From assembly GCA_019745075.1 (NCBI GenBank), contig JAIETR010000043.1:1-64000 (forward strand): a stretch of 64,000 bases of DNA. The letters run 5' to 3'. This DNA is from Qipengyuania sp. (GTDB lineage Bacteria; Pseudomonadota; Alphaproteobacteria; Sphingomonadales; Sphingomonadaceae). The first letter of the stretch is position 1, and each line of letters starts with the position of its first letter. The position numbers were made by a program, and so were the translations under genes. The notes beneath the pieces are model-generated. The model made no database searches. It had not been told where the DNA came from and was given only the letters and a program-made list of their open reading frames with translations. This document shows positions 1-64,000 of the stretch, one piece after another.

Positions 1-360
<360 letters not shown>

Positions 361-486
361 GAGGATCTGCACCGTCAACGACAGCCTTGTGCTGGCGTTG
401 GCTGGAGGAACTTCGGCCAGATACGCCCCGCCGCTCGATAAGAGTGGCAAGTGCATCGATTTAAACCCCTCCGCTGGCTCCATTGC

Positions 487-601
487 TTGGTGGCTATAGC
501 GTCCGTGACCCACCCGATCCCATCTCGAACTCGGCCGTGAAACCGGACAGCGCCGATGGTACTAACGCTCAAGCGTTGGAAGAGTAGGTCGTCGCCAGGC
601 A
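487..601 (+). rRNA. rrf: 5S ribosomal RNA
   Basis: A 5S rRNA of about 115 nt. It contains the loop B/C signature CCACCCGATCCCATCTCGAA and the loop D/E segment GGTACTAACGC typical of alphaproteobacteria. The ends TTGGTGGCTATAGC and GTCGTCGCCAGG pair to form the terminal helix. It is the last rRNA of the operon. Confidence 0.95.
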
Positions 602-641
602 TTGCAGCCGGCGGGGCGGGAAAACCCATTCACTTTGTCGG

Positions 642-846
642 TTGGCCTCAGGCGCCGGCGGCTGCCGCGCCATCGGGCGCGACGGCCGGTCGGCCTTGCG
701 AAGCCTTTCGGTTTCGTTTCTCGAGACCAACATTCAAGTTGAGCTTTCGGCCCGCAGGGCCGCAAGGCCGACCGGTCGCCCGCAGCGGCCGCCAGGCCGC
801 GAGGATAGCCAAGCCGGCGGACGCCGGCGCCGGCGCCTGAGGCCAA
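642..846. repeat. Large nested palindrome between 5S rRNA and tRNA-fMet
   Basis: A 205-bp element with perfect 19-bp terminal inverted repeats (642-660 and 828-846, starting TTGGCCTCAGG). A second nested pair is at 686-700 and 761-775 (CCGGTCGGCCTTGCG and its complement). Smaller hairpins sit between them: a CGCGCC/GGCGCG stem near 667-682, a GGCCC/GGGCC stem near 749-760 and a GCGGCC/GGCCGC stem near 785-800. It fills most of the 254-bp space between 5S rRNA and tRNA-fMet, so it would be part of the rrn precursor transcript. I see no coding function; the ORFs on both strands here are by-products of the symmetry. It may be an RNA processing structure or a mobile palindromic unit. Confidence 0.8.
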
Positions 847-855
847 AACTGGTAA

Positions 856-932
<77 letters not shown>

Positions 933-953
933 CCTTCATCGAGGACCACGAGA

Positions 954-980
954 CACCCCGCTGATTCAGCGGGGTTTTTG
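954..980 (+). terminator. Rho-independent terminator of the rRNA/tRNA-fMet operon
   Basis: An 8-bp GC-rich stem (CCCCGCTG at 956-963 with its partner around 967-974) followed by TTTTT at 975-979. It lies 22 bp after the tRNA. The stop codon of the convergent cysQ gene (966-968) is inside the hairpin. On the minus strand there is no T-run, so it should work mainly for the plus-strand rrn operon. Confidence 0.85.
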
Positions 981-1712
981 CCGTGCCTGGCGGCGAAGCA
1001 GCTCCACGATCCCCGCCGCCCACTCGGTCCGGCAGATCATCAGATCGGGCATTGCGGTCGCGTGCGCGTTGTAGACCAGCGGCGAGCCATCCAGGCGCGA
1101 GCAGTGAAAACCGTGCGCCTGCGCCACCGCGACCGGGGCGCAGCTGTCCCACTGATGCTGGCCGCCCGAGTGAAGGTAGATCTCGGCCTCGCCGCGCACC
1201 ACCGCCATCGCCTTGGCGCCGGCGCTGCCCATCGGCGCCAGCTCCGCGCCCAGCGCCTCGGCCACGCTCGACGCTTCGGCGGGCGGACGCGTGCGGCTGA
1301 TTACCATGCGCGGCCGTTCCGGCGCCGGTCGGCGTTGGACCGGGCGGTCGCTACGCAACAATAGCCCGAGCGCGGGCAGCGCCACCGCGCCCACGCGGGC
1401 GGCGCCGTCGATCGCAAGCCCGACATGCACCGCCCAGTCGTCGCGCCCCTCGGCGTATTCGCGGGTGCCGTCGAGCGGGTCGACGATCCACACCCGGCTT
1501 TTCGCCAGGCGTGCGGCGCTGTCGCGTTCTTCCTCGGACAGCAGCCCATCCGCGGGCCGCAGCTCGCGCAGCGCCTTGACCAGCACCGCGTTCGCTTCGG
1601 CATCGCCGGCGCGACCCAGTTCCCTGCCGCGATGGCGCCCGCTGGCGCGCACCTGCATCAGGATGCGGCCCGCGTTCTCGGCGAGGTGGGCGGCGAGTTC
1701 CGAATCGTTCAT
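966..1712 (-). CDS. cysQ: 3'(2'),5'-bisphosphate nucleotidase
   Basis: Hydrolyses 3'-phosphoadenosine 5'-phosphate (PAP) left after PAPS use, so recycling a toxic by-product of sulfate activation; cytoplasmic, Mg2+-dependent. The 248-aa protein belongs to the inositol monophosphatase family. The metal site is visible as [11 protein letters not shown] near residues 75-85, with an upstream acidic pair in LLSEEE (58-63) and the C-terminal WDSCAP segment. Its start overlaps the cysNC stop by 4 bp (ATGA), so it is the last gene of a cysD-cysNC-cysQ operon and likely coupled. The stop lies inside the terminator of the convergent rrn operon. Confidence 0.93.
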
Positions 1713-3613
1713 TTGAGCGGCAGGATGTGGCGGACGATGTGCTCGGCGGCTTCCTCGACGCTCATCTCGACTGTGTTGACCACGATGTCGGGATTCTCGG
1801 GCGGTTCATAGGGGCTGTCGATGCCGGTGAAATTGCTGAGCTGGCCGGCGCGCGCCTTGCGGTACAGCCCCTTCGCGTCGCGCGCCTCGGCCACTTCCAG
1901 CGGCGTATCGACATGGATCTCGACGAACTCGCATCCCGCCATCATCTCGCGCACCATCTGCCGCTCGGCGCGGAACGGGCTGATGAAGGCGGTGAGCACG
2001 ATGAGCCCGGCATCGGTCATCAGCTTGGCGACCTCGCCCACGCGGCGGATATTCTCGATCCGGTCGGCCTCGGTGAAGCCCAGATCCTTGTTGAGGCCGT
2101 GGCGGACATTGTCGCCGTCGAGCAGGAAGGTATGGCGATTCATCAGCGCCAGCCGCTTTTCGACCGCGTTGGCGATGGTCGATTTGCCCGAGCCCGAGAG
2201 GCCGGTGAACCACAGCACGCGCGGCGTCTGGTTCTTCATCGCCGCGTGATCGGCGCGGGTGATGTCGCTAGGCTGCCAGTGGACGTTCTGGCTGCGGCGC
2301 AGGCTGAAATGCAGCATCCCCGCCGCGACGGTGGCGTTCGATTCCTTGTCGATCAGAATGAAGCCGCCGAGCGGCTTGTTCCGGGCATAGGGCTCGAACA
2401 CCAGCGGCTTGTCGGCGAAGACTTCTGCGACGCCGATCTCGTTGAGCGCGAGCGTCTTGGCCGCGAGATGATCGAGCGTGTTGACGTCGATCCGATACTT
2501 GGGGTGCTGGACGGTCGCGGTGACGGTCTGCGTTGCCAGCTTGAGCCAATAGCCGCGCCCGGGCCGCAGTTCCTCGTCCCCCAGCCACACGATCGTCGCC
2601 TCGAACTGGTCGGCCACCTGCGGCGGATCGGCGGCGGCGGCGATCACGTCGCCGCGCGAACAATCGATCTCGTCGGCGAGCGTGAGCGTGACCGCCTGGC
2701 CGGCGGCGGCGCGTTCGAGCGGGCCGTCGAAGGCCACGACCTCGCGCACCTTGCTGGTCCGCCCGCCAGGCAGGATCCGCACCGCGTCCCCCACCGCCAC
2801 CGTGCCAGCCGCGATCAGTCCGGCGAAGCCGCGGAAGTCGAGGTTGGGACGATTGACCCATTGCACCGGCATGCGCAGCGGCCTGGCCGCTTCGTCCGCG
2901 GTGCTCTCGACGGCCTCGAGATGCGCGATCAGGCTGGGGCCGCGATACCACGGCGTCTCGCGCGAGCGCGCAACGATGTTGTCGCCGCGGAAGCCCGAGA
3001 TCGGCATGGCGGTGAATCCGGCGATTCCGATCGAGGCGGCGAAGTGCCGGAAATCCTCGACGATCGCATCATAGGCCGCCTGGTCGTAGCCGACGAGGTC
3101 CATCTTGTTCACCGCCAGCACGATGTGGCGGATGCCGAGCAGGTGGCAGAGGTAGCTATGCCGCCGCGTCTGCATCAGCACGCCCTTGCGCGCATCGACC
3201 AGAATGACCGCGAGCTCGGCGGTACTGGCGCCGGTGACCATGTTGCGGGTGTATTGCTCGTGCCCAGGGCAGTCGGCGACGATGAATTTGCGCCGCTCGG
3301 TCGAAAAGAAGCGATAGGCGACGTCGATGGTGATGCCCTGCTCGCGCTCGGCGGCGAGCCCGTCGACCAGCAGCGCGAAGTCGATCTCCTGCCCCTGCGT
3401 GCCGATCCGCCGGCTGTCGCTTTCGAGCGCCGCGAGCTGGTCGGCGAAGATCGCGCGGCTGTCGTAGAGCAGCCGCCCGATCAGCGTGGACTTGCCGTCG
3501 TCCACGCTGCCGCAAGTGATGAAGCGCAGCATGGTCTTGGTGCGGTGGGTTTCGAGATAGGCCTCGATGTCCTCGCCGATCAGCGCGGCGGGGGTGTAGG
3601 ATTGGGCCGCCAT
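1709..3613 (-). CDS. cysNC: Bifunctional sulfate adenylyltransferase large subunit / adenylylsulfate kinase
   Basis: Fusion of CysN (GTPase subunit of ATP sulfurylase) and CysC (APS kinase), turning sulfate into APS and then PAPS together with CysD. In the 634-aa product the CysN half shows the GTPase P-loop GSVDDGKST (35-43), the G3 motif DCPGHEQ near 115 and NKMD near 170. A second P-loop, GLSGSGKS, opens the CysC half near residue 467. Fusion of NodQ type is common in alphaproteobacteria. It is 118 bp downstream of cysD, separated by a palindromic repeat whose arm appears to supply the ribosome binding site. It overlaps cysQ by 4 bp. Confidence 0.96.
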
Positions 3614-3617
3614 TATC

Positions 3618-3711
3618 GCCCCTCCCCTTCAGGGGAGGGGACGGGGGTGGGGCATGTCGGGAACGCGGCGACACAGCCCCCACCCCAACCCCTCCCCTGA
3701 AGGGGAGGGGC
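3618..3711. repeat. GC-rich palindromic repeat between cysD and cysNC
   Basis: A 94-bp inverted repeat. Each arm holds a small internal palindrome CCCTCCCCTTCAGGGGAGGGG followed by a G-rich run, and the arms are mirror images around a 20-bp centre near 3660-3675. It lies inside the cys operon, and its end nearest cysNC places a GGGGAGGGG sequence 6 bases before the cysNC ATG on the minus strand. A similar CCCTC/GAGGG palindromic style is seen at 15257-15380. Confidence 0.85.
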
Positions 3712-3731
3712 TTTGAAAAGCCGGCTGGCCA

Positions 3732-4643
3732 TCAGAAATAGCCTTCCTGCTTCTTGCGCTCCATGCCCGCGCCGCCGTCGTCCCTGTCGATCGCGCGGCC
3801 CTGGCGCTCGCTGGTGGTGGTCAGCAGCGTCTCGCGGATCACGTCGTTCAGCGTTGTCGCCTCGCTCTCCACCGCGCCGGTCAGCGGATAGCAGCCGAGC
3901 GTGCGGAAGCGGATCGAGCGAGTAACCGGCGCCTCGCCGGCCCGCAGGGGGAAGCGCTCGTCGTCGATCATCAACAGCATCCCATCGCGCTCGACGGTCG
4001 GGCGCGCCGCCGCGAAATAGAGCGGGACGATCTCGATCCCTTCCTGCCGAATATATTGCCACACGTCGAGCTCGGTCCAGTTCGAGATCGGGAACACCCG
4101 GATGCTTTCGCCGGGCCTCAGCTTCGCGCTGTAGAGGTTCCACAGCTCGGGGCGCTGGCGCTTGGGGTCCCAGCCGTGGCTGGCGCTGCGGAAGGAGAAC
4201 ACGCGCTCCTTGGCGCGGCTCTTCTCCTCGTCGCGCCGCGCGCCGCCGAAAGCGGCATCGAAGCCGTATTTGTCGAGCGCCTGCCTGAGCCCCTGCGTCT
4301 TCCACATGTCGGTATGGAGCGCGCCATGATCGAAGGGGTTGATGCCGCGCGCCAGCGCCTCGGGATTGCGGTGCACGATCAGTTCCATCCCCGCCGCGCG
4401 CGCCGCCCGGTCGCGCAATTCGTACATCGCGCGGAACTTCCACGTGGTGTCGACATGGAGCAGCGGAAAGGGCGGCGTGGCGGGGAAAAAGGCCTTGCGC
4501 GCCAGGTGCAGCATCACCGCGCTGTCCTTGCCCACCGAATAGAGCATCGCCGGACGTCCGGCCTCGGCGGCCACCTCGCGCATGATGTGGATCGCCTCGG
4601 CCTCGAGACGCTCAAGATGAGTGAGGGAAGTAGCCGGGGTCAT
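3732..4643 (-). CDS. cysD: Sulfate adenylyltransferase subunit 2
   Basis: Catalytic subunit of ATP sulfurylase: ATP plus sulfate gives APS and pyrophosphate, with CysN as GTPase partner. The 303-aa protein belongs to the PAPS reductase-like N-type ATP pyrophosphatase family; the PP-motif SVGKDS is at about 36-41, followed by HLARKAFFP and the conserved [10 protein letters not shown]-like segment (here [10 protein letters not shown]). First gene of the cys operon. Length and both ends match the family. Confidence 0.96.
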
Positions 4644-4658
4644 GAACGGCGCCCGCCT

Positions 4659-4687
4659 AGCGCAATCGGAAGGCGTTGTTGCGTCAA
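4659..4687 (-). promoter_or_regulatory. Weak candidate promoter upstream of cysD
   Basis: On the minus strand a TTGACG hexamer (682-687 of the 4000s, i.e. 4682-4687) lies 17 bp before TGCGCT (4659-4664), about 15 bp before the cysD start codon. The -35 is good, the -10 poor. No clear CysB-type site was recognised in 4644-4749, which otherwise holds no gene that I can support. Confidence 0.25.
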
Positions 4688-4749
4688 TTCGGGTTTTGCC
4701 GGCCCAAGCCGCGCTGTCAGCCGGGGGGTCGCGGCGATGTCATCTGGAG

Positions 4750-4998
4750 TCATCTGGCTCCAATGGGGCGGTTTGCCTTGCATGGCCAGGCGGTTGCAAA
4801 GCATGACAATTGTCTTTCCAGCGGCCATGACCCTCTGGCATCGGGGGCCGCGAAAAACTTTGCCGGAGCAGGGTTTATCGAGCCCGGCGGGCCTGAGCGG
4901 GCGGGCCGGACGGCACGATGACGCTGTCGGGTAAAGGCAGGCTGAGCCGTCGCGCAGCCCGCGAGCAGCATCGCCAGCGCGAGGGCGATCCGCCTCAA
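4750..4998 (-). CDS. Possible small lipoprotein coupled to dgcA
   Basis: An 82-codon frame that would start with TTG overlapping the dgcA stop as TTGA. The N-terminus, LRRIALALAMLLAGCATAQP, looks like a type II signal peptide with lipobox LLAGC. After about 25 residues the composition becomes basic and proline-rich with no recognisable domain, so the real end may differ or the gene may be decayed. Support rests on the lipobox and on the coupling to dgcA; there is no homology that I recognise. Confidence 0.35.
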   Translation of the reverse strand: MRRIALALAMLLAGCATAQPAFTRQRHRAVRPARSGPPGSINPAPAKFFAAPDARGSWPLERQLSCFATAWPCKANRPIGAR

Positions 4999-5978
4999 CC
5001 CCAAAACCCTTGGATCGACGGCAGCAGCCAGCCGTTCTCGGCGCTCACCCCGCCGGGTCGATCCTCGGCCAGCCACAACGGGCCGTCAAGATCGGCCCAA
5101 TCGCAGAGGCGGGCGACGTGGAGCGCGGGTGCGATCCCGAGCGAGGAGCAGACCATGCACCCGCTCATCAGCTTCAATCCGCTGTCGCGGGCGGCACGGG
5201 CAAGCGCGAGCCCGGCGGTCAGCCCTCCGGCCTTGTCGAGCTTGACGTTGACCGCGTCGTAGCGCGCCGCCACCGCGTCCAGCTCGGCGACGGTGTGGAT
5301 CGCCTCGTCGGCGCAGATCGGCACCGGGCTACGATAGCTTTCGAGCCAGCCGTCCTCGCCCGCGGGCACCGGCTGTTCGAGCACCGCGACGCGGCACTCC
5401 TCCAGCACCGGCATCATGTTCCGCAGCAGCGCCTCGTCCCAGCTTTCGTTGGGATCGACGATCAGCGCGGCGGCGGGGGCCGCGGCGCGCACCGCGCGCA
5501 CCGCGGCGGCGGGGTCGTCGGCATCGACCTTGACCTTGATCAGCGGCGCGGAGGCGATCGCCCCGGCGGCGCGCGCCATCGCCGCGGGCGTGTCGATCGC
5601 CACCGTCAAGGCGGTGGCGATCCGGCCGGGAGGCGGCGCGCCGAGCAGCTGCGCGACGGTCCTGCCGGCGAGCCTGGCTTCCAAATCCCACAGCGCGCAG
5701 TCGATGGCGTTGCGGGCCGCGCCGGGCGCCATCAGCGAGAGCAGCTCCTCGCGCCCCGCGCCGCTCTCGATCGCGCCGCGCGCCGCCTCGACCTGCGCCA
5801 GCACGCTTTCGACGCTCTCGCCGTAGCGCGGATAGGGCACGCCTTCGCCGCGCCCTTCCGCGCCGTCCTCGCCCAGCGTCACCGTCACCACATCGGCCGC
5901 GGTCCTGACTCCGCGCGAGATGCGGAACGGGCGGCTCAGCGCGAAGCGATCGTGGCGGGCTGCGAGGGTGCGGTGCAT
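4995..5978 (-). CDS. dgcA: N-acetyl-D-glutamate racemase DgcA (enolase superfamily)
   Basis: An enolase-superfamily epimerase of 327 aa, related to L-Ala-D/L-Glu epimerases. The barrel signatures are visible: LIKVKVDADD (catalytic Lys on strand 2), VDPNESWD, LEQPV, CADEAIH and NVKLDKAGG (second catalytic Lys). Its tight link to a DUF1611/DgcN protein fits the described D-glutamate route in which DgcN acetylates D-Glu and DgcA converts N-acetyl-D-Glu to N-acetyl-L-Glu. The start MHRTLAARHD was chosen because homology begins there; upstream codons belong to dgcN, giving a 43-bp overlap. A dipeptide epimerase role is the alternative. Confidence 0.85.
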   Translation of the reverse strand: MHRTLAARHDRFALSRPFRISRGVRTAADVVTVTLGEDGAEGRGEGVPYPRYGESVESVLAQVEAARGAIESGAGREELLSLMAPGAARNAIDCALWDLEARLAGRTVAQLLGAPPPGRIATALTVAIDTPAAMARAAGAIASAPLIKVKVDADDPAAAVRAVRAAAPAAALIVDPNESWDEALLRNMMPVLEECRVAVLEQPVPAGEDGWLESYRSPVPICADEAIHTVAELDAVAARYDAVNVKLDKAGGLTAGLALARAARDSGLKLMSGCMVCSSLGIAPALHVARLCDWADLDGPLWLAEDRPGGVSAENGWLLPSIQGFWG

Positions 5979-6979
5979 AGCAGCGAAAGGATCGGCTCGA
6001 CGCCGAAGCGGTGCGGGTCGGTGGCGGGCAGGCCAAGCATGTCCTCGACGCTCCGGCACAGCGCGCGCGCCGGGCCTTCCTCCATGCTCGCCGTGTTGAG
6101 GCACACCCCGGCGGCATAGACCCGCGGGCTGGTGAGCCGCGCGACCTGGAGGTTCAGCGCCAGGCAGTCGTCCAGATCGGGGAGGCGGCGCCCGGGCAGC
6201 CCGCGCATTTCGACGCGCGCGGGATCGTGGCACAGCACGATGGCCTCGGGCTGCGCGCCGTGCAGGAGCCCGGTCGAGACCCCGGCGAAGCTGGGATGGA
6301 ACAGCGAGCCCTGGCCCTCGATCACGTCCCACCCGCCGTCTTGCCGCGCCGGGGCGAGCTGTTCGATCGCGCCGGAGATGAAATCGGCCACCACCGCATC
6401 GACCGGGACGCCCGCTCCGGCGATCAGGATGCCGGTCTGCCCGGTGGCGCGGAAATCGGCCCCGAACCCCGAAACTCGGCCGCGCGCCTCGAGGCCCTCG
6501 GCGAGCGCGATCGCGGCATACATCTTGCCCACCGAGCAATCGGTGCCGACGGTCAGCAGCCGCCGTCCGGCGCGGAATTCGCCGGTGCCGACTCGGATAT
6601 CCTTGGGCGGATCGCGCACGTCGATGAGGCTGAGCCCGCGCGCTTCGGCCAGCGCGACCAGGCTCGGCACGTCGCGCAGCCGGTGGTGGAGGCCGGAGGC
6701 GACGTTCATTCCGGCCATCAGCGCGGCATGCGCGTCCTCGACCAGTGAGGGCGCCATCGCCCCGCCGGGATGGGCGATGCCGAGCACCAGCGTGCGGGCC
6801 CCGCGCGCCGCGGCCTCCTCCATCGTCCGCCGCGGCAGCCCGAGCGTGAGCGGGCAGCCGTCGTGACGGAACTCGCCCACGCAGTCGCGGGTGCGGAAGG
6901 TGGCGAGCCCGCGGGAGGTCTTGATCCCGACCGGATCGGTCGAATGGCCGAGATAAAGCAGGAAGGGCGCTTCGATCAT
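5936..6979 (-). CDS. dgcN: DUF1611 protein, probable D-glutamate N-acetyltransferase DgcN
   Basis: A 347-aa protein of the DUF1611 family. It has a C-terminal P-loop-like domain with GTDCSVGKMYAA near residues 146-157 and the family motif GQGSLFHPSFAGV. In described systems DgcN acetylates D-glutamate before racemisation by DgcA. The start MIEAPFLLYLG was chosen over the longer frame because the extra 31 upstream residues are low-complexity Arg/Pro. It overlaps dgcA and lies downstream of a LysR-type regulator on the same strand. Confidence 0.85.
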   Translation of the reverse strand: MIEAPFLLYLGHSTDPVGIKTSRGLATFRTRDCVGEFRHDGCPLTLGLPRRTMEEAAARGARTLVLGIAHPGGAMAPSLVEDAHAALMAGMNVASGLHHRLRDVPSLVALAEARGLSLIDVRDPPKDIRVGTGEFRAGRRLLTVGTDCSVGKMYAAIALAEGLEARGRVSGFGADFRATGQTGILIAGAGVPVDAVVADFISGAIEQLAPARQDGGWDVIEGQGSLFHPSFAGVSTGLLHGAQPEAIVLCHDPARVEMRGLPGRRLPDLDDCLALNLQVARLTSPRVYAAGVCLNTASMEEGPARALCRSVEDMLGLPATDPHRFGVEPILSLLCTAPSQPATIASR

Positions 6980-7068
6980 CGCCCGGTCTCTAATCCGGCG
7001 CGGCGGCGGGCGCGAGCAGCGAGGCGGCGCCGCGCCATAGCCGCGCGTTATACGGCTGATGCCCCGTG

Positions 7069-7147
7069 GCACCCTTCGACAGGCTCAGGGTGAGCGGTGA
7101 CAGGGAAACAAACCAAGTCCCGCTCATGCTGAGCTCGTCGAAGCATG
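7069..7147. repeat. Palindromic repeat, CCTTCGACAGGCTCAGG type
   Basis: A 79-bp imperfect inverted repeat between the LysR gene and dgcN. The left arm begins ACCCTTCGACAGGCTCAGG; the right arm ends GAGCTCGTCGAAGCATG. It shares the TTCGACNNGCTCAG core with the elements at 18178-18279 and 20961-21070, a type common in sphingomonad intergenic regions. Confidence 0.85.
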
Positions 7148-7157
7148 CTCGCCAGGT

Positions 7158-8051
7158 TCACCCCGCCGAAATCGCCTCGATCTTGCGCGCCAGCGCCTTG
7201 AGGAAATCGGTCGCCAGCGCGGTCGGCGGGCGGTCGTGGAGATATATCGCATTGACGTCGAAGCGCAGCGGATTGGCCAGCGGGCGCATCGCGAGACCCG
7301 GGCCGAGCGAGGCGAGCGCGGTGAAATTGTCGACCACGGTCAGCCCCACCCCCTGCCGCACCAGCGCGGTGGCGATGTGGAAGGTGCGCGCCGAGACGAC
7401 CTCGTCGAGCACGATGCCGCGCCCCTGCGCCTCGGCGGTGAAGAGATGACCGATCGGGCCGCTCGCGGCGAGGCTGACGAGCGGGCGTCCCTCGAGCGCG
7501 CCGATATCGACTCGCACCGGCGCGTCCGGCATGTCGGCTTCGCGGTACAGCACCACCAGCTCGCCCGCGCCGAGCCGGCGGTGCCCGAGGGCCGAGCCCG
7601 GCGGCACCGCATAGGCGATGGCGAGGTCGGTCTCGCGCTCGTAGAGCTTGCGCAGCAAATCCTCGTGATGAATCGTCTGGAGATCGAACTTCACGTCGCG
7701 GTGGCTGCGCAGGAACTGCGCGACCGTGCTTGGCAGCGCGTCGAGCGCGATCGAAGGCAGCGCGGAAATCTTGAGCAACGCCCCGCTGCCGCGCTTCAGA
7801 TTGCGGCTCGCCTCGCGCAGACCGTAGACCCGGTCCTGGATCTCGGCCACCTCGGCGAACAGGGTGTGCGCGTCCTCGGTCGGCACCAGCCGTCCCGCGG
7901 TGCGATGGAACAGCGGGAAGCCCAACAGCGATTCGGCATGGCGCAGCACCTTCGATACCGAGGGCTGCGAGACGTTGAGCATCCGCGCCGCCGCGCTCAC
8001 CGAGCCGTTGACATAGACCGCATGGAAGACCTCGATGTGGCGCAGATTCAT
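7158..8051 (-). CDS. LysR-family transcriptional regulator, probably of the dgc genes
   Basis: A 297-aa LysR-type regulator. The N-terminal winged helix-turn-helix reads MNLRHIEVFHAVYVNGSVSAA..., with the recognition helix near VSQPSVSKVLRHAES (28-42). The C-terminal half is a substrate-binding-like effector domain. The start is the first Met of the HTH; the longer frame adds only low-complexity residues. It lies on the same strand directly upstream of dgcN-dgcA, so a role as regulator of D-glutamate catabolism (DgcR-like) is a reasonable inference, though the effector is not evident. Confidence 0.85.
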   Translation of the reverse strand: MNLRHIEVFHAVYVNGSVSAAARMLNVSQPSVSKVLRHAESLLGFPLFHRTAGRLVPTEDAHTLFAEVAEIQDRVYGLREASRNLKRGSGALLKISALPSIALDALPSTVAQFLRSHRDVKFDLQTIHHEDLLRKLYERETDLAIAYAVPPGSALGHRRLGAGELVVLYREADMPDAPVRVDIGALEGRPLVSLAASGPIGHLFTAEAQGRGIVLDEVVSARTFHIATALVRQGVGLTVVDNFTALASLGPGLAMRPLANPLRFDVNAIYLHDRPPTALATDFLKALARKIEAISAG

Positions 8052-8186
8052 GGGTCGGCTGTAGGCGCGGCAGGGGTGTGGTGCCAAGCTTGGCACCCGG
8101 ATTTCCGCGCCAGGGTAGGGCGGTGCCCCTCCACGCCTCTGCCCGTCTTTGATCATCGGACGGCAGCTGGCATGCGGCGCGCGGCC

Positions 8187-8726
8187 CTAACGCCGCTGCC
8201 GCCAGAGCGCGAGATCGGCGGGCGTGTTGATATTGGCGAGCGGGTGGCCGAGCGCCACAAGGCGCGCCTCGCAGGCAGTCGCGAAATCGCGCACCGCATG
8301 GCGGCCGGGGCGCGTGACGATCGCTTCCAGCAGGGGCAGCGCGCCGATCGGCCACAGCCCCGCCACCGGCAGATCGGCGAGACAGGCGGGGGCCGGTTCA
8401 AGCCGGGCGCGAAGGTCCGGCGGGAGATCGGGCACGTCCACGGGCACCGTCAGCACTTCTGCGAATCCCCTCTCGCCCGCATGGCGCAGCGCCGCCGCGA
8501 TGCCGCCCAGCGGGCCCATGCCGGGCGCGGGCCAGTCGGCGAGCGAGGCCAGGCCGGGGGCCCGTCGCCCGACCACGCAGACCGCGTCGCACTGCGGTGC
8601 CAACGCCGCCAGCGCGATGTCGAGCAGCGCCTGGCCACCCGCCTTGGCCACGGCCTTGTCGCTGCCGAAGCGGCTGGCTCGCCCGCCGGCCAGAACCGCG
8701 CCCAGGGTGGCGCGGCGGGTTCTCAT
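8187..8726 (-). CDS. mobA: Molybdenum cofactor guanylyltransferase
   Basis: Transfers GMP from GTP to molybdopterin to form the guanine dinucleotide cofactor used by enzymes such as formate dehydrogenase. The 179-aa protein has the nucleotidyltransferase motif LAGGRASRFGSDKA (residues 12-25), GMGPLGGI near 69 and VPVDVPDLP near 94. Its ATG overlaps the fdhD stop (ATGA), so both are likely co-translated. It is a little shorter than E. coli MobA but has all N-terminal motifs. Confidence 0.9.
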   Translation of the reverse strand: MRTRRATLGAVLAGGRASRFGSDKAVAKAGGQALLDIALAALAPQCDAVCVVGRRAPGLASLADWPAPGMGPLGGIAAALRHAGERGFAEVLTVPVDVPDLPPDLRARLEPAPACLADLPVAGLWPIGALPLLEAIVTRPGRHAVRDFATACEARLVALGHPLANINTPADLALWRQRR

Positions 8727-9523
8727 GCGAACAGGCCGTGCGGATCGGACAGCACCAGCGCGCTGTCGGGCCGCGCCAGCGCCAGCAGCGTCAGCCCCGC
8801 GCCGCGCGCCCGCTCCACCGCCAGATCGCTCGGGGCCGAGACGGTGACCAGCGCCGGGCAACCCGCGCGCACCGCCTTCTCCACCAGCTCGTAGGAGCAG
8901 CGCGCCGAGAGCAGGATGAAGCCTGTCGCCGGGTCGCTCCCGCCTCGCGCGAGATGCCCGATGAGCTTGTCGAGCGCATTGTGCCGCCCCACATCCTCGC
9001 GCGCCGCCAGGATCGCGCCGTCGGCGCCGCAGAAGGCGGCGGCGTGCATCGCCCCGGTGGCGCGGCCGAGCGGCTGGTGCTCGGCCAGCGAGGCCAGCGC
9101 CCGGGCCACGCCTTCCGCCGCGATCGCCGGCCTGGCGGCCAGCACGGGTAGCGGGCGCAGCACCTGCTCGATGCTCTCTAGCCCGCACAATCCGCAGCTC
9201 CCCTCGACCAGCCGCAACCGCAACCGTTCGCGCAGCGGCGCGAGGTTTTCCTCGGGCAGCGCGATCCGCAGCACCCGTCCGCCCGCGACTTCGGCCTCGG
9301 CGATATCGGCGATCTCCTCCGCGCGCCCGGCCAGCCCCTCGGCGAGCGTGAACCCGGTGGCGAAATCGGCGAGATCGCGCGGCGTCGCCATCATCGCCGC
9401 ATAGCCGAGGCCGTTGTATTCGAAGGCGATCGGCATTTCCTCGGCCAGCGCGCGACAGGCGGGGGCGGACGGGCCGCCATCGAAGGGCAGGCGGATTACC
9501 GGTGTCTTTCGGGGCAACGCCAT
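8723..9523 (-). CDS. fdhD: Formate dehydrogenase accessory sulfurtransferase
   Basis: Carries sulfur from a cysteine desulfurase to the molybdenum cofactor of formate dehydrogenase. The 266-aa product shows the family motif GSCGLCGLESIE with the CxxC pair near residues 109-112, plus AREDVGRHNALDK and LLSARCSYELVEKA. The start MALPRKTPV is chosen because the earlier in-frame Met adds an unrelated cysteine-rich stretch. It is upstream of mobA and divergent from moaA across 92 bp. No formate dehydrogenase structural gene is in the window. Confidence 0.92.
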   Translation of the reverse strand: MALPRKTPVIRLPFDGGPSAPACRALAEEMPIAFEYNGLGYAAMMATPRDLADFATGFTLAEGLAGRAEEIADIAEAEVAGGRVLRIALPEENLAPLRERLRLRLVEGSCGLCGLESIEQVLRPLPVLAARPAIAAEGVARALASLAEHQPLGRATGAMHAAAFCGADGAILAAREDVGRHNALDKLIGHLARGGSDPATGFILLSARCSYELVEKAVRAGCPALVTVSAPSDLAVERARGAGLTLLALARPDSALVLSDPHGLFA

Positions 9524-9615
9524 CGCGTCGGGGCATCGGAGGGCGCAGCGATATTTGCAAGCCTGCAAGCACTGCTCGCCTTGCCGCCACGGAGCGGGCG
9601 GGTTAGCCATCGCGC

Positions 9616-10632
9616 ATGGCAACCGCCCCCACCGCCTCCGCGCCGATTGCCGGCCTGATCGACGGTCATGGCCGCCGCATCGACTATGTGCGCCTGTCGG
9701 TGACCGACCGCTGCAATTTCCGCTGCAGCTATTGCATGGCGGAGGACATGACCTTCCTGCCCCGCCGCGACCTGCTGACGCTGGAGGAGCTGGCCGAGCT
9801 GGGGCGCCATTTCGTTAGGCGCGGGGTCAAGCGCATCCGCCTGACCGGCGGCGAGCCGCTGGTGCGGCGCGGGATCGGCGAACTCGCCGAGGCGCTCGGG
9901 GGGTTGCGAGACGAGGGCCTCGCCGAGCTGACCATGACCACCAACGGCGCCGCGCTCCCGAAATTCGCGCGCCAGCTCGCGGCGGCCGGGATGCGGCGGA
10001 CCAACGTCAGCCTCGACACGCTCGATGCGGGCAAGTTCGCCGCGATCACCCGCGGCGGCGAACTGGCGCGGGTGCTCGCCGGGATCGACGCGGCGCGGGA
10101 GGCCGGGCTGGCGGTCAAGATCAACATGGTCGCGCTCAAGGGCGTCAACGACGGCGAATTCGCGGACATGCTGGCGTGGTGCGGCGCGCGCGGCTGCGAC
10201 CTGTCGCTGATCGAGACCATGCCGCTGGGCGAGGTTTCCGGTTCGCGCTCCGACACTTACCTGCCACTCGCCGCCGCGCGCGCGGCGCTCGAGGCGCGCT
10301 ACACGCTGATCCCCTCGACTCACCGCACCGGGGGCCCGTCGCGCTATTGCGATGTGGTCGAGACGGGCGCCCGGGTCGGCTTCATCGCCCCGCTGAGCGC
10401 CAATTTCTGCTCGAGCTGCAACCGCATCCGGGTCTCGGCGACGGGCACGGTCTATGGCTGCCTCGGCCACGAACAGAAGGTGGAGCTGCGTGAGATCATG
10501 CGAATGGACGACGTGGAGAGGTTGGATCGGGCGCTCGGCAGCCTGTTGAAGGGCAAGCCCGCGCGCCACGATTTCGACATTGCCCGCGCCGCGCCCGCGG
10601 TCGCCCGCCACATGAGCGTGACCGGCGGATGA
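9616..10632 (+). CDS. moaA: GTP 3',8-cyclase (molybdenum cofactor biosynthesis protein A)
   Basis: Radical SAM enzyme that starts molybdopterin synthesis from GTP. In the 338-aa protein the SAM cluster motif CNFRCSYC is at about 35-42, the glycine-rich [10 protein letters not shown] near 75, and the C-terminal second 4Fe-4S site is FCSSCNRIR... with a third Cys in VYGCLG. It ends in a shorter form than the double-Gly tail of E. coli, here SVTGG. Its stop overlaps the aroC start by 4 bp. Confidence 0.96.
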
Positions 10633-11723
10633 GCTGGAACAGCTTCGGCCGCGTCTTCCGCTTCACCACCTGGGGCGAAAGCCACGGGCCGGCGCTGGGC
10701 GCGGTGGTCGATGGCTGCCCGCCGGGGCTCGTGCTGGCCGAGAGCGACATCCAGCCCTACCTCGATGCGCGCCGCCCCGGCCAGTCGAAGTTCACCACCC
10801 AGCGGCGGGAGGCCGACGCGGTGCGCATCCTCTCGGGTGTGTTCGAAGGGCGCACGACCGGCACTCCGATCAGCCTCATCGTCGAGAACACCGATCAGCG
10901 TTCGAAGGACTATTCGGAGATCGCGAACACTTACCGGCCCGGCCATGCGGACTACGCTTACGACGCCAAATACGGGTTTCGCGACTATCGCGGCGGCGGG
11001 CGGTCGAGCGCGCGCGAGACCGCTGCGCGCGTGGCGGCGGGAGCGGTGGCGCGGCTGGTGATCCCGGACGTTTCGATCCGCGCCTATGTCGCCGAGATCG
11101 GCGGCGATGCGATCGACCCGGCGGCTTTCGACGCGGAGGAGATCGCCCGCAACCCGTTCTGGTGCCCCGACGCCGCCGCGGCGCGGCGCTGGGGAAAGCG
11201 CGTCGACGACGCCCGCAAGGCCGGCTCAAGCCTTGGCGCGGTGGTCGAATGCGTCGCCACCGGGGTGCCGGCGGGCTGGGGCGCCCCGGTCTATGCCAGG
11301 CTCGACGCCGATCTCGCGAGCGCGATGATGGGCATCAACGCGGTCAAGGGCGTCGAGATCGGCGACGGCTTCGGCGCGGCCCGGCTGACCGGCGAGCAGA
11401 ATGCCGATGCGATGCGCCCCGGCGTAATTAGGGACAGTCCCCAATTCCTCTGGGACAGTCCCCAATTCCTCGCCAACCACGCGGGCGGCATCGCGGGCGG
11501 GATCAGCACCGGCCAGCCGGTGGTGTGCCGCGTCGCCTTCAAGCCGACCAGCTCGATCCTCGCCCCGGTCGAAACCATCGACCGCGCCGGCAACGCGACC
11601 GAAATCCGCACCAGGGGCCGCCACGACCCCTGCGTCGGCATCCGCGGAACGCCCGTGGTCGCGGCGATGATGGCGCTGGTCCTCGCCGACCACAAGCTGC
11701 TCCACCGCGCGCAGTGCGGGTGA
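10629..11723 (+). CDS. aroC: Chorismate synthase with a repeat insertion
   Basis: Converts EPSP to chorismate with reduced FMN, the last step of the shikimate pathway. The 364-aa protein carries the three family signatures: [18 protein letters not shown] at the N-terminus, [17 protein letters not shown] near 120-136, and [15 protein letters not shown] near the C-terminus. Between MRPG and NHAGGIAGG the loop contains DSPQFLW followed by DSPQFLA, encoded by a perfect 20-base tandem duplication (11431-11472). Family members usually have a shorter loop here. The frame stays open, so the enzyme is probably functional. It is translationally coupled to moaA. Confidence 0.95.
11431..11472. repeat. 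Tandem 21-bp repeat (GGGACAGTCCCCAATTCCT) inside aroC
   Basis: Two back-to-back 21-bp units at 11431-11451 and 11452-11472, differing only at the last base. The core GGGACAGTCCC is itself palindromic, and the upstream TAATTA adds symmetry with CCAATT. Similar GGGGACTGTCCC-type sequences occur as dispersed short repeats in proteobacterial genomes. It adds codons in frame to chorismate synthase. Confidence 0.85.
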
Positions 11724-11768
11724 ACGACCCAGCGCTTGCATGTGCCGCAGCGGCGGCCTAGTCGGGCT

Positions 11769-11901
11769 TCGTCCATCTGGGGAGTAGCCCGCCGTTCCGG
11801 CGGATCCCGGCGTCAACATGCTTGGCCGACAGGTCATGGCGCAGGGGCGGCGAATTCCTTTTCGCCGCGGGCAAGACCAATGGCGCTCGCTTCCGTCCCG
11901 C
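11769..11901 (+). promoter_or_regulatory. Manganese (yybP-ykoY) riboswitch
   Basis: The conserved core elements of the yybP-ykoY aptamer are visible in order: GGGGAGTAGCC (780-790 of the 11000s), a short hairpin, CGTCAACATGC (11811-11821), GGTCATGGCGC, and GGCAAGACCAATGGCGC (about 11870-11886). In proteobacteria this Mn2+-sensing class switches on exporters. It ends about 55 bp before the TTG start of a TMEM165/GDT1 protein; a CCCGCC-GGG-GGCGGG-like hairpin between them may be the expression platform. Confidence 0.87.
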
Positions 11902-11957
11902 CGGGCGGGGAGCGCGGCGTCATTGCAGTCTTGCGCAGCCCGGCCCGGAGACCTTCG

Positions 11958-12536
11958 TTGCAATCGATCCTGACCTCCACCGCGGTGGTCGCGCTCGCCG
12001 AGATCGGCGACAAGACGATGCTGCTGGCCATTTTGCTCGCGGCCCGCTTTCGCAAGCCCTTGCCGATCATCCTGGGCATCTTGTTGGCGACGCTGGCCAA
12101 TCACGCCATCGCCGCTTTTCTCGGCCAAGCTCTGGCCGGTCTGCTCGAAGGCCGGGCCTTCCGCTATGCGGTGGCGGCAGGTTTCCTTGGCATGGCCGCG
12201 TGGACTCTGGTGCCCGACAAGCTCGGCGCCGACGGCCTCCGCGCGCCGGCCCGCTTCGGCGCCTTTTTCACGACGCTGGTGGCATTCTTCGTCGTCGAGA
12301 TCGGCGACAAGACCCAGATCGCCACCGTGGCGCTGGGCGCGCGGTTCCGGAGCGTGATCGGGGTCACGGCGGGTACGACGCTGGGGATGATGCTCGCCAA
12401 CGTCCCCGCCGTCTATTTCGGCAATCGCATCGTCGAAGCCATATCCCTGCGCGCGGTCCGGACCATCGCGGCGCTGCTGTTCCTGCTGTTGGGCCTGTGG
12501 ATCGCGATCGAGACCGCCGGCCTGCTCGCCCCCTGA
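11958..12536 (+). CDS. TMEM165/GDT1 (UPF0016) family transporter, probable Mn2+ exporter
   Basis: A 192-aa inner-membrane protein with the two diagnostic motifs EIGDKTM and EIGDKTQ, near residues 15-21 and 116-122, one in each half of an inverted-repeat fold of about six membrane segments. Members move Mn2+ or Ca2+ out of the cytoplasm. The start is a TTG with GGAG 8 bp upstream; earlier in-frame Met codons would run through the riboswitch. The Mn2+ riboswitch directly upstream supports a role in Mn2+ export. Confidence 0.88.
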   Translation: MQSILTSTAVVALAEIGDKTMLLAILLAARFRKPLPIILGILLATLANHAIAAFLGQALAGLLEGRAFRYAVAAGFLGMAAWTLVPDKLGADGLRAPARFGAFFTTLVAFFVVEIGDKTQIATVALGARFRSVIGVTAGTTLGMMLANVPAVYFGNRIVEAISLRAVRTIAALLFLLLGLWIAIETAGLLAP

Positions 12537-12633
12537 CGGCACCGGCTGGCCGATAAATCGGCTCGTTCAATCGAAGTCAGTCAGTCAATCGATTGGACGC
12601 ATCAATGGTTCGGGGCCATGACGTTTCGGGTAA

Positions 12634-14874
<2,241 letters not shown>

Positions 14875-14875
14875 T

Positions 14876-14905
14876 GCTTCGAGACGGGCCGAAGCGTATC
14901 GAAGC
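14876..14905. repeat. Short inverted repeat after katG
   Basis: GCTTCGA (14876-14882) and TCGAAGC (14899-14905) flank a 16-bp centre between the convergent katG and Smr-domain genes. There is no T-run, so it is not a classical terminator; it resembles half of the TTCGA-core palindromes found elsewhere in the window. Confidence 0.4.
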
Positions 14906-14907
14906 AG

Positions 14908-15465
14908 TCAGCGCGGACGCTTGAGAATGACGTAGAGCGCGCCATCGCCGCCGTGGCGGCGGTGGGCCTTGCGGATCGCGGCGATGACCGGGAAGTGCCG
15001 GCTGGCGGCGAGCCAGTCGAGCAGCTTGGCGCGGATCGCGCCGCGTTGGCCGGAACGGTCGGCGGCGGGCCCAGGGCGCTCGCGTCCCGCGATCACCAGC
15101 ACCATCCGCGCCCCGGCCTCGCGCGCGAGGTCGAGCCCGCCGAGCAGGCGCTGGTACGCCGCGTCGAGCGAATGGTCGTGCAGGTCGAGCGTGAAATCGG
15201 GCGCGAGCGTGCCCGCGCGCAGGCGGCGCTCCCAGTGCGAGTCGAGGCCGAACCGATCCTCCCCCTCTGGGGGAGGTGGCAGCCGCGTAGCGGCTGACGG
15301 AGGGGGAGCGACGCCGCGATGTCGCGCCAAGCCCCCTCCACCACGCCGCGCGTGGTCCCCCTCCCCCAGAGGGGGGGATTCTTTGCCGAACATCGGATCC
15401 ACCGTCGCCGCCAGCCTGGCCCAGGCCGCGGCCTCGTCCGCGCTCAGCCCCCTTGGTGTGGTCAT
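14908..15465 (-). CDS. Smr-domain (MutS2 C-terminal-like) protein with in-frame palindromic insertion
   Basis: A 185-aa protein whose C-terminal ~100 residues form an Smr domain, a putative nuclease or DNA/RNA-binding unit: LDLHDHSLDAAYQRL is the LDLHG-like signature (here LDLHDH), and HRRHGGDGALYVIL is the HGxG-type motif. About 42 residues between MFGK and RFGLDSHW are translated from a palindromic repeat (15257-15380) and are Gly/Pro/Arg rich, unlike the rest. The start overlaps the mltA stop (ATGA). The longer upstream frame is mltA antisense-free noise and was not used. Confidence 0.85.
   Translation of the reverse strand: MTTPRGLSADEAAAWARLAATVDPMFGKESPPLGEGDHARRGGGGLARHRGVAPPPSAATRLPPPPEGEDRFGLDSHWERRLRAGTLAPDFTLDLHDHSLDAAYQRLLGGLDLAREAGARMVLVIAGRERPGPAADRSGQRGAIRAKLLDWLAASRHFPVIAAIRKAHRRHGGDGALYVILKRPR
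15257..15380. repeat. Palindromic element inserted inside the Smr-domain gene
   Basis: About 124 bp with near-symmetrical ends CCTCCCCCTCTGGGGGAGG and CCCTCCCCCAGAGGGGGG. Smaller hairpins lie between them: AGCCGC/GCGGCT near 15281-15295, and a CCACG/CGTGG pair near 15341-15354. It lies wholly within the coding frame and adds roughly 42 codons without a stop. Confidence 0.85.
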
Positions 15466-16679
15466 CGCGCCAGCAGCCGCGCGAGCACTCCCTTGGGGAG
15501 CAGGACCAGCGCTTGCCCGCGCGCGCTCATGCCCCCGGCGATCAACCGCGCCTCGGCGCCGTTGCCCCAGAAGGTGTCGAAGCGGTTGACGCCCTTGATC
15601 GCGCCGCCGGTGTCCTGCGCGATCCACAACCCGTCAGCCTCGGGGCGGTCGACGTCGAGCCAGACGGGCGCGCCCAGCGGAATGAAGTCGGGATCGGTCG
15701 CGACCGAGCTGTTCGCGCGCACCGGCACATTGAGCGAGCCCAACGGGCCATCGCCCACCACTTCCCGGAAGAACACCCAGCTCGGATTCTCGCGCATCAG
15801 CGCGTGGCCCGCGTCGGGATTCTCGCGAATGTAGCGCATCAGCCCCTGCATCGAGCCGGGATATTGCCCAGGCCCCTCGCCGATCAGCCCGCGCTCGCGC
15901 ATCAGGCCGCCGATGCCGACATAGCCGCGCCCGTTCTGCCCCGCATAGCCGATCCGCATCACGCCGCCGTCGGGCAAGCGCAGCAAGCCCGAACCCTGGA
16001 TCTGGAGGAAGAAGAATTCGACCGGATCGGCGGCCCAGGCGATCTCGAGCCCCTTGCCGGCCAACGCCCCGTCCTCGATCGCGGCGCGGTCGTAATAGGG
16101 GACGTGATTGCCCGCCTCGTCGGTGCGGCCGAGCGGGGGATTGCCGGTGCGCTGCTCGGGCGGAGTGTCGGCGGGCCAGGCCCGGACCAGATCGGGCGGC
16201 ATCCGGTAGACCGGCACGTCGTAGCCGGCCCGGCGGGTGCGGCTGCCAGCGATTTCCGGCTCGAAGTAGCCGGTGATGAATGTCTTTCCGTCTCCCAGGC
16301 GGGCGGTGTCGAACCCCGTCTCGAAGAAGGCGACCGCATCGGCGACAGGCCAGGCGCGGGCGGTGTCGCACACGCTCCGCCAGTCCGCGCCGGTGGTCAG
16401 CTTGCTGTTGTCGGTACGCGACACCAGCCGTGGGCAGGATTCGATGAAGGAGGCGAGCGCGTCGCCCGCGTCGGCGGCCGTCAGCCGGAGCGATGCGACC
16501 GGGGGGCCGGCGCTGACGCTGGGCGGAACCGGGGTGGGGGCGGGAGCCGGCGCCGGTGCGGGGATCGGGCTGGGGGTGGGGACGGGGCGCGGCGCGCCGA
16601 CCGGTGGGCGCGTCTCGGGCACCACGCGCACGCAACCGGCAAGCAGCAGCGTCGCGATCAGCGCGGGCAGGAGACGCAT
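15462..16679 (-). CDS. mltA: Membrane-bound lytic murein transglycosylase A
   Basis: Cleaves peptidoglycan glycan strands with formation of 1,6-anhydro-MurNAc; anchored to the outer membrane. The 405-aa protein starts with a lipoprotein signal, LLPALIATLLLAGCVR, then a long Pro/Ala/Val linker. The MltA barrel follows: GYFEPEIAGSRTR, LEIAWAADPVEFFFLQIQGSG, and the 3D domain with IAQDTGGAIKG and the catalytic Asp in FDTFWGNGAEAR. Lies downstream of the Tim44-like gene with a 28-bp gap and overlaps the Smr-domain gene by 4 bp. Confidence 0.94.
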   Translation of the reverse strand: MRLLPALIATLLLAGCVRVVPETRPPVGAPRPVPTPSPIPAPAPAPAPTPVPPSVSAGPPVASLRLTAADAGDALASFIESCPRLVSRTDNSKLTTGADWRSVCDTARAWPVADAVAFFETGFDTARLGDGKTFITGYFEPEIAGSRTRRAGYDVPVYRMPPDLVRAWPADTPPEQRTGNPPLGRTDEAGNHVPYYDRAAIEDGALAGKGLEIAWAADPVEFFFLQIQGSGLLRLPDGGVMRIGYAGQNGRGYVGIGGLMRERGLIGEGPGQYPGSMQGLMRYIRENPDAGHALMRENPSWVFFREVVGDGPLGSLNVPVRANSSVATDPDFIPLGAPVWLDVDRPEADGLWIAQDTGGAIKGVNRFDTFWGNGAEARLIAGGMSARGQALVLLPKGVLARLLAR

Positions 16680-16707
16680 GCCGGTGGTCCTCCCCAAGCC
16701 GACGGGC

Positions 16708-17355
16708 TCAGCCTTCGTCGGTCTCGTCGAGCTTCCAGTCCGGGCCCGGCGCGTCGAGGTGGCGCATGAAGGTCCAGACGTCGCGGCTCTCGACCGCGTC
16801 GTTGAGCGAGCCGGCCACGACATTGCCCTCGGCATCGCGCGTGACGGCCGCGATATCGGCCACGAACAGCACCGCGATGCGCGCGACGCGCCCGTCGAGC
16901 ACGGCCGATTTGATGGTCGCGTCCTCGATCCGCACCAGCCGGTTGTCGAGCGTCTCCCCCGCGGCCTCGCGCGCGTCGATCGCGGCGGCGAACTGGGCGT
17001 AGACGTCGTCGTCGCAGAGCTCGCGCAGCGTCTCGCGATCGTCCTGCCAGAACGCCTCGAGCACCATCCGATAGGCGCCCTTGGCGCCCTCGAGGAAGCC
17101 GCTGACGTCGAAGCGCGGGTCGATCGCGGCGATGGCGCGCACACCCGCCTCGTTGGCGTCCACCGCGTCGCGCCGCTTCAGCACCGCGGCGGGCAGCACC
17201 GGGCGGCGTTCCTCGCTGACGGCATCGTCGGCGCGCTCGAACCGCGAGGGGATCGGCTGCTCTTCCTCGTGCTCGGCCCGGCGTCCCAGCACCGAATAGA
17301 GCCGCAGGCCGAGAAAACCGGCCACCATGGCGAGAATGACGATTTCCAGGATCAC
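16708..17355 (-). CDS. Tim44/TimA family protein
   Basis: A 215-aa protein with an N-terminal membrane anchor (about residues 1-20, VILEIVILAMVAGFLGLRLY) and a C-terminal Tim44-like domain (about 75-215) related to mitochondrial Tim44 and MRPL45. In alphaproteobacteria TimA is membrane-associated, its function unclear. A GTG start is chosen at the beginning of the membrane segment; the upstream frame is basic and lacks homology. It is divergent from secB, an interesting pairing for a protein-export-related family, and heads the timA-mltA-smr operon. Confidence 0.85.
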   Translation of the reverse strand: MILEIVILAMVAGFLGLRLYSVLGRRAEHEEEQPIPSRFERADDAVSEERRPVLPAAVLKRRDAVDANEAGVRAIAAIDPRFDVSGFLEGAKGAYRMVLEAFWQDDRETLRELCDDDVYAQFAAAIDAREAAGETLDNRLVRIEDATIKSAVLDGRVARIAVLFVADIAAVTRDAEGNVVAGSLNDAVESRDVWTFMRHLDAPGPDWKLDETDEG

Positions 17356-17536
17356 GTTTGTCTCGATGCTCCTCGGCGCTGATAGAGACGCGCCCAAATG
17401 ACGCTCGGGGCCCAAGTTTCGTTCCTTGTGCCCTAGATAGGGTGCAAACACAATCGGACAACCGGGTGGTTCGCGGTGGGACGCGCCCGATTTGCGTTTT
17501 GGGCGCGCCCATTGCTCCGCTCCGGCGTGGCTGCTA

Positions 17537-17585
17537 GGCGCGCCGGGACTTTGCCAGGGGCGGACCACGCCGCGCCCGGCGCGCC
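17537..17585. repeat. Inverted repeat GGCGCGCCGGG upstream of secB
   Basis: An 11-bp perfect inverted repeat, 17537-17547 and 17575-17585, around a 27-bp centre, ending 29 bp before the secB start. A second palindromic pair (ACGCGCCC / GGGCGCGCC) lies near 17490-17519. The 259-bp gap between timA and secB holds both promoters, but I could not assign hexamers confidently. Confidence 0.5.
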
Positions 17586-17614
17586 GAACACAAGACAGCT
17601 GGAAGGGGCCCATC

Positions 17615-18154
17615 ATGGCCGACGAAAACGATATCCTGACCGACCTCAATTTCGATCCCGGCGCCGGCGGCAATGGCGCCGACAACCGCCCGATGGCGGG
17701 GCTGATCGCGCAATATATCAAGGATCTCTCGGTCGAGAATCCCAATGCGCCGACCTGCTATCAGTGGACCGACCAGCCGAACGTGGACGTCCAGTTCAAT
17801 ATCGCCGCCAGCCCGGTAAACGACGAGGTTCACGAGGTCGAGCTGAAGATCACGGTCGGCGCCAAGATGCCGCAGGGCAATCTCTATCTGGTCGAGCTCA
17901 GCTATGCCGGGCTGGTGGGGCTGCGCAACATTCCCGAGGATGCGGCCCACGCCTTCCTCTATGCCGAGGCGCCGCGGCTGTTGTTCCCCTTCGCCCGCCG
18001 CGTGATCGCCGACGCCACCCGCGACGCCGGCTTCGCTCCGCTGATGCTCGACCCGATGGATTTCAGCGCGCTCTACCAGCAGCAGCTCGCCCAGCGGAAC
18101 GCCGAGAAGGCGGCCGGCGGGGGTGAGGCTCCCGCGCCGGGCGAGGTGAACTGA
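17615..18154 (+). CDS. secB: Protein-export chaperone SecB
   Basis: Tetrameric cytoplasmic chaperone that keeps preproteins unfolded and hands them to SecA. The 179-aa protein has the SecB core from IAQYIKDLSVENPNAP (near 30) to FAPLMLDPMDFSALYQQQ. Alphaproteobacteria often carry the same extended C-terminal tail rich in Ala/Gly/Glu. The start MADENDIL follows a GGAAGGGG ribosome site; upstream in-frame codons lack homology. Confidence 0.95.
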   Translation: MADENDILTDLNFDPGAGGNGADNRPMAGLIAQYIKDLSVENPNAPTCYQWTDQPNVDVQFNIAASPVNDEVHEVELKITVGAKMPQGNLYLVELSYAGLVGLRNIPEDAAHAFLYAEAPRLLFPFARRVIADATRDAGFAPLMLDPMDFSALYQQQLAQRNAEKAAGGGEAPAPGEVN

Positions 18155-18177
18155 GCGCCGTCTGGCTCCCCGATTTC

Positions 18178-18279
18178 CGCTCGCCCTGAGCCTGTCGAGG
18201 GGTGTTTGGCGAAAGGTTTCGCCGTTCGTGGTTCAGGTTCCGCCTGTGCTACGCAACCGACAGGCTCAGCACGAGCGGA
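18178..18279. repeat. Palindromic repeat, CCCTGAGCCTGTCGA type, before murJ
   Basis: About 102 bp between secB and murJ. The left arm contains CGCCCTGAGCCTGTCGAGG and the right arm GACAGGCTCAGCACGAGCG, its approximate reverse complement. An internal hairpin GGCGAAAGGTTTCGCC sits at 18208-18223. Same core as the repeats at 7069 and 20961. Confidence 0.85.
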
Positions 18280-18296
18280 TGATGGGACAGGTGAAG

Positions 18297-19892
18297 ATGA
18301 GTAGCCTCGTTCGCAGCGTCGGGACGATCGGCGGCCTGACCGCGGTCAGCCGCGTCTTCGGCTTCGTGCGCGACATGCTGGTGGCGCGGCTGCTGGGCGC
18401 GGGGCTGGCGGCGGACGCCTGGCAGCTCGCCTTCACCCTGCCCAACACCTTCCGCCGGCTGTTCGCGGAAGGGGCGTTCAGCGTTGCCTTCGTGCCGATG
18501 TACACGCGCGCGCTCCACGGCGACGGCGGCGAAGAGGCGGCCGACAAGTTCGCCGGCGACGTGCTCGGCGTGTTCGTGTGCGTTCTGTTCGGCTTCACCG
18601 CGCTGTGCCTGATCGCCATGCCCGGCATCGTCTGGCTGCTGGCGCGCGAATATCAGGATGTGCCGGGCAAGTTCGAGCTGTCGGTCCATCTCTCGCGGCT
18701 GACCTTTCCCTATCTCGGCCTCGTGAGCCTCGTGGCGATGCTCTCGGGCTTGCTCAACGCGCGCAGCCGCTTCGGACCGGGCGCCTTCGTGCCGGTGCTG
18801 CTCAATGTGGTCCTGATCGGCGGAGTGCTGACCGGCGCGTGGTTGCGCGGGCCGGGCGGGAGCGATGCGACGGTGGCCTGGGCGCTCGCCGCGGCGCTGA
18901 GCATGGCGGGTGTGCTCCAGCTTCTTTACCTGATCCTCGCCACCCGCCGCGCGGGCGTTCGTCTCAAGGTCACGATGCCGCGCTTCACGCCCGAGGTGAA
19001 GCGGCTCGGGCTCTTGATCCTGCCCGCCACTTTCGGTGCGGGCATCTACCAGATCAGCCAGCTCGTCGATACTTTCTTCGCGACCAGCCTGCCACAGGGC
19101 TCGCTGACGCTGCTCAAGCTCGCCGACCGCCTCAACCAGATGCCGCTCGGCATCTTCGGAATCGCGCTCGGCACCGCGATCCTGCCGATGCTGGCGCGTC
19201 ACATCCAGTCTGGCGACACGCGCGAGGCGCAGCGGCTGCAAGGCAACGCCATCGAGATGGCGACGCTGCTGTGCCTGCCGAGCGCGGTGGCGCTGGCGAT
19301 ATGCGCCGAGGCTTTCACCGCCGGCATCTTCCAGGGCGGGCGGATGACGCTGGAGGACACGCGCGTCATGGGCGCGATCGTGACCGCGCTGGTCGCCGGG
19401 CTGCCCGCCTATGTGCTCATCAAGGTGTTGCAGCCCGCCTTCTTCAGCCGCGAGGACATGCGCACACCCGTGTGGGTCGCGGCCGGCGCGCTCAGCGTCA
19501 ATATCGCGCTCAATTTCTGGGTGGTGCCGCGTTACGGTATCGTCGGGCTTGCCGGGGCGACCGCCTTCACCGCCTGGCTCAATGTCATCGGCCTCTATCT
19601 GGTTTTACAGCTGCGGGGCTGGTTTTCGATGACCGGCAAGCTCGCTGGACGGATCGCGCGGCAGATCGCCGCGACCGCGGTGATGGCGGGCGTGCTCACC
19701 TTCCTCGCCCCACGTATGGAGCCGCTGTGGACCGGCGGCGCGCTGGCGCGCGTCGGCTCGCTCGCTTCGCTGGTGGCCGCGGGCGGAGCCGCCTTCTTCG
19801 CCGCCGCCTTCGTGTTCGGCGCGCTCGACAAGGATCTGATCGCACAATTGCGCCGCCGCCGGCCGGCTCGGCCGGTCAACCTCTCCGAGTAG
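18297..19892 (+). CDS. murJ: Lipid II flippase MurJ
   Basis: Multi-span inner-membrane protein (531 aa) that flips lipid II for peptidoglycan synthesis. The N-terminus SSLVRSVGTIGGLTAVSRVFGFVRDML and the FAEGAFSVAFVPMY stretch are diagnostic for the MVF/MurJ family, and hydrophobic segments recur to the end. The ATG at 18297 is preferred to an upstream in-frame start within the palindromic repeat. It sits 7 bp before trpS. Confidence 0.95.
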   Translation: MSSLVRSVGTIGGLTAVSRVFGFVRDMLVARLLGAGLAADAWQLAFTLPNTFRRLFAEGAFSVAFVPMYTRALHGDGGEEAADKFAGDVLGVFVCVLFGFTALCLIAMPGIVWLLAREYQDVPGKFELSVHLSRLTFPYLGLVSLVAMLSGLLNARSRFGPGAFVPVLLNVVLIGGVLTGAWLRGPGGSDATVAWALAAALSMAGVLQLLYLILATRRAGVRLKVTMPRFTPEVKRLGLLILPATFGAGIYQISQLVDTFFATSLPQGSLTLLKLADRLNQMPLGIFGIALGTAILPMLARHIQSGDTREAQRLQGNAIEMATLLCLPSAVALAICAEAFTAGIFQGGRMTLEDTRVMGAIVTALVAGLPAYVLIKVLQPAFFSREDMRTPVWVAAGALSVNIALNFWVVPRYGIVGLAGATAFTAWLNVIGLYLVLQLRGWFSMTGKLAGRIARQIAATAVMAGVLTFLAPRMEPLWTGGALARVGSLASLVAAGGAAFFAAAFVFGALDKDLIAQLRRRRPARPVNLSE

Positions 19893-19899
19893 GAACCTC

Positions 19900-20940
19900 A
19901 TGCGCGTCGTCTCCGGCATCCAGCCCACCGGCAATCTCCACCTCGGCAACTACCTCGGAGCGATCCGCAACTGGGTGCGGATGCAGGACGCGATGGAACC
20001 GGGCAATCGCGCTCAAGTAGCCGAAGGCGGTAGCGCACAAAAGCACCAATGCCTGTTCTTCCTTGCCGATCTGCACGCGATCAGCATGCCGCACGATCCG
20101 GCCGAGCTGCGCCGGGGCACGCTCGAGATGGCCGCCGCGCTCACCGCCTGCGGGATCGATGCTGGCCGCTCGGTGCTGTTCAACCAGGCGCAGGTTCCCG
20201 CCCATGCCGAGCTGCAATGGCTGATCGGCGGCACCGCGCGGATGGGGTGGCTGAACCGCATGACGCAGTGGAAGGACAAGGCGGGCAAGAACCGCGAGGG
20301 GCAGTCGATAGCGCTGTTCGCCTATCCGGTGCTCCAGGCCGCCGACGTGCTACTCTACCAGGCGACGCATGTTCCGGTGGGCGAGGACCAGAAGCAGCAC
20401 CTGGAACTCGCCCGCGACATCGCGCAGAAGTTCAACACCGACTTCGGCGAGACCTTCACTTTGCCCGAGCCGATCGTCCCGCCGAGCGCGGCGCGGATCA
20501 TGTCCTTGCGCGACGGCCTTGCGAAGATGAGCAAGTCCGACGCCAGCGACATGAGCCGCATCAACCTCGTCGACGATGCCGAGACGGTGATGCAGAAAGT
20601 GAAGAAAGCCAAGACCGATCCCGAGCCGCTGCCGAGCGAAATCGGCGGGCTGGCCGGGCGGCCCGAGGCGCTCAACCTGGTGACCATCTACGCCGCGCTC
20701 GCCGACACCACGCCCGAGGCGGTGCTGGCCGAGCATGGCGGGCAGGGCTTCGGCGCGTTCAAACCGCGGCTCGGCGAACTGCTTGTCGAGACTTTGCGGC
20801 CGATTTCGACCCGCTTCACCGAGCTGCTGGCCGACCGCGAGGCGCTCGACGCCATCCTCGCCCGCGGCGCGGCCAAGGCCCGCGAACTGGCGGCGCCGAC
20901 CTTGGACGCGACGTATAAGGCGTTGGGGCTGGTGCGTTAA
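19900..20940 (+). CDS. trpS: Tryptophanyl-tRNA synthetase
   Basis: Charges tRNA-Trp. Class I signatures are present: PTGNLHLGNYLGA (HIGH-like, residues 8-20) and KMSKS near 209-213. At 346 aa it is slightly long; the segment NRAQVAEGGSAQKHQ, between MQDAMEPG and CLFFLADLHA, looks like an extra loop compared with usual TrpS proteins. Follows murJ closely and is probably co-transcribed. Confidence 0.95.
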   Translation: MRVVSGIQPTGNLHLGNYLGAIRNWVRMQDAMEPGNRAQVAEGGSAQKHQCLFFLADLHAISMPHDPAELRRGTLEMAAALTACGIDAGRSVLFNQAQVPAHAELQWLIGGTARMGWLNRMTQWKDKAGKNREGQSIALFAYPVLQAADVLLYQATHVPVGEDQKQHLELARDIAQKFNTDFGETFTLPEPIVPPSAARIMSLRDGLAKMSKSDASDMSRINLVDDAETVMQKVKKAKTDPEPLPSEIGGLAGRPEALNLVTIYAALADTTPEAVLAEHGGQGFGAFKPRLGELLVETLRPISTRFTELLADREALDAILARGAAKARELAAPTLDATYKALGLVR

Positions 20941-20960
20941 GCTCCATCTCCCCGAAGACC

Positions 20961-21070
20961 GTTCGCCCTGAGCTTGTCGAAGGGGCGGTTCGAGCGTAGC
21001 CGAGAACCTTTCGCGTTGGACGGCCTCGGCTTCGCTCGGCCAAGTCCCTCGACGGGCTCGGGACAAACGG
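20961..21070. repeat. Palindromic repeat, CCCTGAGCTTGTCGAAGGG type, before cdd
   Basis: About 110 bp between trpS and cdd. The left arm begins GTTCGCCCTGAGCTTGTCG; the right arm contains CCCTCGACGGGCTCGGGAC. A central GGCCTCGGCTTCGCTCGGCC hairpin lies at about 21023-21042. Related to the copy at 18178-18279, so murJ-trpS is bracketed by two members of the family. Confidence 0.85.
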
Positions 21071-21083
21071 GGTTTTAAGCATC

Positions 21084-21506
21084 ATGGTGTCATCGACCAC
21101 GCCTGCCGACGACGCTCTCATCGCCGCCGCCCGCGCGGCCGCGCGCAACTCCTATTCGCCCTATTCCAACTTCGCGGTCGGCGCGGCGCTGCGCTTCGCC
21201 GACGGGAGCGTGGCGACCGGCGCCAATGTCGAGAACGCGAGCTACGGCCTCGCGCTCTGCGCCGAGACGGTCGCGGTGGGCAAGGCGATGGCCGACGGAA
21301 TTCGCGGCGGGCTGGAGAAGGTGGCCGTGACCGGGCCCGGCGACGAGGTCATCACCCCGTGCGGCCGTTGCCGCCAGGTCTTGAACGAGCTCGCGCAATT
21401 GGGCGGAACCGATCCCGAGGTGCTTTGCGTCGCAGCCAACGAGGTCCGGCGGGTCAAGCTGTCCGAGCTGCTCCCGCATGCCTTCGGTCCGGCGAACCTC
21501 GCATGA
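21084..21506 (+). CDS. cdd: Cytidine deaminase
   Basis: Deaminates cytidine and deoxycytidine to uridine forms in pyrimidine salvage. At 140 aa it is the short tetrameric type. The zinc site is visible as CAE (in LALCAETVAVGKA, near residue 53) and PCGRCRQVLNE (near 93). The ATG follows a palindromic repeat, so the native promoter is not obvious. Confidence 0.95.
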   Translation: MVSSTTPADDALIAAARAAARNSYSPYSNFAVGAALRFADGSVATGANVENASYGLALCAETVAVGKAMADGIRGGLEKVAVTGPGDEVITPCGRCRQVLNELAQLGGTDPEVLCVAANEVRRVKLSELLPHAFGPANLA

Positions 21507-21525
21507 TGGACCAAATCCCGCCACC

Positions 21526-21613
21526 CGTCACCCCGGGCTTGACCCGGGGTCCCGCTTTTCTTCGAGCGCCGCCCCAAAAGAAGCGGGACCCCGGCTCGGG
21601 GGCCGGGGTGACG
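21526..21613. repeat. Palindromic repeat, GTCACCCCGG type (copy 1)
   Basis: An 88-bp inverted repeat between cdd and ldcA with ends CGTCACCCCGG and CCGGGGTGACG. Its right arm is the exact complement of the left arm of the copy at 22703-22787, so the two copies are in opposite orientation around ldcA. The GTCACCCCGG(N)CCGGGGT motif is a common dispersed alphaproteobacterial repeat. Confidence 0.9.
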
Positions 21614-21629
21614 CATTGGAAAGCGTAGG

Positions 21630-22637
21630 ATGATCGCTCGGCGCGCGGTTCTCGGCGGGGCGCTGGCGCTGACCGCGAGCCCCGCCTGGCCGCGCGCCAC
21701 GAGCAAGCCACCGCGCCTGCGCCCCGGCGACACCGTCGGGGTCGTCTCCCCGGCCAGCACGATGAGCAGCGAGGACGGGCTCGACCGCGCCGAATGGTGG
21801 ATCCGCGGCATGGGGCTGGTGCCCAAATTCGGACCCAACGCGGGCGGGCGCTGGGGCTATCTCGCGGGGACGGACGAACAGCGCGCCGCCGATCTCAACG
21901 CCGCCTATGCCGACCCGGAAGTGAAGGCGGTGTTCGCGGTGCGTGGCGGCTGGGGCGGGGCGCGCATCCTGCCGCTGCTCGACTGGGCCACCATCCGCGC
22001 CAATCCCAAGCTGCTGATCGGCTTTTCGGACGTGACCGCGCTCCACCTCGCCTTCGCCGCGCGCGCCGGCTTCCCGACCATCCACGGGGGCAATGCCACC
22101 AGCAGCTGGCGCAAGGCGAGCTGGGAGAGCCTGTGGCACCTCGCCTTCGCCGCCGACGCCCCCACGCTCGGCGGTGCCGCGATCGAGGCCGAGACCGGCC
22201 GCCCCGCGCGCACCATTACCGGCGGCAAAGCCACCGGCCGCCTGCTCGGCGGCAACCTCACCATTTTGAGCACGCTGATGGGCACCGGCTGGCTGCCCGA
22301 CCTCGAGGGCGCCGTGCTGTTCCTCGAGGACGTCAACGAGGCCGAATACCGTGTCGACCGCATGTTTCAGCAATTGAAGCTGGCGGGGGTGCTGGGGGGG
22401 CTCGCGGGCACTATCTTCGGCCAATGCACCGGTTGCGCCACGAGTGCGCCCGATTATTCGGGCTTCACCCTCGACCAGCTCATCGACCACTATTTCGCGC
22501 CATTGGGCATCCCCGCCGTGACCGGCTTCGACACCGGCCACATCGCCAACCAGCTCAGCCTGCCCAGTGGCGCGCGGGTGGAGCTGGACGGCGATGCGCG
22601 GACGGTGCGGGTGCTGGAGCGGGTGGTGGGGTCGTAG
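21630..22637 (+). CDS. LD-carboxypeptidase (peptidase S66 family)
   Basis: Likely removes the terminal D-Ala from murein tetrapeptides during peptidoglycan recycling. The 335-aa protein has a probable export signal with twin Arg, MIARRAVLGGALALTASPAW. The S66 triad can be placed at Ser in LIGFSDVTALH, Glu in FLEDVNEAEYRVDRM and His in FDTGHIANQLSLPSGA. An exported form differs from cytoplasmic E. coli LdcA. The start follows the palindromic repeat by 16 bp. Confidence 0.88.
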   Translation: MIARRAVLGGALALTASPAWPRATSKPPRLRPGDTVGVVSPASTMSSEDGLDRAEWWIRGMGLVPKFGPNAGGRWGYLAGTDEQRAADLNAAYADPEVKAVFAVRGGWGGARILPLLDWATIRANPKLLIGFSDVTALHLAFAARAGFPTIHGGNATSSWRKASWESLWHLAFAADAPTLGGAAIEAETGRPARTITGGKATGRLLGGNLTILSTLMGTGWLPDLEGAVLFLEDVNEAEYRVDRMFQQLKLAGVLGGLAGTIFGQCTGCATSAPDYSGFTLDQLIDHYFAPLGIPAVTGFDTGHIANQLSLPSGARVELDGDARTVRVLERVVGS

Positions 22638-22702
22638 TATTTCGCGAATCACGCGGGAAGCATTCTCCGGCCAGAGGTTTCGGGTAAAGTATGCATATCT
22701 CT

Positions 22703-22787
22703 CGTCACCCCGGCCCCCGAGCCGGGGTCCCGCTTCTTCCTGCGCGCCGCTCGAAAAGCTGGGCCCCGGATCAAGTCCGGGGTGACG
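22703..22787. repeat. Palindromic repeat, GTCACCCCGG type (copy 2, inverted)
   Basis: An 85-bp inverted repeat downstream of ldcA. Its left arm, CGTCACCCCGGCCCCCGAGC, matches the reverse complement of the right arm of copy 1; the other arms match more loosely. It ends just before the promoter region of the small protein gene. Confidence 0.9.
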
Positions 22788-22884
22788 GATGTTGGGGGGA
22801 TGGCGCAGCCGGCAAATTGTCACCCGACCCTTAACTACTCGAAGACACTATCCGCTCTACACCGCCCCGTCGGGAGCCACTCCC

Positions 22885-23058
22885 ATGAAATTCATCGCCT
22901 TGAAGTCGCGCGGCGGAGACTATCTCGTCGTCGCCAGCAATATCGCCTGGCTGCGCAGCGGGGAGAACGGGCAGACGCTGTTCGGGATGATCGGCGGCAG
23001 TCCGCTGCTGGTCACCGGCGGCATCGAGGATGTCGCGGCGCAGGTGCTGCGCGGATAA
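22885..23058 (+). CDS. Small conserved-type protein of unknown function
   Basis: A 57-aa protein starting MKFIALKSRGGDYLVVASNI and ending IEDVAAQVLRG. The ATG is preceded by GGGAG at a good distance, and codon use matches neighbours. It has no membrane segment, Cys cluster or recognisable domain; the pattern of short beta strands (FIALKS, YLVVASN, TLFGMIG, PLLVTG) resembles small sphingomonad hypothetical proteins. Its convergent neighbour is the TonB-like gene. Confidence 0.7.
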   Translation: MKFIALKSRGGDYLVVASNIAWLRSGENGQTLFGMIGGSPLLVTGGIEDVAAQVLRG

Positions 23059-23129
23059 TCCGAAACGAGCGGCCGGCGTCGAGACTGCCGCTCCGGCCCT
23101 CGGCGGATTCGAACGGCCGCCGTCGCCGG

Positions 23130-23930
23130 TCATTTGCGGGTGACGGTGTAATCGATCCGTATCCGCACCCATTCGCCGACCATCGATCGGCCACCCACGC
23201 GCGGCGGGCGCACCTTGAACTGCCACGCCGCGGCCAGCACCGCGCGCCCCATGTTCGAGCCCTGCGGCCACTCGTCCACCAGCACGCACCCATCGACGCG
23301 GAATTGGGGCTCGGTCCGGCAATCGATCAGCGCCCAGGCGGGCGGATTCACATAGTCGAGATAGCCGGTGAGCTCGTCATGGTAAGGCTCGCGGTACCAT
23401 TGCGCGGCGTAGAGCGGCTCGCCGTTGGGCCCGCTTCCGGCGATGCGCTGCGAATCGCCGGACGCGCCTGCGCTGCCCTCGGGCCCACGAGCGGCCGCCA
23501 TGTCGGAGCGGATGACCGCCTTGATCTTCGGCGCGGCGGGCGCGGTCGTCGCCGGAGGCGCGGGGGGCGCCTCGGGAGTCGTCGCAGGCCGCGGCAAGAC
23601 CACCGCCGGAGGGCTGGACAGCGGGCTGGGCGAAGCGGCTGCCTCCGGAGGGACCGGTCGAGCGGAAGCCGCCCGCCTCGGTGCGGCCGCCTGCGGCTCG
23701 ACCTGCTGTTGTTCAGGCTCGGGCGAGGCCTGCTCGATGTCGAAAGTGGCGACGACCTCGTCCACCGCCCCGTCCTGGCCCGCGCCCGCCCCCAGCGAGA
23801 GCAGCACCACCAGCAGGATCGCCTCGAGCAGCAGCGCCAGGCCCACCGAGACGACGCGCCGCCGCGCGCCCGGCCAGCGGGCGTCGATACCATCGATCCA
23901 TGTCGAAAGCTTCGGCAATATGGGGGACAT
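23130..23930 (-). CDS. TonB-like periplasmic-spanning protein
   Basis: A 266-aa protein with the TonB-type layout: a short cytoplasmic start, one membrane segment (about 28-48, VGLALLLEAILLVVLLSLGA), a Pro/Ala/Glu-rich spacer (65-140) and a compact C-terminal domain ending AAAWQFKVRPPRVGGRSMVG. The C-terminus resembles the TonB box-binding fold, with the typical segment of alpha helix then strand. No exbB or exbD is adjacent, so it may be a divergent energy transducer or envelope-tethering protein. Confidence 0.7.
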   Translation of the reverse strand: MSPILPKLSTWIDGIDARWPGARRRVVSVGLALLLEAILLVVLLSLGAGAGQDGAVDEVVATFDIEQASPEPEQQQVEPQAAAPRRAASARPVPPEAAASPSPLSSPPAVVLPRPATTPEAPPAPPATTAPAAPKIKAVIRSDMAAARGPEGSAGASGDSQRIAGSGPNGEPLYAAQWYREPYHDELTGYLDYVNPPAWALIDCRTEPQFRVDGCVLVDEWPQGSNMGRAVLAAAWQFKVRPPRVGGRSMVGEWVRIRIDYTVTRK

Positions 23931-24078
23931 GCGATCTCGAAGTGCGCGCCGGCCACCGCCCTACCGGGTGCGTCCGATCATGGCCAGAGCCTGGCGCGGC
24001 CCCACAGGCGCGACCGCCGGTGCAGCCGTGCGAAACCGGCCTGGCGCACCCTTCGGCCGCGCCGGGGGGTGTGCCTCG

Positions 24079-25224
24079 TCAGCTTTCGCCCAGCCATTCC
24101 AGCAGCGCCGCCAGGCAGTCGCGCGCCAGCAGCTTGCTCCGCTCGGGGCTCCAGCCCTGCGCCGGCTCCGGGGCGGCGGGATTGTCCTTGAAGGGCATCT
24201 CGAGCGTCATCGCCACCGCGCCGAAGCGCTCGGCGACCTGGTTGGTGCTCATCGAGAGGTTGGCGCCGCCGTGCTTCGCCCTGGTGTAGCCCTGCTCGGT
24301 CTGGAAGTCGGGGGTGCGGCGGGCGAGGATGCGCTGGTAGCGGTAGAAGCCTTCGCCCTGCTCGTCCTGCCAGCTCGGGATTCCCTCGAAGCCGGCGAGG
24401 AAGGCCACCGGGATCGCCTCGTCGCCGTGGACGTCCATCGCGAAATCGACCCCGGTCTCGTCCATCGCATTGCGGATCGCCAGCACCTCGGGCGATCTCT
24501 CGGGCGTCGGCTCGTGCCATTCGCGGTTGAGGTTCGCACCCACCGCATTGGTGCGCAGGTGCCCGCGGCGCGAGCCGTCAGGGTTGCAATTGGGGACCAC
24601 GTGGAAGCGGCATAGCCTGCGCAGGGCCATCGCCACCGGGTCGGCGGGGTCGGTCAGAACCTCCAGCGCGCCTTCCATCCACCATTCGGCCATGCTCTCG
24701 CCGGGGTGCTGGCGGGCGTAGAGCCACACCTGCTTGTCGCCCTCGCCCAGCTCGAGGCAGTCGAGCGGCTGGCCGTCGAGCGTGGTGCCGAGGCAGCGGT
24801 AGTCCACGCCCTCGGCGCCCGCCGCCTCGGCGATGAGGTCGTGGTGCCGCTCCATCGAATAGGGCGCGAAATAGGCGAAGAAGGCGATGTCGCCACGGGG
24901 ACGGTAGCGGATCGTCAGCGCGCCGCCCTCGGCGTCCTTGTCGAAGCTGGAGCGAGCGCGGCCCCAATATTCGCGGTCCTCGGATACCACCGCGTCATAA
25001 TCGGGCCAGCCGCCCGGATAGGCGCTGTCGTTGAGGCCGGTGATAGTCAGCACCAGCTCGCGCCCCTTCGCGCCGGCGACGCGGAAGTGGAACCACTGCC
25101 TGAACTCGCTCATGTGGTCGCGTGGGATGGCGAGCTTCGCGCTTGCTCCCTCGACCTCCAGAACCTCGATATTGCCGCTGTCGAACTGCGCGTCGATCCG
25201 GATGTCGTTCACTTTCTGCTTCAC
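24079..25224 (-). CDS. M14 family metallocarboxypeptidase (cytosolic type)
   Basis: A zinc carboxypeptidase of 381 aa. An N-terminal beta-sandwich domain (about 1-125) typical of the M14 cytosolic/AGBL-like subgroup precedes the catalytic domain. Zinc ligands and catalytic residues are visible in [12 protein letters not shown] (H and E), NLNRE, DVHGDE (H) and LEMPFKD (catalytic Glu). The substrate is unknown; bacterial relatives may trim acidic C-terminal residues. The GTG start overlaps the stop of the DUF4136 lipoprotein (GTGA), so the pair is coupled. Confidence 0.88.
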
Positions 25225-25832
25225 TCGGCCCTCACCTGCACGGTTTCGCCGCTGCGGCCCGGGAAGTCCCGGAACAGCGCGGCGGCGAGCGCTTGGGCGT
25301 TTGCGTTGCGGTCCGCAAGGGGGGACTTGTCGGTGGTGCGGATGTCGGCGCGGCCCTCCCACAAGTTCGGCGCGGCGGCGGCGGCCCGCGCGTCGCGCAG
25401 GGTAACGCCGAGCTGGGTGCCGGTGGTGGGGCGGGGCCCGCCGCCGAGGTTGATGCCGACGCCGAGGCCCACGCCCGAGCCATATGAGCCGGCGGAGCCG
25501 CCGACGCCCACGCTCACCGGGCTGCGGCGCCCGACGGGGCCTTGCGTGAAGCGGTCGATGCGGACCTGCGCGATCTGGCCGGCGCCGGCGCGGTCGCTCT
25601 CGCGGTATCCGAGCCGGGTCAGCTCGGCGGCGACCGCTGCCTTGTACGGCGCGGCCTCGAGCCCGTCGATCGAGCCCGGCGCGCTTTCGACGAACACCTT
25701 GCCCTGGCCGAGCCGCGCGGCCCCGGCGGGATCGACGAAGCGGGTGACCTCGATCGGACCCTGCGGCGTGGCGCAGGCGGCGAGCGCCAGCGGGGCGGCG
25801 AGGACGGCGAGCAGGAAAGCGGAGCGGCGCAT
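25221..25832 (-). CDS. DUF4136 family lipoprotein
   Basis: A 203-aa exported protein: signal peptide [20 protein letters not shown] with lipobox LAAC. The mature part fits DUF4136, with a Gly/Ser-rich loop (about 105-135, [19 protein letters not shown]) and a C-terminal [13 protein letters not shown] segment typical of the family. Function unknown. Co-transcribed with the M14 peptidase and divergent from galE across 95 bp. Confidence 0.85.
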
Positions 25833-25927
25833 GACGAATTCCCCTTCGAAGATCTTGAAATGGCAACGCGCGAATCGACGAAAGGCACCCGCTTACGCGG
25901 CGCGCATGCCCGTGCTAGCGCGCGCGC

Positions 25928-26953
25928 ATGAACGAAGCGAGAAGCGAGGGCGGGCGAGCGCCGGTGCTGGTCACCGGAGGCGCCGGTTACATCGGCAGCC
26001 ATGCGGTGCTGGCGCTGGCCGATGCGGGCTGGCCGGTGGCGGTGCTCGACGACCTGTCGACCGGCTTCCGCTGGGCGGTGCCCGAGGGGGTGGCGTTCCA
26101 CGAGGGCGACATCGCCGACACCGCTCTGCTGGCGAGGATCTTCGCCGAGCAGGGCACGGCTGCCGTCATGCATTTCGCCGGCTCGATCGTGGTGCCCGAA
26201 TCGGTTTCCAACCCGCTCAAATATTACGACAACAACACCGCCAGGAGCCGCACGCTGATCCAGTCTGCGGTCGAGGCGGGAGTGCCGCATTTCCTCTTCA
26301 GTTCGACCGCCACCGTCTATGGCGAGCCCGAGATCAAGCCGCTGACCGAGGACGATCCGCTCCAGCCGGTCAATCCCTACGGCATGAGCAAGCTGATGAC
26401 CGAGCGCATCCTCGCCGATGTCAGCAAGGCGCACGCGATGAACCACTGCGTGCTGCGCTATTTCAACGTCTGCGGCGCCGATCCGTGGGCGCGCGCGGGT
26501 CAATCGACCGCGGGCGCGACGCATCTGATCAAGGTCGCGGTCGAGGCGGTGGCGGGCAAGCGGCCCCACGTCAGCGTGTTCGGCGACGATTATCCGACCC
26601 CCGACGGCACCGGCATCCGCGACTACATCCACGTCTCGGACCTCGCGGCGGCGCACGTCCACGCGCTGGAAGCGCTGATCGCCGAGCCCGAGCGGAGCCT
26701 GACCATGAACGTCGGCTACGGCCGCGGTTTCTCGGTGCTCGAGGTGCTCGATGCCGTCGATCGCGCGACCGGCACGAAGGTCCCGCGCGTGCAGGAGCCG
26801 CGCCGGGCCGGCGATGTGCCGGCGCTGATCTCCGATCCCGCACGCATCCGCGCGACCACGCCCTGGACCCCGCAGTATGACGATCTCGAGCTCATCGTCA
26901 CTCACGCGCTCGCCTGGGAGCGCAAGCTGGCGGAGATGCCGCGAAACGCTTGA
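25928..26953 (+). CDS. galE: UDP-glucose 4-epimerase
   Basis: Interconverts UDP-glucose and UDP-galactose for envelope polysaccharides. The 341-aa short-chain dehydrogenase-like protein has the NAD motif VTGGAGYIGSH (17-27), the catalytic Ser/Thr region FSSTATVYG and YGMSK (YxxxK). The C-terminal NVGYGRGFSVLEV is typical of GalE. No other sugar genes adjoin it. Confidence 0.95.
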   Translation: MNEARSEGGRAPVLVTGGAGYIGSHAVLALADAGWPVAVLDDLSTGFRWAVPEGVAFHEGDIADTALLARIFAEQGTAAVMHFAGSIVVPESVSNPLKYYDNNTARSRTLIQSAVEAGVPHFLFSSTATVYGEPEIKPLTEDDPLQPVNPYGMSKLMTERILADVSKAHAMNHCVLRYFNVCGADPWARAGQSTAGATHLIKVAVEAVAGKRPHVSVFGDDYPTPDGTGIRDYIHVSDLAAAHVHALEALIAEPERSLTMNVGYGRGFSVLEVLDAVDRATGTKVPRVQEPRRAGDVPALISDPARIRATTPWTPQYDDLELIVTHALAWERKLAEMPRNA

Positions 26954-27044
26954 CCGGAGAGGGTGACTTGGCTAACGGGCCCGCCTGATTTGGACGCGTC
27001 GGAAGCCGCTTCCGGCGCGTAACTATTTGTAGGTTCCACCAGTC

Positions 27045-27170
27045 ATGAAAATTCGCAACAGCCTCAAGTCCCTGAAGGACCGCCACCGCGATTGCCGCGT
27101 GATCCGCCGCCGCGGGCGCACCTATGTCATCAACAAAACCAACCGCCGCTTCAAGGCCCGCCAGGGCTGA
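27045..27170 (+). CDS. rpmJ: 50S ribosomal protein L36
   Basis: A 41-aa protein, [20 protein letters not shown]..., rich in Arg and Lys. It is the longer, zinc-ligand-depleted L36 form (single Cys at 17) normal in alphaproteobacteria, and stands alone rather than in the spc operon, as usual for this group. A GTAGGTT element sits upstream of the ATG. Confidence 0.95.
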
Positions 27171-27191
27171 GCGATTCGTTTGGCGTGTTCG

Positions 27192-27223
27192 ACGGCCCGC
27201 TTCCCACGAGGAATGCGGGCCGT
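27192..27223 (+). terminator. Probable terminator after rpmJ
   Basis: A 9-bp stem ACGGCCCGC (27192-27200) and GCGGGCCGT (27215-27223) with a 14-nt loop, 22 bp after the rpmJ stop. The following bases TCGCGTTT are only weakly T-rich, so efficiency is uncertain. Confidence 0.45.
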
Positions 27224-27243
27224 TCGCGTTTGAGGGCGGGCTT

Positions 27244-27852
27244 GTGATCGAAGCGGCGGTGTTCGATGTCGGCCGCGTACTCTACCAGTGGCGCCTTGGC
27301 GCGCTGATCGAGAAGCTGACCGACGACGCGGCCGAGTTCGACCATCTGCTCGCCGAGGTGATCACCGAGGAGTGGCATTTCCAGCACGACGCCGGCCGCC
27401 CGCTGGCCGAAATGCTGCCCGAGCGGATCGGGCAATTCCCGCAGGCCGAGCGCTTCCTCACCGCCTATGCGACGCGCTTCAACGAGACCATTCCCGGACC
27501 GGTGCCCGGCAGTCTCGAGATCGTCCGCGAGTTGCACGAGGCTGGCGTGCCGCTCCACGCGATCACCAATTTCGGGGCCGAGTTCTGGGCCGCCTTCCGC
27601 CCCACCGCGCCGATCTTCGACCTGTTCGATGACATCGTGGTCTCGGGCGAGGAGAAGCTGGTCAAGCCCGACCCGGCGATCTTCGCGCTCGCCGCGCGCC
27701 GCTTCGGCCACGCCCCCGCGGCCATGCTGTTCATCGACGACAATCTGGCCAATGTCGAAAGCGCGCGCGCCTGCGGCTGGCACGCGCACCGTTTCGAGGA
27801 CGCGCCGGGACTGCGCGCCGATCTCGTCGCGCGCGGGTTGCTGCCGCGATAG
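27244..27852 (+). CDS. HAD superfamily hydrolase
   Basis: A 202-aa haloacid dehalogenase-like hydrolase of the YihX/subfamily IA type. HAD motif I is degenerate as VFDVGRVLY (the second Asp of DxD is replaced by Gly), as in YihX-like proteins where DxG is seen in some members. Motif II is in HAITNFG, motif III Lys in EEKLVKPDPAIF and motif IV in FIDDNLANV. A GTG start with GAGGGCGGG upstream is used. Substrate unknown; sugar or nucleotide phosphates are likely for the family. Confidence 0.85.
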   Translation: MIEAAVFDVGRVLYQWRLGALIEKLTDDAAEFDHLLAEVITEEWHFQHDAGRPLAEMLPERIGQFPQAERFLTAYATRFNETIPGPVPGSLEIVRELHEAGVPLHAITNFGAEFWAAFRPTAPIFDLFDDIVVSGEEKLVKPDPAIFALAARRFGHAPAAMLFIDDNLANVESARACGWHAHRFEDAPGLRADLVARGLLPR

Positions 27853-27887
27853 AAAAATGCCCCCGGCGCGAACGGCGCCGAGGGCAG
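27853..27887 (-). terminator. Rho-independent terminator of the CC_3452-like gene
   Basis: The sequence TGCCCCCGGCGCGAACGGCG (27858-27877) folds with the following CCGAGGGCA into a strong hairpin. On the minus strand it is followed by ATTTTT, so it terminates the minus-strand gene 27933-28289. It also stands directly after the HAD gene stop, so it may act as a 3' stabiliser for that transcript. Confidence 0.75.
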
Positions 27888-27932
27888 TGGTCCCACCGAT
27901 GGAGAGAGTGGGGGACAGGCTTTGCCGCGGCC

Positions 27933-28289
27933 TCAGCCGTTGCACTTTTCCAGGTCTTCGGCGGGAAGCGTCTCGCCCTTGGTGGTGAAGCTGACCACCT
28001 CGCCGAACTTGCGGTTGACTTCGCGGCAGATCCGCAGCGGGCGGCTGGTGCCCTTGTCGGCGACGCAGCTGGTGCCGTTGCAAGCCCAGACGAGGTCGCC
28101 GGCGATCGCGCGCGGCTGCGCCGCGGGCTGCGCCAGCTCGGCGCGGTAATAGGCCTTCGAGGGGTTCTGCGCCATCGCCGGGGCAGGGGTGAGGGCGGCG
28201 CCGAAGCTGACCGCGGTCCAGGTGAGTGCGAGGCCGATCGCGCCGATGCTGCCCAGGCGGGGGCCAGGAGCGGGGAGGGAGAGGGTCAT
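27933..28289 (-). CDS. CC_3452-like small secreted protein
   Basis: A 118-aa protein with a signal peptide cleaved near AMAQNPSKAYYRAELA. The mature part has the pattern WxCNGTSCVADKGTSRPLRIC and a final Cys in LEKCNG, which fits the alphaproteobacterial CC_3452 family of small periplasmic or secreted proteins with paired cysteines; function unknown. The start at 28289 has AAGGA 8 bp upstream. It is divergent from the HxlR regulator and may be controlled by it. Confidence 0.75.
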   Translation of the reverse strand: MTLSLPAPGPRLGSIGAIGLALTWTAVSFGAALTPAPAMAQNPSKAYYRAELAQPAAQPRAIAGDLVWACNGTSCVADKGTSRPLRICREVNRKFGEVVSFTTKGETLPAEDLEKCNG

Positions 28290-28337
28290 GACGAACATCC
28301 TTGTGACTTGCACGAAAGGCAACGGGGGTTGCCCGTG

Positions 28338-28420
28338 CCGCAACCAAGGTTGCTCTTTGCAACTGGTTGCGAATCGCTACCTACTCTGATAGGTCTCTAG
28401 TTGCAACCCGAAACTTTTTG
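28338..28420. promoter_or_regulatory. Candidate operator region between HxlR regulator and CC_3452-like gene
   Basis: The 193-bp divergent intergenic region holds several dyads. ACCTA-N6-TAGGT is at 28379-28394, flanked by GCAAC/GTTGC elements: CAACCAAGGTTG near 28341-28352 and GTTGCAAC near 28400-28407. Regularly placed palindromes between a regulator and a divergent gene suggest autoregulation by the HxlR protein; this is inference. Confidence 0.45.
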
Positions 28421-28482
28421 GTGAAACCTTTTTGTCATCCGGTCGGTTTGACGCTAGGGAACGGGGCGGGAAAAGGATGACG

Positions 28483-28974
28483 ATGGGCGAACTGCGCGAA
28501 CCGCTGCGAGACCTGTGCGAATGCGGTCTGCCGCAGGCGCTGGAAGTGATGGGCGAGCGCTGGAGCTTCATGATCCTGCGCGCCAGCTTCAACGGCGTGC
28601 ACCATTTCGAGGAATTCCTGAGCGAGCTCGGGATCGCGCGCAACATCCTTTCGAGCCGCCTCGCCAAGCTGGTCGATCACGGCATCCTCCGCCGCGAGCC
28701 CTGCCCCGAGGACCGGCGCAAGATCGAATACCGCCTGACCGAGAAAGGTCTCGACCTGCTCCCCGCGATGCTGGCGCTGCGCCAGTGGGGCCAGAAATAC
28801 GGCGCCGAGGTGATCGAGAACCCGGTGCTGGTCGACGAGCGCGACCGGCTGCCCATCGGTCCCGTCACCATCACCGCGCACGACGGGCGCGTGATCGACA
28901 AGCACGATCTCTGCTTCGTCGACAAGAGCCGGGTGGGCATCGTCGAGCCGGCGCCCCTCCGCGCCCGCGCTTGA
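28483..28974 (+). CDS. HxlR-family transcriptional regulator
   Basis: A 163-aa winged-helix regulator with the HxlR pattern: a Cys near the N-terminus (LCECGLPQALEVMGERW), then FNGVHHFEEFLSELGIARNILSSRLAKL and EYRLTEKGLDLLP. HxlR proteins often sense aldehydes, oxidants or quinones through the N-terminal Cys. The ATG at 28483 is preferred (AAGGA 5 bp upstream). Unlike minimal family members it has about 45 extra C-terminal residues. Confidence 0.9.
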   Translation: MGELREPLRDLCECGLPQALEVMGERWSFMILRASFNGVHHFEEFLSELGIARNILSSRLAKLVDHGILRREPCPEDRRKIEYRLTEKGLDLLPAMLALRQWGQKYGAEVIENPVLVDERDRLPIGPVTITAHDGRVIDKHDLCFVDKSRVGIVEPAPLRARA

Positions 28975-29292
28975 GCGCGCGCACCGATCCTCTTGCGCGA
29001 ATCGGAGCAGACCGCGCTGGGCGATAGCACGGCGACGCCAACCCTGGGCTGTCGCGACGTGACGTCATGACTGCGGAAAACCGTACGCCCGAGCCCGAAG
29101 ACTCTCTGCGCTGCGGTTCAAGTGGGTCGGGCGACCACGCCGCCTGCAAGCGCGAATGCGCGCCGGCCGGTCAGGCCGAGAGCCAAGGCGGACGGAGGTC
29201 CGCCGCCCGGCGTTTGAGGGCTCAACAATCAAAGACGGCGTGGCGTCATCGTTAAAACTGCGTCAACGCTTGTTTGGTAGAAGACGCCAAAC
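28975..29292. other. Intergenic region without a supported gene
   Basis: A 318-bp stretch. I see a possible hairpin GGCGGACGG/TCCGCC near 29188-29205 and a weakly promoter-like segment near 29245-29275, but no RNA gene or repeat. A 62-codon frame at 29067-29255 has no signal, motif or ribosome site and is not called. Confidence 0.6.
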
Positions 29293-29691
29293 ATGCCCCG
29301 ATCTGGCGGGCGAAAAGCATTGGAATGGGCGCGCGTGATCGAAGTCGAAATCCAGAACGAGACGCACCAGTCGGTCTTCCGGCTGAAGACGATCGTCGTC
29401 CCGCGCATCGGCGAAGGCCTGCGTCTGCAGGAGCCCGACGGCCGCTGGGCCAGCTACGACGTGCTCGACGTGTGGTACCAGAAGGCCGAATACGGCGACG
29501 TCTGGGTGCCCTACCTCCACGTCCGCATGAACGAAGGCGAAATCCGCGCCATCGAAACCGAACGCGCCAACCCGATGGTCGACCGCAGCCAGGCGGTGCC
29601 GATCGAGGACTTCCTCAAGAAGTTCGAAGGCGCCGAAGACCACCGCACCACCCCGATCCGGCTGGACTTGAGCGAGGACGTGGGGGCGTGA
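29293..29691 (+). CDS. Conserved-type hypothetical protein
   Basis: A 132-aa soluble protein. It is acidic and beta-rich at the start (VIEVEIQNETHQSVFRLKTI, VVPRIGEGLRL) and helical at the end (PIEDFLKKFEGAED). Codon use matches the chromosome, so it is likely real. A GTG at 29335 is an alternative start, since the first 14 residues are basic and less convincing. No family recognised. Confidence 0.7.
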   Translation: MPRSGGRKALEWARVIEVEIQNETHQSVFRLKTIVVPRIGEGLRLQEPDGRWASYDVLDVWYQKAEYGDVWVPYLHVRMNEGEIRAIETERANPMVDRSQAVPIEDFLKKFEGAEDHRTTPIRLDLSEDVGA

Positions 29692-29794
29692 GGGCCTGCG
29701 TCACTAAGCTCTACACCGATTTGGTGCTTGCTTAGATTGTCTTCGCACGGTCGATTAGCCTAGCTGACGCGGTCAATCGGGTGGGGGATTTTCT

Positions 29795-30580
29795 GTGGCT
29801 TATGGCGACGATAGCCCAAGTTGGGCAAAACGCATCGGTGGCATCCTTCTGGTCGTGTTAGTTGGTTCGGTAGTATCCGCGCTGGTCAGGGGCGGAACGG
29901 ACGAGGCCCTACGATATTCCCAGACGACGCCAGCCGCAGTTGAGCGCGCCTTTGAAGAGGGTATCGAAAAGGACCCCAACATTGGGGTCACCTTTATCGC
30001 GCTGAAGCGCTATTACCCTGACAAATATCAAGAATTTGTCGAGCAAGCGTCGCGGGAGCTCCGCGCAGGAGCTGACAGTGGCGAAATGAGAGCCTTCAGC
30101 TTCCAATTTATGCGTCAGTTTATGACAGAAGAGTCGAGGTTCATTGCTCGGGCCCCGGTTGCGGAGCTTATGGCCTTGCAAGAGGCTCAGCTTGGAGCGG
30201 CTCGGGCACTACAAACGGAAAATCCCTCGGCCTGCGCACATTATGTGGTGGATGGACTCCAACAATCCGACGTTCCTTCGCCCTCGGCCGCTGCGGCGGT
30301 CGCCCGGGTGGCGGCGCAGAGCATGAGGGCAGCGGCTTCAGGCCGCAAAGATGGTGTTGCTGTAGTTGAGCCCTCCGACAGTGATTGGGAATCCTTGGGG
30401 GCCGCGATGCGGGACGATGGGGTGTCCGAGGAACAGCTTCAGCATTTGGCAGACAACACCATGTCCCAGTTGCCTGATTCCGATCAATGCGAAATGGGCA
30501 TATCGATGCTCCGAGCGATTCTCTCTCTCAGCGAAGTCCCTGCGACGCGTATATCCCGAGCAATCTTCTCGAGCCGATAG
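29795..30580 (+). CDS. Hypothetical membrane-anchored protein with atypical composition
   Basis: A 261-aa protein starting with GTG after GGGGGA. One membrane segment (about 13-32, IGGILLVVLVGSVVSALVRG) near the N-terminus makes a bitopic protein with a long helical, Ala/Glu/Gln-rich soluble part. Codon use and base composition are noticeably less GC-rich than in neighbours (for example TAT, TTT, AAA, ATT are frequent), suggesting recent acquisition. Stops 1 bp before the convergent comM end. No family recognised. Confidence 0.75.
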   Translation: MAYGDDSPSWAKRIGGILLVVLVGSVVSALVRGGTDEALRYSQTTPAAVERAFEEGIEKDPNIGVTFIALKRYYPDKYQEFVEQASRELRAGADSGEMRAFSFQFMRQFMTEESRFIARAPVAELMALQEAQLGAARALQTENPSACAHYVVDGLQQSDVPSPSAAAAVARVAAQSMRAAASGRKDGVAVVEPSDSDWESLGAAMRDDGVSEEQLQHLADNTMSQLPDSDQCEMGISMLRAILSLSEVPATRISRAIFSSR

Positions 30581-30581
30581 G

Positions 30582-32090
30582 TCACGCCCGCGGAGCCTGC
30601 CGCCGGTAGCTGAGCGCTTCGGCGATGTGGATGCGGTCGACGTTTTCGGCGCCCGCGAGGTCGGCGATGGTACGCGCCACCCTTAGCATCCTTGTATAGC
30701 CGCGGGCGGAGAGGCGCATGGCCTGGGCGGCTTGCATCAGAAGTTTCTGGCCGGGTTCGTCGGGGGTGGCGAAACGCTCCAGCGCGTCGCCGTCCAGCTC
30801 GGCGTTGGTGCGGGCGTTGGTTTGGTCAAAGCGGGCGATTTGAACGGCGCGGGCGGCGGCGATGCGGGCGGCGACTTGCGCGCTTCCCTCGGCGGGCGGC
30901 GGCAGGGTGAGGTCGGCGGCGCTGACGGGATCGACCTCGACATGGAGGTCGATGCGGTCGAGCAAAGGCCCCGAGACCTTGCTCTGGTAGTCGGCGGCGC
31001 AGCGCGGGGCTCTGGAGCAGGCAAGCGCCGGATCCCCGAGGTGCCCGCAGCGGCACGGGTTCATCGCCGCCACCAGCTGCACCCGCGCCGGGAAGGTGAC
31101 GTGCGCGTTGGCGCGCGCGACGTCGACCTTGCCCGTTTCCAAAGGCTGGCGCAGCGAATCGAGCACCGGGCGCTGGAACTCGGGCAGCTCGTCGAGGAAC
31201 AGCACGCCCAGATGCGCCATGCTGACCTCGCCCGGCTTGACCTTGAGCCCGCCGCCCGTGAGCGCCGCCATGCTGGCGCTGTGATGCGGCGCGCGGAACG
31301 GGCGGGCGCGGCTGATCCGCCCCTCCTCCAGCGTGCCGGCGACCGATTGCACCATGCTGACCTCGAGCGCCTCGGGCGGGGTCAGCTCGGGCAATAGTCC
31401 GGGCAGGCAGCTCGCGAGCAGGCTCTTGCCCGCGCCCGGCGGGCCGATCATCAGCAGATTGTGGCCGCCCGCGGCCGCGATTTCGAGCGCGCGCTTGGCG
31501 GTTTCCTGGCCCTTGACCATCTTGAGGTCCGGCCCGGGCAAACGCGGCTCGACCTCGCCGGGCCGCGGCTCGGGCAGGCGCTGCGTGCCCTTCAAATGGT
31601 TGAGCAGGCTGGCGAGATCGGGCGCGGCCACCACCGGCACCCCGCCCGCCCAGCGCGCCTCGGCCCCCTGCGCGCGCGGGCAGATCAGCCCCGCCTCCGC
31701 CCCGCTGGCGAACAGGGCCGCGAGCAGCACGCCGGGCGAGGGCACGATGCGCGCGTCCAGCGCCAGCTCGCCCACGGCGATATATTCGGTGAGCTGCTCG
31801 GCGTCGGTCACCCCCATCGCCGCCAGCAGCGCCAGCGCGATGGGGAGGTCGTAATGGCTGCCTTCCTTGGGCAGGTCCGCGGGGCTGAGGTTGATGGTGA
31901 TCCGCTTGGGCGGCAGCGCGAGGCCCATCGCTGCGAGCGCGGCCTGGACCCGCTCGCGGCTCTCGCCCACCGCCTTGTCGGGCAAACCCACGACCTGGAA
32001 CTTGGGCAGACCCGCGGCGACCTGGCACTGGACCTCGACCCCGCGCGCCTCGAGCCCGAGATAGGCGACCGTCCTCACCAGCGCGACCAT
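30582..32090 (-). CDS. comM: YifB/ComM-family AAA+ ATPase (Mg chelatase-like)
   Basis: A hexameric helicase-like AAA+ protein; ComM aids branch migration during natural transformation. In the 502-aa protein the N-terminal Lon-like/ChlI domain is followed by the Walker A motif GPPGAGKSLLAS near 217-228, Walker B as LGVLFLDELPEF near 294 and a C-terminal Mg-chelatase domain ending ALSYRRQAPR. The widely seen YifB architecture is complete. Confidence 0.93.
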   Translation of the reverse strand: MVALVRTVAYLGLEARGVEVQCQVAAGLPKFQVVGLPDKAVGESRERVQAALAAMGLALPPKRITINLSPADLPKEGSHYDLPIALALLAAMGVTDAEQLTEYIAVGELALDARIVPSPGVLLAALFASGAEAGLICPRAQGAEARWAGGVPVVAAPDLASLLNHLKGTQRLPEPRPGEVEPRLPGPDLKMVKGQETAKRALEIAAAGGHNLLMIGPPGAGKSLLASCLPGLLPELTPPEALEVSMVQSVAGTLEEGRISRARPFRAPHHSASMAALTGGGLKVKPGEVSMAHLGVLFLDELPEFQRPVLDSLRQPLETGKVDVARANAHVTFPARVQLVAAMNPCRCGHLGDPALACSRAPRCAADYQSKVSGPLLDRIDLHVEVDPVSAADLTLPPPAEGSAQVAARIAAARAVQIARFDQTNARTNAELDGDALERFATPDEPGQKLLMQAAQAMRLSARGYTRMLRVARTIADLAGAENVDRIHIAEALSYRRQAPRA

Positions 32091-32195
32091 GCGTTGCTGT
32101 AACCCCCTCGAGCCCTTGGCGTTGTCATGGCCCGTAGCCGAGGCCGTGTCGAGAGGCGCACCGCTACACGGGGCGAGCGGGCGGCGCTGGTTTTC

Positions 32196-32313
32196 TCACA
32201 CGAAGACACGAAGATGGCGGTGCTCGCGGCGAAGCCGCTCTGTCATTCGCGGAAATTGCGGCTTACCGAACAAGGCCTGCGGCGCAAGCTGCCCTCTTCG
32301 TGTCTTCGTGTGA
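32196..32313. repeat. Inverted repeat (TCACACGAAGACACGAAGA) upstream of rpmH
   Basis: A perfect 19-bp inverted repeat, 32196-32214 and 32295-32313, around an 80-bp centre with smaller hairpins (AGCGGCTT/AAGCCGCT-like near 32231-32247). It lies between the comM start and the rpmH promoter. The rest of 32091-32465 holds the rpmH promoter and leader; no gene is seen. Confidence 0.85.
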
Positions 32314-32349
32314 ACCAAAAAGGTGCCACGGCTGAAACCCGGGAATCGC

Positions 32350-32378
32350 TTGACGAAAGCGCCCCCCCTCCGTATGCG
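32350..32378 (+). promoter_or_regulatory. Sigma-70-type promoter of rpmH
   Basis: TTGACG (32350-32355), a 17-bp spacer and TATGCG (32373-32378), followed by an ~85-nt leader to the rpmH start. The good -35 and exact spacing upstream of a highly expressed ribosomal protein gene make this convincing. Confidence 0.65.
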
Positions 32379-32465
32379 CGCGCTCCTGACGAAGCGGCTG
32401 CCAGCTTTGGCGGCCCTTTTTATTGGCGCAGTAGCGCCGGCAGACAAATTCTTGAGGACGATCCG

Positions 32466-32600
32466 ATGAAGCGGACATTCCAGCCTTCGAACCTCGTGCG
32501 CGCCCGCCGCCACGGCTTCTTCGCGCGCAAGGCGACCCCGGGTGGCCGCAAGGTGCTCCGCCTGCGCCGCCGCCGCGGCCGCAAGACGCTCTGCGCGTGA
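32466..32600 (+). CDS. rpmH: 50S ribosomal protein L34
   Basis: A 44-aa basic protein, [20 protein letters not shown]..., matching L34 end to end. GAGGA lies 9 bp before the ATG. First gene of the conserved rpmH-rnpA-yidD-yidC-engB cluster. Confidence 0.98.
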
Positions 32601-32666
32601 TTTGAGGTTCGCACGCGCTCCGCGCGTGCGGTTCCTCGCAAAGGCTCGGGCGCGCGTTCGCGCTTG

Positions 32667-32691
32667 CGGGCTCCCTCGGGGAGCCCGTTTT
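32667..32691 (+). terminator. Terminator or attenuator between rpmH and rnpA
   Basis: A 9-bp stem (CGGGCTCCC at 32667-32675 with its partner at 32679-32687) followed by TTTT, 17 bp before the rnpA GTG. It probably lowers downstream expression relative to the abundant L34. Confidence 0.7.
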
Positions 32692-32707
32692 GCTGTATGG
32701 CTTCCTC

Positions 32708-33100
32708 GTGAGCGATAGTCTCTCCATCATCCGCAAGCGGAGCGATTTCCTGGCGGCGAATCGGGGCGTGCGCGTCGCGCGGCCGGGATTCGTGCTGCTG
32801 GCGCATCCCAACGGCGGGCTTGGCAAGCGCTTCGGCGTCACCGTCACCAAGAAGATCGGCAATGCGGTGGTGCGCAACCGCATGAAGCGGCGCTTTCGCG
32901 AGTTGTTGCGCGCGGCGCTTCCCAGTTCGGGTCTGGCCGACCATGACCACGTGCTGATCGGCCGCGAGGGCGGAGTGGAGCGCGATTTCGCGCTGCTGGG
33001 CGAGGAACTGGCCGCTGCCCTCGCGCGGGCCACCGCCGGCAAGGGCGACCCGCCGCGCCGCCGTCCCGCGCCTGGCAAGCCGCACGGGCGCGGGCGGTGA
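32708..33100 (+). CDS. rnpA: Ribonuclease P protein component
   Basis: Protein subunit of RNase P, which matures tRNA 5' ends. The 130-aa protein has [14 protein letters not shown] at the start and the RNR motif region [19 protein letters not shown] near 58-76. The C-terminal tail is Arg/Pro-rich. The GTG at 32708 is chosen ([11 protein letters not shown]); a TTG 18 bp earlier overlaps the terminator. No strong ribosome site is visible. It overlaps yidD by 4 bp. Confidence 0.95.
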
Positions 33101-33306
33101 AATACCCGCTCATCTGGCTTGCGCGCGCCTGGCAGCTGGGGCCGAGCCGCATCCTCCCGCCGAGCTGCCGCTTCAGCCCTTCGTGCAGCCAATACGCGAT
33201 CGAAGCGCTGCAAAAATACGGCGCGGTGAAGGGTGGATGGATGGCGGCGAAGCGGCTAATGCGCTGCCAGCCCTGGGGCGGCTGCGGTTACGACCCGGTG
33301 CCCTGA
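33097..33306 (+). CDS. yidD: Membrane protein insertion efficiency factor YidD
   Basis: A 69-aa protein that assists membrane protein insertion together with YidC. The Cys-rich signature [20 protein letters not shown] and the end [14 protein letters not shown] are diagnostic. The GTG start overlaps the rnpA stop (GTGA). Confidence 0.95.
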
Positions 33307-33319
33307 AGACCGAGCCGAT

Positions 33320-33356
33320 CAGGTGTCTTGACTATTTAATACACCTGCCCAGATAG
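33320..33356 (+). promoter_or_regulatory. Hairpin and weak promoter-like sequence upstream of yidC
   Basis: CAGGTGT and ACACCTG (33320-33326, 33341-33347) flank an AT-rich loop. A TTGACT at 33328-33333 lies 17 bp before AGATAG (33351-33356). The AT-richness stands out locally. It could give yidC its own promoter; weak evidence. Confidence 0.3.
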
Positions 33357-33378
33357 ACCACCCCACGAGAGTCTCCCC

Positions 33379-35130
33379 TTGAACCAGCGTAACGTCCTTC
33401 TCGCCGTCGTGCTGTCCGCCGTGCTGCTGCTCGGCTGGGACGCGCTGGTCGGTTATCTCTATCCCGGCGCGCGCAATCCCGCCGCGCAGAGGGTGGATAC
33501 CCCGGCCGAGCAGGTGGCCGCCGCTCCGGCGGCGACGCGGCATTCGCGCACCGGCGGGCTCGACGCCGCTACCCTGGCGCTCGAGAAACGCGACCTGAAG
33601 ACCGCGCTCGCGGGCGGCGATCGCATCCCGATCGACGCGCCGCGCCTCGCCGGCTCGATCAACCTCGCCACCGGAGCCATCGACGACATCGTGCTCAAGA
33701 ACTACCGCGAGACCGTCGCGAAGGGTAGCGACCCGGTCCGCCTCTTCTCGCCCGCCGGCACCCCCGCGCAGCAGTTCGCCGAGTTCGGCTTCCTCGCCAA
33801 TGGCGCGAAGCTCCCCGCCGGGCCGTGGCGGGCCGACGGGGCGAAGCTGACGCCCGCGACGCCGGTGACGCTCAGCAAGCAGGCGGGCGGCCTGGCCTAC
33901 CGCATCCGCTTCTCGATCGACGACAAATACATGCTCCGCGCCGAGCAGCGGGTGGACAACACCGGCGCGGCGGGCGCGGTGGTTCAGCCCTATGCCCTGA
34001 TCAACCGCACCGACCGCACCGCCAGCGCCGACATGTGGACCGCGCATTCGGGTCCGATGGGCGCGTTCGGGGGCGACGCCAATTACGATGTCGATTACGA
34101 CACCCTGGCGAAGGAAGGCCCGGTCAGTCCGCAAGGCCGTGTCGGCTGGACCGGCTTCACCGACATCTACTGGCTCGCCGCGCTGGTGCCGCAGAAGGAC
34201 GCCCAGGCCAGCGCGGGCTATCGCGCGCTTGGCAACACGCTCTACCGCGCCGATCTGATCTACGCCCCCGTCACCCTCGCCCCCGGCAGTGCGGTCAGCC
34301 GCAGCACGCAGCTGTTCGCCGGCGCCAAGGAAATGGTGGTGCTCGACGCCTATGAGGCAGCGGGCGTGCCGCGCTTCAGCTTCGCCATCGATTGGGGCTG
34401 GTTCCGCTGGTTCGAAAAGCCGTTCCTGTGGCTGCTCCAGACGCTGTTCGCCTTCGCCGGCAATTTCGGCGTCGCGATCATCCTGCTCACCATCATCGTG
34501 CGCGCCGCTCTGTTCCCGATCGCGCAGAAGGGCTTCGCCAGCATGGCCGCGATGAAGGCCGTGCAGCCGAAGATGAAGGACATCCAGACCCGCTTCAAGG
34601 ACGACAAGCTCCGCCAGCAGCAGGAAATGCAGAAGCTGTTCAAGGAGGAAGGCGTCAACCCGCTCGCGGGCTGCCTGCCGATGCTGCTGCAGATGCCGAT
34701 CCTCTATGCGCTCTACAAGGTGTTCGTCCTGGCCATCGACATGCGCCACCAGCCTTTCGTGCTGTGGATCGAGGACCTCTCCGCGCCCGATCCGGCGATG
34801 ATTCTCAACCTCTTCGGGCTGCTGCCGTTCACCCCGCCGAGCTTCCTCGGCATCGGCGTGCTGGCGGTGCTGCTCGGCGTGACGATGTGGCTGACCTTCA
34901 AGCTCAATCCCGCGCCCGCCGATCCGGTCCAGCAGCAGATGTTCGCGATCATGCCCTGGGTGCTGATGTTCGCGATGGCGCCGTTCGCGGCGGGGCTGCT
35001 GCTCTACTGGACCACCAGCAATCTGCTGACCATCGCGCAGCAAAAATACCTCTACGCCAAGCATCCGCAGCTCAAGAAGGCGGTCGAGGAAGAGCGCGCC
35101 GCGGCCAAGGCGGCGACGCAGGGATCATGA
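33379..35130 (+). CDS. yidC: Membrane protein insertase YidC
   Basis: Inserts and folds inner-membrane proteins with or without SecYEG. The 583-aa protein has an N-terminal membrane segment (VLLAVVLSAVLLLGWDALVG), a large periplasmic domain (about 50-350) and the conserved five-segment core beginning FAGNFGVAIILLTIIVRA, with the family signature around MQKLFKEEGVNPLAGCLPML. It starts with TTG (LNQRNVLLA). Confidence 0.96.
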   Translation: MNQRNVLLAVVLSAVLLLGWDALVGYLYPGARNPAAQRVDTPAEQVAAAPAATRHSRTGGLDAATLALEKRDLKTALAGGDRIPIDAPRLAGSINLATGAIDDIVLKNYRETVAKGSDPVRLFSPAGTPAQQFAEFGFLANGAKLPAGPWRADGAKLTPATPVTLSKQAGGLAYRIRFSIDDKYMLRAEQRVDNTGAAGAVVQPYALINRTDRTASADMWTAHSGPMGAFGGDANYDVDYDTLAKEGPVSPQGRVGWTGFTDIYWLAALVPQKDAQASAGYRALGNTLYRADLIYAPVTLAPGSAVSRSTQLFAGAKEMVVLDAYEAAGVPRFSFAIDWGWFRWFEKPFLWLLQTLFAFAGNFGVAIILLTIIVRAALFPIAQKGFASMAAMKAVQPKMKDIQTRFKDDKLRQQQEMQKLFKEEGVNPLAGCLPMLLQMPILYALYKVFVLAIDMRHQPFVLWIEDLSAPDPAMILNLFGLLPFTPPSFLGIGVLAVLLGVTMWLTFKLNPAPADPVQQQMFAIMPWVLMFAMAPFAAGLLLYWTTSNLLTIAQQKYLYAKHPQLKKAVEEERAAAKAATQGS

Positions 35131-35140
35131 TGCCTCCCCC

Positions 35141-35226
35141 CGTTCGTGTCGAGCGAAGTCGAGACACGTCAACGCCGCGATCTGTATCTCGACTGCGGCG
35201 CTGCGCGCCTGCGCTCGATACGAACG
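35141..35226. repeat. Palindromic repeat before engB
   Basis: About 86 bp with ends CGTTCGTGTCGAGCGAAGTCG and CGCTCGATACGAACG; the centre has GACTGCGGCGCTGCG-type hairpins. It lies between yidC and engB. An in-frame GTG in its left arm would extend engB by 30 residues of repeat-encoded sequence. Confidence 0.75.
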
Positions 35227-35235
35227 GATGTTGCC

Positions 35236-35877
35236 GTGGAAGAAGCTGACAGCGGCCGCGAGCAGCTCGCCAACCGACTGTTCTCGGGCCGGGTGGACTT
35301 TCTCCTCTCCGCACCCCAGCTCAAGTTCCTGCCCGAACCGACCGTTCCCGAGATCGCGTTCTGCGGGCGCTCCAATGTGGGCAAGAGCTCGCTGCTCAAT
35401 GCGCTCACCGGCCGCCGCGCGATCGCGCGCGCGTCGGTGACGCCAGGGCGCACGCAGGAGCTCAATTTCTTCGAGGTGGGTGCGCCGACCGCGTTCCGGC
35501 TGGTCGACATGCCCGGCTATGGCTTCGCCAAGGCGCCGGTGAAGGTGGTCGAGCGCTGGAAGGCGCTGGTGCGCACCTTTCTGCGCGGGCGGCAGGTGCT
35601 GGCGCGCGTGCTGGTTCTGGTCGATGCGCGACACGGACTCAAGGACGTCGACCGCGAGACGATGGCGATGCTCGATGCCGCCGCGGTCGGCTACCGCGTG
35701 GTGCTGACCAAGGCCGACAAGCTCAAGGCGAGCGAACTGGCGGCGGTGTCCGCACGAACCGAGGCCGAGGCGAGGAAGCATGTCGCCGCCTTCCCCCGCA
35801 TTCACGTCACCAGCGCCGAAAAGGGGCTGGGCATCGCCGAACTGCGCGCCGCCTTGCTCGACGACGTGGGCCTCTGA
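35236..35877 (+). CDS. engB: Ribosome biogenesis GTP-binding protein EngB/YihA
   Basis: Essential GTPase for large ribosomal subunit assembly. The 213-aa protein has the P-loop GRSNVGKSSLLNAL (about 45-58), the G2 T in SVTPGRTQELNFF, DMPGYGFA (G3) and TKADKL (G4). The GTG at 35236 (VEEADSGREQ) matches where family members begin; the longer frame would be translated from the palindromic repeat. Confidence 0.93.
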   Translation: MEEADSGREQLANRLFSGRVDFLLSAPQLKFLPEPTVPEIAFCGRSNVGKSSLLNALTGRRAIARASVTPGRTQELNFFEVGAPTAFRLVDMPGYGFAKAPVKVVERWKALVRTFLRGRQVLARVLVLVDARHGLKDVDRETMAMLDAAAVGYRVVLTKADKLKASELAAVSARTEAEARKHVAAFPRIHVTSAEKGLGIAELRAALLDDVGL

Positions 35878-35884
35878 ACGCGGA

Positions 35885-35914
35885 AGCCCTCCTCATCGGG
35901 CGATGAGGAGGGCT
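35885..35914. terminator. Strong hairpin between convergent engB and PEP-CTERM gene
   Basis: A perfect 13-bp stem AGCCCTCCTCATC (35885-35897) with GATGAGGAGGGCT (35902-35914) and a 4-nt loop, 7 bp after engB. There is no T-run on either strand, so it is probably a transcript-end stabiliser or a factor-assisted terminator shared by both genes. Confidence 0.55.
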
Positions 35915-35949
35915 CCTGCCGTCCAGCGGGTTGGGATCGGTCGCTTCCG

Positions 35950-36702
35950 TCAGCCGAATGCGATCGCGGCGCGGCGGCGTTGGCGCATCGCCCCGCCCAC
36001 CAGCCCGAAGCCCAGGATCAGCAGCGCCCAGGCCGATGGCTCGGGCACGACCGCGGCCAGAAAAACCTGGCGCTGATTGTTCTGCGGATTGATCGCGGTC
36101 ATCATCGTGTAGCGGTAGCCGGTGGGCGTGGCCCAGCCGGACAGATCGTTGAGATAGCCCTGCGCCAGGGCGCGCGAACCGCTGCTCACCACGGTGCCAT
36201 AGCTGGAGCCCACCTGAAACAGCCCGTTGTCCAGCGAGTATCCGCCGGTGCCGGCTTCGTTGACGATTTCCCATATCGCCATCTGGATGGCGGCGGAGAT
36301 GTTCCTCCCCTGCGCCGCCGTGGCCGCGCCATCGATGAAACCGGCGGTATGACCGAGCAGCTTCTCGACCTGGCCCCGCTTGACCGCGTCGGGAAGCGAG
36401 AAGGCCTGCAGATCGAAAGTGCCGTTCTGGAGCCAGTTGAAGATATCGATGCAGTAGGCATCGAAGGTGACGGGGGCCAGCGTGCTGTTGTCGATCCCGG
36501 TCATCCGGATTCTGCCGATGTAGAGGTTCTGCGCCGTGTTGCTCGGGGAGCCCCCGATTCCGCCCGGCGTGTAGATGATCCGGCCGGTCTGGAACCCCGG
36601 ATTGCCCGAGATGCCGGTGATGGTGACGCTGGCCGCGGCGGGGACCGCGGAGAAGACGGCGCCGGCGAGAACTGCGGCGGCCAGGCGGTGCTTGATACGC
36701 AT
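35950..36702 (-). CDS. PEP-CTERM sorting domain protein
   Basis: An exported protein of 250 aa with a signal peptide (RLAAAVLAGAVFSAVPAAAS) and a typical C-terminal PEP-CTERM signal: VPEPSAWALLILGFGLVGGA then an RQRRR tail. Such proteins are processed by an exosortase and linked to exopolysaccharide or biofilm matrices. The mature part has NG/GG-rich beta-like segments. GAGGG lies 8 bp before the ATG. No exosortase gene is in the window. Confidence 0.88.
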   Translation of the reverse strand: MRIKHRLAAAVLAGAVFSAVPAAASVTITGISGNPGFQTGRIIYTPGGIGGSPSNTAQNLYIGRIRMTGIDNSTLAPVTFDAYCIDIFNWLQNGTFDLQAFSLPDAVKRGQVEKLLGHTAGFIDGAATAAQGRNISAAIQMAIWEIVNEAGTGGYSLDNGLFQVGSSYGTVVSSGSRALAQGYLNDLSGWATPTGYRYTMMTAINPQNNQRQVFLAAVVPEPSAWALLILGFGLVGGAMRQRRRAAIAFG

Positions 36703-36736
36703 CAAATGAACCCTCGAAACTTCGGACCTCTTTCGC

Positions 36737-36765
36737 ATCAAACCACCGCCCCGCTAAATTGACAA
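36737..36765 (-). promoter_or_regulatory. Candidate promoter of the PEP-CTERM gene
   Basis: On the minus strand TTGTCA (36760-36765), a 17-bp spacer and TTTGAT (36737-36742), about 35 bp upstream of the start codon. Moderate match to a sigma-70 site. Confidence 0.4.
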
Positions 36766-36828
36766 CGGCATTAACACCCATGTCCCGGAAGTGCACAGAC
36801 GCGGGCGAGGTTCCGATACGATCGCGAA

Positions 36829-37248
36829 TCAGCTGGCGAACAGGTTCCCTGGATCCTCGAAGGCCTTCATCTCGATGGCATTGCCGCTCGGGTCGCGGAA
36901 GAACATCGTCGCCTGCTCGCCAGGCTGGCCGGCGAAGCGGATGGTGGGCGGGATTGCGAATTCCACACCGGCCGCCTGGAGCCGCGCCGCGAGAATCCGC
37001 CACTCCGCCATCCCCAGCACCGCGCCGAAATGCGGCACCGGGACGCCGTGGCCATCGACGTGATTGATCGCCGCGTCGCCGCCGCGGCCCGGGGCGAGAT
37101 GCGCGACGATCTGGTGCCCGAAGAAATCGAAGTCGATCCACTCGGCGCAGCTGCGGCCTTCCGCGCAGCCGAGCAGGCCGCCGTAGAAGGCGCGCGCCTG
37201 GTCGAGATCGTGAACCGGGAAGGCGAGGTGGAAGGGCGGGCGACTCAT
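36829..37248 (-). CDS. VOC superfamily (glyoxalase-like) protein
   Basis: A 139-aa protein with two beta-alpha-beta-beta-beta units of the vicinal oxygen chelate fold: [22 protein letters not shown] and [17 protein letters not shown], ending in [20 protein letters not shown] divalent-metal site is likely: His at 7, His near 73 and Glu near 126. The reaction is not identifiable from sequence; relatives include dioxygenases and bleomycin-resistance-like proteins. Confidence 0.88.
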
Positions 37249-37350
37249 GGTGGGCGACTAGCAAGGCCGGCCCAGTTTCCCAAGGCTTCAGGGTTCAGCC
37301 TCGACAGGCCCAGGCCGAATGCCTAGGCGCCAGCCCAACAGGAGCGCACA

Positions 37351-38013
37351 GTGAAGCTGATCGTCGGCAACAAGAACTACTCGAGCTGGTCGCTGCGCGG
37401 CTGGCTCGCCGCCAAGCAGTCGGGGCTGGTGTTCGAGGAGATCACCGTCCCGCTCTACAGCGACGAATACGAGGCCGAGCGCGAGGGCGGCGAGCTCCAG
37501 CCCTCGAGCGGCAAGGTCCCGATCCTGTGGGACGGCGAGGTGGTGGTGTGGGACAGCCTGGCGATCCTCGACTATCTGGCCGACAAGGTCGGGCGCGAGC
37601 GCTATTGGCCCAAGGACGATGTCGCGCGCGGCATGGGACGGTCGATGGTCGCCGAGATGCACAGCTCCTACCAGGCGCTGCGCGGCGAATGCCCGATGAA
37701 TGTGCGCCGCCGTTTCGACGGGTACGAGCCGAGCGAGGCGGCGCGGCGCGACATGGTCCGCATTCTGAGCTTGTGGGCGGAGGCGCGCTCGCGCTTCGGC
37801 GGCGGCGGGCCATTCCTGTTCGGCAGTTTCGGCGCGGCGGACATCTTCTACGCCCCGGTGGTCAGCCGGTTCATCAGCTACCAGGTGCCAGTGCCCGGCT
37901 TCGCCGTGGCCTATATGCAGGCCGTCTGGGAACACGACTGGATGCGCCAGTGGATCGCCTCCTCCGAAAGCGAGGAGTGGGTGATCGAGCAATACGAGAC
38001 ACAGCCGGCGTGA
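37351..38013 (+). CDS. Glutathione S-transferase family protein
   Basis: A 220-aa GST-like protein. The N-terminal thioredoxin fold starts KLIVGNKNYSSWSLRGWLA (the SxWS pattern of the YfcF/zeta-related group, catalytic Ser near residue 12-14), with GKVPILWDGEVVVWDSLAILDYL binding glutathione. The C-terminal half is helical. The GTG start gives the expected N-terminus. Its stop overlaps the GTG of the broken nuclease gene. Confidence 0.9.
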   Translation: MKLIVGNKNYSSWSLRGWLAAKQSGLVFEEITVPLYSDEYEAEREGGELQPSSGKVPILWDGEVVVWDSLAILDYLADKVGRERYWPKDDVARGMGRSMVAEMHSSYQALRGECPMNVRRRFDGYEPSEAARRDMVRILSLWAEARSRFGGGGPFLFGSFGAADIFYAPVVSRFISYQVPVPGFAVAYMQAVWEHDWMRQWIASSESEEWVIEQYETQPA

Positions 38014-38878
38014 TAGCCCGCCTGGTCGCGGCGGCGCTGGCGGTGCTGGCGCTGCCCGCCCCGGCGGTCGCCTGGGGCTATTTCGGTCACGAGACCACCG
38101 CGCGGATCGCGCTCGCCAATATCGCGCCGCGCAGCCACGCCGCGCTCGTCCGGCTCCTGACGCACGAGCGCGCGCTCGGCACGCCCGAATGCCGGCTCCG
38201 CTCGCTGGAGAACGCCGCCACCTGGCCCGACTGCTTGCGCGGAGAGGGCTGGCGCTGGGGCTACACTTTCGCCTGGCACTACCAGACCGAACCGATCGGC
38301 GAGCCCTACGACGCGCGCAAGAACTGCGGCGGCGGGGGCTGCGTCTCGGCGCAGATCGCGCGCAACCACCGCATTCTCGCCGACGAACGCCTGCCGGGCA
38401 ACGTCCGGCTCGAAGCGCTGGCCTTCATGGTACATTTCGCGGGCGACATCCACATCCGCTGCATTCGGGAGACAACGCGGATCGCGGCGGCAACGATGTC
38501 GAGACGGCCTACGGCATCGCCCCAGGGCTGAATCTGCATTCGATCTGGGACAGCGCGCTGGCCGAGCGCGCGATCACCGCCGCCGATCCGCCGCTGGTGC
38601 GCCGCTATTCCGCCGCGGAGCGCGCCGTGCTCGCCGGAGGAGGACCGGCGGAATGGGGCCGCGAAAGCTGGGAACTCGCGCGCGGCTTCGTCTACGCCAA
38701 CGCGCTCGGGCGCGATATCGTTGCGGGAGAGAAGCCTGACCGCGCCGCGCTCACGCAGGAGGCGATCGCCGCGGCGATCCCGGTGGCCGAGCGGCGTATC
38801 GTGCAGGCCGGGTTGCGAATCGCCGCGCTGCTCGACAGCGCCTTCGCACCAGGCCCCCTTCCCGATCCGGAGCGCTAG
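38010..38878 (+). pseudogene. S1/P1-type nuclease, frameshifted
   Basis: A zinc-dependent nuclease family member, normally secreted. The first frame (from GTG 38010) has a signal peptide and mature start WGYFGHETTARIA, then WHYQTEP and VHFAGDIH. The expected next motif PLHSGDNADRGGND is found in another frame (from about 38450), as is LNLHSIWDSAL and the C-terminus to 38878. A single missing base near 38452-38455 (CACAT-CCGCTG where CACATGCCGCTG is expected) explains it. Either a recent pseudogene or a sequencing error; the rest is intact. The gene is coupled to the GST gene by a 4-bp overlap. Confidence 0.88.
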
Positions 38879-39342
38879 AGCGTCCGTTTCGCAGGATACC
38901 GAGTGCCGTCCTTGCGCGCATAGCCCTCGGGGTCGAACACCATGTCGATGTCGGGGTATTCGCCCGAGTCCCGGTCCTTGTCGCCGCCGCTGATGGCGAT
39001 GAACACGCAGTCTCGGTCGCTGCGATTGTGGAGCCGGTGGCCGTTGGGCGCCCCCGCCTTCCACGCAAGCACATCCCCGGGATGGACCGTGATCTCGCCC
39101 TGGTCCTCGATCAGTACCGCTTCGCCTTGGAGCATGATGACCAACTCGTCTTCCTCGCGATGCCAGTGGCGCTGGCTCGAGAAGGCGCCGGGTCTCAGCA
39201 CGACATGGCTCGCGCCCAGTTTGGTCAGCCCGGCCGCGGGCGCGAGGCGGCGGAACCAGCGGCCCGCGACATCGGCGTCGTAGGGTGGCGGGTAGCCGGT
39301 GGTGTTCTGCTGGGGGATGGCGTCGAGATCGAGCTTGGGCAC
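38875..39342 (-). CDS. Cupin domain protein
   Basis: A 155-aa single-domain cupin. Metal-binding motif 1 is HWHREEDELVIMLQGEA (near 59-75) and motif 2 follows as PGDVLAWKAGAPNGHRLHN. The specific reaction is unknown. GTG start with AGGAG upstream. Its stop overlaps that of the convergent nuclease gene. Confidence 0.88.
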   Translation of the reverse strand: MPKLDLDAIPQQNTTGYPPPYDADVAGRWFRRLAPAAGLTKLGASHVVLRPGAFSSQRHWHREEDELVIMLQGEAVLIEDQGEITVHPGDVLAWKAGAPNGHRLHNRSDRDCVFIAISGGDKDRDSGEYPDIDMVFDPEGYARKDGTRYPAKRTL

Positions 39343-39371
39343 GGGCGGGCACTCCTGCTAGCGCGGCGGTA

Positions 39372-40505
39372 ATGACCCAGGTTCTCGATCTCGCCAAGCG
39401 CCTCATCGCCGCGCCCAGTGTCACCCCCGCGCGGGGGCGTGTGTTCGACGAGCTGGAGGCGATGCTGAAGCCATTGGGCTTCGCGGTGAATCGGTTCCTG
39501 GCGGGCGAGAGCGACGGCGCGGTGGAGAACTGTTTCGCCATCCGGCCCGGCCCGCCTGGCAGCCGCCACTTCGCCTTTGCCGGGCATCTCGACGTGGTTC
39601 CACCGGGTGAGGGCTGGGCGAGCGGTGCCTTCGAGCCGCAGCTGCGCGGGGAACTGCTCCACGGGCGCGGCGCGGTCGATATGAAGGGCGCGATCGCGGC
39701 GATGGTCGCCGTGGTGGGACAGGTGCCGGTAGAGGCCGGCACGATCAGCTTCATCGTCACCGGCGACGAGGAAGGCCCCGCGCTCCACGGTACCCGCGCG
39801 CTGATCGGTTTCATGCGCGAGCACGGCCACCGGCCCGATCTGTGCCTCGTAGGGGAACCGACCAGCGTGAACCGCCTCGGCGACATGATGAAGATCGGGC
39901 GGCGCGGCTCGGTCAACATCTGGCTGAGCGTCGCGGGGCGCGAGGGGCACGTCGCCTATCCGCACCTCGCCGACAACCCGGTCCCGAAGCTGGCGCGCAT
40001 GCTCGCCGAGCTCGACGCGCTGGCGCTCGACGAGGGCACCGAGTGGTTCCAGCCCTCGAACCTCGAGATCACGGACCTCGGTGTGAACGACTCCGGCGGC
40101 AATCCCGCCACCAATGTCATCCCCGCGCGCGCCGAGGCGCGGCTGTCGATCCGCTTCAACGATCGGCATAGCGGCGCCGCGCTGGTCGAGCGCGTCACGG
40201 CCATTGCGGAGAAGCACGGCGGCACCGCGCGGGCGATGATCTCGGGCGAGCCCTTCCTGACCCCGCCGGGCGAATTCTCCGCGCTGGTCGCCGATGCGGT
40301 AGAGGCCGAGACCGGGCTCAAGCCCGAACCTTCGACCACCGGCGGAACTTCCGACGCGCGGTTCCTGCGCAGCCTCTGCCCGGTGCTCGAATTCGGGCTC
40401 GTCAACGCCACCATGCACAAGCGCGACGAGGCGGTGGCGGTGGCCGATCTGGAGGTGCTGGCGCGCATCTACGCCCGGATCGCGCGGGCTGCACTTGGGG
40501 CCTGA
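39372..40505 (+). CDS. dapE: Succinyl-diaminopimelate desuccinylase
   Basis: Hydrolyses N-succinyl-L,L-DAP in lysine and DAP synthesis; needs two zinc ions. The 377-aa M20 peptidase-family enzyme shows FAGHLDVVPPG (near 67-77), GRGAVDMKGAIAAM (near 98), TGDEEGPALHGT (near 132) and a final His in NATMHKRDE. The start MTQVLDLAKRL follows the family. dapB, another gene of the pathway, lies 2 kb downstream on the other strand. Confidence 0.95.
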   Translation: MTQVLDLAKRLIAAPSVTPARGRVFDELEAMLKPLGFAVNRFLAGESDGAVENCFAIRPGPPGSRHFAFAGHLDVVPPGEGWASGAFEPQLRGELLHGRGAVDMKGAIAAMVAVVGQVPVEAGTISFIVTGDEEGPALHGTRALIGFMREHGHRPDLCLVGEPTSVNRLGDMMKIGRRGSVNIWLSVAGREGHVAYPHLADNPVPKLARMLAELDALALDEGTEWFQPSNLEITDLGVNDSGGNPATNVIPARAEARLSIRFNDRHSGAALVERVTAIAEKHGGTARAMISGEPFLTPPGEFSALVADAVEAETGLKPEPSTTGGTSDARFLRSLCPVLEFGLVNATMHKRDEAVAVADLEVLARIYARIARAALGA

Positions 40506-40565
40506 TTTGCGTGGCCGCCAAGCGGCTGATACGCCCGCGCCATAACAGACGGGGATGAGAGCATA

Positions 40566-41882
40566 ATGGACCGCAAGCTGACGACCTTCATCCTGGTCGG
40601 GATGATACTCGGCGTGATCGCCGGCTATCTGGTCAATGTGAACGTCGTCCCCCAGCTGGCCGTTGTCTGGGCGAGCTGGTTCAAGCTGCTCTCCGAGATC
40701 TTCCTCAGCCTCGTGAAGATGCTGGTCGCGCCGCTGATCCTTTCCACCATCGTCGTCGGCATCGCGCATATGGGCGACAGCGCCGCGCTCGGGCGGATCG
40801 GCTTCCGCGCGATCAGCTGGTTCATCATCGCCAGCTTCATCTCGATCGGGCTCGGCCTGCTGCTGGTGAACCTGTTCCAACCGGGCGTCGGCGCACCGGT
40901 CGGCGCGGCCGACCTGGCCGCGGTTGGCGAGGTCAAGCCGCTCGATGCGCGCGAGTTCGTCCTGCACATCTTTCCGAAGAACTTCTTCGAATCGATGTCG
41001 ACCAACAACATTCTGCAAATCCTGGTGTTCTCGCTGTTCGCCGGGGTGGCGCTCTCGGCCATGGGCGCGAAGGGCGCGCCGCTGGTCAAGGGGGCCGAGG
41101 CGCTTGCCGAGATGATGCTCCAGATCACCGGCTATGTGATGCGCTTCGCGCCCTTCGCGGTATTCGGCGCGCTCGCCAATGTGGTCGCGGTCAACGGGCT
41201 CGGCATTCTGCGGACCTATGCGACGCTGGTCACCGAATTCTACTTTGGCCTGCTGCTTCTGTGGGCGATCCTCATCGCCATCGGCGCGATCTTTCTGGGC
41301 CGGCGCATCGTCTCGCTGGTGCGCTACATCCGCGAGCCGATCCTGATCGCCTTCTCGACCGCCAGCTCGGAAGCGGCGATGCCCAGGCTGTTCGAGCAGC
41401 TCGACCGCTTCGGCGTGCCGCGGCGCATCTCGGGCTTCATGCTGCCGATGGGCTACAGCTTCAACCTCGACGGCTCGATGATGTATTCGAGCTTCGCGAC
41501 GATTTTCATCGCGCAGGCCTATGGCATGGACCTGTCCTGGGGCACGCAGATCATGATCCTGCTGACACTCATGATCAGCTCCAAGGGCATTGCCGCGGTG
41601 CCGCGCGCCAGCCTGGTGGTGATCACCGGCACGCTGGCGATGTTCGGCCTGCCGGTCGAGGGCGTGGCGCTGATCCTGGGCATCGACCAGTTTCTCGACA
41701 TGGGCCGCACCGCCACCAATGTCGTCGGCAACGCGGTCGCGACCTCGGTCATCACCAAGTGGGAAGGCATGCTCGAGGCCGAGGAGCCCGAGTTCGTCGA
41801 GCATCCCAGGGCCCCGACGCACTCCGCCGCCGACGGGCGCGCCGGACTGGAGCTGGACCCGGAGAACTTCGAGAAGGGTTAG
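40566..41882 (+). CDS. Dicarboxylate/amino acid:cation symporter (DAACS family)
   Basis: A 438-aa sodium- or proton-coupled transporter related to DctA and GltP, with about eight membrane segments. The family signature is seen in FSTASSEAAMPRLFEQL (hairpin 1) and GFMLPMGYSFNLDGSMMY (segment 7), and in TATNVVGNAVATSVI near the end. Substrate could be C4-dicarboxylates or glutamate; not resolvable here. Confidence 0.92.
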   Translation: MDRKLTTFILVGMILGVIAGYLVNVNVVPQLAVVWASWFKLLSEIFLSLVKMLVAPLILSTIVVGIAHMGDSAALGRIGFRAISWFIIASFISIGLGLLLVNLFQPGVGAPVGAADLAAVGEVKPLDAREFVLHIFPKNFFESMSTNNILQILVFSLFAGVALSAMGAKGAPLVKGAEALAEMMLQITGYVMRFAPFAVFGALANVVAVNGLGILRTYATLVTEFYFGLLLLWAILIAIGAIFLGRRIVSLVRYIREPILIAFSTASSEAAMPRLFEQLDRFGVPRRISGFMLPMGYSFNLDGSMMYSSFATIFIAQAYGMDLSWGTQIMILLTLMISSKGIAAVPRASLVVITGTLAMFGLPVEGVALILGIDQFLDMGRTATNVVGNAVATSVITKWEGMLEAEEPEFVEHPRAPTHSAADGRAGLELDPENFEKG

Positions 41883-41896
41883 CGGGGCCGATTTGG

Positions 41897-42051
41897 TTTC
41901 GCGCAGAGGCCGCAGAGGATTCGCAGAGGGCGCGGAGAAATGCTGCCCGCGGCGTAGCCGCTCTTTCCATTCAGTCTGGACTTAAAGAGCGGCTGCGCCC
42001 CGAGTGCGACATCTCGGCGCCCTCTCTCTTCTCTGCGCCCTCTGCGCGAAA
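41897..42051. repeat. Palindromic repeat captured by nth
   Basis: A 155-bp element: ends TTTCGCGCAGAGG and CCTCTGCGCGAAA-like, with AG/CT-rich arms (GCAGAGGGCGCGGAGAA and TTCTCTGCGCCCTCTGC). A central hairpin is AGCCGCTCTT/AAGAGCGGCT. It begins 15 bp after the symporter stop and extends about 80 bp into the nth frame, encoding the last ~28 residues and the stop. Confidence 0.85.
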
Positions 42052-42705
42052 CCCTTTTCTTCCCTTCGGCGGCGCAAGCACCTTGGCCTTGTAGGCGCAC
42101 AATTCCACCACCGGGCAGCGCCAGCATTCTGGAGTGCGCGCCTTGCAGGTGTAGCGGCCGTGGAGGATCAGCCAGTGGTGCGCGTGAAGGCGGAACGGGG
42201 CTGGGACGCGCTTGTCGAGCTTGGCCTCGACCTGCTCGGGCGTCTTGCCACGCGCGAGCCCGGTGCGGTTGCCGACGCGGAAGATGTGCGTATCGACCGC
42301 GAAAGTCTCCTGCCCGAAGGCGCAGTTGAGCACCACATTGGCGGTCTTGCGGCCCACGCCGGGCAGCGTCACCAGCGCCTCGCGGCTCTGTGGGACCGCG
42401 CCGCCGAACTCCTCGACCAGCCGTCTCGCCATGGCGATGACGTTCCTTGCCTTGGTGTTGAACAGCCCGATGGTCTTGATGCGATCCTTCAGCTCGTCCT
42501 CGCCGAGCGCGAGCATCTGCTCCGGCGTGGAGACCTGGCGAAACAGCGCCCGCGTGGCCTTGTTGACGCCCACGTCGGTCGCCTGCGCGCTCAGCGTGAC
42601 CGCGACCAGCAACTGATAGGGATTACCGTATTCGAGCTCGGTTTCGGGGGCGGGATTATCCTCCGCCAGACGGCGGAAGAATTCGAACACCTGCTCCCGG
42701 GTCAA
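41971..42705 (-). CDS. nth: Endonuclease III with repeat-encoded C-terminus
   Basis: Base-excision repair glycosylase/AP lyase for oxidised pyrimidines. In the 244-aa protein the helix-hairpin-helix with catalytic Lys is LPGVGRKTANVVL and the catalytic Asp lies in VDTHIFRV. The 4Fe-4S site is CKARTPECWRCPVVELC (Cx6Cx2Cx5C). Normal proteins end soon after this; here a tail GFRAEGAEKREGAEMSHSGR... follows, translated from the palindromic repeat. The TTG start overlaps the dapB stop (TTGA). Confidence 0.93.
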   Translation of the reverse strand: MTREQVFEFFRRLAEDNPAPETELEYGNPYQLLVAVTLSAQATDVGVNKATRALFRQVSTPEQMLALGEDELKDRIKTIGLFNTKARNVIAMARRLVEEFGGAVPQSREALVTLPGVGRKTANVVLNCAFGQETFAVDTHIFRVGNRTGLARGKTPEQVEAKLDKRVPAPFRLHAHHWLILHGRYTCKARTPECWRCPVVELCAYKAKVLAPPKGRKGFRAEGAEKREGAEMSHSGRSRSLSPD

Positions 42706-43448
42706 AGATCGAGCACCTGCGCCATCGTGTAGCGCCCGGCGGGCTTGTCGATCAGCCATTCGGCCGCGCGGATCGCGCCGCGCGCGAAGATGGCGCGGTT
42801 CTCCGCGCTGTGCGCCAGCGTCAGGCGCTCGTCGGGGCCAGCGAACAGTACGCTGTGCTCGCCCGCCACCGTGCCCCCGCGCAAGGACGCGAATCCGATC
42901 GCCCCTTCGCCGCGCGCCCCGGTGTCGCCCCCGGTTTCATTGCCGCGCCCGCGCTCGCTGTTCGCCGCCAGGTCGATCCCGCGCCCCGCCGCCGCGGCCT
43001 CGCCCAGCAGCAGCGCGGTGCCGCTGGGCGCATCGACCTTCAGCCGGTGATGCATCTCGACGATCTCGATGTCCCACTCCGGCCCAAGCCGCGCCGCCGC
43101 CTCGCGCACGAGATGGGCGAGCAGCGTCACCCCGAGCGAGGTGTTGCCCGTCTGGAGCACCGCCACGGCGTGCGCGGCGTGGTCGATGGCGGTGTGATGG
43201 CGCTGGGTGAGCCCGGTGGTGCCGATCGTGATCGGGATGCCCGCGCCGATCGCGGCGTGGAGATTCGCCTCGAGCGCCTGCGGCGAGGAGAAATCGACCA
43301 GCACGTCGCTGCGGTCGGCGAGCGTGGCCGCGTCGCCGCCGCTGAAGATGTCGGCGCCGCCGGCGAGCTGGTGCTCGCCCTCCGCCAGCAACGCCGCGAT
43401 GGCCCGACCCATCCGCCCTTCGCTGCCGATAATCCCGATGCGTGCCAT
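42702..43448 (-). CDS. dapB: 4-hydroxy-tetrahydrodipicolinate reductase
   Basis: NAD(P)H-dependent step of lysine/DAP synthesis. The 248-aa protein has GIIGSEGRMGRAIA (nucleotide site, 4-17), GTTGLTQ near 77, and the catalytic EMHHRLKVDAPSGTAL near 131-146. Overlaps nth by 4 bp and is divergent (7-bp or so overlap of start region) from the sirtuin gene. Confidence 0.95.
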   Translation of the reverse strand: MARIGIIGSEGRMGRAIAALLAEGEHQLAGGADIFSGGDAATLADRSDVLVDFSSPQALEANLHAAIGAGIPITIGTTGLTQRHHTAIDHAAHAVAVLQTGNTSLGVTLLAHLVREAAARLGPEWDIEIVEMHHRLKVDAPSGTALLLGEAAAAGRGIDLAANSERGRGNETGGDTGARGEGAIGFASLRGGTVAGEHSVLFAGPDERLTLAHSAENRAIFARGAIRAAEWLIDKPAGRYTMAQVLDL

Positions 43449-43474
43449 TGCTCTCCCCGGCGTCGGCATGCTTC

Positions 43475-44233
43475 ATGGCCCGCATGAGCCCCCGGCGCAA
43501 CATCGTGGTCCTGACCGGAGCGGGGGTATCCGCCGAAAGCGGCATCGACACTTTTCGCGGGGGAGGTGGGCTGTGGGAACAGCACCGGGTGGAGGATGTC
43601 GCCACGCCCGAGGCCTTCGCGCGCGATCCCGATCTGGTGCTGCGCTTCTACGACATGCGCCGCGCCGCGATCCAGACCAAACAGCCCAATGCGGCGCATG
43701 TCGCGCTGGCGAAGCTGGACCGCGAATGGCTTGGGGACTTGCTGATCGTGACCCAGAACGTCGACGACCTGCACGAACGCGCCGGGGCGAAGCGCGTGCT
43801 GCATATGCACGGCACGCACCTCAATGCCTGGTGCACCGCCTGCGACGTTCGCTCCCCGTGGCGCGACAGCCTGATTCGGCGACCGCCCTGTCCCCAATGC
43901 GGCGAGGCCGCGCTTCGCCCGGATGTGGTGTGGTTCGGCGAGATGCCTTACGAAATGGACCGCATCTACGCGGCGCTGCGAAACGCGGATTTGTTCGTTT
44001 CGATTGGCACCTCGGGGGCGGTATATCCCGCGGCGGCTTTCGTCCGCGACGCGCGCGAGCTGGGCGTGCGCACGCTCGAGCTCAATCTCGAGCGCAGCCA
44101 GGGTTCGGCCTGGTTCGACGAAAGTCGGCTCGGGCCCGCGGGCGAACTGGTGCCGGTCTGGGTCGAGGAGATGCTAGGGTCCAAACCCAATCACCGCGCG
44201 GATCGAGATCGCCCGTGGGAGGTCGCCGACTAG
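43475..44233 (+). CDS. cobB: NAD-dependent protein deacylase (sirtuin)
   Basis: Removes acyl groups from lysine with NAD+. The class III-like sirtuin has GAGVSAESGIDTFRG near 16-30, TQNVDDLHERAG, the catalytic His in MHGTHL, and a four-Cys zinc site (CTAC then CPQC). FVSIGTSGAVYPAA is the NAD-binding end. The final ~18 residues from GSKPNH onward, and the stop, come from the left arm of the 268-bp structured element. Start could also be the Met at 43484. Confidence 0.93.
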   Translation: MARMSPRRNIVVLTGAGVSAESGIDTFRGGGGLWEQHRVEDVATPEAFARDPDLVLRFYDMRRAAIQTKQPNAAHVALAKLDREWLGDLLIVTQNVDDLHERAGAKRVLHMHGTHLNAWCTACDVRSPWRDSLIRRPPCPQCGEAALRPDVVWFGEMPYEMDRIYAALRNADLFVSIGTSGAVYPAAAFVRDARELGVRTLELNLERSQGSAWFDESRLGPAGELVPVWVEEMLGSKPNHRADRDRPWEVAD

Positions 44234-44443
44234 GAGCGCAGCGCAGTCGCGTAGCTGAAGCTACGCGCCAGCAAGCGACGACGATCGGCGGCCTCCCACG
44301 GGCGACCGCTGCGCGGCGGGCGGATTTTGGCGCACGGCGGCGTCGCGCGTCGATCACGATGGATCACCATCGCTCCCTCCTTGCTCCTGGCCGTGCGCCA
44401 AAATCCGTCCGTCTCGACCGCGTGGTGATTGGGTTTGGACCCT
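44176..44443. repeat. Structured ~270-nt element, copy A (unrecognised family)
   Basis: A 268-bp element between the convergent cobB and ThiF/MoeB genes, overlapping both ends. Helices: outer 44176-44201 with 44418-44443 (26 pairs counting one G-U); second 44208-44228 with 44286-44306; inner CGCGTAGC-TGAA-GCTACGCG at 44248-44267; fourth 44321-44337 with 44391-44407; fifth CGATGG-ATCA-CCATCG at 44357-44372. Unpaired conserved segments include AGGAGCGCAGCGCAGT (44232-44247) and AGCAAGCGACGAC (44270-44282). GCGCAGC (44236-44242) can also pair with GCTGCGC (44308-44314), crossing helix 2. A copy with different stem sequence but equal pairing is at 62856-63128. Confidence 0.85.
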
Positions 44444-45215
44444 AAACGGCTGAGCTGCAGGCCCGGCAGGCGGGGTCCTTGGCGATGGCGAAGCTGCGCA
44501 GCGAGGGCGCGAGTCCGTCGAGCAAGTGAACGCGGCCCCATTGCGGTCCTTCAAGAGTGGTCAGGGGCTCGATCAAACACTTGATCGACTGCATCGCGGC
44601 CAGCGCCCCGACCCAGCCCGCCATCGCGCCGAGCATGCCATCCTCGGCGCAGCTGTCGCAGTCCTCGGCATCGAAAGCATCGCCGACGAAGCAGCGATAG
44701 CACGGCTCGCCGGCCAGATGGCCCCGGAACGCGCCGACCTGGCCCTGGAAGCGCCCTACCGCGGCGCTCAGCAACGGAATCCGCATCGCTACGCAAGCAT
44801 CTGAAATCGTCAAACGGGTGGCGAATGTGTCGGTTCCGTCGAGCGCCAGGTCGGCACCCGCGACCAGCGTTGACGCATTGTCGCGCGTCACCCGCGCATC
44901 GCTGATGGCGACCTCGATCGCGTCGTCGAAATTGGCCAGCCAGCGCCGCGCCGCCACGGCCTTGCCGTGGCCGATGTCCCGCGCGGTGTAGATGGTCTGG
45001 CGCTGGAGATTGGACAGCTCGACCACGCCGTCGTCGAGCAGAGTGAGCCGTCCGATCCCGGCGCCCGCGAGATATTGCAGCGCCGGGGCGCCGATCCCGC
45101 CCAGCCCGACCAGCATGAGATGCTTTTCGGCCAGCATCGCCTGGCCGGCGCCGCCGATTTCGGGAATCACGATGTGGCGCGCGAAACGCTCGAGCCGGGC
45201 TGAGGACAGGGTCAT
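44442..45215 (-). CDS. ThiF/MoeB/HesA family adenylyltransferase
   Basis: E1-like enzyme of 257 aa that adenylates the C-terminal Gly of a sulfur-carrier protein (MoaD or ThiS). The ATP site is VGLGGIGAPALQYLAGAGIG (near 36-55); zinc Cys pairs are CYRC and the C-terminal CRAC; a catalytic Cys is likely in DCDSCAEDG. MoeB is the best guess as mobA, moaA and fdhD are in the window, but none adjoins. The stop codon lies on the right edge of the structured element. Confidence 0.9.
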   Translation of the reverse strand: MTLSSARLERFARHIVIPEIGGAGQAMLAEKHLMLVGLGGIGAPALQYLAGAGIGRLTLLDDGVVELSNLQRQTIYTARDIGHGKAVAARRWLANFDDAIEVAISDARVTRDNASTLVAGADLALDGTDTFATRLTISDACVAMRIPLLSAAVGRFQGQVGAFRGHLAGEPCYRCFVGDAFDAEDCDSCAEDGMLGAMAGWVGALAAMQSIKCLIEPLTTLEGPQWGRVHLLDGLAPSLRSFAIAKDPACRACSSAV

Positions 45216-45279
45216 GGCCAGCGTCTAGCCCCCGCCGCACCGGCTTTACTAGGGGGCCGGGGCCCTTAAAGGGGAGGCG

Positions 45280-46149
45280 ATGACGAAACCGGCCTCCCGC
45301 ATTCGCTCCTGGCTGTTCGCCCCAGGCGACAGCGCGCGCAAATGCGATAAGGCGATCGCCAGCGAGGCCGACCGGGTCATTCTCGATCTCGAGGATTCGG
45401 TCGCGCCCGAGGCCAAGCCGGAGGCCCGGCGCATGGTCGCCGAGGCGCTGCGCGCTGCTGGCGAGGGACGAGACCGCATCTGGGTTCGCATCAACCCGCT
45501 CGCCGGGCCGTTCGTCCATGACGATCTCGTTGCGATCATGCCCGCCCGGCCGGGCGGCATCATGCTGCCGAAGTCCGAAGGCGGCGCGGACATGGCGACG
45601 CTCGACGCGCTCTTGAGCCCGCTCGAAGCAAATGCCGGGTCCACTCCGGTCCACCCGCTGGTGACCGAAACCGCCGCGGCGATGTTCGGCGCCGGAACTT
45701 ATCGCGCCGCGCCGCGGCTGGCGGCGATGAGCTGGGGCGCAGAGGATTTGGCCGATTCGATCGGCGCGCTCGGCAACACCGGCGCCGATGGCCGCTACCG
45801 GCCCACCTACGAGCTGGCGCGCAGCCTGTGCCTGCTCGGCGCGGCGGCGGCGGGCGTGCCGGCGATCGAGACGATCATGGGCGATTTCCGCGATCTCGAT
45901 GGCCTGAAGGCGCGCGCCGAAATGGTCCGGCGCGACGGGTTTCGCGGCATGCTCGCGATTCATCCCGATCAGATCCCCGTCATCAACGCGGCCTTCACGC
46001 CGGGCGAGGACGAGGTGGCTGAAGCGCGGCTGATCGTCCGGCTGTTCGCCGAAAATCCGGGCGCGGGCACGATCGCGGGTCCCAGGGGCATGCTCGATCA
46101 CCCGCACCTGAGCCGCGCGCGGCAGTTTCTGGCGCAGCTCGACGAATGA
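45280..46149 (+). CDS. CitE-like CoA ester lyase (HpcH/HpaI aldolase family)
   Basis: A 289-aa TIM-barrel enzyme of the citrate lyase beta family, which cleaves or hydrolyses acyl-CoA esters such as malyl-CoA or citramalyl-CoA. Motifs: RSWLFAPGDSARKCDKA at the start, ILDLEDSVAPEAK (Mg2+ ligands), GIMLPKSEGG and WGAEDLADSIG. GGGGAGG lies 6 bp before the ATG. No alpha or gamma citrate lyase subunit is near, so it acts alone. Confidence 0.9.
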   Translation: MTKPASRIRSWLFAPGDSARKCDKAIASEADRVILDLEDSVAPEAKPEARRMVAEALRAAGEGRDRIWVRINPLAGPFVHDDLVAIMPARPGGIMLPKSEGGADMATLDALLSPLEANAGSTPVHPLVTETAAAMFGAGTYRAAPRLAAMSWGAEDLADSIGALGNTGADGRYRPTYELARSLCLLGAAAAGVPAIETIMGDFRDLDGLKARAEMVRRDGFRGMLAIHPDQIPVINAAFTPGEDEVAEARLIVRLFAENPGAGTIAGPRGMLDHPHLSRARQFLAQLDE

Positions 46150-46226
46150 CATCGGCGCGCCGACCAAAGACACTTTCCGGTGTGAAATCCGCGAGCTAGG
46201 CTTCGGCGCACACAGGGGAGAATGCC

Positions 46227-49200
46227 ATGAGATCGTCGTCCGTCGCCACCGTGATCGCGGGCCTGTTCATCGCCCAGGCCGTTCTCGCGCAAGGCCAGCA
46301 GCCGCCCGAGCCGGCCCCTTCGCCCAACCCGGTCGAAGAGCAGGAGGTCGATGCCTCGCAGAAGGACAAGCCCGCCGAGGGCACCGGTCAGCCCGCGACG
46401 ACCAGCCCTCTCGCCGCGGCCAGCGCCCCCGCGAAGGATGCCAAGTGGGATGTGAACGCCCCGCTCCACACCACGCTCCGGCAGGTCCCGATCCGCACGG
46501 AGGAGGGCACCTGGATGGACCTCGACATCTCGCCCGACGGGCGGACGATCGTCTTCGCGCTGCTCGGCGACATCTACGCCATGCCGATCGCGGGCGGCAC
46601 GCCGCGGCGCATCGCGGAGGGGCTGGCGTGGGAGGTGCAGCCGCGCTTCTCGCCCGACGGGCGGCGGGTCGCCTTCACTTCGGACCGTGGCGGCGGCGAC
46701 AACATCTGGGTGATGAATGCCGATGGCGGGGACAAGCGCCAGGTGACCAAGGAGGACTTCCGCCTGCTCAACCAGGCAAGCTGGAGCCCCGACGGCGAAT
46801 ACATCGTCGCCAAGAAGCATTTCACCACCCAGCGCTCGCTCGGCACGGGCGAGATCTGGATCTATCACGTTTCGGGCGGGGGCGGGGTCAAGCTCGTCGC
46901 GCGCGCCAGCGAGGAGCTGCAGAAGGAGCTGGGCGAGCCGGTCTACGCGCCGGGCGGCGGGGCGGTCTATTACACCCGCGACACCACGCCGGGTAACACC
47001 TTTATCTACGCGCAGGATTCGACACAGGGCAATTTCGCGATCGAGAAGATCGACCTGAAGAGCGGGCAAGTCACCACCGCCGTTTCGGGATACGGCGGCG
47101 CGGTGCGGCCGCAGCCCTCGCCCGACGGCAAGCTGATCGGCTTCATCCGCCGCGACAAGGACAAGTCCGAATTGTGGGTCAAGGACCTCTCCACCGGCAT
47201 CGAGCGGCGGCTCACCGGCGGGCTCGACCTCGACCTCCAGGAAACCTGGGCGGTCCACGGCACTTATCCGTCGATGTCTTGGACCCCAGATAGTCGCGCA
47301 CTGGTCTATTGGGCGGGCGGGAAGCTGCGGCGGATCGGCGTTAGCGGTGGCGAGAACACCGTCATCCCGTTCCGCATCGATGATACCCGCTCCGTCGCCG
47401 ACGCGCCGCATCCGCGGGTGGCGGTATCGCCCGACAGCTTCGAGACAAGGATGGTCAAGTTCGCGACCATGGCCCCTTCCGGCGACCGGATCGTGTTCGA
47501 GAGCATGGGCAAGTTGTGGATCAAGGATAGCGCGACCGCCGCGCCCCGGCGGCTGACGCGCGAGACCGAGGCGCTCGAGCTGTGGCCCGCGTTCTCGCGC
47601 GACCGCAGCCGGCTTGCCTGGGTGCGCTGGACCGACCACGGCCTCGGCCAGATCATGGTCGGCAACGCCAGTGGCGGCGGCGCCCGCGCCGTCACCACCG
47701 TGCCGGGCCATTACGCGGTGCCGCAATTCTCGCCCGACGGCCGCCATCTGGTGTTCGAGAAGCGCTCGGGCGGGGACATGCTCTCGCCCGACTATTCTGA
47801 GGACCCGGGCGTCTATCGCCTGGCATTGACCGGCGGGGAGCCGCAGCTGGTGATTCGCGGCAACCGCGCCCCGCAATATGGCGCGGCGAACGACCGCATC
47901 TTCATGCTGGGCCAGGAGAAGGGCAAGCTGCAGCTGCTCTCGACCGACCTCAATGGCCAGGACAAGCGCGTGCACGCGGTCGGCGAGCTGGCGAGCGATT
48001 TTCGCGTTTCGCCCGATGGCAGGACGCTCGCGTTCCGTCAGAACTACGAGGTTTTCGCCATGCCGCTGCTGCCCGGCGGGCAGGCGGTGGAGGTGGCGGA
48101 AAAGGCCAGCTCGCTGCCGGTGACGCAGGCCAGCAAGGGCGGCGCGTCCTATATCGGCTGGGCCGACGGCGCGCGCACGCTGACTTGGTCGATGGGCCCC
48201 ACGCTGTTCCGTGCCGACGTCGGCACGCTGTTCGCCAACGCGCCGCAGGCCGACGGCGCGCCGCGCTTCGACCCTCCGAAGACCGGCATTTCGCTCGCGC
48301 GGACCATTGCGGCCGACAAGCCAGGGGGCACCGTCGCGCTCACCGGCGCGCGCATATTGACCATGACCGGCGAGGGCGCGGGCGCCATCGACAACGGGAC
48401 GATCGTCGTCACCGGCGACCGCATCGCCGCGCTCGGCGCCACCGGCAGCGTGTCCGTTCCCGCCGGCGCGAAAGTCGTCGACATGACGGGCAAGACGATC
48501 ATCCCCGGCCTCGTCGATGCGCATGCGCACGGTGCGCAGGGCCAAGGCGACCTGGTGCCGCAGCAGAACTGGGTCATGGTCCAGCAACTCGCGCTCGGCA
48601 CCACCACCATCCACGATCCGTCATCGCAGGCCAGCACCGCCTTCGCCGCTGCCGAGCGCCAGCGTGCCGGCATGCTGCTCGCGCCGCGCATCTACTCGAC
48701 GGCCGAGATCGTCTATGGCGCCAAGGCGGCCGGGGTCTATGCCCGCATCGACAATTTCGACGACGCGCTCCAGCACGTCCGCCGCATCAAGGCGCAGGGC
48801 GGCGGTTCGGTCAAGAACTACAACCAGCCGCGCCGCGACCAGCGCCAGATGATTGTGCGCGCCGCCGCCGCCGAGGGGATGCAGGTGGTGGCCGAGGGCG
48901 GCTCGCTGTTCGGCATGGACATGACCATCGTCGCCGATGGCAACTCCACGCTCGAGCACAATATCCCGCTCGAGCATTTCTACGAGGACATGCTCCAGTT
49001 CATGGGCGGCGCGCAGACCAATTACACGCCGACCCTCGTGGTGACCTACGGCGGGCTCGCGGGCGATCCCTACTGGCGGCAGGCGACCGACGTGTTCGCC
49101 GATCCGCTGCTGGTTCACACCCCGCCGCGCGAGCTGGTGGCGGCGACCGCGCGGCGGGTGAAGGCGCCCGAATGGGCCTTCGTCGATGACGACAGCGCGC

Positions 49201-49565
49201 GCGAAGCGGCCAAGCTGGCGAAACGCGGGCGCCATGTGGCCATCGGCGCGCATGGCCAGCAGGCCGGCATCGCGGCGCATTGGGAGCTGTGGAGCTTCGT
49301 GCGCGGCGGGATGACCCCGACCGAGGCGCTCCGCGCGGGCACGATCGAAGCCGCGCGTTCGTTGGGGATGGATCGCGACATCGGCAGCCTCGAAACCGGC
49401 AAGCTTGCCGATCTGGTCGTCCTCGATGCCGATCCGTCGCAGGACATCCGCAATTCGAACCGGATCGCGCGCGTCATGCTCGGCGGGCGCCTCTACGACG
49501 CGCGCACGATGAACGAGGTCGAGACAGGCAGCCGGCGGCGCCAGCCCTATTACTGGGAGCGCTGA
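46227..49565 (+). CDS. Secreted TolB-type beta-propeller/amidohydrolase fusion
   Basis: A 1112-aa exported enzyme. Signal peptide (SSVATVIAGLFIAQAVLAQG), a charged linker, then repeated PD40/WD40-like units (SPDGRTIVF, SPDGRRVAF, SPDGEYIVA, SPDGKLIGF...) over about residues 85-690. A C-terminal amidohydrolase domain follows (about 710-1100) with the metal motif VDAHAHGAQG near 763-772, KNYNQPRRDQR, and a final DLVVLDADPSQDIRNS. Such fusions are frequent in sphingomonads and Bacteroidetes and may act on peptides or cyclic amides; the substrate is not known. Confidence 0.9.
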   Translation: MRSSSVATVIAGLFIAQAVLAQGQQPPEPAPSPNPVEEQEVDASQKDKPAEGTGQPATTSPLAAASAPAKDAKWDVNAPLHTTLRQVPIRTEEGTWMDLDISPDGRTIVFALLGDIYAMPIAGGTPRRIAEGLAWEVQPRFSPDGRRVAFTSDRGGGDNIWVMNADGGDKRQVTKEDFRLLNQASWSPDGEYIVAKKHFTTQRSLGTGEIWIYHVSGGGGVKLVARASEELQKELGEPVYAPGGGAVYYTRDTTPGNTFIYAQDSTQGNFAIEKIDLKSGQVTTAVSGYGGAVRPQPSPDGKLIGFIRRDKDKSELWVKDLSTGIERRLTGGLDLDLQETWAVHGTYPSMSWTPDSRALVYWAGGKLRRIGVSGGENTVIPFRIDDTRSVADAPHPRVAVSPDSFETRMVKFATMAPSGDRIVFESMGKLWIKDSATAAPRRLTRETEALELWPAFSRDRSRLAWVRWTDHGLGQIMVGNASGGGARAVTTVPGHYAVPQFSPDGRHLVFEKRSGGDMLSPDYSEDPGVYRLALTGGEPQLVIRGNRAPQYGAANDRIFMLGQEKGKLQLLSTDLNGQDKRVHAVGELASDFRVSPDGRTLAFRQNYEVFAMPLLPGGQAVEVAEKASSLPVTQASKGGASYIGWADGARTLTWSMGPTLFRADVGTLFANAPQADGAPRFDPPKTGISLARTIAADKPGGTVALTGARILTMTGEGAGAIDNGTIVVTGDRIAALGATGSVSVPAGAKVVDMTGKTIIPGLVDAHAHGAQGQGDLVPQQNWVMVQQLALGTTTIHDPSSQASTAFAAAERQRAGMLLAPRIYSTAEIVYGAKAAGVYARIDNFDDALQHVRRIKAQGGGSVKNYNQPRRDQRQMIVRAAAAEGMQVVAEGGSLFGMDMTIVADGNSTLEHNIPLEHFYEDMLQFMGGAQTNYTPTLVVTYGGLAGDPYWRQATDVFADPLLVHTPPRELVAATARRVKAPEWAFVDDDSAREAAKLAKRGRHVAIGAHGQQAGIAAHWELWSFVRGGMTPTEALRAGTIEAARSLGMDRDIGSLETGKLADLVVLDADPSQDIRNSNRIARVMLGGRLYDARTMNEVETGSRRRQPYYWER

Positions 49566-49575
49566 TCGACCCCGA

Positions 49576-50919
49576 TCACCCGGCGCGGACCTCGGCGAGG
49601 AAGGCGCCGACCTTGACGCGCAGCGTGGCGGCCTGGCCTTCGAGTTCGGTGGCGCTGGTGAGGACCTGGCTGGCGGCGGAACCGGTGCTGGTGGAGGCTT
49701 CGCGGACCTGGACGATGTTGCTGGCGACCTCGTCCGAGCTGCGCGCGGCGAGATCGATCGAGCGGGCGAGGTCCTGCCCCGCGACCGACTGCTGATCGAC
49801 CGCGCTGGCGATCGAGATGGCGGTGGTCTCGAGGCTCTTGATCTGCTCGCCGATCGAGCGGAGCGCGGTGACGCTGGCGCCGGTCGATTCCTGCATCGCG
49901 CGGATCTGGTCGGCGATCTCCTCGGTGGCGCGGCTGGTCTGGGTGGCCAGTTCCTTGACCTCGGAGGCGACCACCGCGAAGCCGCGCCCGGCCTCGCCGC
50001 CGCGCGCGGCCTCGATCGAGGCATTGAGGGCGAGCAGATTGGTGCGCTGGGCGATCGAGCTGATCAGCTCGACGATCTGGCCGACCTGATCGGCGCTGGC
50101 GGCGAGCGCGGAGATGGTGGCGTCGGCATGGGTGGCGGCATCGGTGGCGCGGCGCGCGAGCTCGGCGGAGCTGGTGGCCTGGCGGCTGATCTCGCCGATC
50201 GACATCGCGAACTCGTCGGAGGCGGCCGCCGCGGCGGTGACGCCCGAGGAGGCGCGGTCCATCGAGGAGGCGACCATGCCCGATTGCGCCGACGCCTGCT
50301 CGGCCGCCGCCGCCATCGCGCTCGCGGTCGATTGCAGCTGGCTCGACGCCGCCGCGACCCCGCCGACTATATCGCCGATCGAGGCCTCGAAATTGCTCGC
50401 GATCGTCAGCAGGGCCTGCCTGCGCTGCTCGGCGGCCTCCTTGCGATCGTTGAACAGCTCGTCGAGCTTGTGCCCGGACATGGCGAAGACCCGCAGCGAG
50501 CGGGCGAGGTCGCCGATTTCGTCGACGCGGTCGACATGGGTGACGCGAATGTTCCGCTCGCCCTTGGCCAGCCGCTCCATCTCTCCGCTGATCTCTTGCA
50601 GAGGAGCGACGGTATCGACGAGAATGCGCCGGCTCCAGAGCAGGTTGCAGAGGAAGCCCGCGGCCGAGAAGGTCAGCAGCGGAAGCGTCAATGCGGATTG
50701 GGCGCCGGGATAGGCGAAGCCGAGCGCGGCGCAGGCCGCGGTTCCGGCGATGCCGATCAGCGCCGCCCCGCTCGCCCAGAGCACCTTGTCGGGCAGGGGC
50801 TTGCGATTGAACCAGCGGGCCAGCACATAGCGCGAACCCGAGCTTGTCGCCTCTACACCATCGACGGCGGCGATTTCCGCGCTGAGGTCCTCGTTGATGA
50901 TCTTTGCCGGCGCGTTCAT
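49576..50919 (-). CDS. Methyl-accepting chemotaxis protein (1)
   Basis: A 447-aa receptor without a large periplasmic domain. Two closely spaced membrane segments (about 48-68 and 75-96), a HAMP-like stretch (about 97-150, [19 protein letters not shown]) and the MCP signalling coiled coil follow, with the tip hairpin [29 protein letters not shown] in the C-terminal half. It lacks the pentapeptide tether for CheR/CheB. Bases 49618-50369 appear identical to those of the neighbouring receptor. Last gene of the chemotaxis operon. Confidence 0.93.
49618..50369. repeat. Duplicated MCP segment, copy 1
   Basis: About 752 bp that I read as identical to 51021-51772, at a constant offset of 1403. It encodes the signalling domain. 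Sequence diverges at once outside these limits. Confidence 0.9.
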
Positions 50920-50978
50920 GGACGTGCGTTCCCCGATAACTGAGCGTTCACCATAGGGGCGGGGTGTTTGAAATAGGG

Positions 50979-52733
50979 TTAAGAGGCGCGCACGTGCCTC
51001 AGGAATTCGTCCACCTGACGGCGCAGCGTGGCGGCCTGGCCTTCGAGTTCGGTGGCGCTGGTGAGGACCTGGCTGGCGGCGGAACCGGTGCTGGTGGAGG
51101 CTTCGCGGACCTGGACGATGTTGCTGGCGACCTCGTCCGAGCTGCGCGCGGCGAGATCGATCGAGCGGGCGAGGTCCTGCCCCGCGACCGACTGCTGATC
51201 GACCGCGCTGGCGATCGAGATGGCGGTGGTCTCGAGGCTCTTGATCTGCTCGCCGATCGAGCGGAGCGCGGTGACGCTGGCGCCGGTCGATTCCTGCATC
51301 GCGCGGATCTGGTCGGCGATCTCCTCGGTGGCGCGGCTGGTCTGGGTGGCCAGTTCCTTGACCTCGGAGGCGACCACCGCGAAGCCGCGCCCGGCCTCGC
51401 CGCCGCGCGCGGCCTCGATCGAGGCATTGAGGGCGAGCAGATTGGTGCGCTGGGCGATCGAGCTGATCAGCTCGACGATCTGGCCGACCTGATCGGCGCT
51501 GGCGGCGAGCGCGGAGATGGTGGCGTCGGCATGGGTGGCGGCATCGGTGGCGCGGCGCGCGAGCTCGGCGGAGCTGGTGGCCTGGCGGCTGATCTCGCCG
51601 ATCGACATCGCGAACTCGTCGGAGGCGGCCGCCGCGGCGGTGACGCCCGAGGAGGCGCGGTCCATCGAGGAGGCGACCATGCCCGATTGCGCCGACGCCT
51701 GCTCGGCCGCCGCCGCCATCGCGCTCGCGGTCGATTGCAGCTGGCTCGACGCCGCCGCGACCCCGCCGACTACGTCGCCCACCGTGCGCTCGAAATGCTC
51801 GGCGAGTCGGAGAAGCGCTCCTTCGCGCTCTTCTCGCAGAGCACGCCGTTCGAGCGACATCTGCTGGATGTGCTCCGCGCCTTCGCGGGCCGTTTCGATT
51901 GCCTTCGCAAGCTCGCCGATCTCGTCCGCGCGGTCTAGTCCGGGAACGGTGGTGCCCTGGTCGCCGCGCGCAATCGCGCGGGCCGCGCCGGTCAACCCCG
52001 CGAGCGCCGTCGAGATATCGCGGGCCAGATAACGCGCGCTGAAGAGGATCAAGGCTATGGACAGCACCGCGATCGCCACGAAAGCGCCGAACAGGGCGAC
52101 AATCCGCCTCGAGGACAAGGTGTCGATGGCGGCGCCGCGATCGTTGAGCTCGATGTCGAGGCGTGCGGTGAGCGCCGACAGCTTTTCACCGGATTCGTAC
52201 ACTGCGTCGGCGGCGCGCGTATTTCCCTCTCTGGCGTTTCGACCGCCGCTCCCTTTCGACAGCCGGGCGATCATCGCTTCGAAATCGCCGAGCGCGCTTC
52301 GAAGAGCCGCGATCTGCTTCATTCTCTCAGGGTCATCTCTGCCAGCCAGTCCGTTCAGTTCGGCTAGATACCTCTCGGCGATAGCCAGTTCGTCGACGAA
52401 TGCCTGCGAGCCGATCCTTGCGGAACCGAGGGCGAGACGCTGACTGTCCAGCCGCGCGGTTTCGACCGAGCGCGCCAGTTGAGCCGAGGCAACGATCGAC
52501 TCCGAGACGGCCATGCGTTGTGCGCGCAGATCGAGCGCGATCTTGCCGCCGATCGCTATGGACGCGAGCATCAGAGCGACCGCGGCGATGTTGCACAGCG
52601 AAGCGAGGCGCAGTTTCGCCCCGATCGGCATGGCGGCCAGCCACGCGCGCAGACTCGCCGAGAGTGCGCTCGTCGCCGTAGCCTCCGAATCGGCTTGCGA
52701 TCGCGGAGGGAAAGTCATGGCAGTCGCGGTCAT
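50979..52733 (-). CDS. Methyl-accepting chemotaxis protein (2)
   Basis: A 584-aa classical receptor: a first membrane segment (about 45-65, [20 protein letters not shown]), a helical periplasmic sensing domain (about 66-220), a second segment ([20 protein letters not shown]), HAMP ([21 protein letters not shown]) and the MCP signalling domain. The start ATG overlaps the stop of the GGDEF-EAL gene (ATGA). The last third of the gene is DNA-identical to receptor 1. Ligand unknown. Confidence 0.94.
51021..51772. repeat. Duplicated MCP segment, copy 2
   Basis: Second copy of the 752-bp signalling-domain segment. The genes differ in the sensory half and in the last 14 codons, so only the middle was homogenised. 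Confidence 0.9.
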
Positions 52734-54280
52734 GCTACTTTGGATCCTGGAAGTTCCGAATCGGCCGGCAGATCGGGACGACCGGCGGCGGGAATGGTCT
52801 TGCGCGCAAGATGCTGCGCGATCTCGCTCGCCGGCATGGCCTTGAAATAGAGCCAGCCCTGAATCTGGTCGCATCCGGCGGCGCGGACCATTTCGGCCTG
52901 CTCCTCGGTTTCGACGCCCTCGGCGGTCACGCCCATGTTCATGGCGCGCGCGACCGTGATCGACGAGAGCATCACCGCCCGGCTCCCGTCGTCCTCGCCG
53001 GCTTCCACGACAAGGCTGCGGTCGAGTTTCAGCTTCTCGAAGCGGAACTGGCGCAGGAAACCGAAGCTCGCGTAGCCGGTGCCGAAATCGTCGAGCACCA
53101 CGTTGACTCCGAAGCCCCGGATCACCGCCAGGCTGCGCTCGGCGACCACCGGATCGAGCACCAGGCAGGTCTCGGTGATCTCCAGCTCGAGCCGCTCGGG
53201 ATCGAAGCCGGTTTCCTCGAGGATATGGCCCAGCTGGATCGGAAACTCGGGGTTGCGCAGCTGCGCGGCCGACAGATTGACCGACAGCTTGATCTCGGCC
53301 CAGGCCGTCGCGTCGCGGCAGGCGCGGCGCAGGACCCACAGGCCGAGCGGATTGATCAGGCCCGATTCTTCCGCCACCGGAATGAACACATTGGGGCCGA
53401 TCTTCTTGCCGTCGGGCCGCTCCCATCGGATCAGCGCTTCGACCGCGACGATCTCGCGCGTGTTGCAATCGACCAGCGGCTGGTAGTGGAGGCAGAACTC
53501 GTCATTGACGATGCCCTGGCGAAGCTCGTCGTCGAGTTCGCGCGCGACTTCCCGGCTGCGATCGAATTCGGGGCTGTACCAGGTGCAGCGCGCCTTGCCG
53601 CCGCGCTTGGAGGAATACATGGCGACATCGCCGCGGCGCAGCAGCTCCGACGAACTCACGTCCTCGCCCGCGGAGCGCCGCGCCAGGCCCACGCTCGCGC
53701 CCAGCGTCAGCCGGCGCTCGTCCACCTTGACCGGGCGCATCATGCGCTCGACGATCTTGCGGCACAGCCCCTCGAGAAGTGTCGCGGCGAGCGGACCGGA
53801 CTTCAGCAACGCGAACTCGTCGCCTCCCAGCCGGTAGACGCTCGCCTCCTCGCCGCAGATGGTGAGGAAGATCGCCCCGCTCTCCCGGATCGCGCGATCG
53901 CCGATGGAATGCCCGTAATGCTCGTTGACGAGCATGAATCCGTCGAGGTCGATAAGCGCGATTGCCATTTCCTCCTCGCCGCGCGCCAGGCGCTTGAAAT
54001 CGTGATGGAGCGCATGGCGATTGGGAAGGCCGGTCAGGGCATCGGTAACGCCGAGCCGCTCGAGCCGCGATACCTGGCGCAGGCCCGATCGGACCAGCAG
54101 GATCACCGCGGCGGCGAAAGAGGCGCCGCCCAGGACGATGGCATGGGGCGCGGAGCCGGTGCGCCCCGCCACGTAATAGCCGGCGGTCAGCGTCAGCACG
54201 AAGATCGCCGAAAGGATCGCCGCCGGTCCCAGCACCATCGTGCGGGCCGAACTTCCCCCGGCATAATCCGACGATGCCAC
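52730..54280 (-). CDS. GGDEF-EAL domain protein (cyclic di-GMP turnover)
   Basis: A membrane protein of 516 aa. Two N-terminal membrane segments (about 16-40 and 47-64), a GGDEF domain with intact [10 protein letters not shown] (near 150-159) and an EAL domain with [41 protein letters not shown] and AEGVETEEQ, all expected for an active phosphodiesterase. No RxxD inhibitory site precedes GGDEF. The GTG at 54280 is chosen for its AAGGGGG site; another GTG lies 18 bp upstream. Being inside the chemotaxis operon, it may link receptor signalling to c-di-GMP. Confidence 0.92.
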
Positions 54281-54370
54281 ATTGCCCCCTTGATGCACGT
54301 GCTGTGTTCGCGACCTGGATGTTCGATAGCGAGCACCCGCTAAGGAAAGGTAAAGCGGCGGTTTACTCTG

Positions 54371-55267
54371 CTACGCACGCTTGTGCGCGCGCTCCATCTG
54401 CGGGGACGTGTGGCCCGTCGCGGAAGGCCGTGCCGCGCTGGCCTCCGCGTTGCCGCTGCGCCGGTAGAGCGCCGATCCGCAGGCGGCGGGCTCGAAGCGC
54501 TCGGTCTGCCCGACCACGGTTTCGCCCGCGCCAAGCATCAGCCAGCCATCGGGAGCGAGCGCTCCGAACAGGCGATCGAACACGCGCTGGCGCGTGGCGA
54601 CATCGAAATAGAGCAGCACATTGCGGCACATCACGAGGTCGAAACGGGCGGGCGACGGGGCCGCGTCGAGGACATTGTGCTGCTGAAAGCGCGTCAGCGA
54701 GCGGATCCGGTCGTTCGCCTGCCAGCCGCCGCTGGTTTCGGAGAAGAAATTGAGCATCTGCGCCACGCTGATGCCGCGCTGGATCTCGAACTGGGTGTAG
54801 AGTCCGGCGCGCGCGGTCGCGATCGCCTTGCTCGAGATGTCGCTGCCCAGGATGTCGATCTGCCATCCCGCCCAGCGCGCCGGCTGCTCGGCGAACATCA
54901 TCGCCAGCGACAGCACCTCCTGCCCGGTGGAGCAACCCGCCGACCAGATGCTGAGCCGCCGCGTCGCCGCGCGCTCGCGCGCCAGCTCGGGAAGGACCTG
55001 ATGCGCCAGCGTCGCGAAATAGGCGTGGTCGCGGAAGAAATAGGTTTCGTTGTTGAGCAGCGCCTCGACGACCTCGCTCGCCAGCTGCTGCTCGCCCGGA
55101 TTGGCGAGCAGGCAGACGAGTTGGTCGACATTGCTGATCCCGCGTTCGCGGAAGATCGCCGACAGCGCCGAGGGCAGCCGCCAGAGCCGCGATTCGGTGA
55201 GTTCCTGTCCGGTGCGGCTCTGCAGCAGATCGGCGACGATGCGATGGGAAGCGTCGCTCAGCGCCAC
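54371..55267 (-). CDS. cheR: Chemotaxis protein methyltransferase CheR
   Basis: SAM-dependent methylation of receptor glutamates. In the 298-aa protein the N-terminal helical domain (LSDASHRIVADLLQSRTG) precedes the SAM-binding domain with LSIWSAGCSTGQEVLSLAM (near 105-123), FDLVMCRNVLLYF and LMLGAGETV. GTG start with a strong GGGAGG 6 bp upstream; overlaps cheB by 10 bp. The C-terminal 40 residues are basic and low-complexity. Confidence 0.95.
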   Translation of the reverse strand: MALSDASHRIVADLLQSRTGQELTESRLWRLPSALSAIFRERGISNVDQLVCLLANPGEQQLASEVVEALLNNETYFFRDHAYFATLAHQVLPELARERAATRRLSIWSAGCSTGQEVLSLAMMFAEQPARWAGWQIDILGSDISSKAIATARAGLYTQFEIQRGISVAQMLNFFSETSGGWQANDRIRSLTRFQQHNVLDAAPSPARFDLVMCRNVLLYFDVATRQRVFDRLFGALAPDGWLMLGAGETVVGQTERFEPAACGSALYRRSGNAEASAARPSATGHTSPQMERAHKRA

Positions 55268-56379
55268 GACTGGCCTCCCGTGACGGCGGCGGAGGCGGCG
55301 ACCCGGTCGGCGAGTTCTTCCGGGGGGCAGACCGCCCAGGCGATACCGCGCTCGGCGACCGCGCGGGGCATGCCCCAGACGGCGCAGGTCGCCTCGTCCT
55401 GGGCGTAGATGCCGCCGCCGGCAGCGGCGATCCGCTCGGCGCCGTCGGTGCCGTCGCGGCCCATGCCCGAAAGCAGCACCGCGGCGACATGGCCGTCATA
55501 GACCTCGGCGAGGGTCTCGAACATGGGATCGACCGAGGGGCGGCAACCGCTCCTGACGGGATGATGGGCGAGACCGGTGACGATCTCGCCGCCGCCGCGG
55601 CGCACGATCATGTGTCCGTGTCCCGGCGCGATGACGATGCGCCGGGCCTTGATCGGCACACCCTCGTCGGCAAGCACCGCCTTGCGGCCCGCCGCGGTTT
55701 CCATCTGGCGGGCGAACACCGGGATAAAGCTCTCGGGCAGATGCTGGGTGATCAGGATCGGCAGATCGAAGCTCGCGGGCAAGCGCCGCAGGAACAGGTT
55801 GAGCGCGTGAATCCCGCCGGTCGAGGCGCCGATGGCGAGAACCTTGGGCGTTTTCGGCTTGCCTTGGCGGGCGGCGGCCGGTGCGCGTGACTCCGCCGCC
55901 TGGGAAGGGGGCGCCTTGCCACCGAGCGCGCGAATCTTTCCCAGCAGATTGCCGCGATAGTCTTCGTTGAAGCCGCCGGGACGGGGCTTCAGCATGGTGT
56001 CGGCGGCGCCCGTCCGCAGCGCCGACACGGTGGCTTCGGCGCCGTCGGCGGTCAGCGAGGACACCACCAGTACCTGCGCGCCGCCGCCGGTCTCGAGGAT
56101 TTGCGGGAGCGCTTCGAGGCCGCCCATGCCGGGCATTTCGAGATCGAGCAGCACCACATCGACCTTGGTCGAACGCAGCACCATCAGCGCCTGCTCGGCG
56201 GTCCCGGCCTGCGCCACCACCGCCAGATCGGCCTCGCGGTCGATCATCCGCGAAAACACCGTGCGCACGGTCAGCGAATCGTCGATCACCATCACCCGGA
56301 CGCTGCCCGGGTCCGGTTTGTGCGCGGGTATCGACCCCGCACCGGGCTGGGCCCGGTCGGTTCGGAGCACGGCGGCCAT
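55258..56379 (-). CDS. cheB: Chemotaxis response regulator protein-glutamate methylesterase CheB
   Basis: Demethylates or deamidates receptors when phosphorylated. A receiver domain (about 27-145; phospho-acceptor Asp79 in VVLLDLEMPG) is linked to the methylesterase domain (about 180-370) with catalytic GASTGG, QHLPESF and GMGRDGTDGA. 373 aa. Confidence 0.95.
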   Translation of the reverse strand: MAAVLRTDRAQPGAGSIPAHKPDPGSVRVMVIDDSLTVRTVFSRMIDREADLAVVAQAGTAEQALMVLRSTKVDVVLLDLEMPGMGGLEALPQILETGGGAQVLVVSSLTADGAEATVSALRTGAADTMLKPRPGGFNEDYRGNLLGKIRALGGKAPPSQAAESRAPAAARQGKPKTPKVLAIGASTGGIHALNLFLRRLPASFDLPILITQHLPESFIPVFARQMETAAGRKAVLADEGVPIKARRIVIAPGHGHMIVRRGGGEIVTGLAHHPVRSGCRPSVDPMFETLAEVYDGHVAAVLLSGMGRDGTDGAERIAAAGGGIYAQDEATCAVWGMPRAVAERGIAWAVCPPEELADRVAASAAVTGGQSWR

Positions 56380-56392
56380 CGGATGCCGACCC

Positions 56393-56758
56393 TCAGGCCA
56401 TGCCGACGAGTTGAAGCTTGATCTGGAGCGTCTCGTGATCGAACGGCTTCATCACATATTCGTCGGCCCCGGCGCTGATCGCCTCGCGGATGTGCGCGAC
56501 GTCGTTCTCGGTGGTGCAGAACACGACCTTCGGTTTGTCGCCGCCTTCGCGCTGGCGCAGCTTGGTGATGAATTCGATTCCGGTCATCACCGGCATGTTC
56601 CAGTCGAGCAGGATCGCGTCGGGCATCGCCGCTTCGCACCGATCGAGTCCCTGCTGGCCGTTCTCGGCCTCCTCGACCTCGAAGCCGAGCGTTTCGAGGA
56701 TGTGCCGCGAGACTTTGCGGATCACCCGCGAATCGTCGATGATGAGACAGGTTTTCAT
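56393..56758 (-). CDS. cheY: Chemotaxis response regulator CheY
   Basis: A single receiver domain of 121 aa. Acidic pocket Asp8-Asp9 (LIIDDS), phospho-acceptor Asp52 (LLDWNMP), Thr near 81 (FCTTEND) and Lys near 103 (VMKPFD) are intact. The W next to Asp52 fits CheY rather than transcriptional regulators. Whether it controls flagellar motors or type IV pili cannot be told here. Confidence 0.95.
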   Translation of the reverse strand: MKTCLIIDDSRVIRKVSRHILETLGFEVEEAENGQQGLDRCEAAMPDAILLDWNMPVMTGIEFITKLRQREGGDKPKVVFCTTENDVAHIREAISAGADEYVMKPFDHETLQIKLQLVGMA

Positions 56759-56822
56759 CGCTTGCGCGCCCTTTTCGTATCTGCGTCGCCGGCCAGTCTA
56801 CCCGCCAGCGGTAACTATAGGC

Positions 56823-57260
56823 TTAAGCTGCTTCCGCGGGCCGCGGCCCGAGAACGAGCTGCTCGACATCGACGAGCAGCGCGGGGCCGCTCTCGGTCTC
56901 GATCATGCCGCTGGCGGCGTGGCGCCAGCCCTCGCCAAAGCCGCCCGGCACCGGTACCGGGGCGGTCAGCGCCTCGGCGACGTCGAAGGCTTCGTCCACC
57001 AGCAAGGCGTAGCGATGGCCTTCGTGTTCGATCACGGCGGCGCGGTTGCCGGCCACGCGTTCGCTGGCAGGGAAGCCCAGCGAGACGCGGCAGTCGATCA
57101 CCGTCAGCGCCTGGCTGCGCAGGGCGGTCAGGCCGACGATGAAATCGGGCGTGGCTGGGATCGGCGTGACCGCGTCGATCTCGATCACCGACAAAACGCG
57201 GTCCGTCGGGATCGCGGCGCGGCGACCCGCGATCAGGCACATGAGCAGCAACTGGGTCAT
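56823..57260 (-). CDS. cheW: Chemotaxis coupling protein CheW
   Basis: Couples receptors to CheA. The 145-aa protein is a CheW-fold protein: IPTDRVLSVIEIDAVTPIPATPDFIVGL and LTVIDCRVSLG. Its stop is 64 bp before cheY and its start overlaps the cheA stop by 4 bp. Confidence 0.92.
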   Translation of the reverse strand: MTQLLLMCLIAGRRAAIPTDRVLSVIEIDAVTPIPATPDFIVGLTALRSQALTVIDCRVSLGFPASERVAGNRAAVIEHEGHRYALLVDEAFDVAEALTAPVPVPGGFGEGWRHAASGMIETESGPALLVDVEQLVLGPRPAEAA

Positions 57261-59638
57261 CCGGCCCTCCCGCGGGTGGCTTGGCGAAGCGCGCCGAGCA
57301 GCGCCTCGCGGTCGTAACGGTAGATGGCGTCGCCATCGCCCTCGGGGTCGGCGCTGAGGCGGATGGTGGCGCGCGCCCCGATCTCTTCACCTGCCTCGCC
57401 GTCGCCCATCACGATCGCGACGTCGGCATCCACCCCGCTGTCGCTGGTCACCGTGTAGCCGGCCGCCCGCACGAGCGGCTCGAGGATGGTGCGCGACCAC
57501 TCGCTTCCCTCGGGGACGCGGCAGATCGGCGCCGCGCCGCCGCGTGACATCGCGGGGCTGCGCGCGAACAGGCGGTGACCGTCGAGCAGCGGCACCAGCT
57601 CGCCCTCGATCAGGGTGACGCCCTCGATCGCGGGGTCGTCCGCGACCGGCACCAGGTCTTCGGTCATCGCGCTCGCATCGACCACTTCGCGCACGATATA
57701 GGCCAGTTCGCTGTCGCCGTCGGACAGGCGGAGCAGGCGGCAGCGGCCTTCGGGCAAGGCGCCGAACTCGTGCCCGGCGAGCGCGAAGATGTCGCTGCCG
57801 ACCACGACCTGGGCGCGGGCGCCCTCGATGTCGATGGCCTCGCGCTGGATGGTGTCGATGCGGCGCACGGTCTCCAGGCGGATCGCGCGCTTGCGCCCGT
57901 CGAGACCCAGGAACAGCATCACCGGCACCGCGACCGCGGTTTCCGTACGGGCGGCATCGGCGTCGGCCCGTGCCACGCGGTTCTTGACTTCGCTGTTGAG
58001 GCCGCTCTGCGCCGCGATGCTGGGAATGTCGAGCAGCAGGATCGGCCGCCCGTCATCGAGCAGCGTGGTGCCGCCATAGAGCCTGGTGTCCATGATCGCC
58101 GGGGCGATCGGCTTGACCACCACATCCTCGTGGTCGTGCACCCGGTCGACGCCGAGCGCGAAGATTTCGTCGCTGGCGAGGCGCAGCAGGACCAGGGTCT
58201 TGCTGCCCCAGGCGATGCGGCGCGGGTCGGTGAGGCCGAAGACATCGGCCAGCGCCACGCAGGGAACCCGGCGGTCGCGAAAAGTGATCAGCTGGCGCTC
58301 GCCCACGCGCGCGAACTCGATGCCCTGGAGGTTGGCGAAGGCGACTTCCTCGATGAAGCTGCGCGGAATGGCGTAGAGCTCGCCCTCGACCTCGACGGTC
58401 AGCGCGGCGATGATCGACAGCGTCAGCGGGAGCTGAAGGTGGAACGAGGTGCCCTCGCCCGGCTTGCTCGAGACGTCGATCGAGCCGCCGACCTTCTCGA
58501 TGTTGGAGCGCACCACGTCCATGCCCACGCCGCGGCCCGATACCGAGCTGACCGAATCGGCGGTCGAAAGACCGGGCTCGAACATCAGCATCAGCTTCTG
58601 GCGCTCGCTCATGCGGGCGACCTCGGCTTCGCTGTAGAGCCCTGCCGACACCGCCTTGGCCGCGAGCCGGTCGCCGTTGACCCCCCGCCCGTCGTCGGTG
58701 ATGACCAGGCTGATGCGGTTGCCCGATTGGCGCGCGGCAAAGCGCAGCAGGCCGATCTCGCGCTTGCCGGCCTTGAGCCGGTCGGCGGGCGATTCGACCC
58801 CGTGGTCGATGGCGTTGCGGATGATGTGGGTGAGCGGATCGCGCACCATCTCGATCATCTCGCGGTCGAGCTCGACGTCGCCGCCCTCGAAATCGACCAT
58901 CACCTGCTTGCCGAGTTCGGCCGAAAGGTCGCGCACGAGCCGCGGGAGCGAGCCGAACAGCACCTCGAGCCGCTGCATCCGCATCCGGGTGATCGCGGTG
59001 CGGACATCGGCGAGGATCGCGCTGAGGCGTTCGAAGGGGCCGTCGATGGCGGGCTGCTCGCCCGCCTCGCGCAGGCGCCGCGCGAGATCGTTGCGCGCCA
59101 GCACCATGTCGGAGACGCCCTTCATGACCTCGTCGAGAAGACTGACCGGAAGCCTTATCGTGCGCTGGAGCGAGGCCTTTCCGGCTTTCGCCGCTTGCCC
59201 TTCGCCGGAATCGTCGGCGGCACAGGAAGTGGCCGCGTCGGCGGCGACCAGCTCCATCGCCTCGTCGCCCGCGCCCGGTACCAGCGCGGCGATCAGCACG
59301 TCGTCGCCGCCCTCGGGGAAGTCTTCGCCGGCGTCGATGGCATTCGCCATCTCGCCGATGCGGTCGATGACGGCGAGGACCGCGGTCACCAGCGCCCGGT
59401 CGGGTTCGCGCCGTCCGGCGCGGCATTCGGCCAGCGCATCCTCGGCCGCGTGGCTCAAGTGCTCGAGGCGCGGAAAATCGAAGAAGCCGCAGTTGCCCTT
59501 GACCGTGTGGACGAATCGGAAAATCGCGTCGAGCCGCGCGCCGTCGGATGGCTCGGCTTCCCAGGCGACCAGCTCGCCGCCGACCGCTTCCAGCATTTCC
59601 CGGGTTTCGGCGACGAAATCCGCCAGCAGTTCGTCCAT
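57257..59638 (-). CDS. cheA: Chemotaxis histidine kinase CheA
   Basis: First gene of the operon; 793 aa. Domains in order: Hpt (about 1-105, phospho-acceptor His44 in VHTVKGNCGFF), dimerisation (about 165-230), HATPase (about 240-400, with HIIRNAIDHGVE, DDGRGVNG and GRGVGMDVV), a CheW-like P5 domain (about 405-540) and a second CheW-like region (about 560-690) followed by a C-terminal tail. The P2 CheY-binding domain is short or absent. The double CheW-like C-terminus is seen in some alphaproteobacterial CheA. Confidence 0.95.
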   Translation of the reverse strand: MDELLADFVAETREMLEAVGGELVAWEAEPSDGARLDAIFRFVHTVKGNCGFFDFPRLEHLSHAAEDALAECRAGRREPDRALVTAVLAVIDRIGEMANAIDAGEDFPEGGDDVLIAALVPGAGDEAMELVAADAATSCAADDSGEGQAAKAGKASLQRTIRLPVSLLDEVMKGVSDMVLARNDLARRLREAGEQPAIDGPFERLSAILADVRTAITRMRMQRLEVLFGSLPRLVRDLSAELGKQVMVDFEGGDVELDREMIEMVRDPLTHIIRNAIDHGVESPADRLKAGKREIGLLRFAARQSGNRISLVITDDGRGVNGDRLAAKAVSAGLYSEAEVARMSERQKLMLMFEPGLSTADSVSSVSGRGVGMDVVRSNIEKVGGSIDVSSKPGEGTSFHLQLPLTLSIIAALTVEVEGELYAIPRSFIEEVAFANLQGIEFARVGERQLITFRDRRVPCVALADVFGLTDPRRIAWGSKTLVLLRLASDEIFALGVDRVHDHEDVVVKPIAPAIMDTRLYGGTTLLDDGRPILLLDIPSIAAQSGLNSEVKNRVARADADAARTETAVAVPVMLFLGLDGRKRAIRLETVRRIDTIQREAIDIEGARAQVVVGSDIFALAGHEFGALPEGRCRLLRLSDGDSELAYIVREVVDASAMTEDLVPVADDPAIEGVTLIEGELVPLLDGHRLFARSPAMSRGGAAPICRVPEGSEWSRTILEPLVRAAGYTVTSDSGVDADVAIVMGDGEAGEEIGARATIRLSADPEGDGDAIYRYDREALLGALRQATRGRAG

Positions 59639-59779
59639 GTCGCTTGCGCGCCCCTGTTACTTGGCGCCCGCTATGCCCGAGGATGGTTACCAAATCGTTT
59701 GGCATCGCGCGTTCCGCGCTGGGCTTGCCTCGCCGCGGCGAGCTATGCGATAGTGGGCCCTTGCGGCAGGAGAGACTCG

Positions 59780-60553
59780 ATGGCGACGCAGGCGAAGCAC
59801 GCGAACCTCAACTACGAATGCAGCGATGCCGAATGGCAGGCGCGGCTCGATCTCGCCGCCTGCTACCGGATCTTCGACCATCTCGGCTGGGGCGAGAGCA
59901 TCTACAACCACATCTCGGTGGCGGTGCCGGGCGAGGCGGACACTTTCCTCATCAACCCCTTCGGCCTGATGTATGACGAGGTGACCGCGTCGAACCTCGT
60001 CAAGATCGATGTCGAGGGCAACAATGTCGGCGGCTCGCCCTATATGGTGAACAAGGCCGGGTTCACCCAGCACGCCTATTTCCACAAGGTGCTGGGCGAG
60101 CGCGCCGCGGCGATCTGCCATGTCCACACCACCGCCGCCATGGCGGTGTGCAGCCACGAAGGCGGGCTGCTGCCGACCAATTTCTATGCCTGCAGCTTCC
60201 AGGACCAGATCGGCTACCACGATTTCGAGGGCGTTACCGTGCGCCCCGAGGAAGGCGAGCGGCTGGTCCGGAACCTCGGCAACAAGCGGGTGCTGATGCT
60301 GAAGAACCACGGGCCCGTGGTGATGGGGCGCACCATTCCCGAAATTTTCCTCACGATGTGGAGCCTGCAGCGCGCCTGCGAGATCCAGGTGGCAACGCTG
60401 GCGATGGGCAAGCCCGTGACGGTGTCCCAGGATGTGGTGGACGTCCACCAGCGCGACCTTTCGGTGATGCAGTCGCAGGGCGGGGCGGGGCTGTTCGACT
60501 TCGAGGCCTGGAAGCGCAAGGTCACCAAGCTGGACCCGAGCTGGCAACAATGA
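59780..60553 (+). CDS. Class II aldolase/adducin family protein
   Basis: A 257-aa zinc enzyme fold. Features: the Zn ligands in CHVHTTAAMAV and the later KNHGPVVMG, and phosphate-binding-like NHISVAVPG. Members such as fuculose-1-phosphate aldolase use these, but this bacterial subgroup (adducin-like) has unassigned substrates. A GGAGAG site precedes the ATG. It is divergent from cheA. Confidence 0.88.
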   Translation: MATQAKHANLNYECSDAEWQARLDLAACYRIFDHLGWGESIYNHISVAVPGEADTFLINPFGLMYDEVTASNLVKIDVEGNNVGGSPYMVNKAGFTQHAYFHKVLGERAAAICHVHTTAAMAVCSHEGGLLPTNFYACSFQDQIGYHDFEGVTVRPEEGERLVRNLGNKRVLMLKNHGPVVMGRTIPEIFLTMWSLQRACEIQVATLAMGKPVTVSQDVVDVHQRDLSVMQSQGGAGLFDFEAWKRKVTKLDPSWQQ

Positions 60554-60616
60554 AGCGTCTATAGACGCCCAGAGCAAACCCGACGTAGACCCGAAGCATA
60601 ACCGGACGATGCCGAT

Positions 60617-61165
60617 ATGCCGCGAATGACCGTCAACGAGCGGCCGGTCGAGTTCGCGCTCGATCCCGCCACGCCATTGCTGTGGGCGCTGCGCGACGCG
60701 GCCAATCTCACGGGCACCAAATATGGTTGCGGCGTGGGCGATTGCGGGGCCTGCATGGTCATGGTCGACGGCGCCGCGCTGCGCAGTTGCCTCGTCACCA
60801 TCGGCGAGGCCGAGGGACGGAATGTCGTGACGATCGAGGGACTTAGCCGTGACCGTTCGCACCCGGTGCAGCAGGCGCTGGTGGCCGAGCAGGCGATCCA
60901 GTGCGGCTTCTGCACCCCCGGCATCGCCATCGCGGCCGCGGCGCTGCTGGCGCGCAATTTCGCGCCGGGCGAGGAGGAGATCAAGGCGGCGATTCCCAAC
61001 CTCTGCCGCTGCGGGGTCTATCCCCGGCTGGTCCGGGCGATCGAGCGCGCCGGGCGGGTGGCGCGGCGCGAGGAGCTGATCGCCGCGGCGCCAGCGCCGG
61101 GCATCGGCGTCGAGGACGCCGCCCGCGCGGTCCCGGCGCTCGGGAGGACGGAGAGCAGGCGATGA
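60617..61165 (+). CDS. Orphan 2Fe-2S subunit of xanthine oxidase-type dehydrogenase
   Basis: A 182-aa iron-sulfur protein with the plant-type site CGVGDCGACMVMVDG...C (near 38-59) and the second cluster CGFCTPGI... then CRCGVYPR, as in isoquinoline 1-oxidoreductase and CoxS-like small subunits. The molybdopterin large subunit that normally adjoins it is missing here. A GTGGCGCGG-rich, Ala-rich tail follows from about residue 148. The Met at 60626 is an alternative start. It overlaps arsC by 4 bp. Confidence 0.9.
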   Translation: MPRMTVNERPVEFALDPATPLLWALRDAANLTGTKYGCGVGDCGACMVMVDGAALRSCLVTIGEAEGRNVVTIEGLSRDRSHPVQQALVAEQAIQCGFCTPGIAIAAAALLARNFAPGEEEIKAAIPNLCRCGVYPRLVRAIERAGRVARREELIAAAPAPGIGVEDAARAVPALGRTESRR

Positions 61166-61503
61166 AGGCGACGATCTGGCACAATCCCGGCTGCGGCACC
61201 TCGCGCAAGACGCTGGCCTTGCTCGAGGAGCGCGGCGCGGAAGTCGAGATAATCGAATATCTCAGGCACCCGCCGGGCCGCGCCAAGCTCGCGCAGCTCT
61301 ATCGCGACGCGGGGATGACGCCGAACGAGGGCCTGCGGTTGCGCGGCACCGATGCCGAAGAGCGCGGCCTGCCGGGGGCGACCGCCGACGAGGTGCTCGA
61401 TGCGATGGCGGCCGATCCGCGGCTGATCGAGCGGCCGCTGGTCGAGACCGGCAAGGGCGTGCGGCTGTGCCGGCCGCAGGAGCGGGTCGAGGAAATCCTC
61501 TAG
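61162..61503 (+). CDS. arsC: Arsenate reductase (glutaredoxin-type)
   Basis: A 113-aa ArsC/Spx-like protein. The catalytic Cys is in HNPGCGTSRKTL (Cys11), and the arginines in LRLRGTD and RPLVETGKGVRLCRP match the arsenate site. Without arsA, arsB or arsR nearby, it may serve another thiol-redox role. It is coupled by ATGA to the orphan 2Fe-2S gene. Confidence 0.92.
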   Translation: MKATIWHNPGCGTSRKTLALLEERGAEVEIIEYLRHPPGRAKLAQLYRDAGMTPNEGLRLRGTDAEERGLPGATADEVLDAMAADPRLIERPLVETGKGVRLCRPQERVEEIL

Positions 61504-62843
61504 CTTCGCCGCTCGGCTTCGGGCACCGCGTCGCTCTCGAGCGCGCGCCAGCCCCAGCCCAGCACGGCGGCGCATAGCCCGCCGATCGCGGCGAAACCGA
61601 TCGTCTCGTGATGGTTGTAAAGCCACACGCCGAGCGCGGGGGCGAAGATATAGGCCGCGCCGTTCAAGGCGGCGACGATGCCGCTCACCTGCCCCTGCTC
61701 GGCCCGGGATACCGCCAGGCTGGCGCCCGCGGTGAAGCCGGGGCGGTAGAGCCCGAACCCGAGCGAAGCGATGGCGAAGCCCAGCGCGATGGAATGGAGA
61801 TTCTGTCCCAACGCGAAGAAGGTGGTCCCCACCAGCGCTAGCGCCATGCCCCACAGCACGGAGGTGCGCGGGCCGAGGTTGAGGTTGGGAATCAGGCCCC
61901 ATTGCGCCAGCAGCGTCGCGCCCGCGCCCGCCATGAGCACCGTACCGACCGGCCCTGCGCCCGCGGCGGGGTCGCCCCGCAAGCCCAGGCGGTCGAGCAC
62001 AAAAAAGCCGGCAAGACCGAGCAATGCCGCCTGCGCCTGTCCCCCAAGCAGCCCGGCGACGAGCCAGGGGCGCAGCCGCCGGTCGCGCCAATGCAGATCG
62101 GGAATGTCGCTCGTCAGCCCGTCCGCCTCGGGCGCGCCCGGCGTGCCTCCCGCGCTGGCGCCGAAGGGCGCGGTGGCGACCTCGCCGCGCGCGGCGTAGC
62201 TCGGATCGTCGTCGGGGAGGCGTAGCCGCAGCGCGACGAGCACCGCGATCCCGAAGCCGGCAAAGGCGAAGAACGGCCCGACCAGCCCGGCCGCGCCAGG
62301 AAGGATCAGCAGCGGCGCGATCGCCGGGCCGATCACGGTCCCAAGCCCGAAGCTGGAGGCGACGAGCGCGAGCGCCTTGGTGCGTTCGGCACGCGGGGTC
62401 CGGCTGGCGACATAGGCCTGCACCGCCGGCGGCGCGGCCGAGCCGAAGCCGCCGTAAAGGCCGCGCGCGACGGCGAAGAGCGCGAGGGTGGCGGTTGCCC
62501 CGATCAGCCCTTCGAGCCCCGCGACCAGCACCGCGCCGCACAGACCGAACGAGAGGATGAAACCGATCAGCCCCAGCGCCATCATCGCCTTGCGCCCGCG
62601 CCGGTCGGAGCGGCGCGCCCATAGCGGGGCGCAGATGACCCACAGCAGCGCCGACCAGGTGTAGGCGAGGCTGATCCACACGTCGGCGACGTCGAGCTCG
62701 GTGCCGATGGATGGCATCACGGACTGCATCGCGGTGTTGCCCGCGGCGGTGGTCAGCATCACCATGAACAGCAGCGCCATCCTCGTGCGCGAGATGGTGC
62801 CGGTGCGCCTCGGCGGCGCGAGCGCGGGGTCGGGTTCCGCCAT
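61500..62843 (-). CDS. MFS transporter
   Basis: A 447-aa major facilitator with 12 predicted membrane segments; the loop 2-3 motif is PLWARRSDRRGRKAMM and a second is seen near GLYRPGFTAGASLAV. A drug or siderophore/metabolite efflux role is possible; substrate unknown. The Met at 62843 starts the conserved part; 12 further residues upstream are encoded by the arm of the structured element. Its stop overlaps that of convergent arsC. Confidence 0.9.
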   Translation of the reverse strand: MAEPDPALAPPRRTGTISRTRMALLFMVMLTTAAGNTAMQSVMPSIGTELDVADVWISLAYTWSALLWVICAPLWARRSDRRGRKAMMALGLIGFILSFGLCGAVLVAGLEGLIGATATLALFAVARGLYGGFGSAAPPAVQAYVASRTPRAERTKALALVASSFGLGTVIGPAIAPLLILPGAAGLVGPFFAFAGFGIAVLVALRLRLPDDDPSYAARGEVATAPFGASAGGTPGAPEADGLTSDIPDLHWRDRRLRPWLVAGLLGGQAQAALLGLAGFFVLDRLGLRGDPAAGAGPVGTVLMAGAGATLLAQWGLIPNLNLGPRTSVLWGMALALVGTTFFALGQNLHSIALGFAIASLGFGLYRPGFTAGASLAVSRAEQGQVSGIVAALNGAAYIFAPALGVWLYNHHETIGFAAIGGLCAAVLGWGWRALESDAVPEAERRS

Positions 62844-62855
62844 GCGCGCCGCGCT

Positions 62856-63128
62856 AGGGTCCAGATCCATAACTGGCAATGGGGCCGGGATCGCCTGGAG
62901 AGGCCCGCCGGCCAGGAGCGCAGCGCAGTCGCCTAGCTGAAGCTAGGCGCAAGCAAGCGACGACGTCCGGCGGGCCTCTCCAGGCGACTGCTGCGCAGCG
63001 GGCGGCTTTCGGCGCGGGGCGGCGTCGCTCGTCGGCCACGATGCGGCAGCATCGCTTGCCTCCTCGCTTCTTGCCCCGCGCCGAAATCCGCTCCGTCACG
63101 GCCGTTGCCAGTTATGGTTCTGGACCCT
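62856..63128. repeat. Structured ~270-nt element, copy B (unrecognised family)
   Basis: A 273-bp counterpart of 44176-44443, between divergent MFS and methyltransferase genes. Outer helix 62856-62882 with 63102-63128 (one mismatch, one G-U); second 62890-62911 with 62967-62988; inner CGCCTAGC-TGAA-GCTAGGCG at 62930-62949; fourth about 63004-63020 with 63073-63089; fifth CGATGC-GGCA-GCATCG at 63039-63054. Conserved with copy A: AGGAGCGCAGCGCAGT, the TGAA tetraloop, AGCAAGCGACGAC, and the crossing partner GCTGCGC (62990-62996). The stems differ in sequence but keep pairing. Confidence 0.85.
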
Positions 63129-63218
63129 CGTCGCGACCGGCCGAGCTTGCAATGCCGCTGCCAGCCGCTATCGAAGCGGGCTTGCCCGCCCCAAGTGGGC
63201 GCTGTCAGGGTTCCGCAC

Positions 63219-63863
63219 TTGCCGATCGATCAATCCGTCGCCGCGCTTCGCCGCACCACTCTCGGCGAGCGCCTAGGTCGCCTGTTCGGGCAATGGGGCG
63301 TCTTCTTCCGCGGTTTCGTCGAGGAGCCGCGCATGGTCGGCTCGATCATTCCGTCCTCGCGCTTCACTGTCGATAAGATGCTCGCGCCCGTCGACTGGCA
63401 TGCTTGCGACCTGTTCGTCGAATATGGCCCCGGCGTGGGCACGTTCTGCCGCCCGGTGCTCGACCGGCTGCGGCGCGACGGCGCGCTGATCGTGATCGAC
63501 ACCAACCCGCTCTATATCGACTATCTCAAGCACATGATCGGCGACAGCCGCTTCCACGCCGTGCTCGGCTCGGCCGAGGATGTGGAGGCGATCGTCCGGG
63601 CGCACGGCTTCGAGCACGCCGATTACGTGCTGTCCGGCCTGCCGTTCTCGACTCTGCCGCCGGGCGCGGGCCCTGCCATCGCGGCGGCGACCCACCGCGT
63701 CCTGAAACCGGGGGGCGCGTTCCTGGTCTACCAGTTCTCGGCCCGCGCGCGCGATTACATGGCGCGCCATTTCCGGCACATCGACAGCGGTTTCGAGCTG
63801 CTCAACGTCCTCCCCTGCCGGTTGTTCTGGGGCTGGAAAGCCGACGAAGACGCCGCAGCCTGA
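63219..63863 (+). CDS. Phospholipid N-methyltransferase-like SAM-dependent methyltransferase
   Basis: About 214 aa from a TTG chosen as start. FFRGFVEEPRMVGSIIPSS followed by VEYGPGVGTFCRPVLDRL (SAM site), VIDTNPLYIDYL and SGLPFSTLPPG resembles PmtA-like phosphatidylethanolamine N-methyltransferases and rRNA adenine dimethylase-like proteins. The longer frame starts inside the arm of the structured element. A membrane lipid role (phosphatidylcholine synthesis) is inferred. Confidence 0.82.
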   Translation: MPIDQSVAALRRTTLGERLGRLFGQWGVFFRGFVEEPRMVGSIIPSSRFTVDKMLAPVDWHACDLFVEYGPGVGTFCRPVLDRLRRDGALIVIDTNPLYIDYLKHMIGDSRFHAVLGSAEDVEAIVRAHGFEHADYVLSGLPFSTLPPGAGPAIAAATHRVLKPGGAFLVYQFSARARDYMARHFRHIDSGFELLNVLPCRLFWGWKADEDAAA

Positions 63864-64000
63864 CGGCAAGACCGGCAATGGCGTTCGACCATCGCGTACC
63901 GGACCGCGTGGCCTGCGGGGCGCCCGCCGGGGAAGCCGGGACGGGCGATTGCGGTGCGCGGCGACAGCCCTTATCGCGGGGTAATGCGGCGCGTCTCCGG
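63864..64000. other. Window end, no gene assigned
   Basis: 137 GC-rich bases after the methyltransferase stop. No repeat, RNA or coding frame could be supported; a gene may start just beyond the window. Confidence 0.5.

Follow-up and report, generated by a model that had tools for sequence, protein, structure and literature searches.

The window analyzed here, the whole 64,000-nucleotide stretch of contig JAIETR010000043.1 from Qipengyuania sp., begins with the end of an rRNA operon (positions 1-929: the 3' part of 23S, 5S and a tRNA, identified by Rfam search) and contains two related elements, copy A (44175-44444) and copy B (62855-63128), neither assigned to a strand. The gene names Sir2 and MoeB/HesA were assigned by eye and are presumptive.

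Organization of the two copies

Each element consists of two terminal inverted repeats (TIRs) enclosing a mini-hairpin and two hairpin arms, which are homologous and lie in inverted orientation. Copy A is bounded by a duplicated TA (44175-44176 and 44443-44444), while copy B has TA at its left end and TC at its right, where the TA was not kept. The left TIR of copy A, TAGGGTCCAAACCCAATCACCGCG, lies on the plus strand (44175-44198) and the right TIR on the minus strand (44419-44444).

The left arm of copy A (44207-44305) folds on the plus strand and comprises an outer stem (44207-44229 with 44285-44305), two G-A strands (44232-44247 and 44270-44283) and an inner hairpin (44248-44267). The right arm (44321-44407) folds on the minus strand, with an outer stem (44390-44407 with 44321-44338), G-A strands (44373-44388 and 44340-44356) and an inner hairpin (44357-44372); it was matched at 44300-44421 on that strand by R1, a covariance model of one arm plus mini-hairpin built from 30 sequences. 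Between the arms lies the mini-hairpin CCGCTGCGCGG (44306-44316, unstranded). In copy B the left arm (62889-62987, plus strand) has its outer stem at 62889-62911 with 62967-62987, G-A strands at 62914-62929 and 62952-62965 and inner hairpin at 62930-62949; the mini-hairpin CTGCTGCGCAG follows (62988-62998, unstranded), and the right arm (63003-63090, minus strand; R1 match 62982-63105 minus) has its outer stem at 63073-63090 with 63003-63020 and its inner hairpin at 63039-63054.

A first-pass annotation of the window had described two copies sharing helix order and conserved segments while their paired strands differ. The places, the order of helices and the segments were all recovered, and the paired strands differ most. 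The inner hairpin change was as described, CGCGTAGC/GCTACGCG versus CGCCTAGC/GCTAGGCG, and the paired change from CGATGG..CCATCG to CGATGC..GCATCG between copies A and B was confirmed. That annotation could name no known family, and Rfam gave none: neither copy matched when the window was searched at gathering scores, copy A had no match even at E up to 5, and the HEARO, intron and retron families were not among the matches of these searches.

Mobility, copies and distribution

Mobility of the element, also raised in the first-pass annotation, was borne out by near-identical copies and by empty sites. BLAST of the home genome revealed copies of A, 99% identical, at unrelated sites on C1 and C40; the further matches were the diverged copy B, a contig-edge fragment, and self-inverted and weak matches. 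Near-identical copies in general were 99-100% identical at unrelated sites. The flanks of copy A were matched in 40 of 41 same-genus genomes, and at the junction all 10 same-genus genomes examined showed both neighbour genes, a single TA and no insert. The empty site of G558, for example, reads CTA|AACGGCTGA, compared with CTA-GGGTCC...GGACCC-TAAACGGCTGA in the window, indicating that the insertion of copy A duplicated the TA. Among 120 distinct insertions TA was found near both ends in 68, near one end in 36 and near neither in 16, where TAG, TAA or TAT within a few bases of the end was accepted.

R1 gave 16 matches in the home genome at E<=1, 11 of them strong members (E<=6.7e-17) and the remaining five weak, partial or second-strand. 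A single DNA query matched 24 of 249 family genomes at E<=1e-10. With R1 at E<=1e-4, 48 of the 249 were matched (home genome included), leaving 201 without a match under these strict filters, and matches were found in 17 of 289 genomes drawn from the class (home genome included), with up to 12 copies. The four same-genus genomes of the family draw had no R1 match, and one genome of the genus draw (G567) had two partial arm matches.

In total 154 copies were catalogued, identical sequences entering the counts once. Of these, 122 had a TIR score of at least 18, and their lengths were 250-295 bp (110 copies), 160-200 bp (11) or 140 bp (one); the other 32 were left out of TIR counts, being weak-ended copies, fragments at contig edges, or the copies in G387 and G485 that lack TIRs. 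One-armed and shorter derivatives with intact TIRs exist, suggesting that two arms may not be needed for movement. A 163-bp one-armed derivative in the home genome (L163 463-626; G000:C18:51263-51425) has both TIRs and forms one long hairpin (-161 kcal/mol). Another home-genome locus (L275; G000:C61:12478-12744, 267 bp) combines a TIR of the G245 type with a diverged arm-like interior and is absent from the 16 R1 matches. In L270 (G007) and L277 (G160) the two TIRs directly adjoin as palindromes of 37 and 48 bp, perhaps remnants or minimal elements, and a 335-bp copy (L276 201-535; G149:C1:485618-485952) has an extra hairpin, GCCATGTCCCCC..GGGGGACAGTTTC, in an arm stem, possibly a nested insertion.

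Single arms lacking TIRs were found by pattern matching in G387 (six matches) and G485 (three). The seven examined (L203-L209) have near-constant loop strands, AGGAGCGAGGAGCGATGTGG..CCCATGAGCGACGAGCGACG, and differing stems, and six of the seven adjoin a gene 3' end.

Searches of plasmids and phages with the element or an arm returned nothing but short matches at E 0.2-0.8, and the one exact 21-mer sought in viral contigs was absent from them. TIR searches of plasmids yielded nothing useful (Cronobacter records at E 0.2 and one Sphingomonas plasmid locus). This last locus, L312 2500-2665 on the Sphingomonas parapaucimobilis plasmid NZ_CP155750.1, is a repeat lying between genes; its TIRs resemble those of L258, and by eye it has no arms.

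Terminal inverted repeats and IS5-family transposases

The TIRs are highly diverse and include TAGGGTCC, TAGAGCCAG, TAGAGCGTTTTC, TAGTGTGGTGCGCG, ATACCAAGG, TAGTACCC, TAGCCCGC and more. Two types could be linked to an autonomous insertion sequence (IS). The first 19 letters of the left TIR of copy A, TAGGGTCCAAACCCAATCA, are identical (19/19) to an IS5-family end in the related genome G125, where the element starting with this sequence carries two IS5 ORFs, both above the NF033580 cut-off; for this IS a single end was examined together with its ORFs. A pattern search of 12 genomes found one TIR pair, in G245, whose members lie 840 bp apart and enclose two IS5-family ORFs; the NF033580 cut-off of 110 bits was passed by the second ORF and narrowly missed by the first (106.3 bits), and PF13340 and PF01609 were above their own cut-offs. 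The ends of this IS match the TIRs of the G007 elements in 17 of 17 letters. We take the two-ORF group of the IS5 family to be IS427. For two other TIR types no such partner was found: the second home-genome TIR gave no IS-sized pair in a draft of 82 contigs, from which the IS could be missing, and none was seen for the G352 TIR.

Since the ends of the elements match IS5-family ends, the elements were most likely moved in trans by IS5 transposases that target TA. They show the TIRs, the TA target-site duplication and the lack of coding capacity of miniature inverted-repeat transposable elements (MITEs), and TIRs common to an autonomous IS were found for two TIR types and not for the two others.

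When crude TIR classes were placed on a tree of the arms, 18 changes of class were required (least possible 6; shuffled mean 43). The starred branches force only 4 and 3 changes for the two big classes, in a tree that leaves 63 of its 117 inner branches unresolved, and 25 of the 121 rows had no class. These results suggest that TIRs have been exchanged between elements.

Insertion sites

Of 99 gene 3' ends near elements, 49 stop at the terminal TA+G (48 TAG and one TAA), 29 before the element and 21 inside it. Thus 49 of the 70 genes that reach an element stop at the terminal TA+G, compared with one third expected by frame (p 4e-10, cases being treated as independent and genes taken from a crude GC-frame caller). 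The convergent gene beside copy A (44442-45215) takes its stop codon from the terminal TAG of the element (minus strand, 44444-44442). Because the element starts TA-G, insertion at the TA of a stop codon rebuilds TAG and does little harm. The same crude gene caller placed 53 elements between tandem, 29 between convergent and 19 between divergent genes, excluding 12 unclear cases.

Folding and covariation of the arms

Both copies fold far more stably than their dinucleotide shuffles (copy A -198.8 kcal/mol against a mean of -118.8, z -15.4; copy B -193.6 against -132.7, z -11.8). The 153 R1 matches fell in 96 loci, some of which overlap, and often lay on both strands of one element, indicating that the two arms are inverted homologues, each read inwards from its own TIR. 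Compensatory base-pair changes, as in structured noncoding RNA, are present in the arms. In 146 distinct arms from the home and other genomes, two-sided changes occurred in 32 of 32 modelled pairs (shuffled mean 28.6; 32 reached in 2 of 500 shuffles), and the covariation score was 0.767, compared with 0.167 in shuffles and 0.08-0.10 when partners were slid by 1 to 3 columns. Because the alignment had been fitted to the model, it favours the structure, although the margin is still very large. Pairing was kept in further copies too, in 94.8% of the 4569 cells of these arms.

The selection on folding put forward in the first-pass annotation is therefore supported for the inner helices, where compensatory change is far beyond controls, and not for the outermost helix. 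The latter is the TIR pair of a transposon with IS5-type ends, whose pairing is accounted for without selection on folding, and the premise that ordinary repeats drift without compensation fails there. In agreement with this, G-T pairs do not exceed A-C mismatches appreciably in TIR stems (114 against 96 in 122 elements), and the TIR stem seems to behave like double-stranded DNA, its helix being explained by TIR function.

In G352 one arm has been flipped: L192 137-230 is the reverse of L194 140-233 with 94.7% identity, indicating that the palindromes do rearrange. L192 lies at G352:C22:153241, and its arm is inverted relative to the other copies of that genome.

Tandem G-A pairs in the conserved strands

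The conserved segments, described at first as unpaired, are indeed common to both copies, but they fit an in-register run of tandem G-A pairs. In sphingomonads AGGAGCGAGGAGGGAG stands opposite TGACCGACGAGCGACG, and in L034 the register is G-T, (A-G, G-A), G-C, G-C, (A-G, G-A), G-C, (A-G, G-A), C-G, G-C, (A-G, G-A), G-C. When G-A was scored as a pair, a scheme picked after the motif had been seen, 136 of 138 distinct strand pairs scored above the mean of their own shuffles and 131 of 138 above the opposite strand. Between L034 and L036 one G-A became A-C, both sides changing in step. In several other Alphaproteobacteria an ordinary helix replaces the middle of the run, and the part that varies least is the outer AGGAG/CGACG. 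We infer that the conserved segments would form tandem G-A pairs, an arrangement open mainly to one of the two strands of each arm. A canonical kink-turn was considered for these strands and dropped, as its register did not fit by eye. The arm fold and its G-A-rich motif are conserved across Alphaproteobacteria under many different TIRs. The loop of the mini-hairpin is GNA or TNC in 50 of 94 primary copies.

Wobble pairs and the nature of the folding strand

In contrast to the TIR stems, the arm stems (205 arms) contained 192 G-T pairs and 33 A-C mismatches, both sets being counted on alignments that score all mismatches alike. With one representative per similarity cluster the G-T:A-C counts were 46:12 in arms and 55:53 in TIR stems (p 4e-4). 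Counted on its own folding strand, each of the two arms showed the bias (88:12 and 41:11). Since the excess of G-T over A-C is found in the arms on their own strands and not in the TIR stems, the arms seem to be selected to fold as single strands, whether of RNA or of single-stranded DNA (ssDNA). The excess is nearly all 5'-T/3'-G (146 against 31 C-A), the opposite orientation giving 40:28 (p 0.18), and such one-sidedness would not be predicted from simple RNA folding. 5'-T/3'-G is common at mid-stem columns 27-31 of both arms, and 5'-G/3'-T is rare there.

That the arms act at the RNA level has, in our estimate, a little under an even chance. The leaning towards RNA rests on the TIR-less arms of G387 and G485, which persist apart from any transposon end and, in six of the seven examined, beside a gene 3' end. 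These arms, and the shorter one-armed copies with intact TIRs, speak against action as ssDNA, a reading that is possible and rather doubtful, in which the replication fork or transposition would expose the hairpins, and the transposase or a host factor would bind them near each end. It would suit the symmetrical placement of the arms, each inward from its TIR, and the mobility of the family; moreover, the GNA and TNC loops of the mini-hairpin fit DNA triloops, of which the GNA type is stable, and tandem G-A pairs are stable and form in DNA too. What is left of the probability goes to neither or to something else.

One such alternative, which we regard as unlikely, is that the arms are a mutational by-product, template switching between strands keeping an imperfect palindrome without selection on folding. 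The TIR stems do remain palindromic without wobble bias, the L192 arm is inverted relative to L194, and the one-sided 5'-T/3'-G excess resembles a directional process; template switching, however, yields Watson-Crick complements and not conserved G-A strands, and the G-T:A-C ratio differs between arm and TIR stems of the same elements.

The strong fold and the covariation might also be read as those of a stand-alone structured noncoding RNA gene, the whole element being transcribed from one strand. An initial test, made on the primary arms only, pointed to one strand, and this reading was dropped once the second arm showed its bias on the opposite strand; with a TIR stem free of wobble bias, and unrelated neighbour genes in all three orientations given above, it is now very improbable. 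We consider it still more improbable that a RAYT (Y1) transposase moves the elements as REP/BIME-like repeats: the pair of inverted hairpins in each of them recalls REPINs, but among the family genomes 9 of the 48 with the element and 28 of the 201 others had Y1_Tnp (p 0.38), so that no association was found and RAYT mobilization was rejected, and TIRs with TA duplication and IS5 matches were found instead. Least credible of all is a coding element, proposed for the minus strand of copy A from an AGGAGG-like site ahead of a 46-codon ORF that copy A shares, uninterrupted, with its two near-identical copies, and rejected since the frame is not kept across the 32 copies examined: it stops after 2 codons in L032 and after 5 in L047, varies in length, and has no start anchor that could be found in L034.

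Proposed model

The element is thus probably mobile and MITE-like, with a folded module inside, and not a noncoding RNA gene in its own right. We think it likely that copies A and B come from one family of MITE-like, non-autonomous elements, mostly 250-295 bp long in full form, with IS5-type ends and arms selected for folding. An IS5-type transposase would act in trans on the TIRs to move the element, and the arms would be under selection to fold as single strands, each read inwards from its own end. The folding strand would most likely be RNA made by read-through from either side, because such read-through first meets a correctly oriented arm. As a guess, the arm RNA may serve there to protect the neighbouring transcript's 3' end or to process it.

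More tentatively, and with less than an even chance, we propose that a conserved RNA hairpin module with a tandem G-A run rides class-wide in exchanged transposon ends, that its two inverted copies provide one working arm whichever side transcription comes from, and that some hosts (G387 and G485) have kept TIR-less arms beside genes.

MITEs are usually regarded as passive leftovers of IS elements. A folded module kept class-wide while the TIRs differ makes selection on something beyond TIR-transposase binding seem likely. If the arms act as RNA, every insertion would furnish the end of a host gene with a structured element; if they act as ssDNA, they would be an unsuspected aid to IS5-type trans-mobilization. 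The arms were undescribed in the titles and abstract starts of the open-licence PubMed Central literature searched.

Comparison with known systems

The cuckoo RNAs of Rhizobiales are reportedly multi-copy hairpins with variable stems, a constant loop motif, CCUCCUCCC, and no TIRs. Going by this description, they resemble the present elements as multi-copy alphaproteobacterial hairpins that combine variable stems with a constant motif, and they would be set apart by that loop motif and the lack of TIRs.

REP, BIME and REPIN sequences are GTAG- and CGTC-tagged repeats, the CGTC type being common in Alphaproteobacteria (PMC3733652). They share with our elements the inverted hairpin pairs and the intergenic location, but the elements described here are far longer (arms of about 100 nt), have TIRs with TA duplication and show no RAYT association.

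The two-ORF IS5-family sequences have the same TIR letters (19/19 for copy A and 17/17 for the G007 elements) and the same TA target. Unlike them, the element has no transposase gene, and the IS of G245 (840 bp examined) shows no sign of arms.

There is likeness also to the bacterial MITEs derived from IS elements, among which RUP, NEMIS, ERIC and Nezha are named in PMC3733652. Common to both are TIRs of an IS family, a length of a few hundred bp, no conserved coding and copies beside genes. In contrast to these MITEs, the present elements have internal arms conserved class-wide under differing TIRs and two inverted copies of one module. This widely conserved arm module is what sets the element apart from MITEs that have the same tested features.
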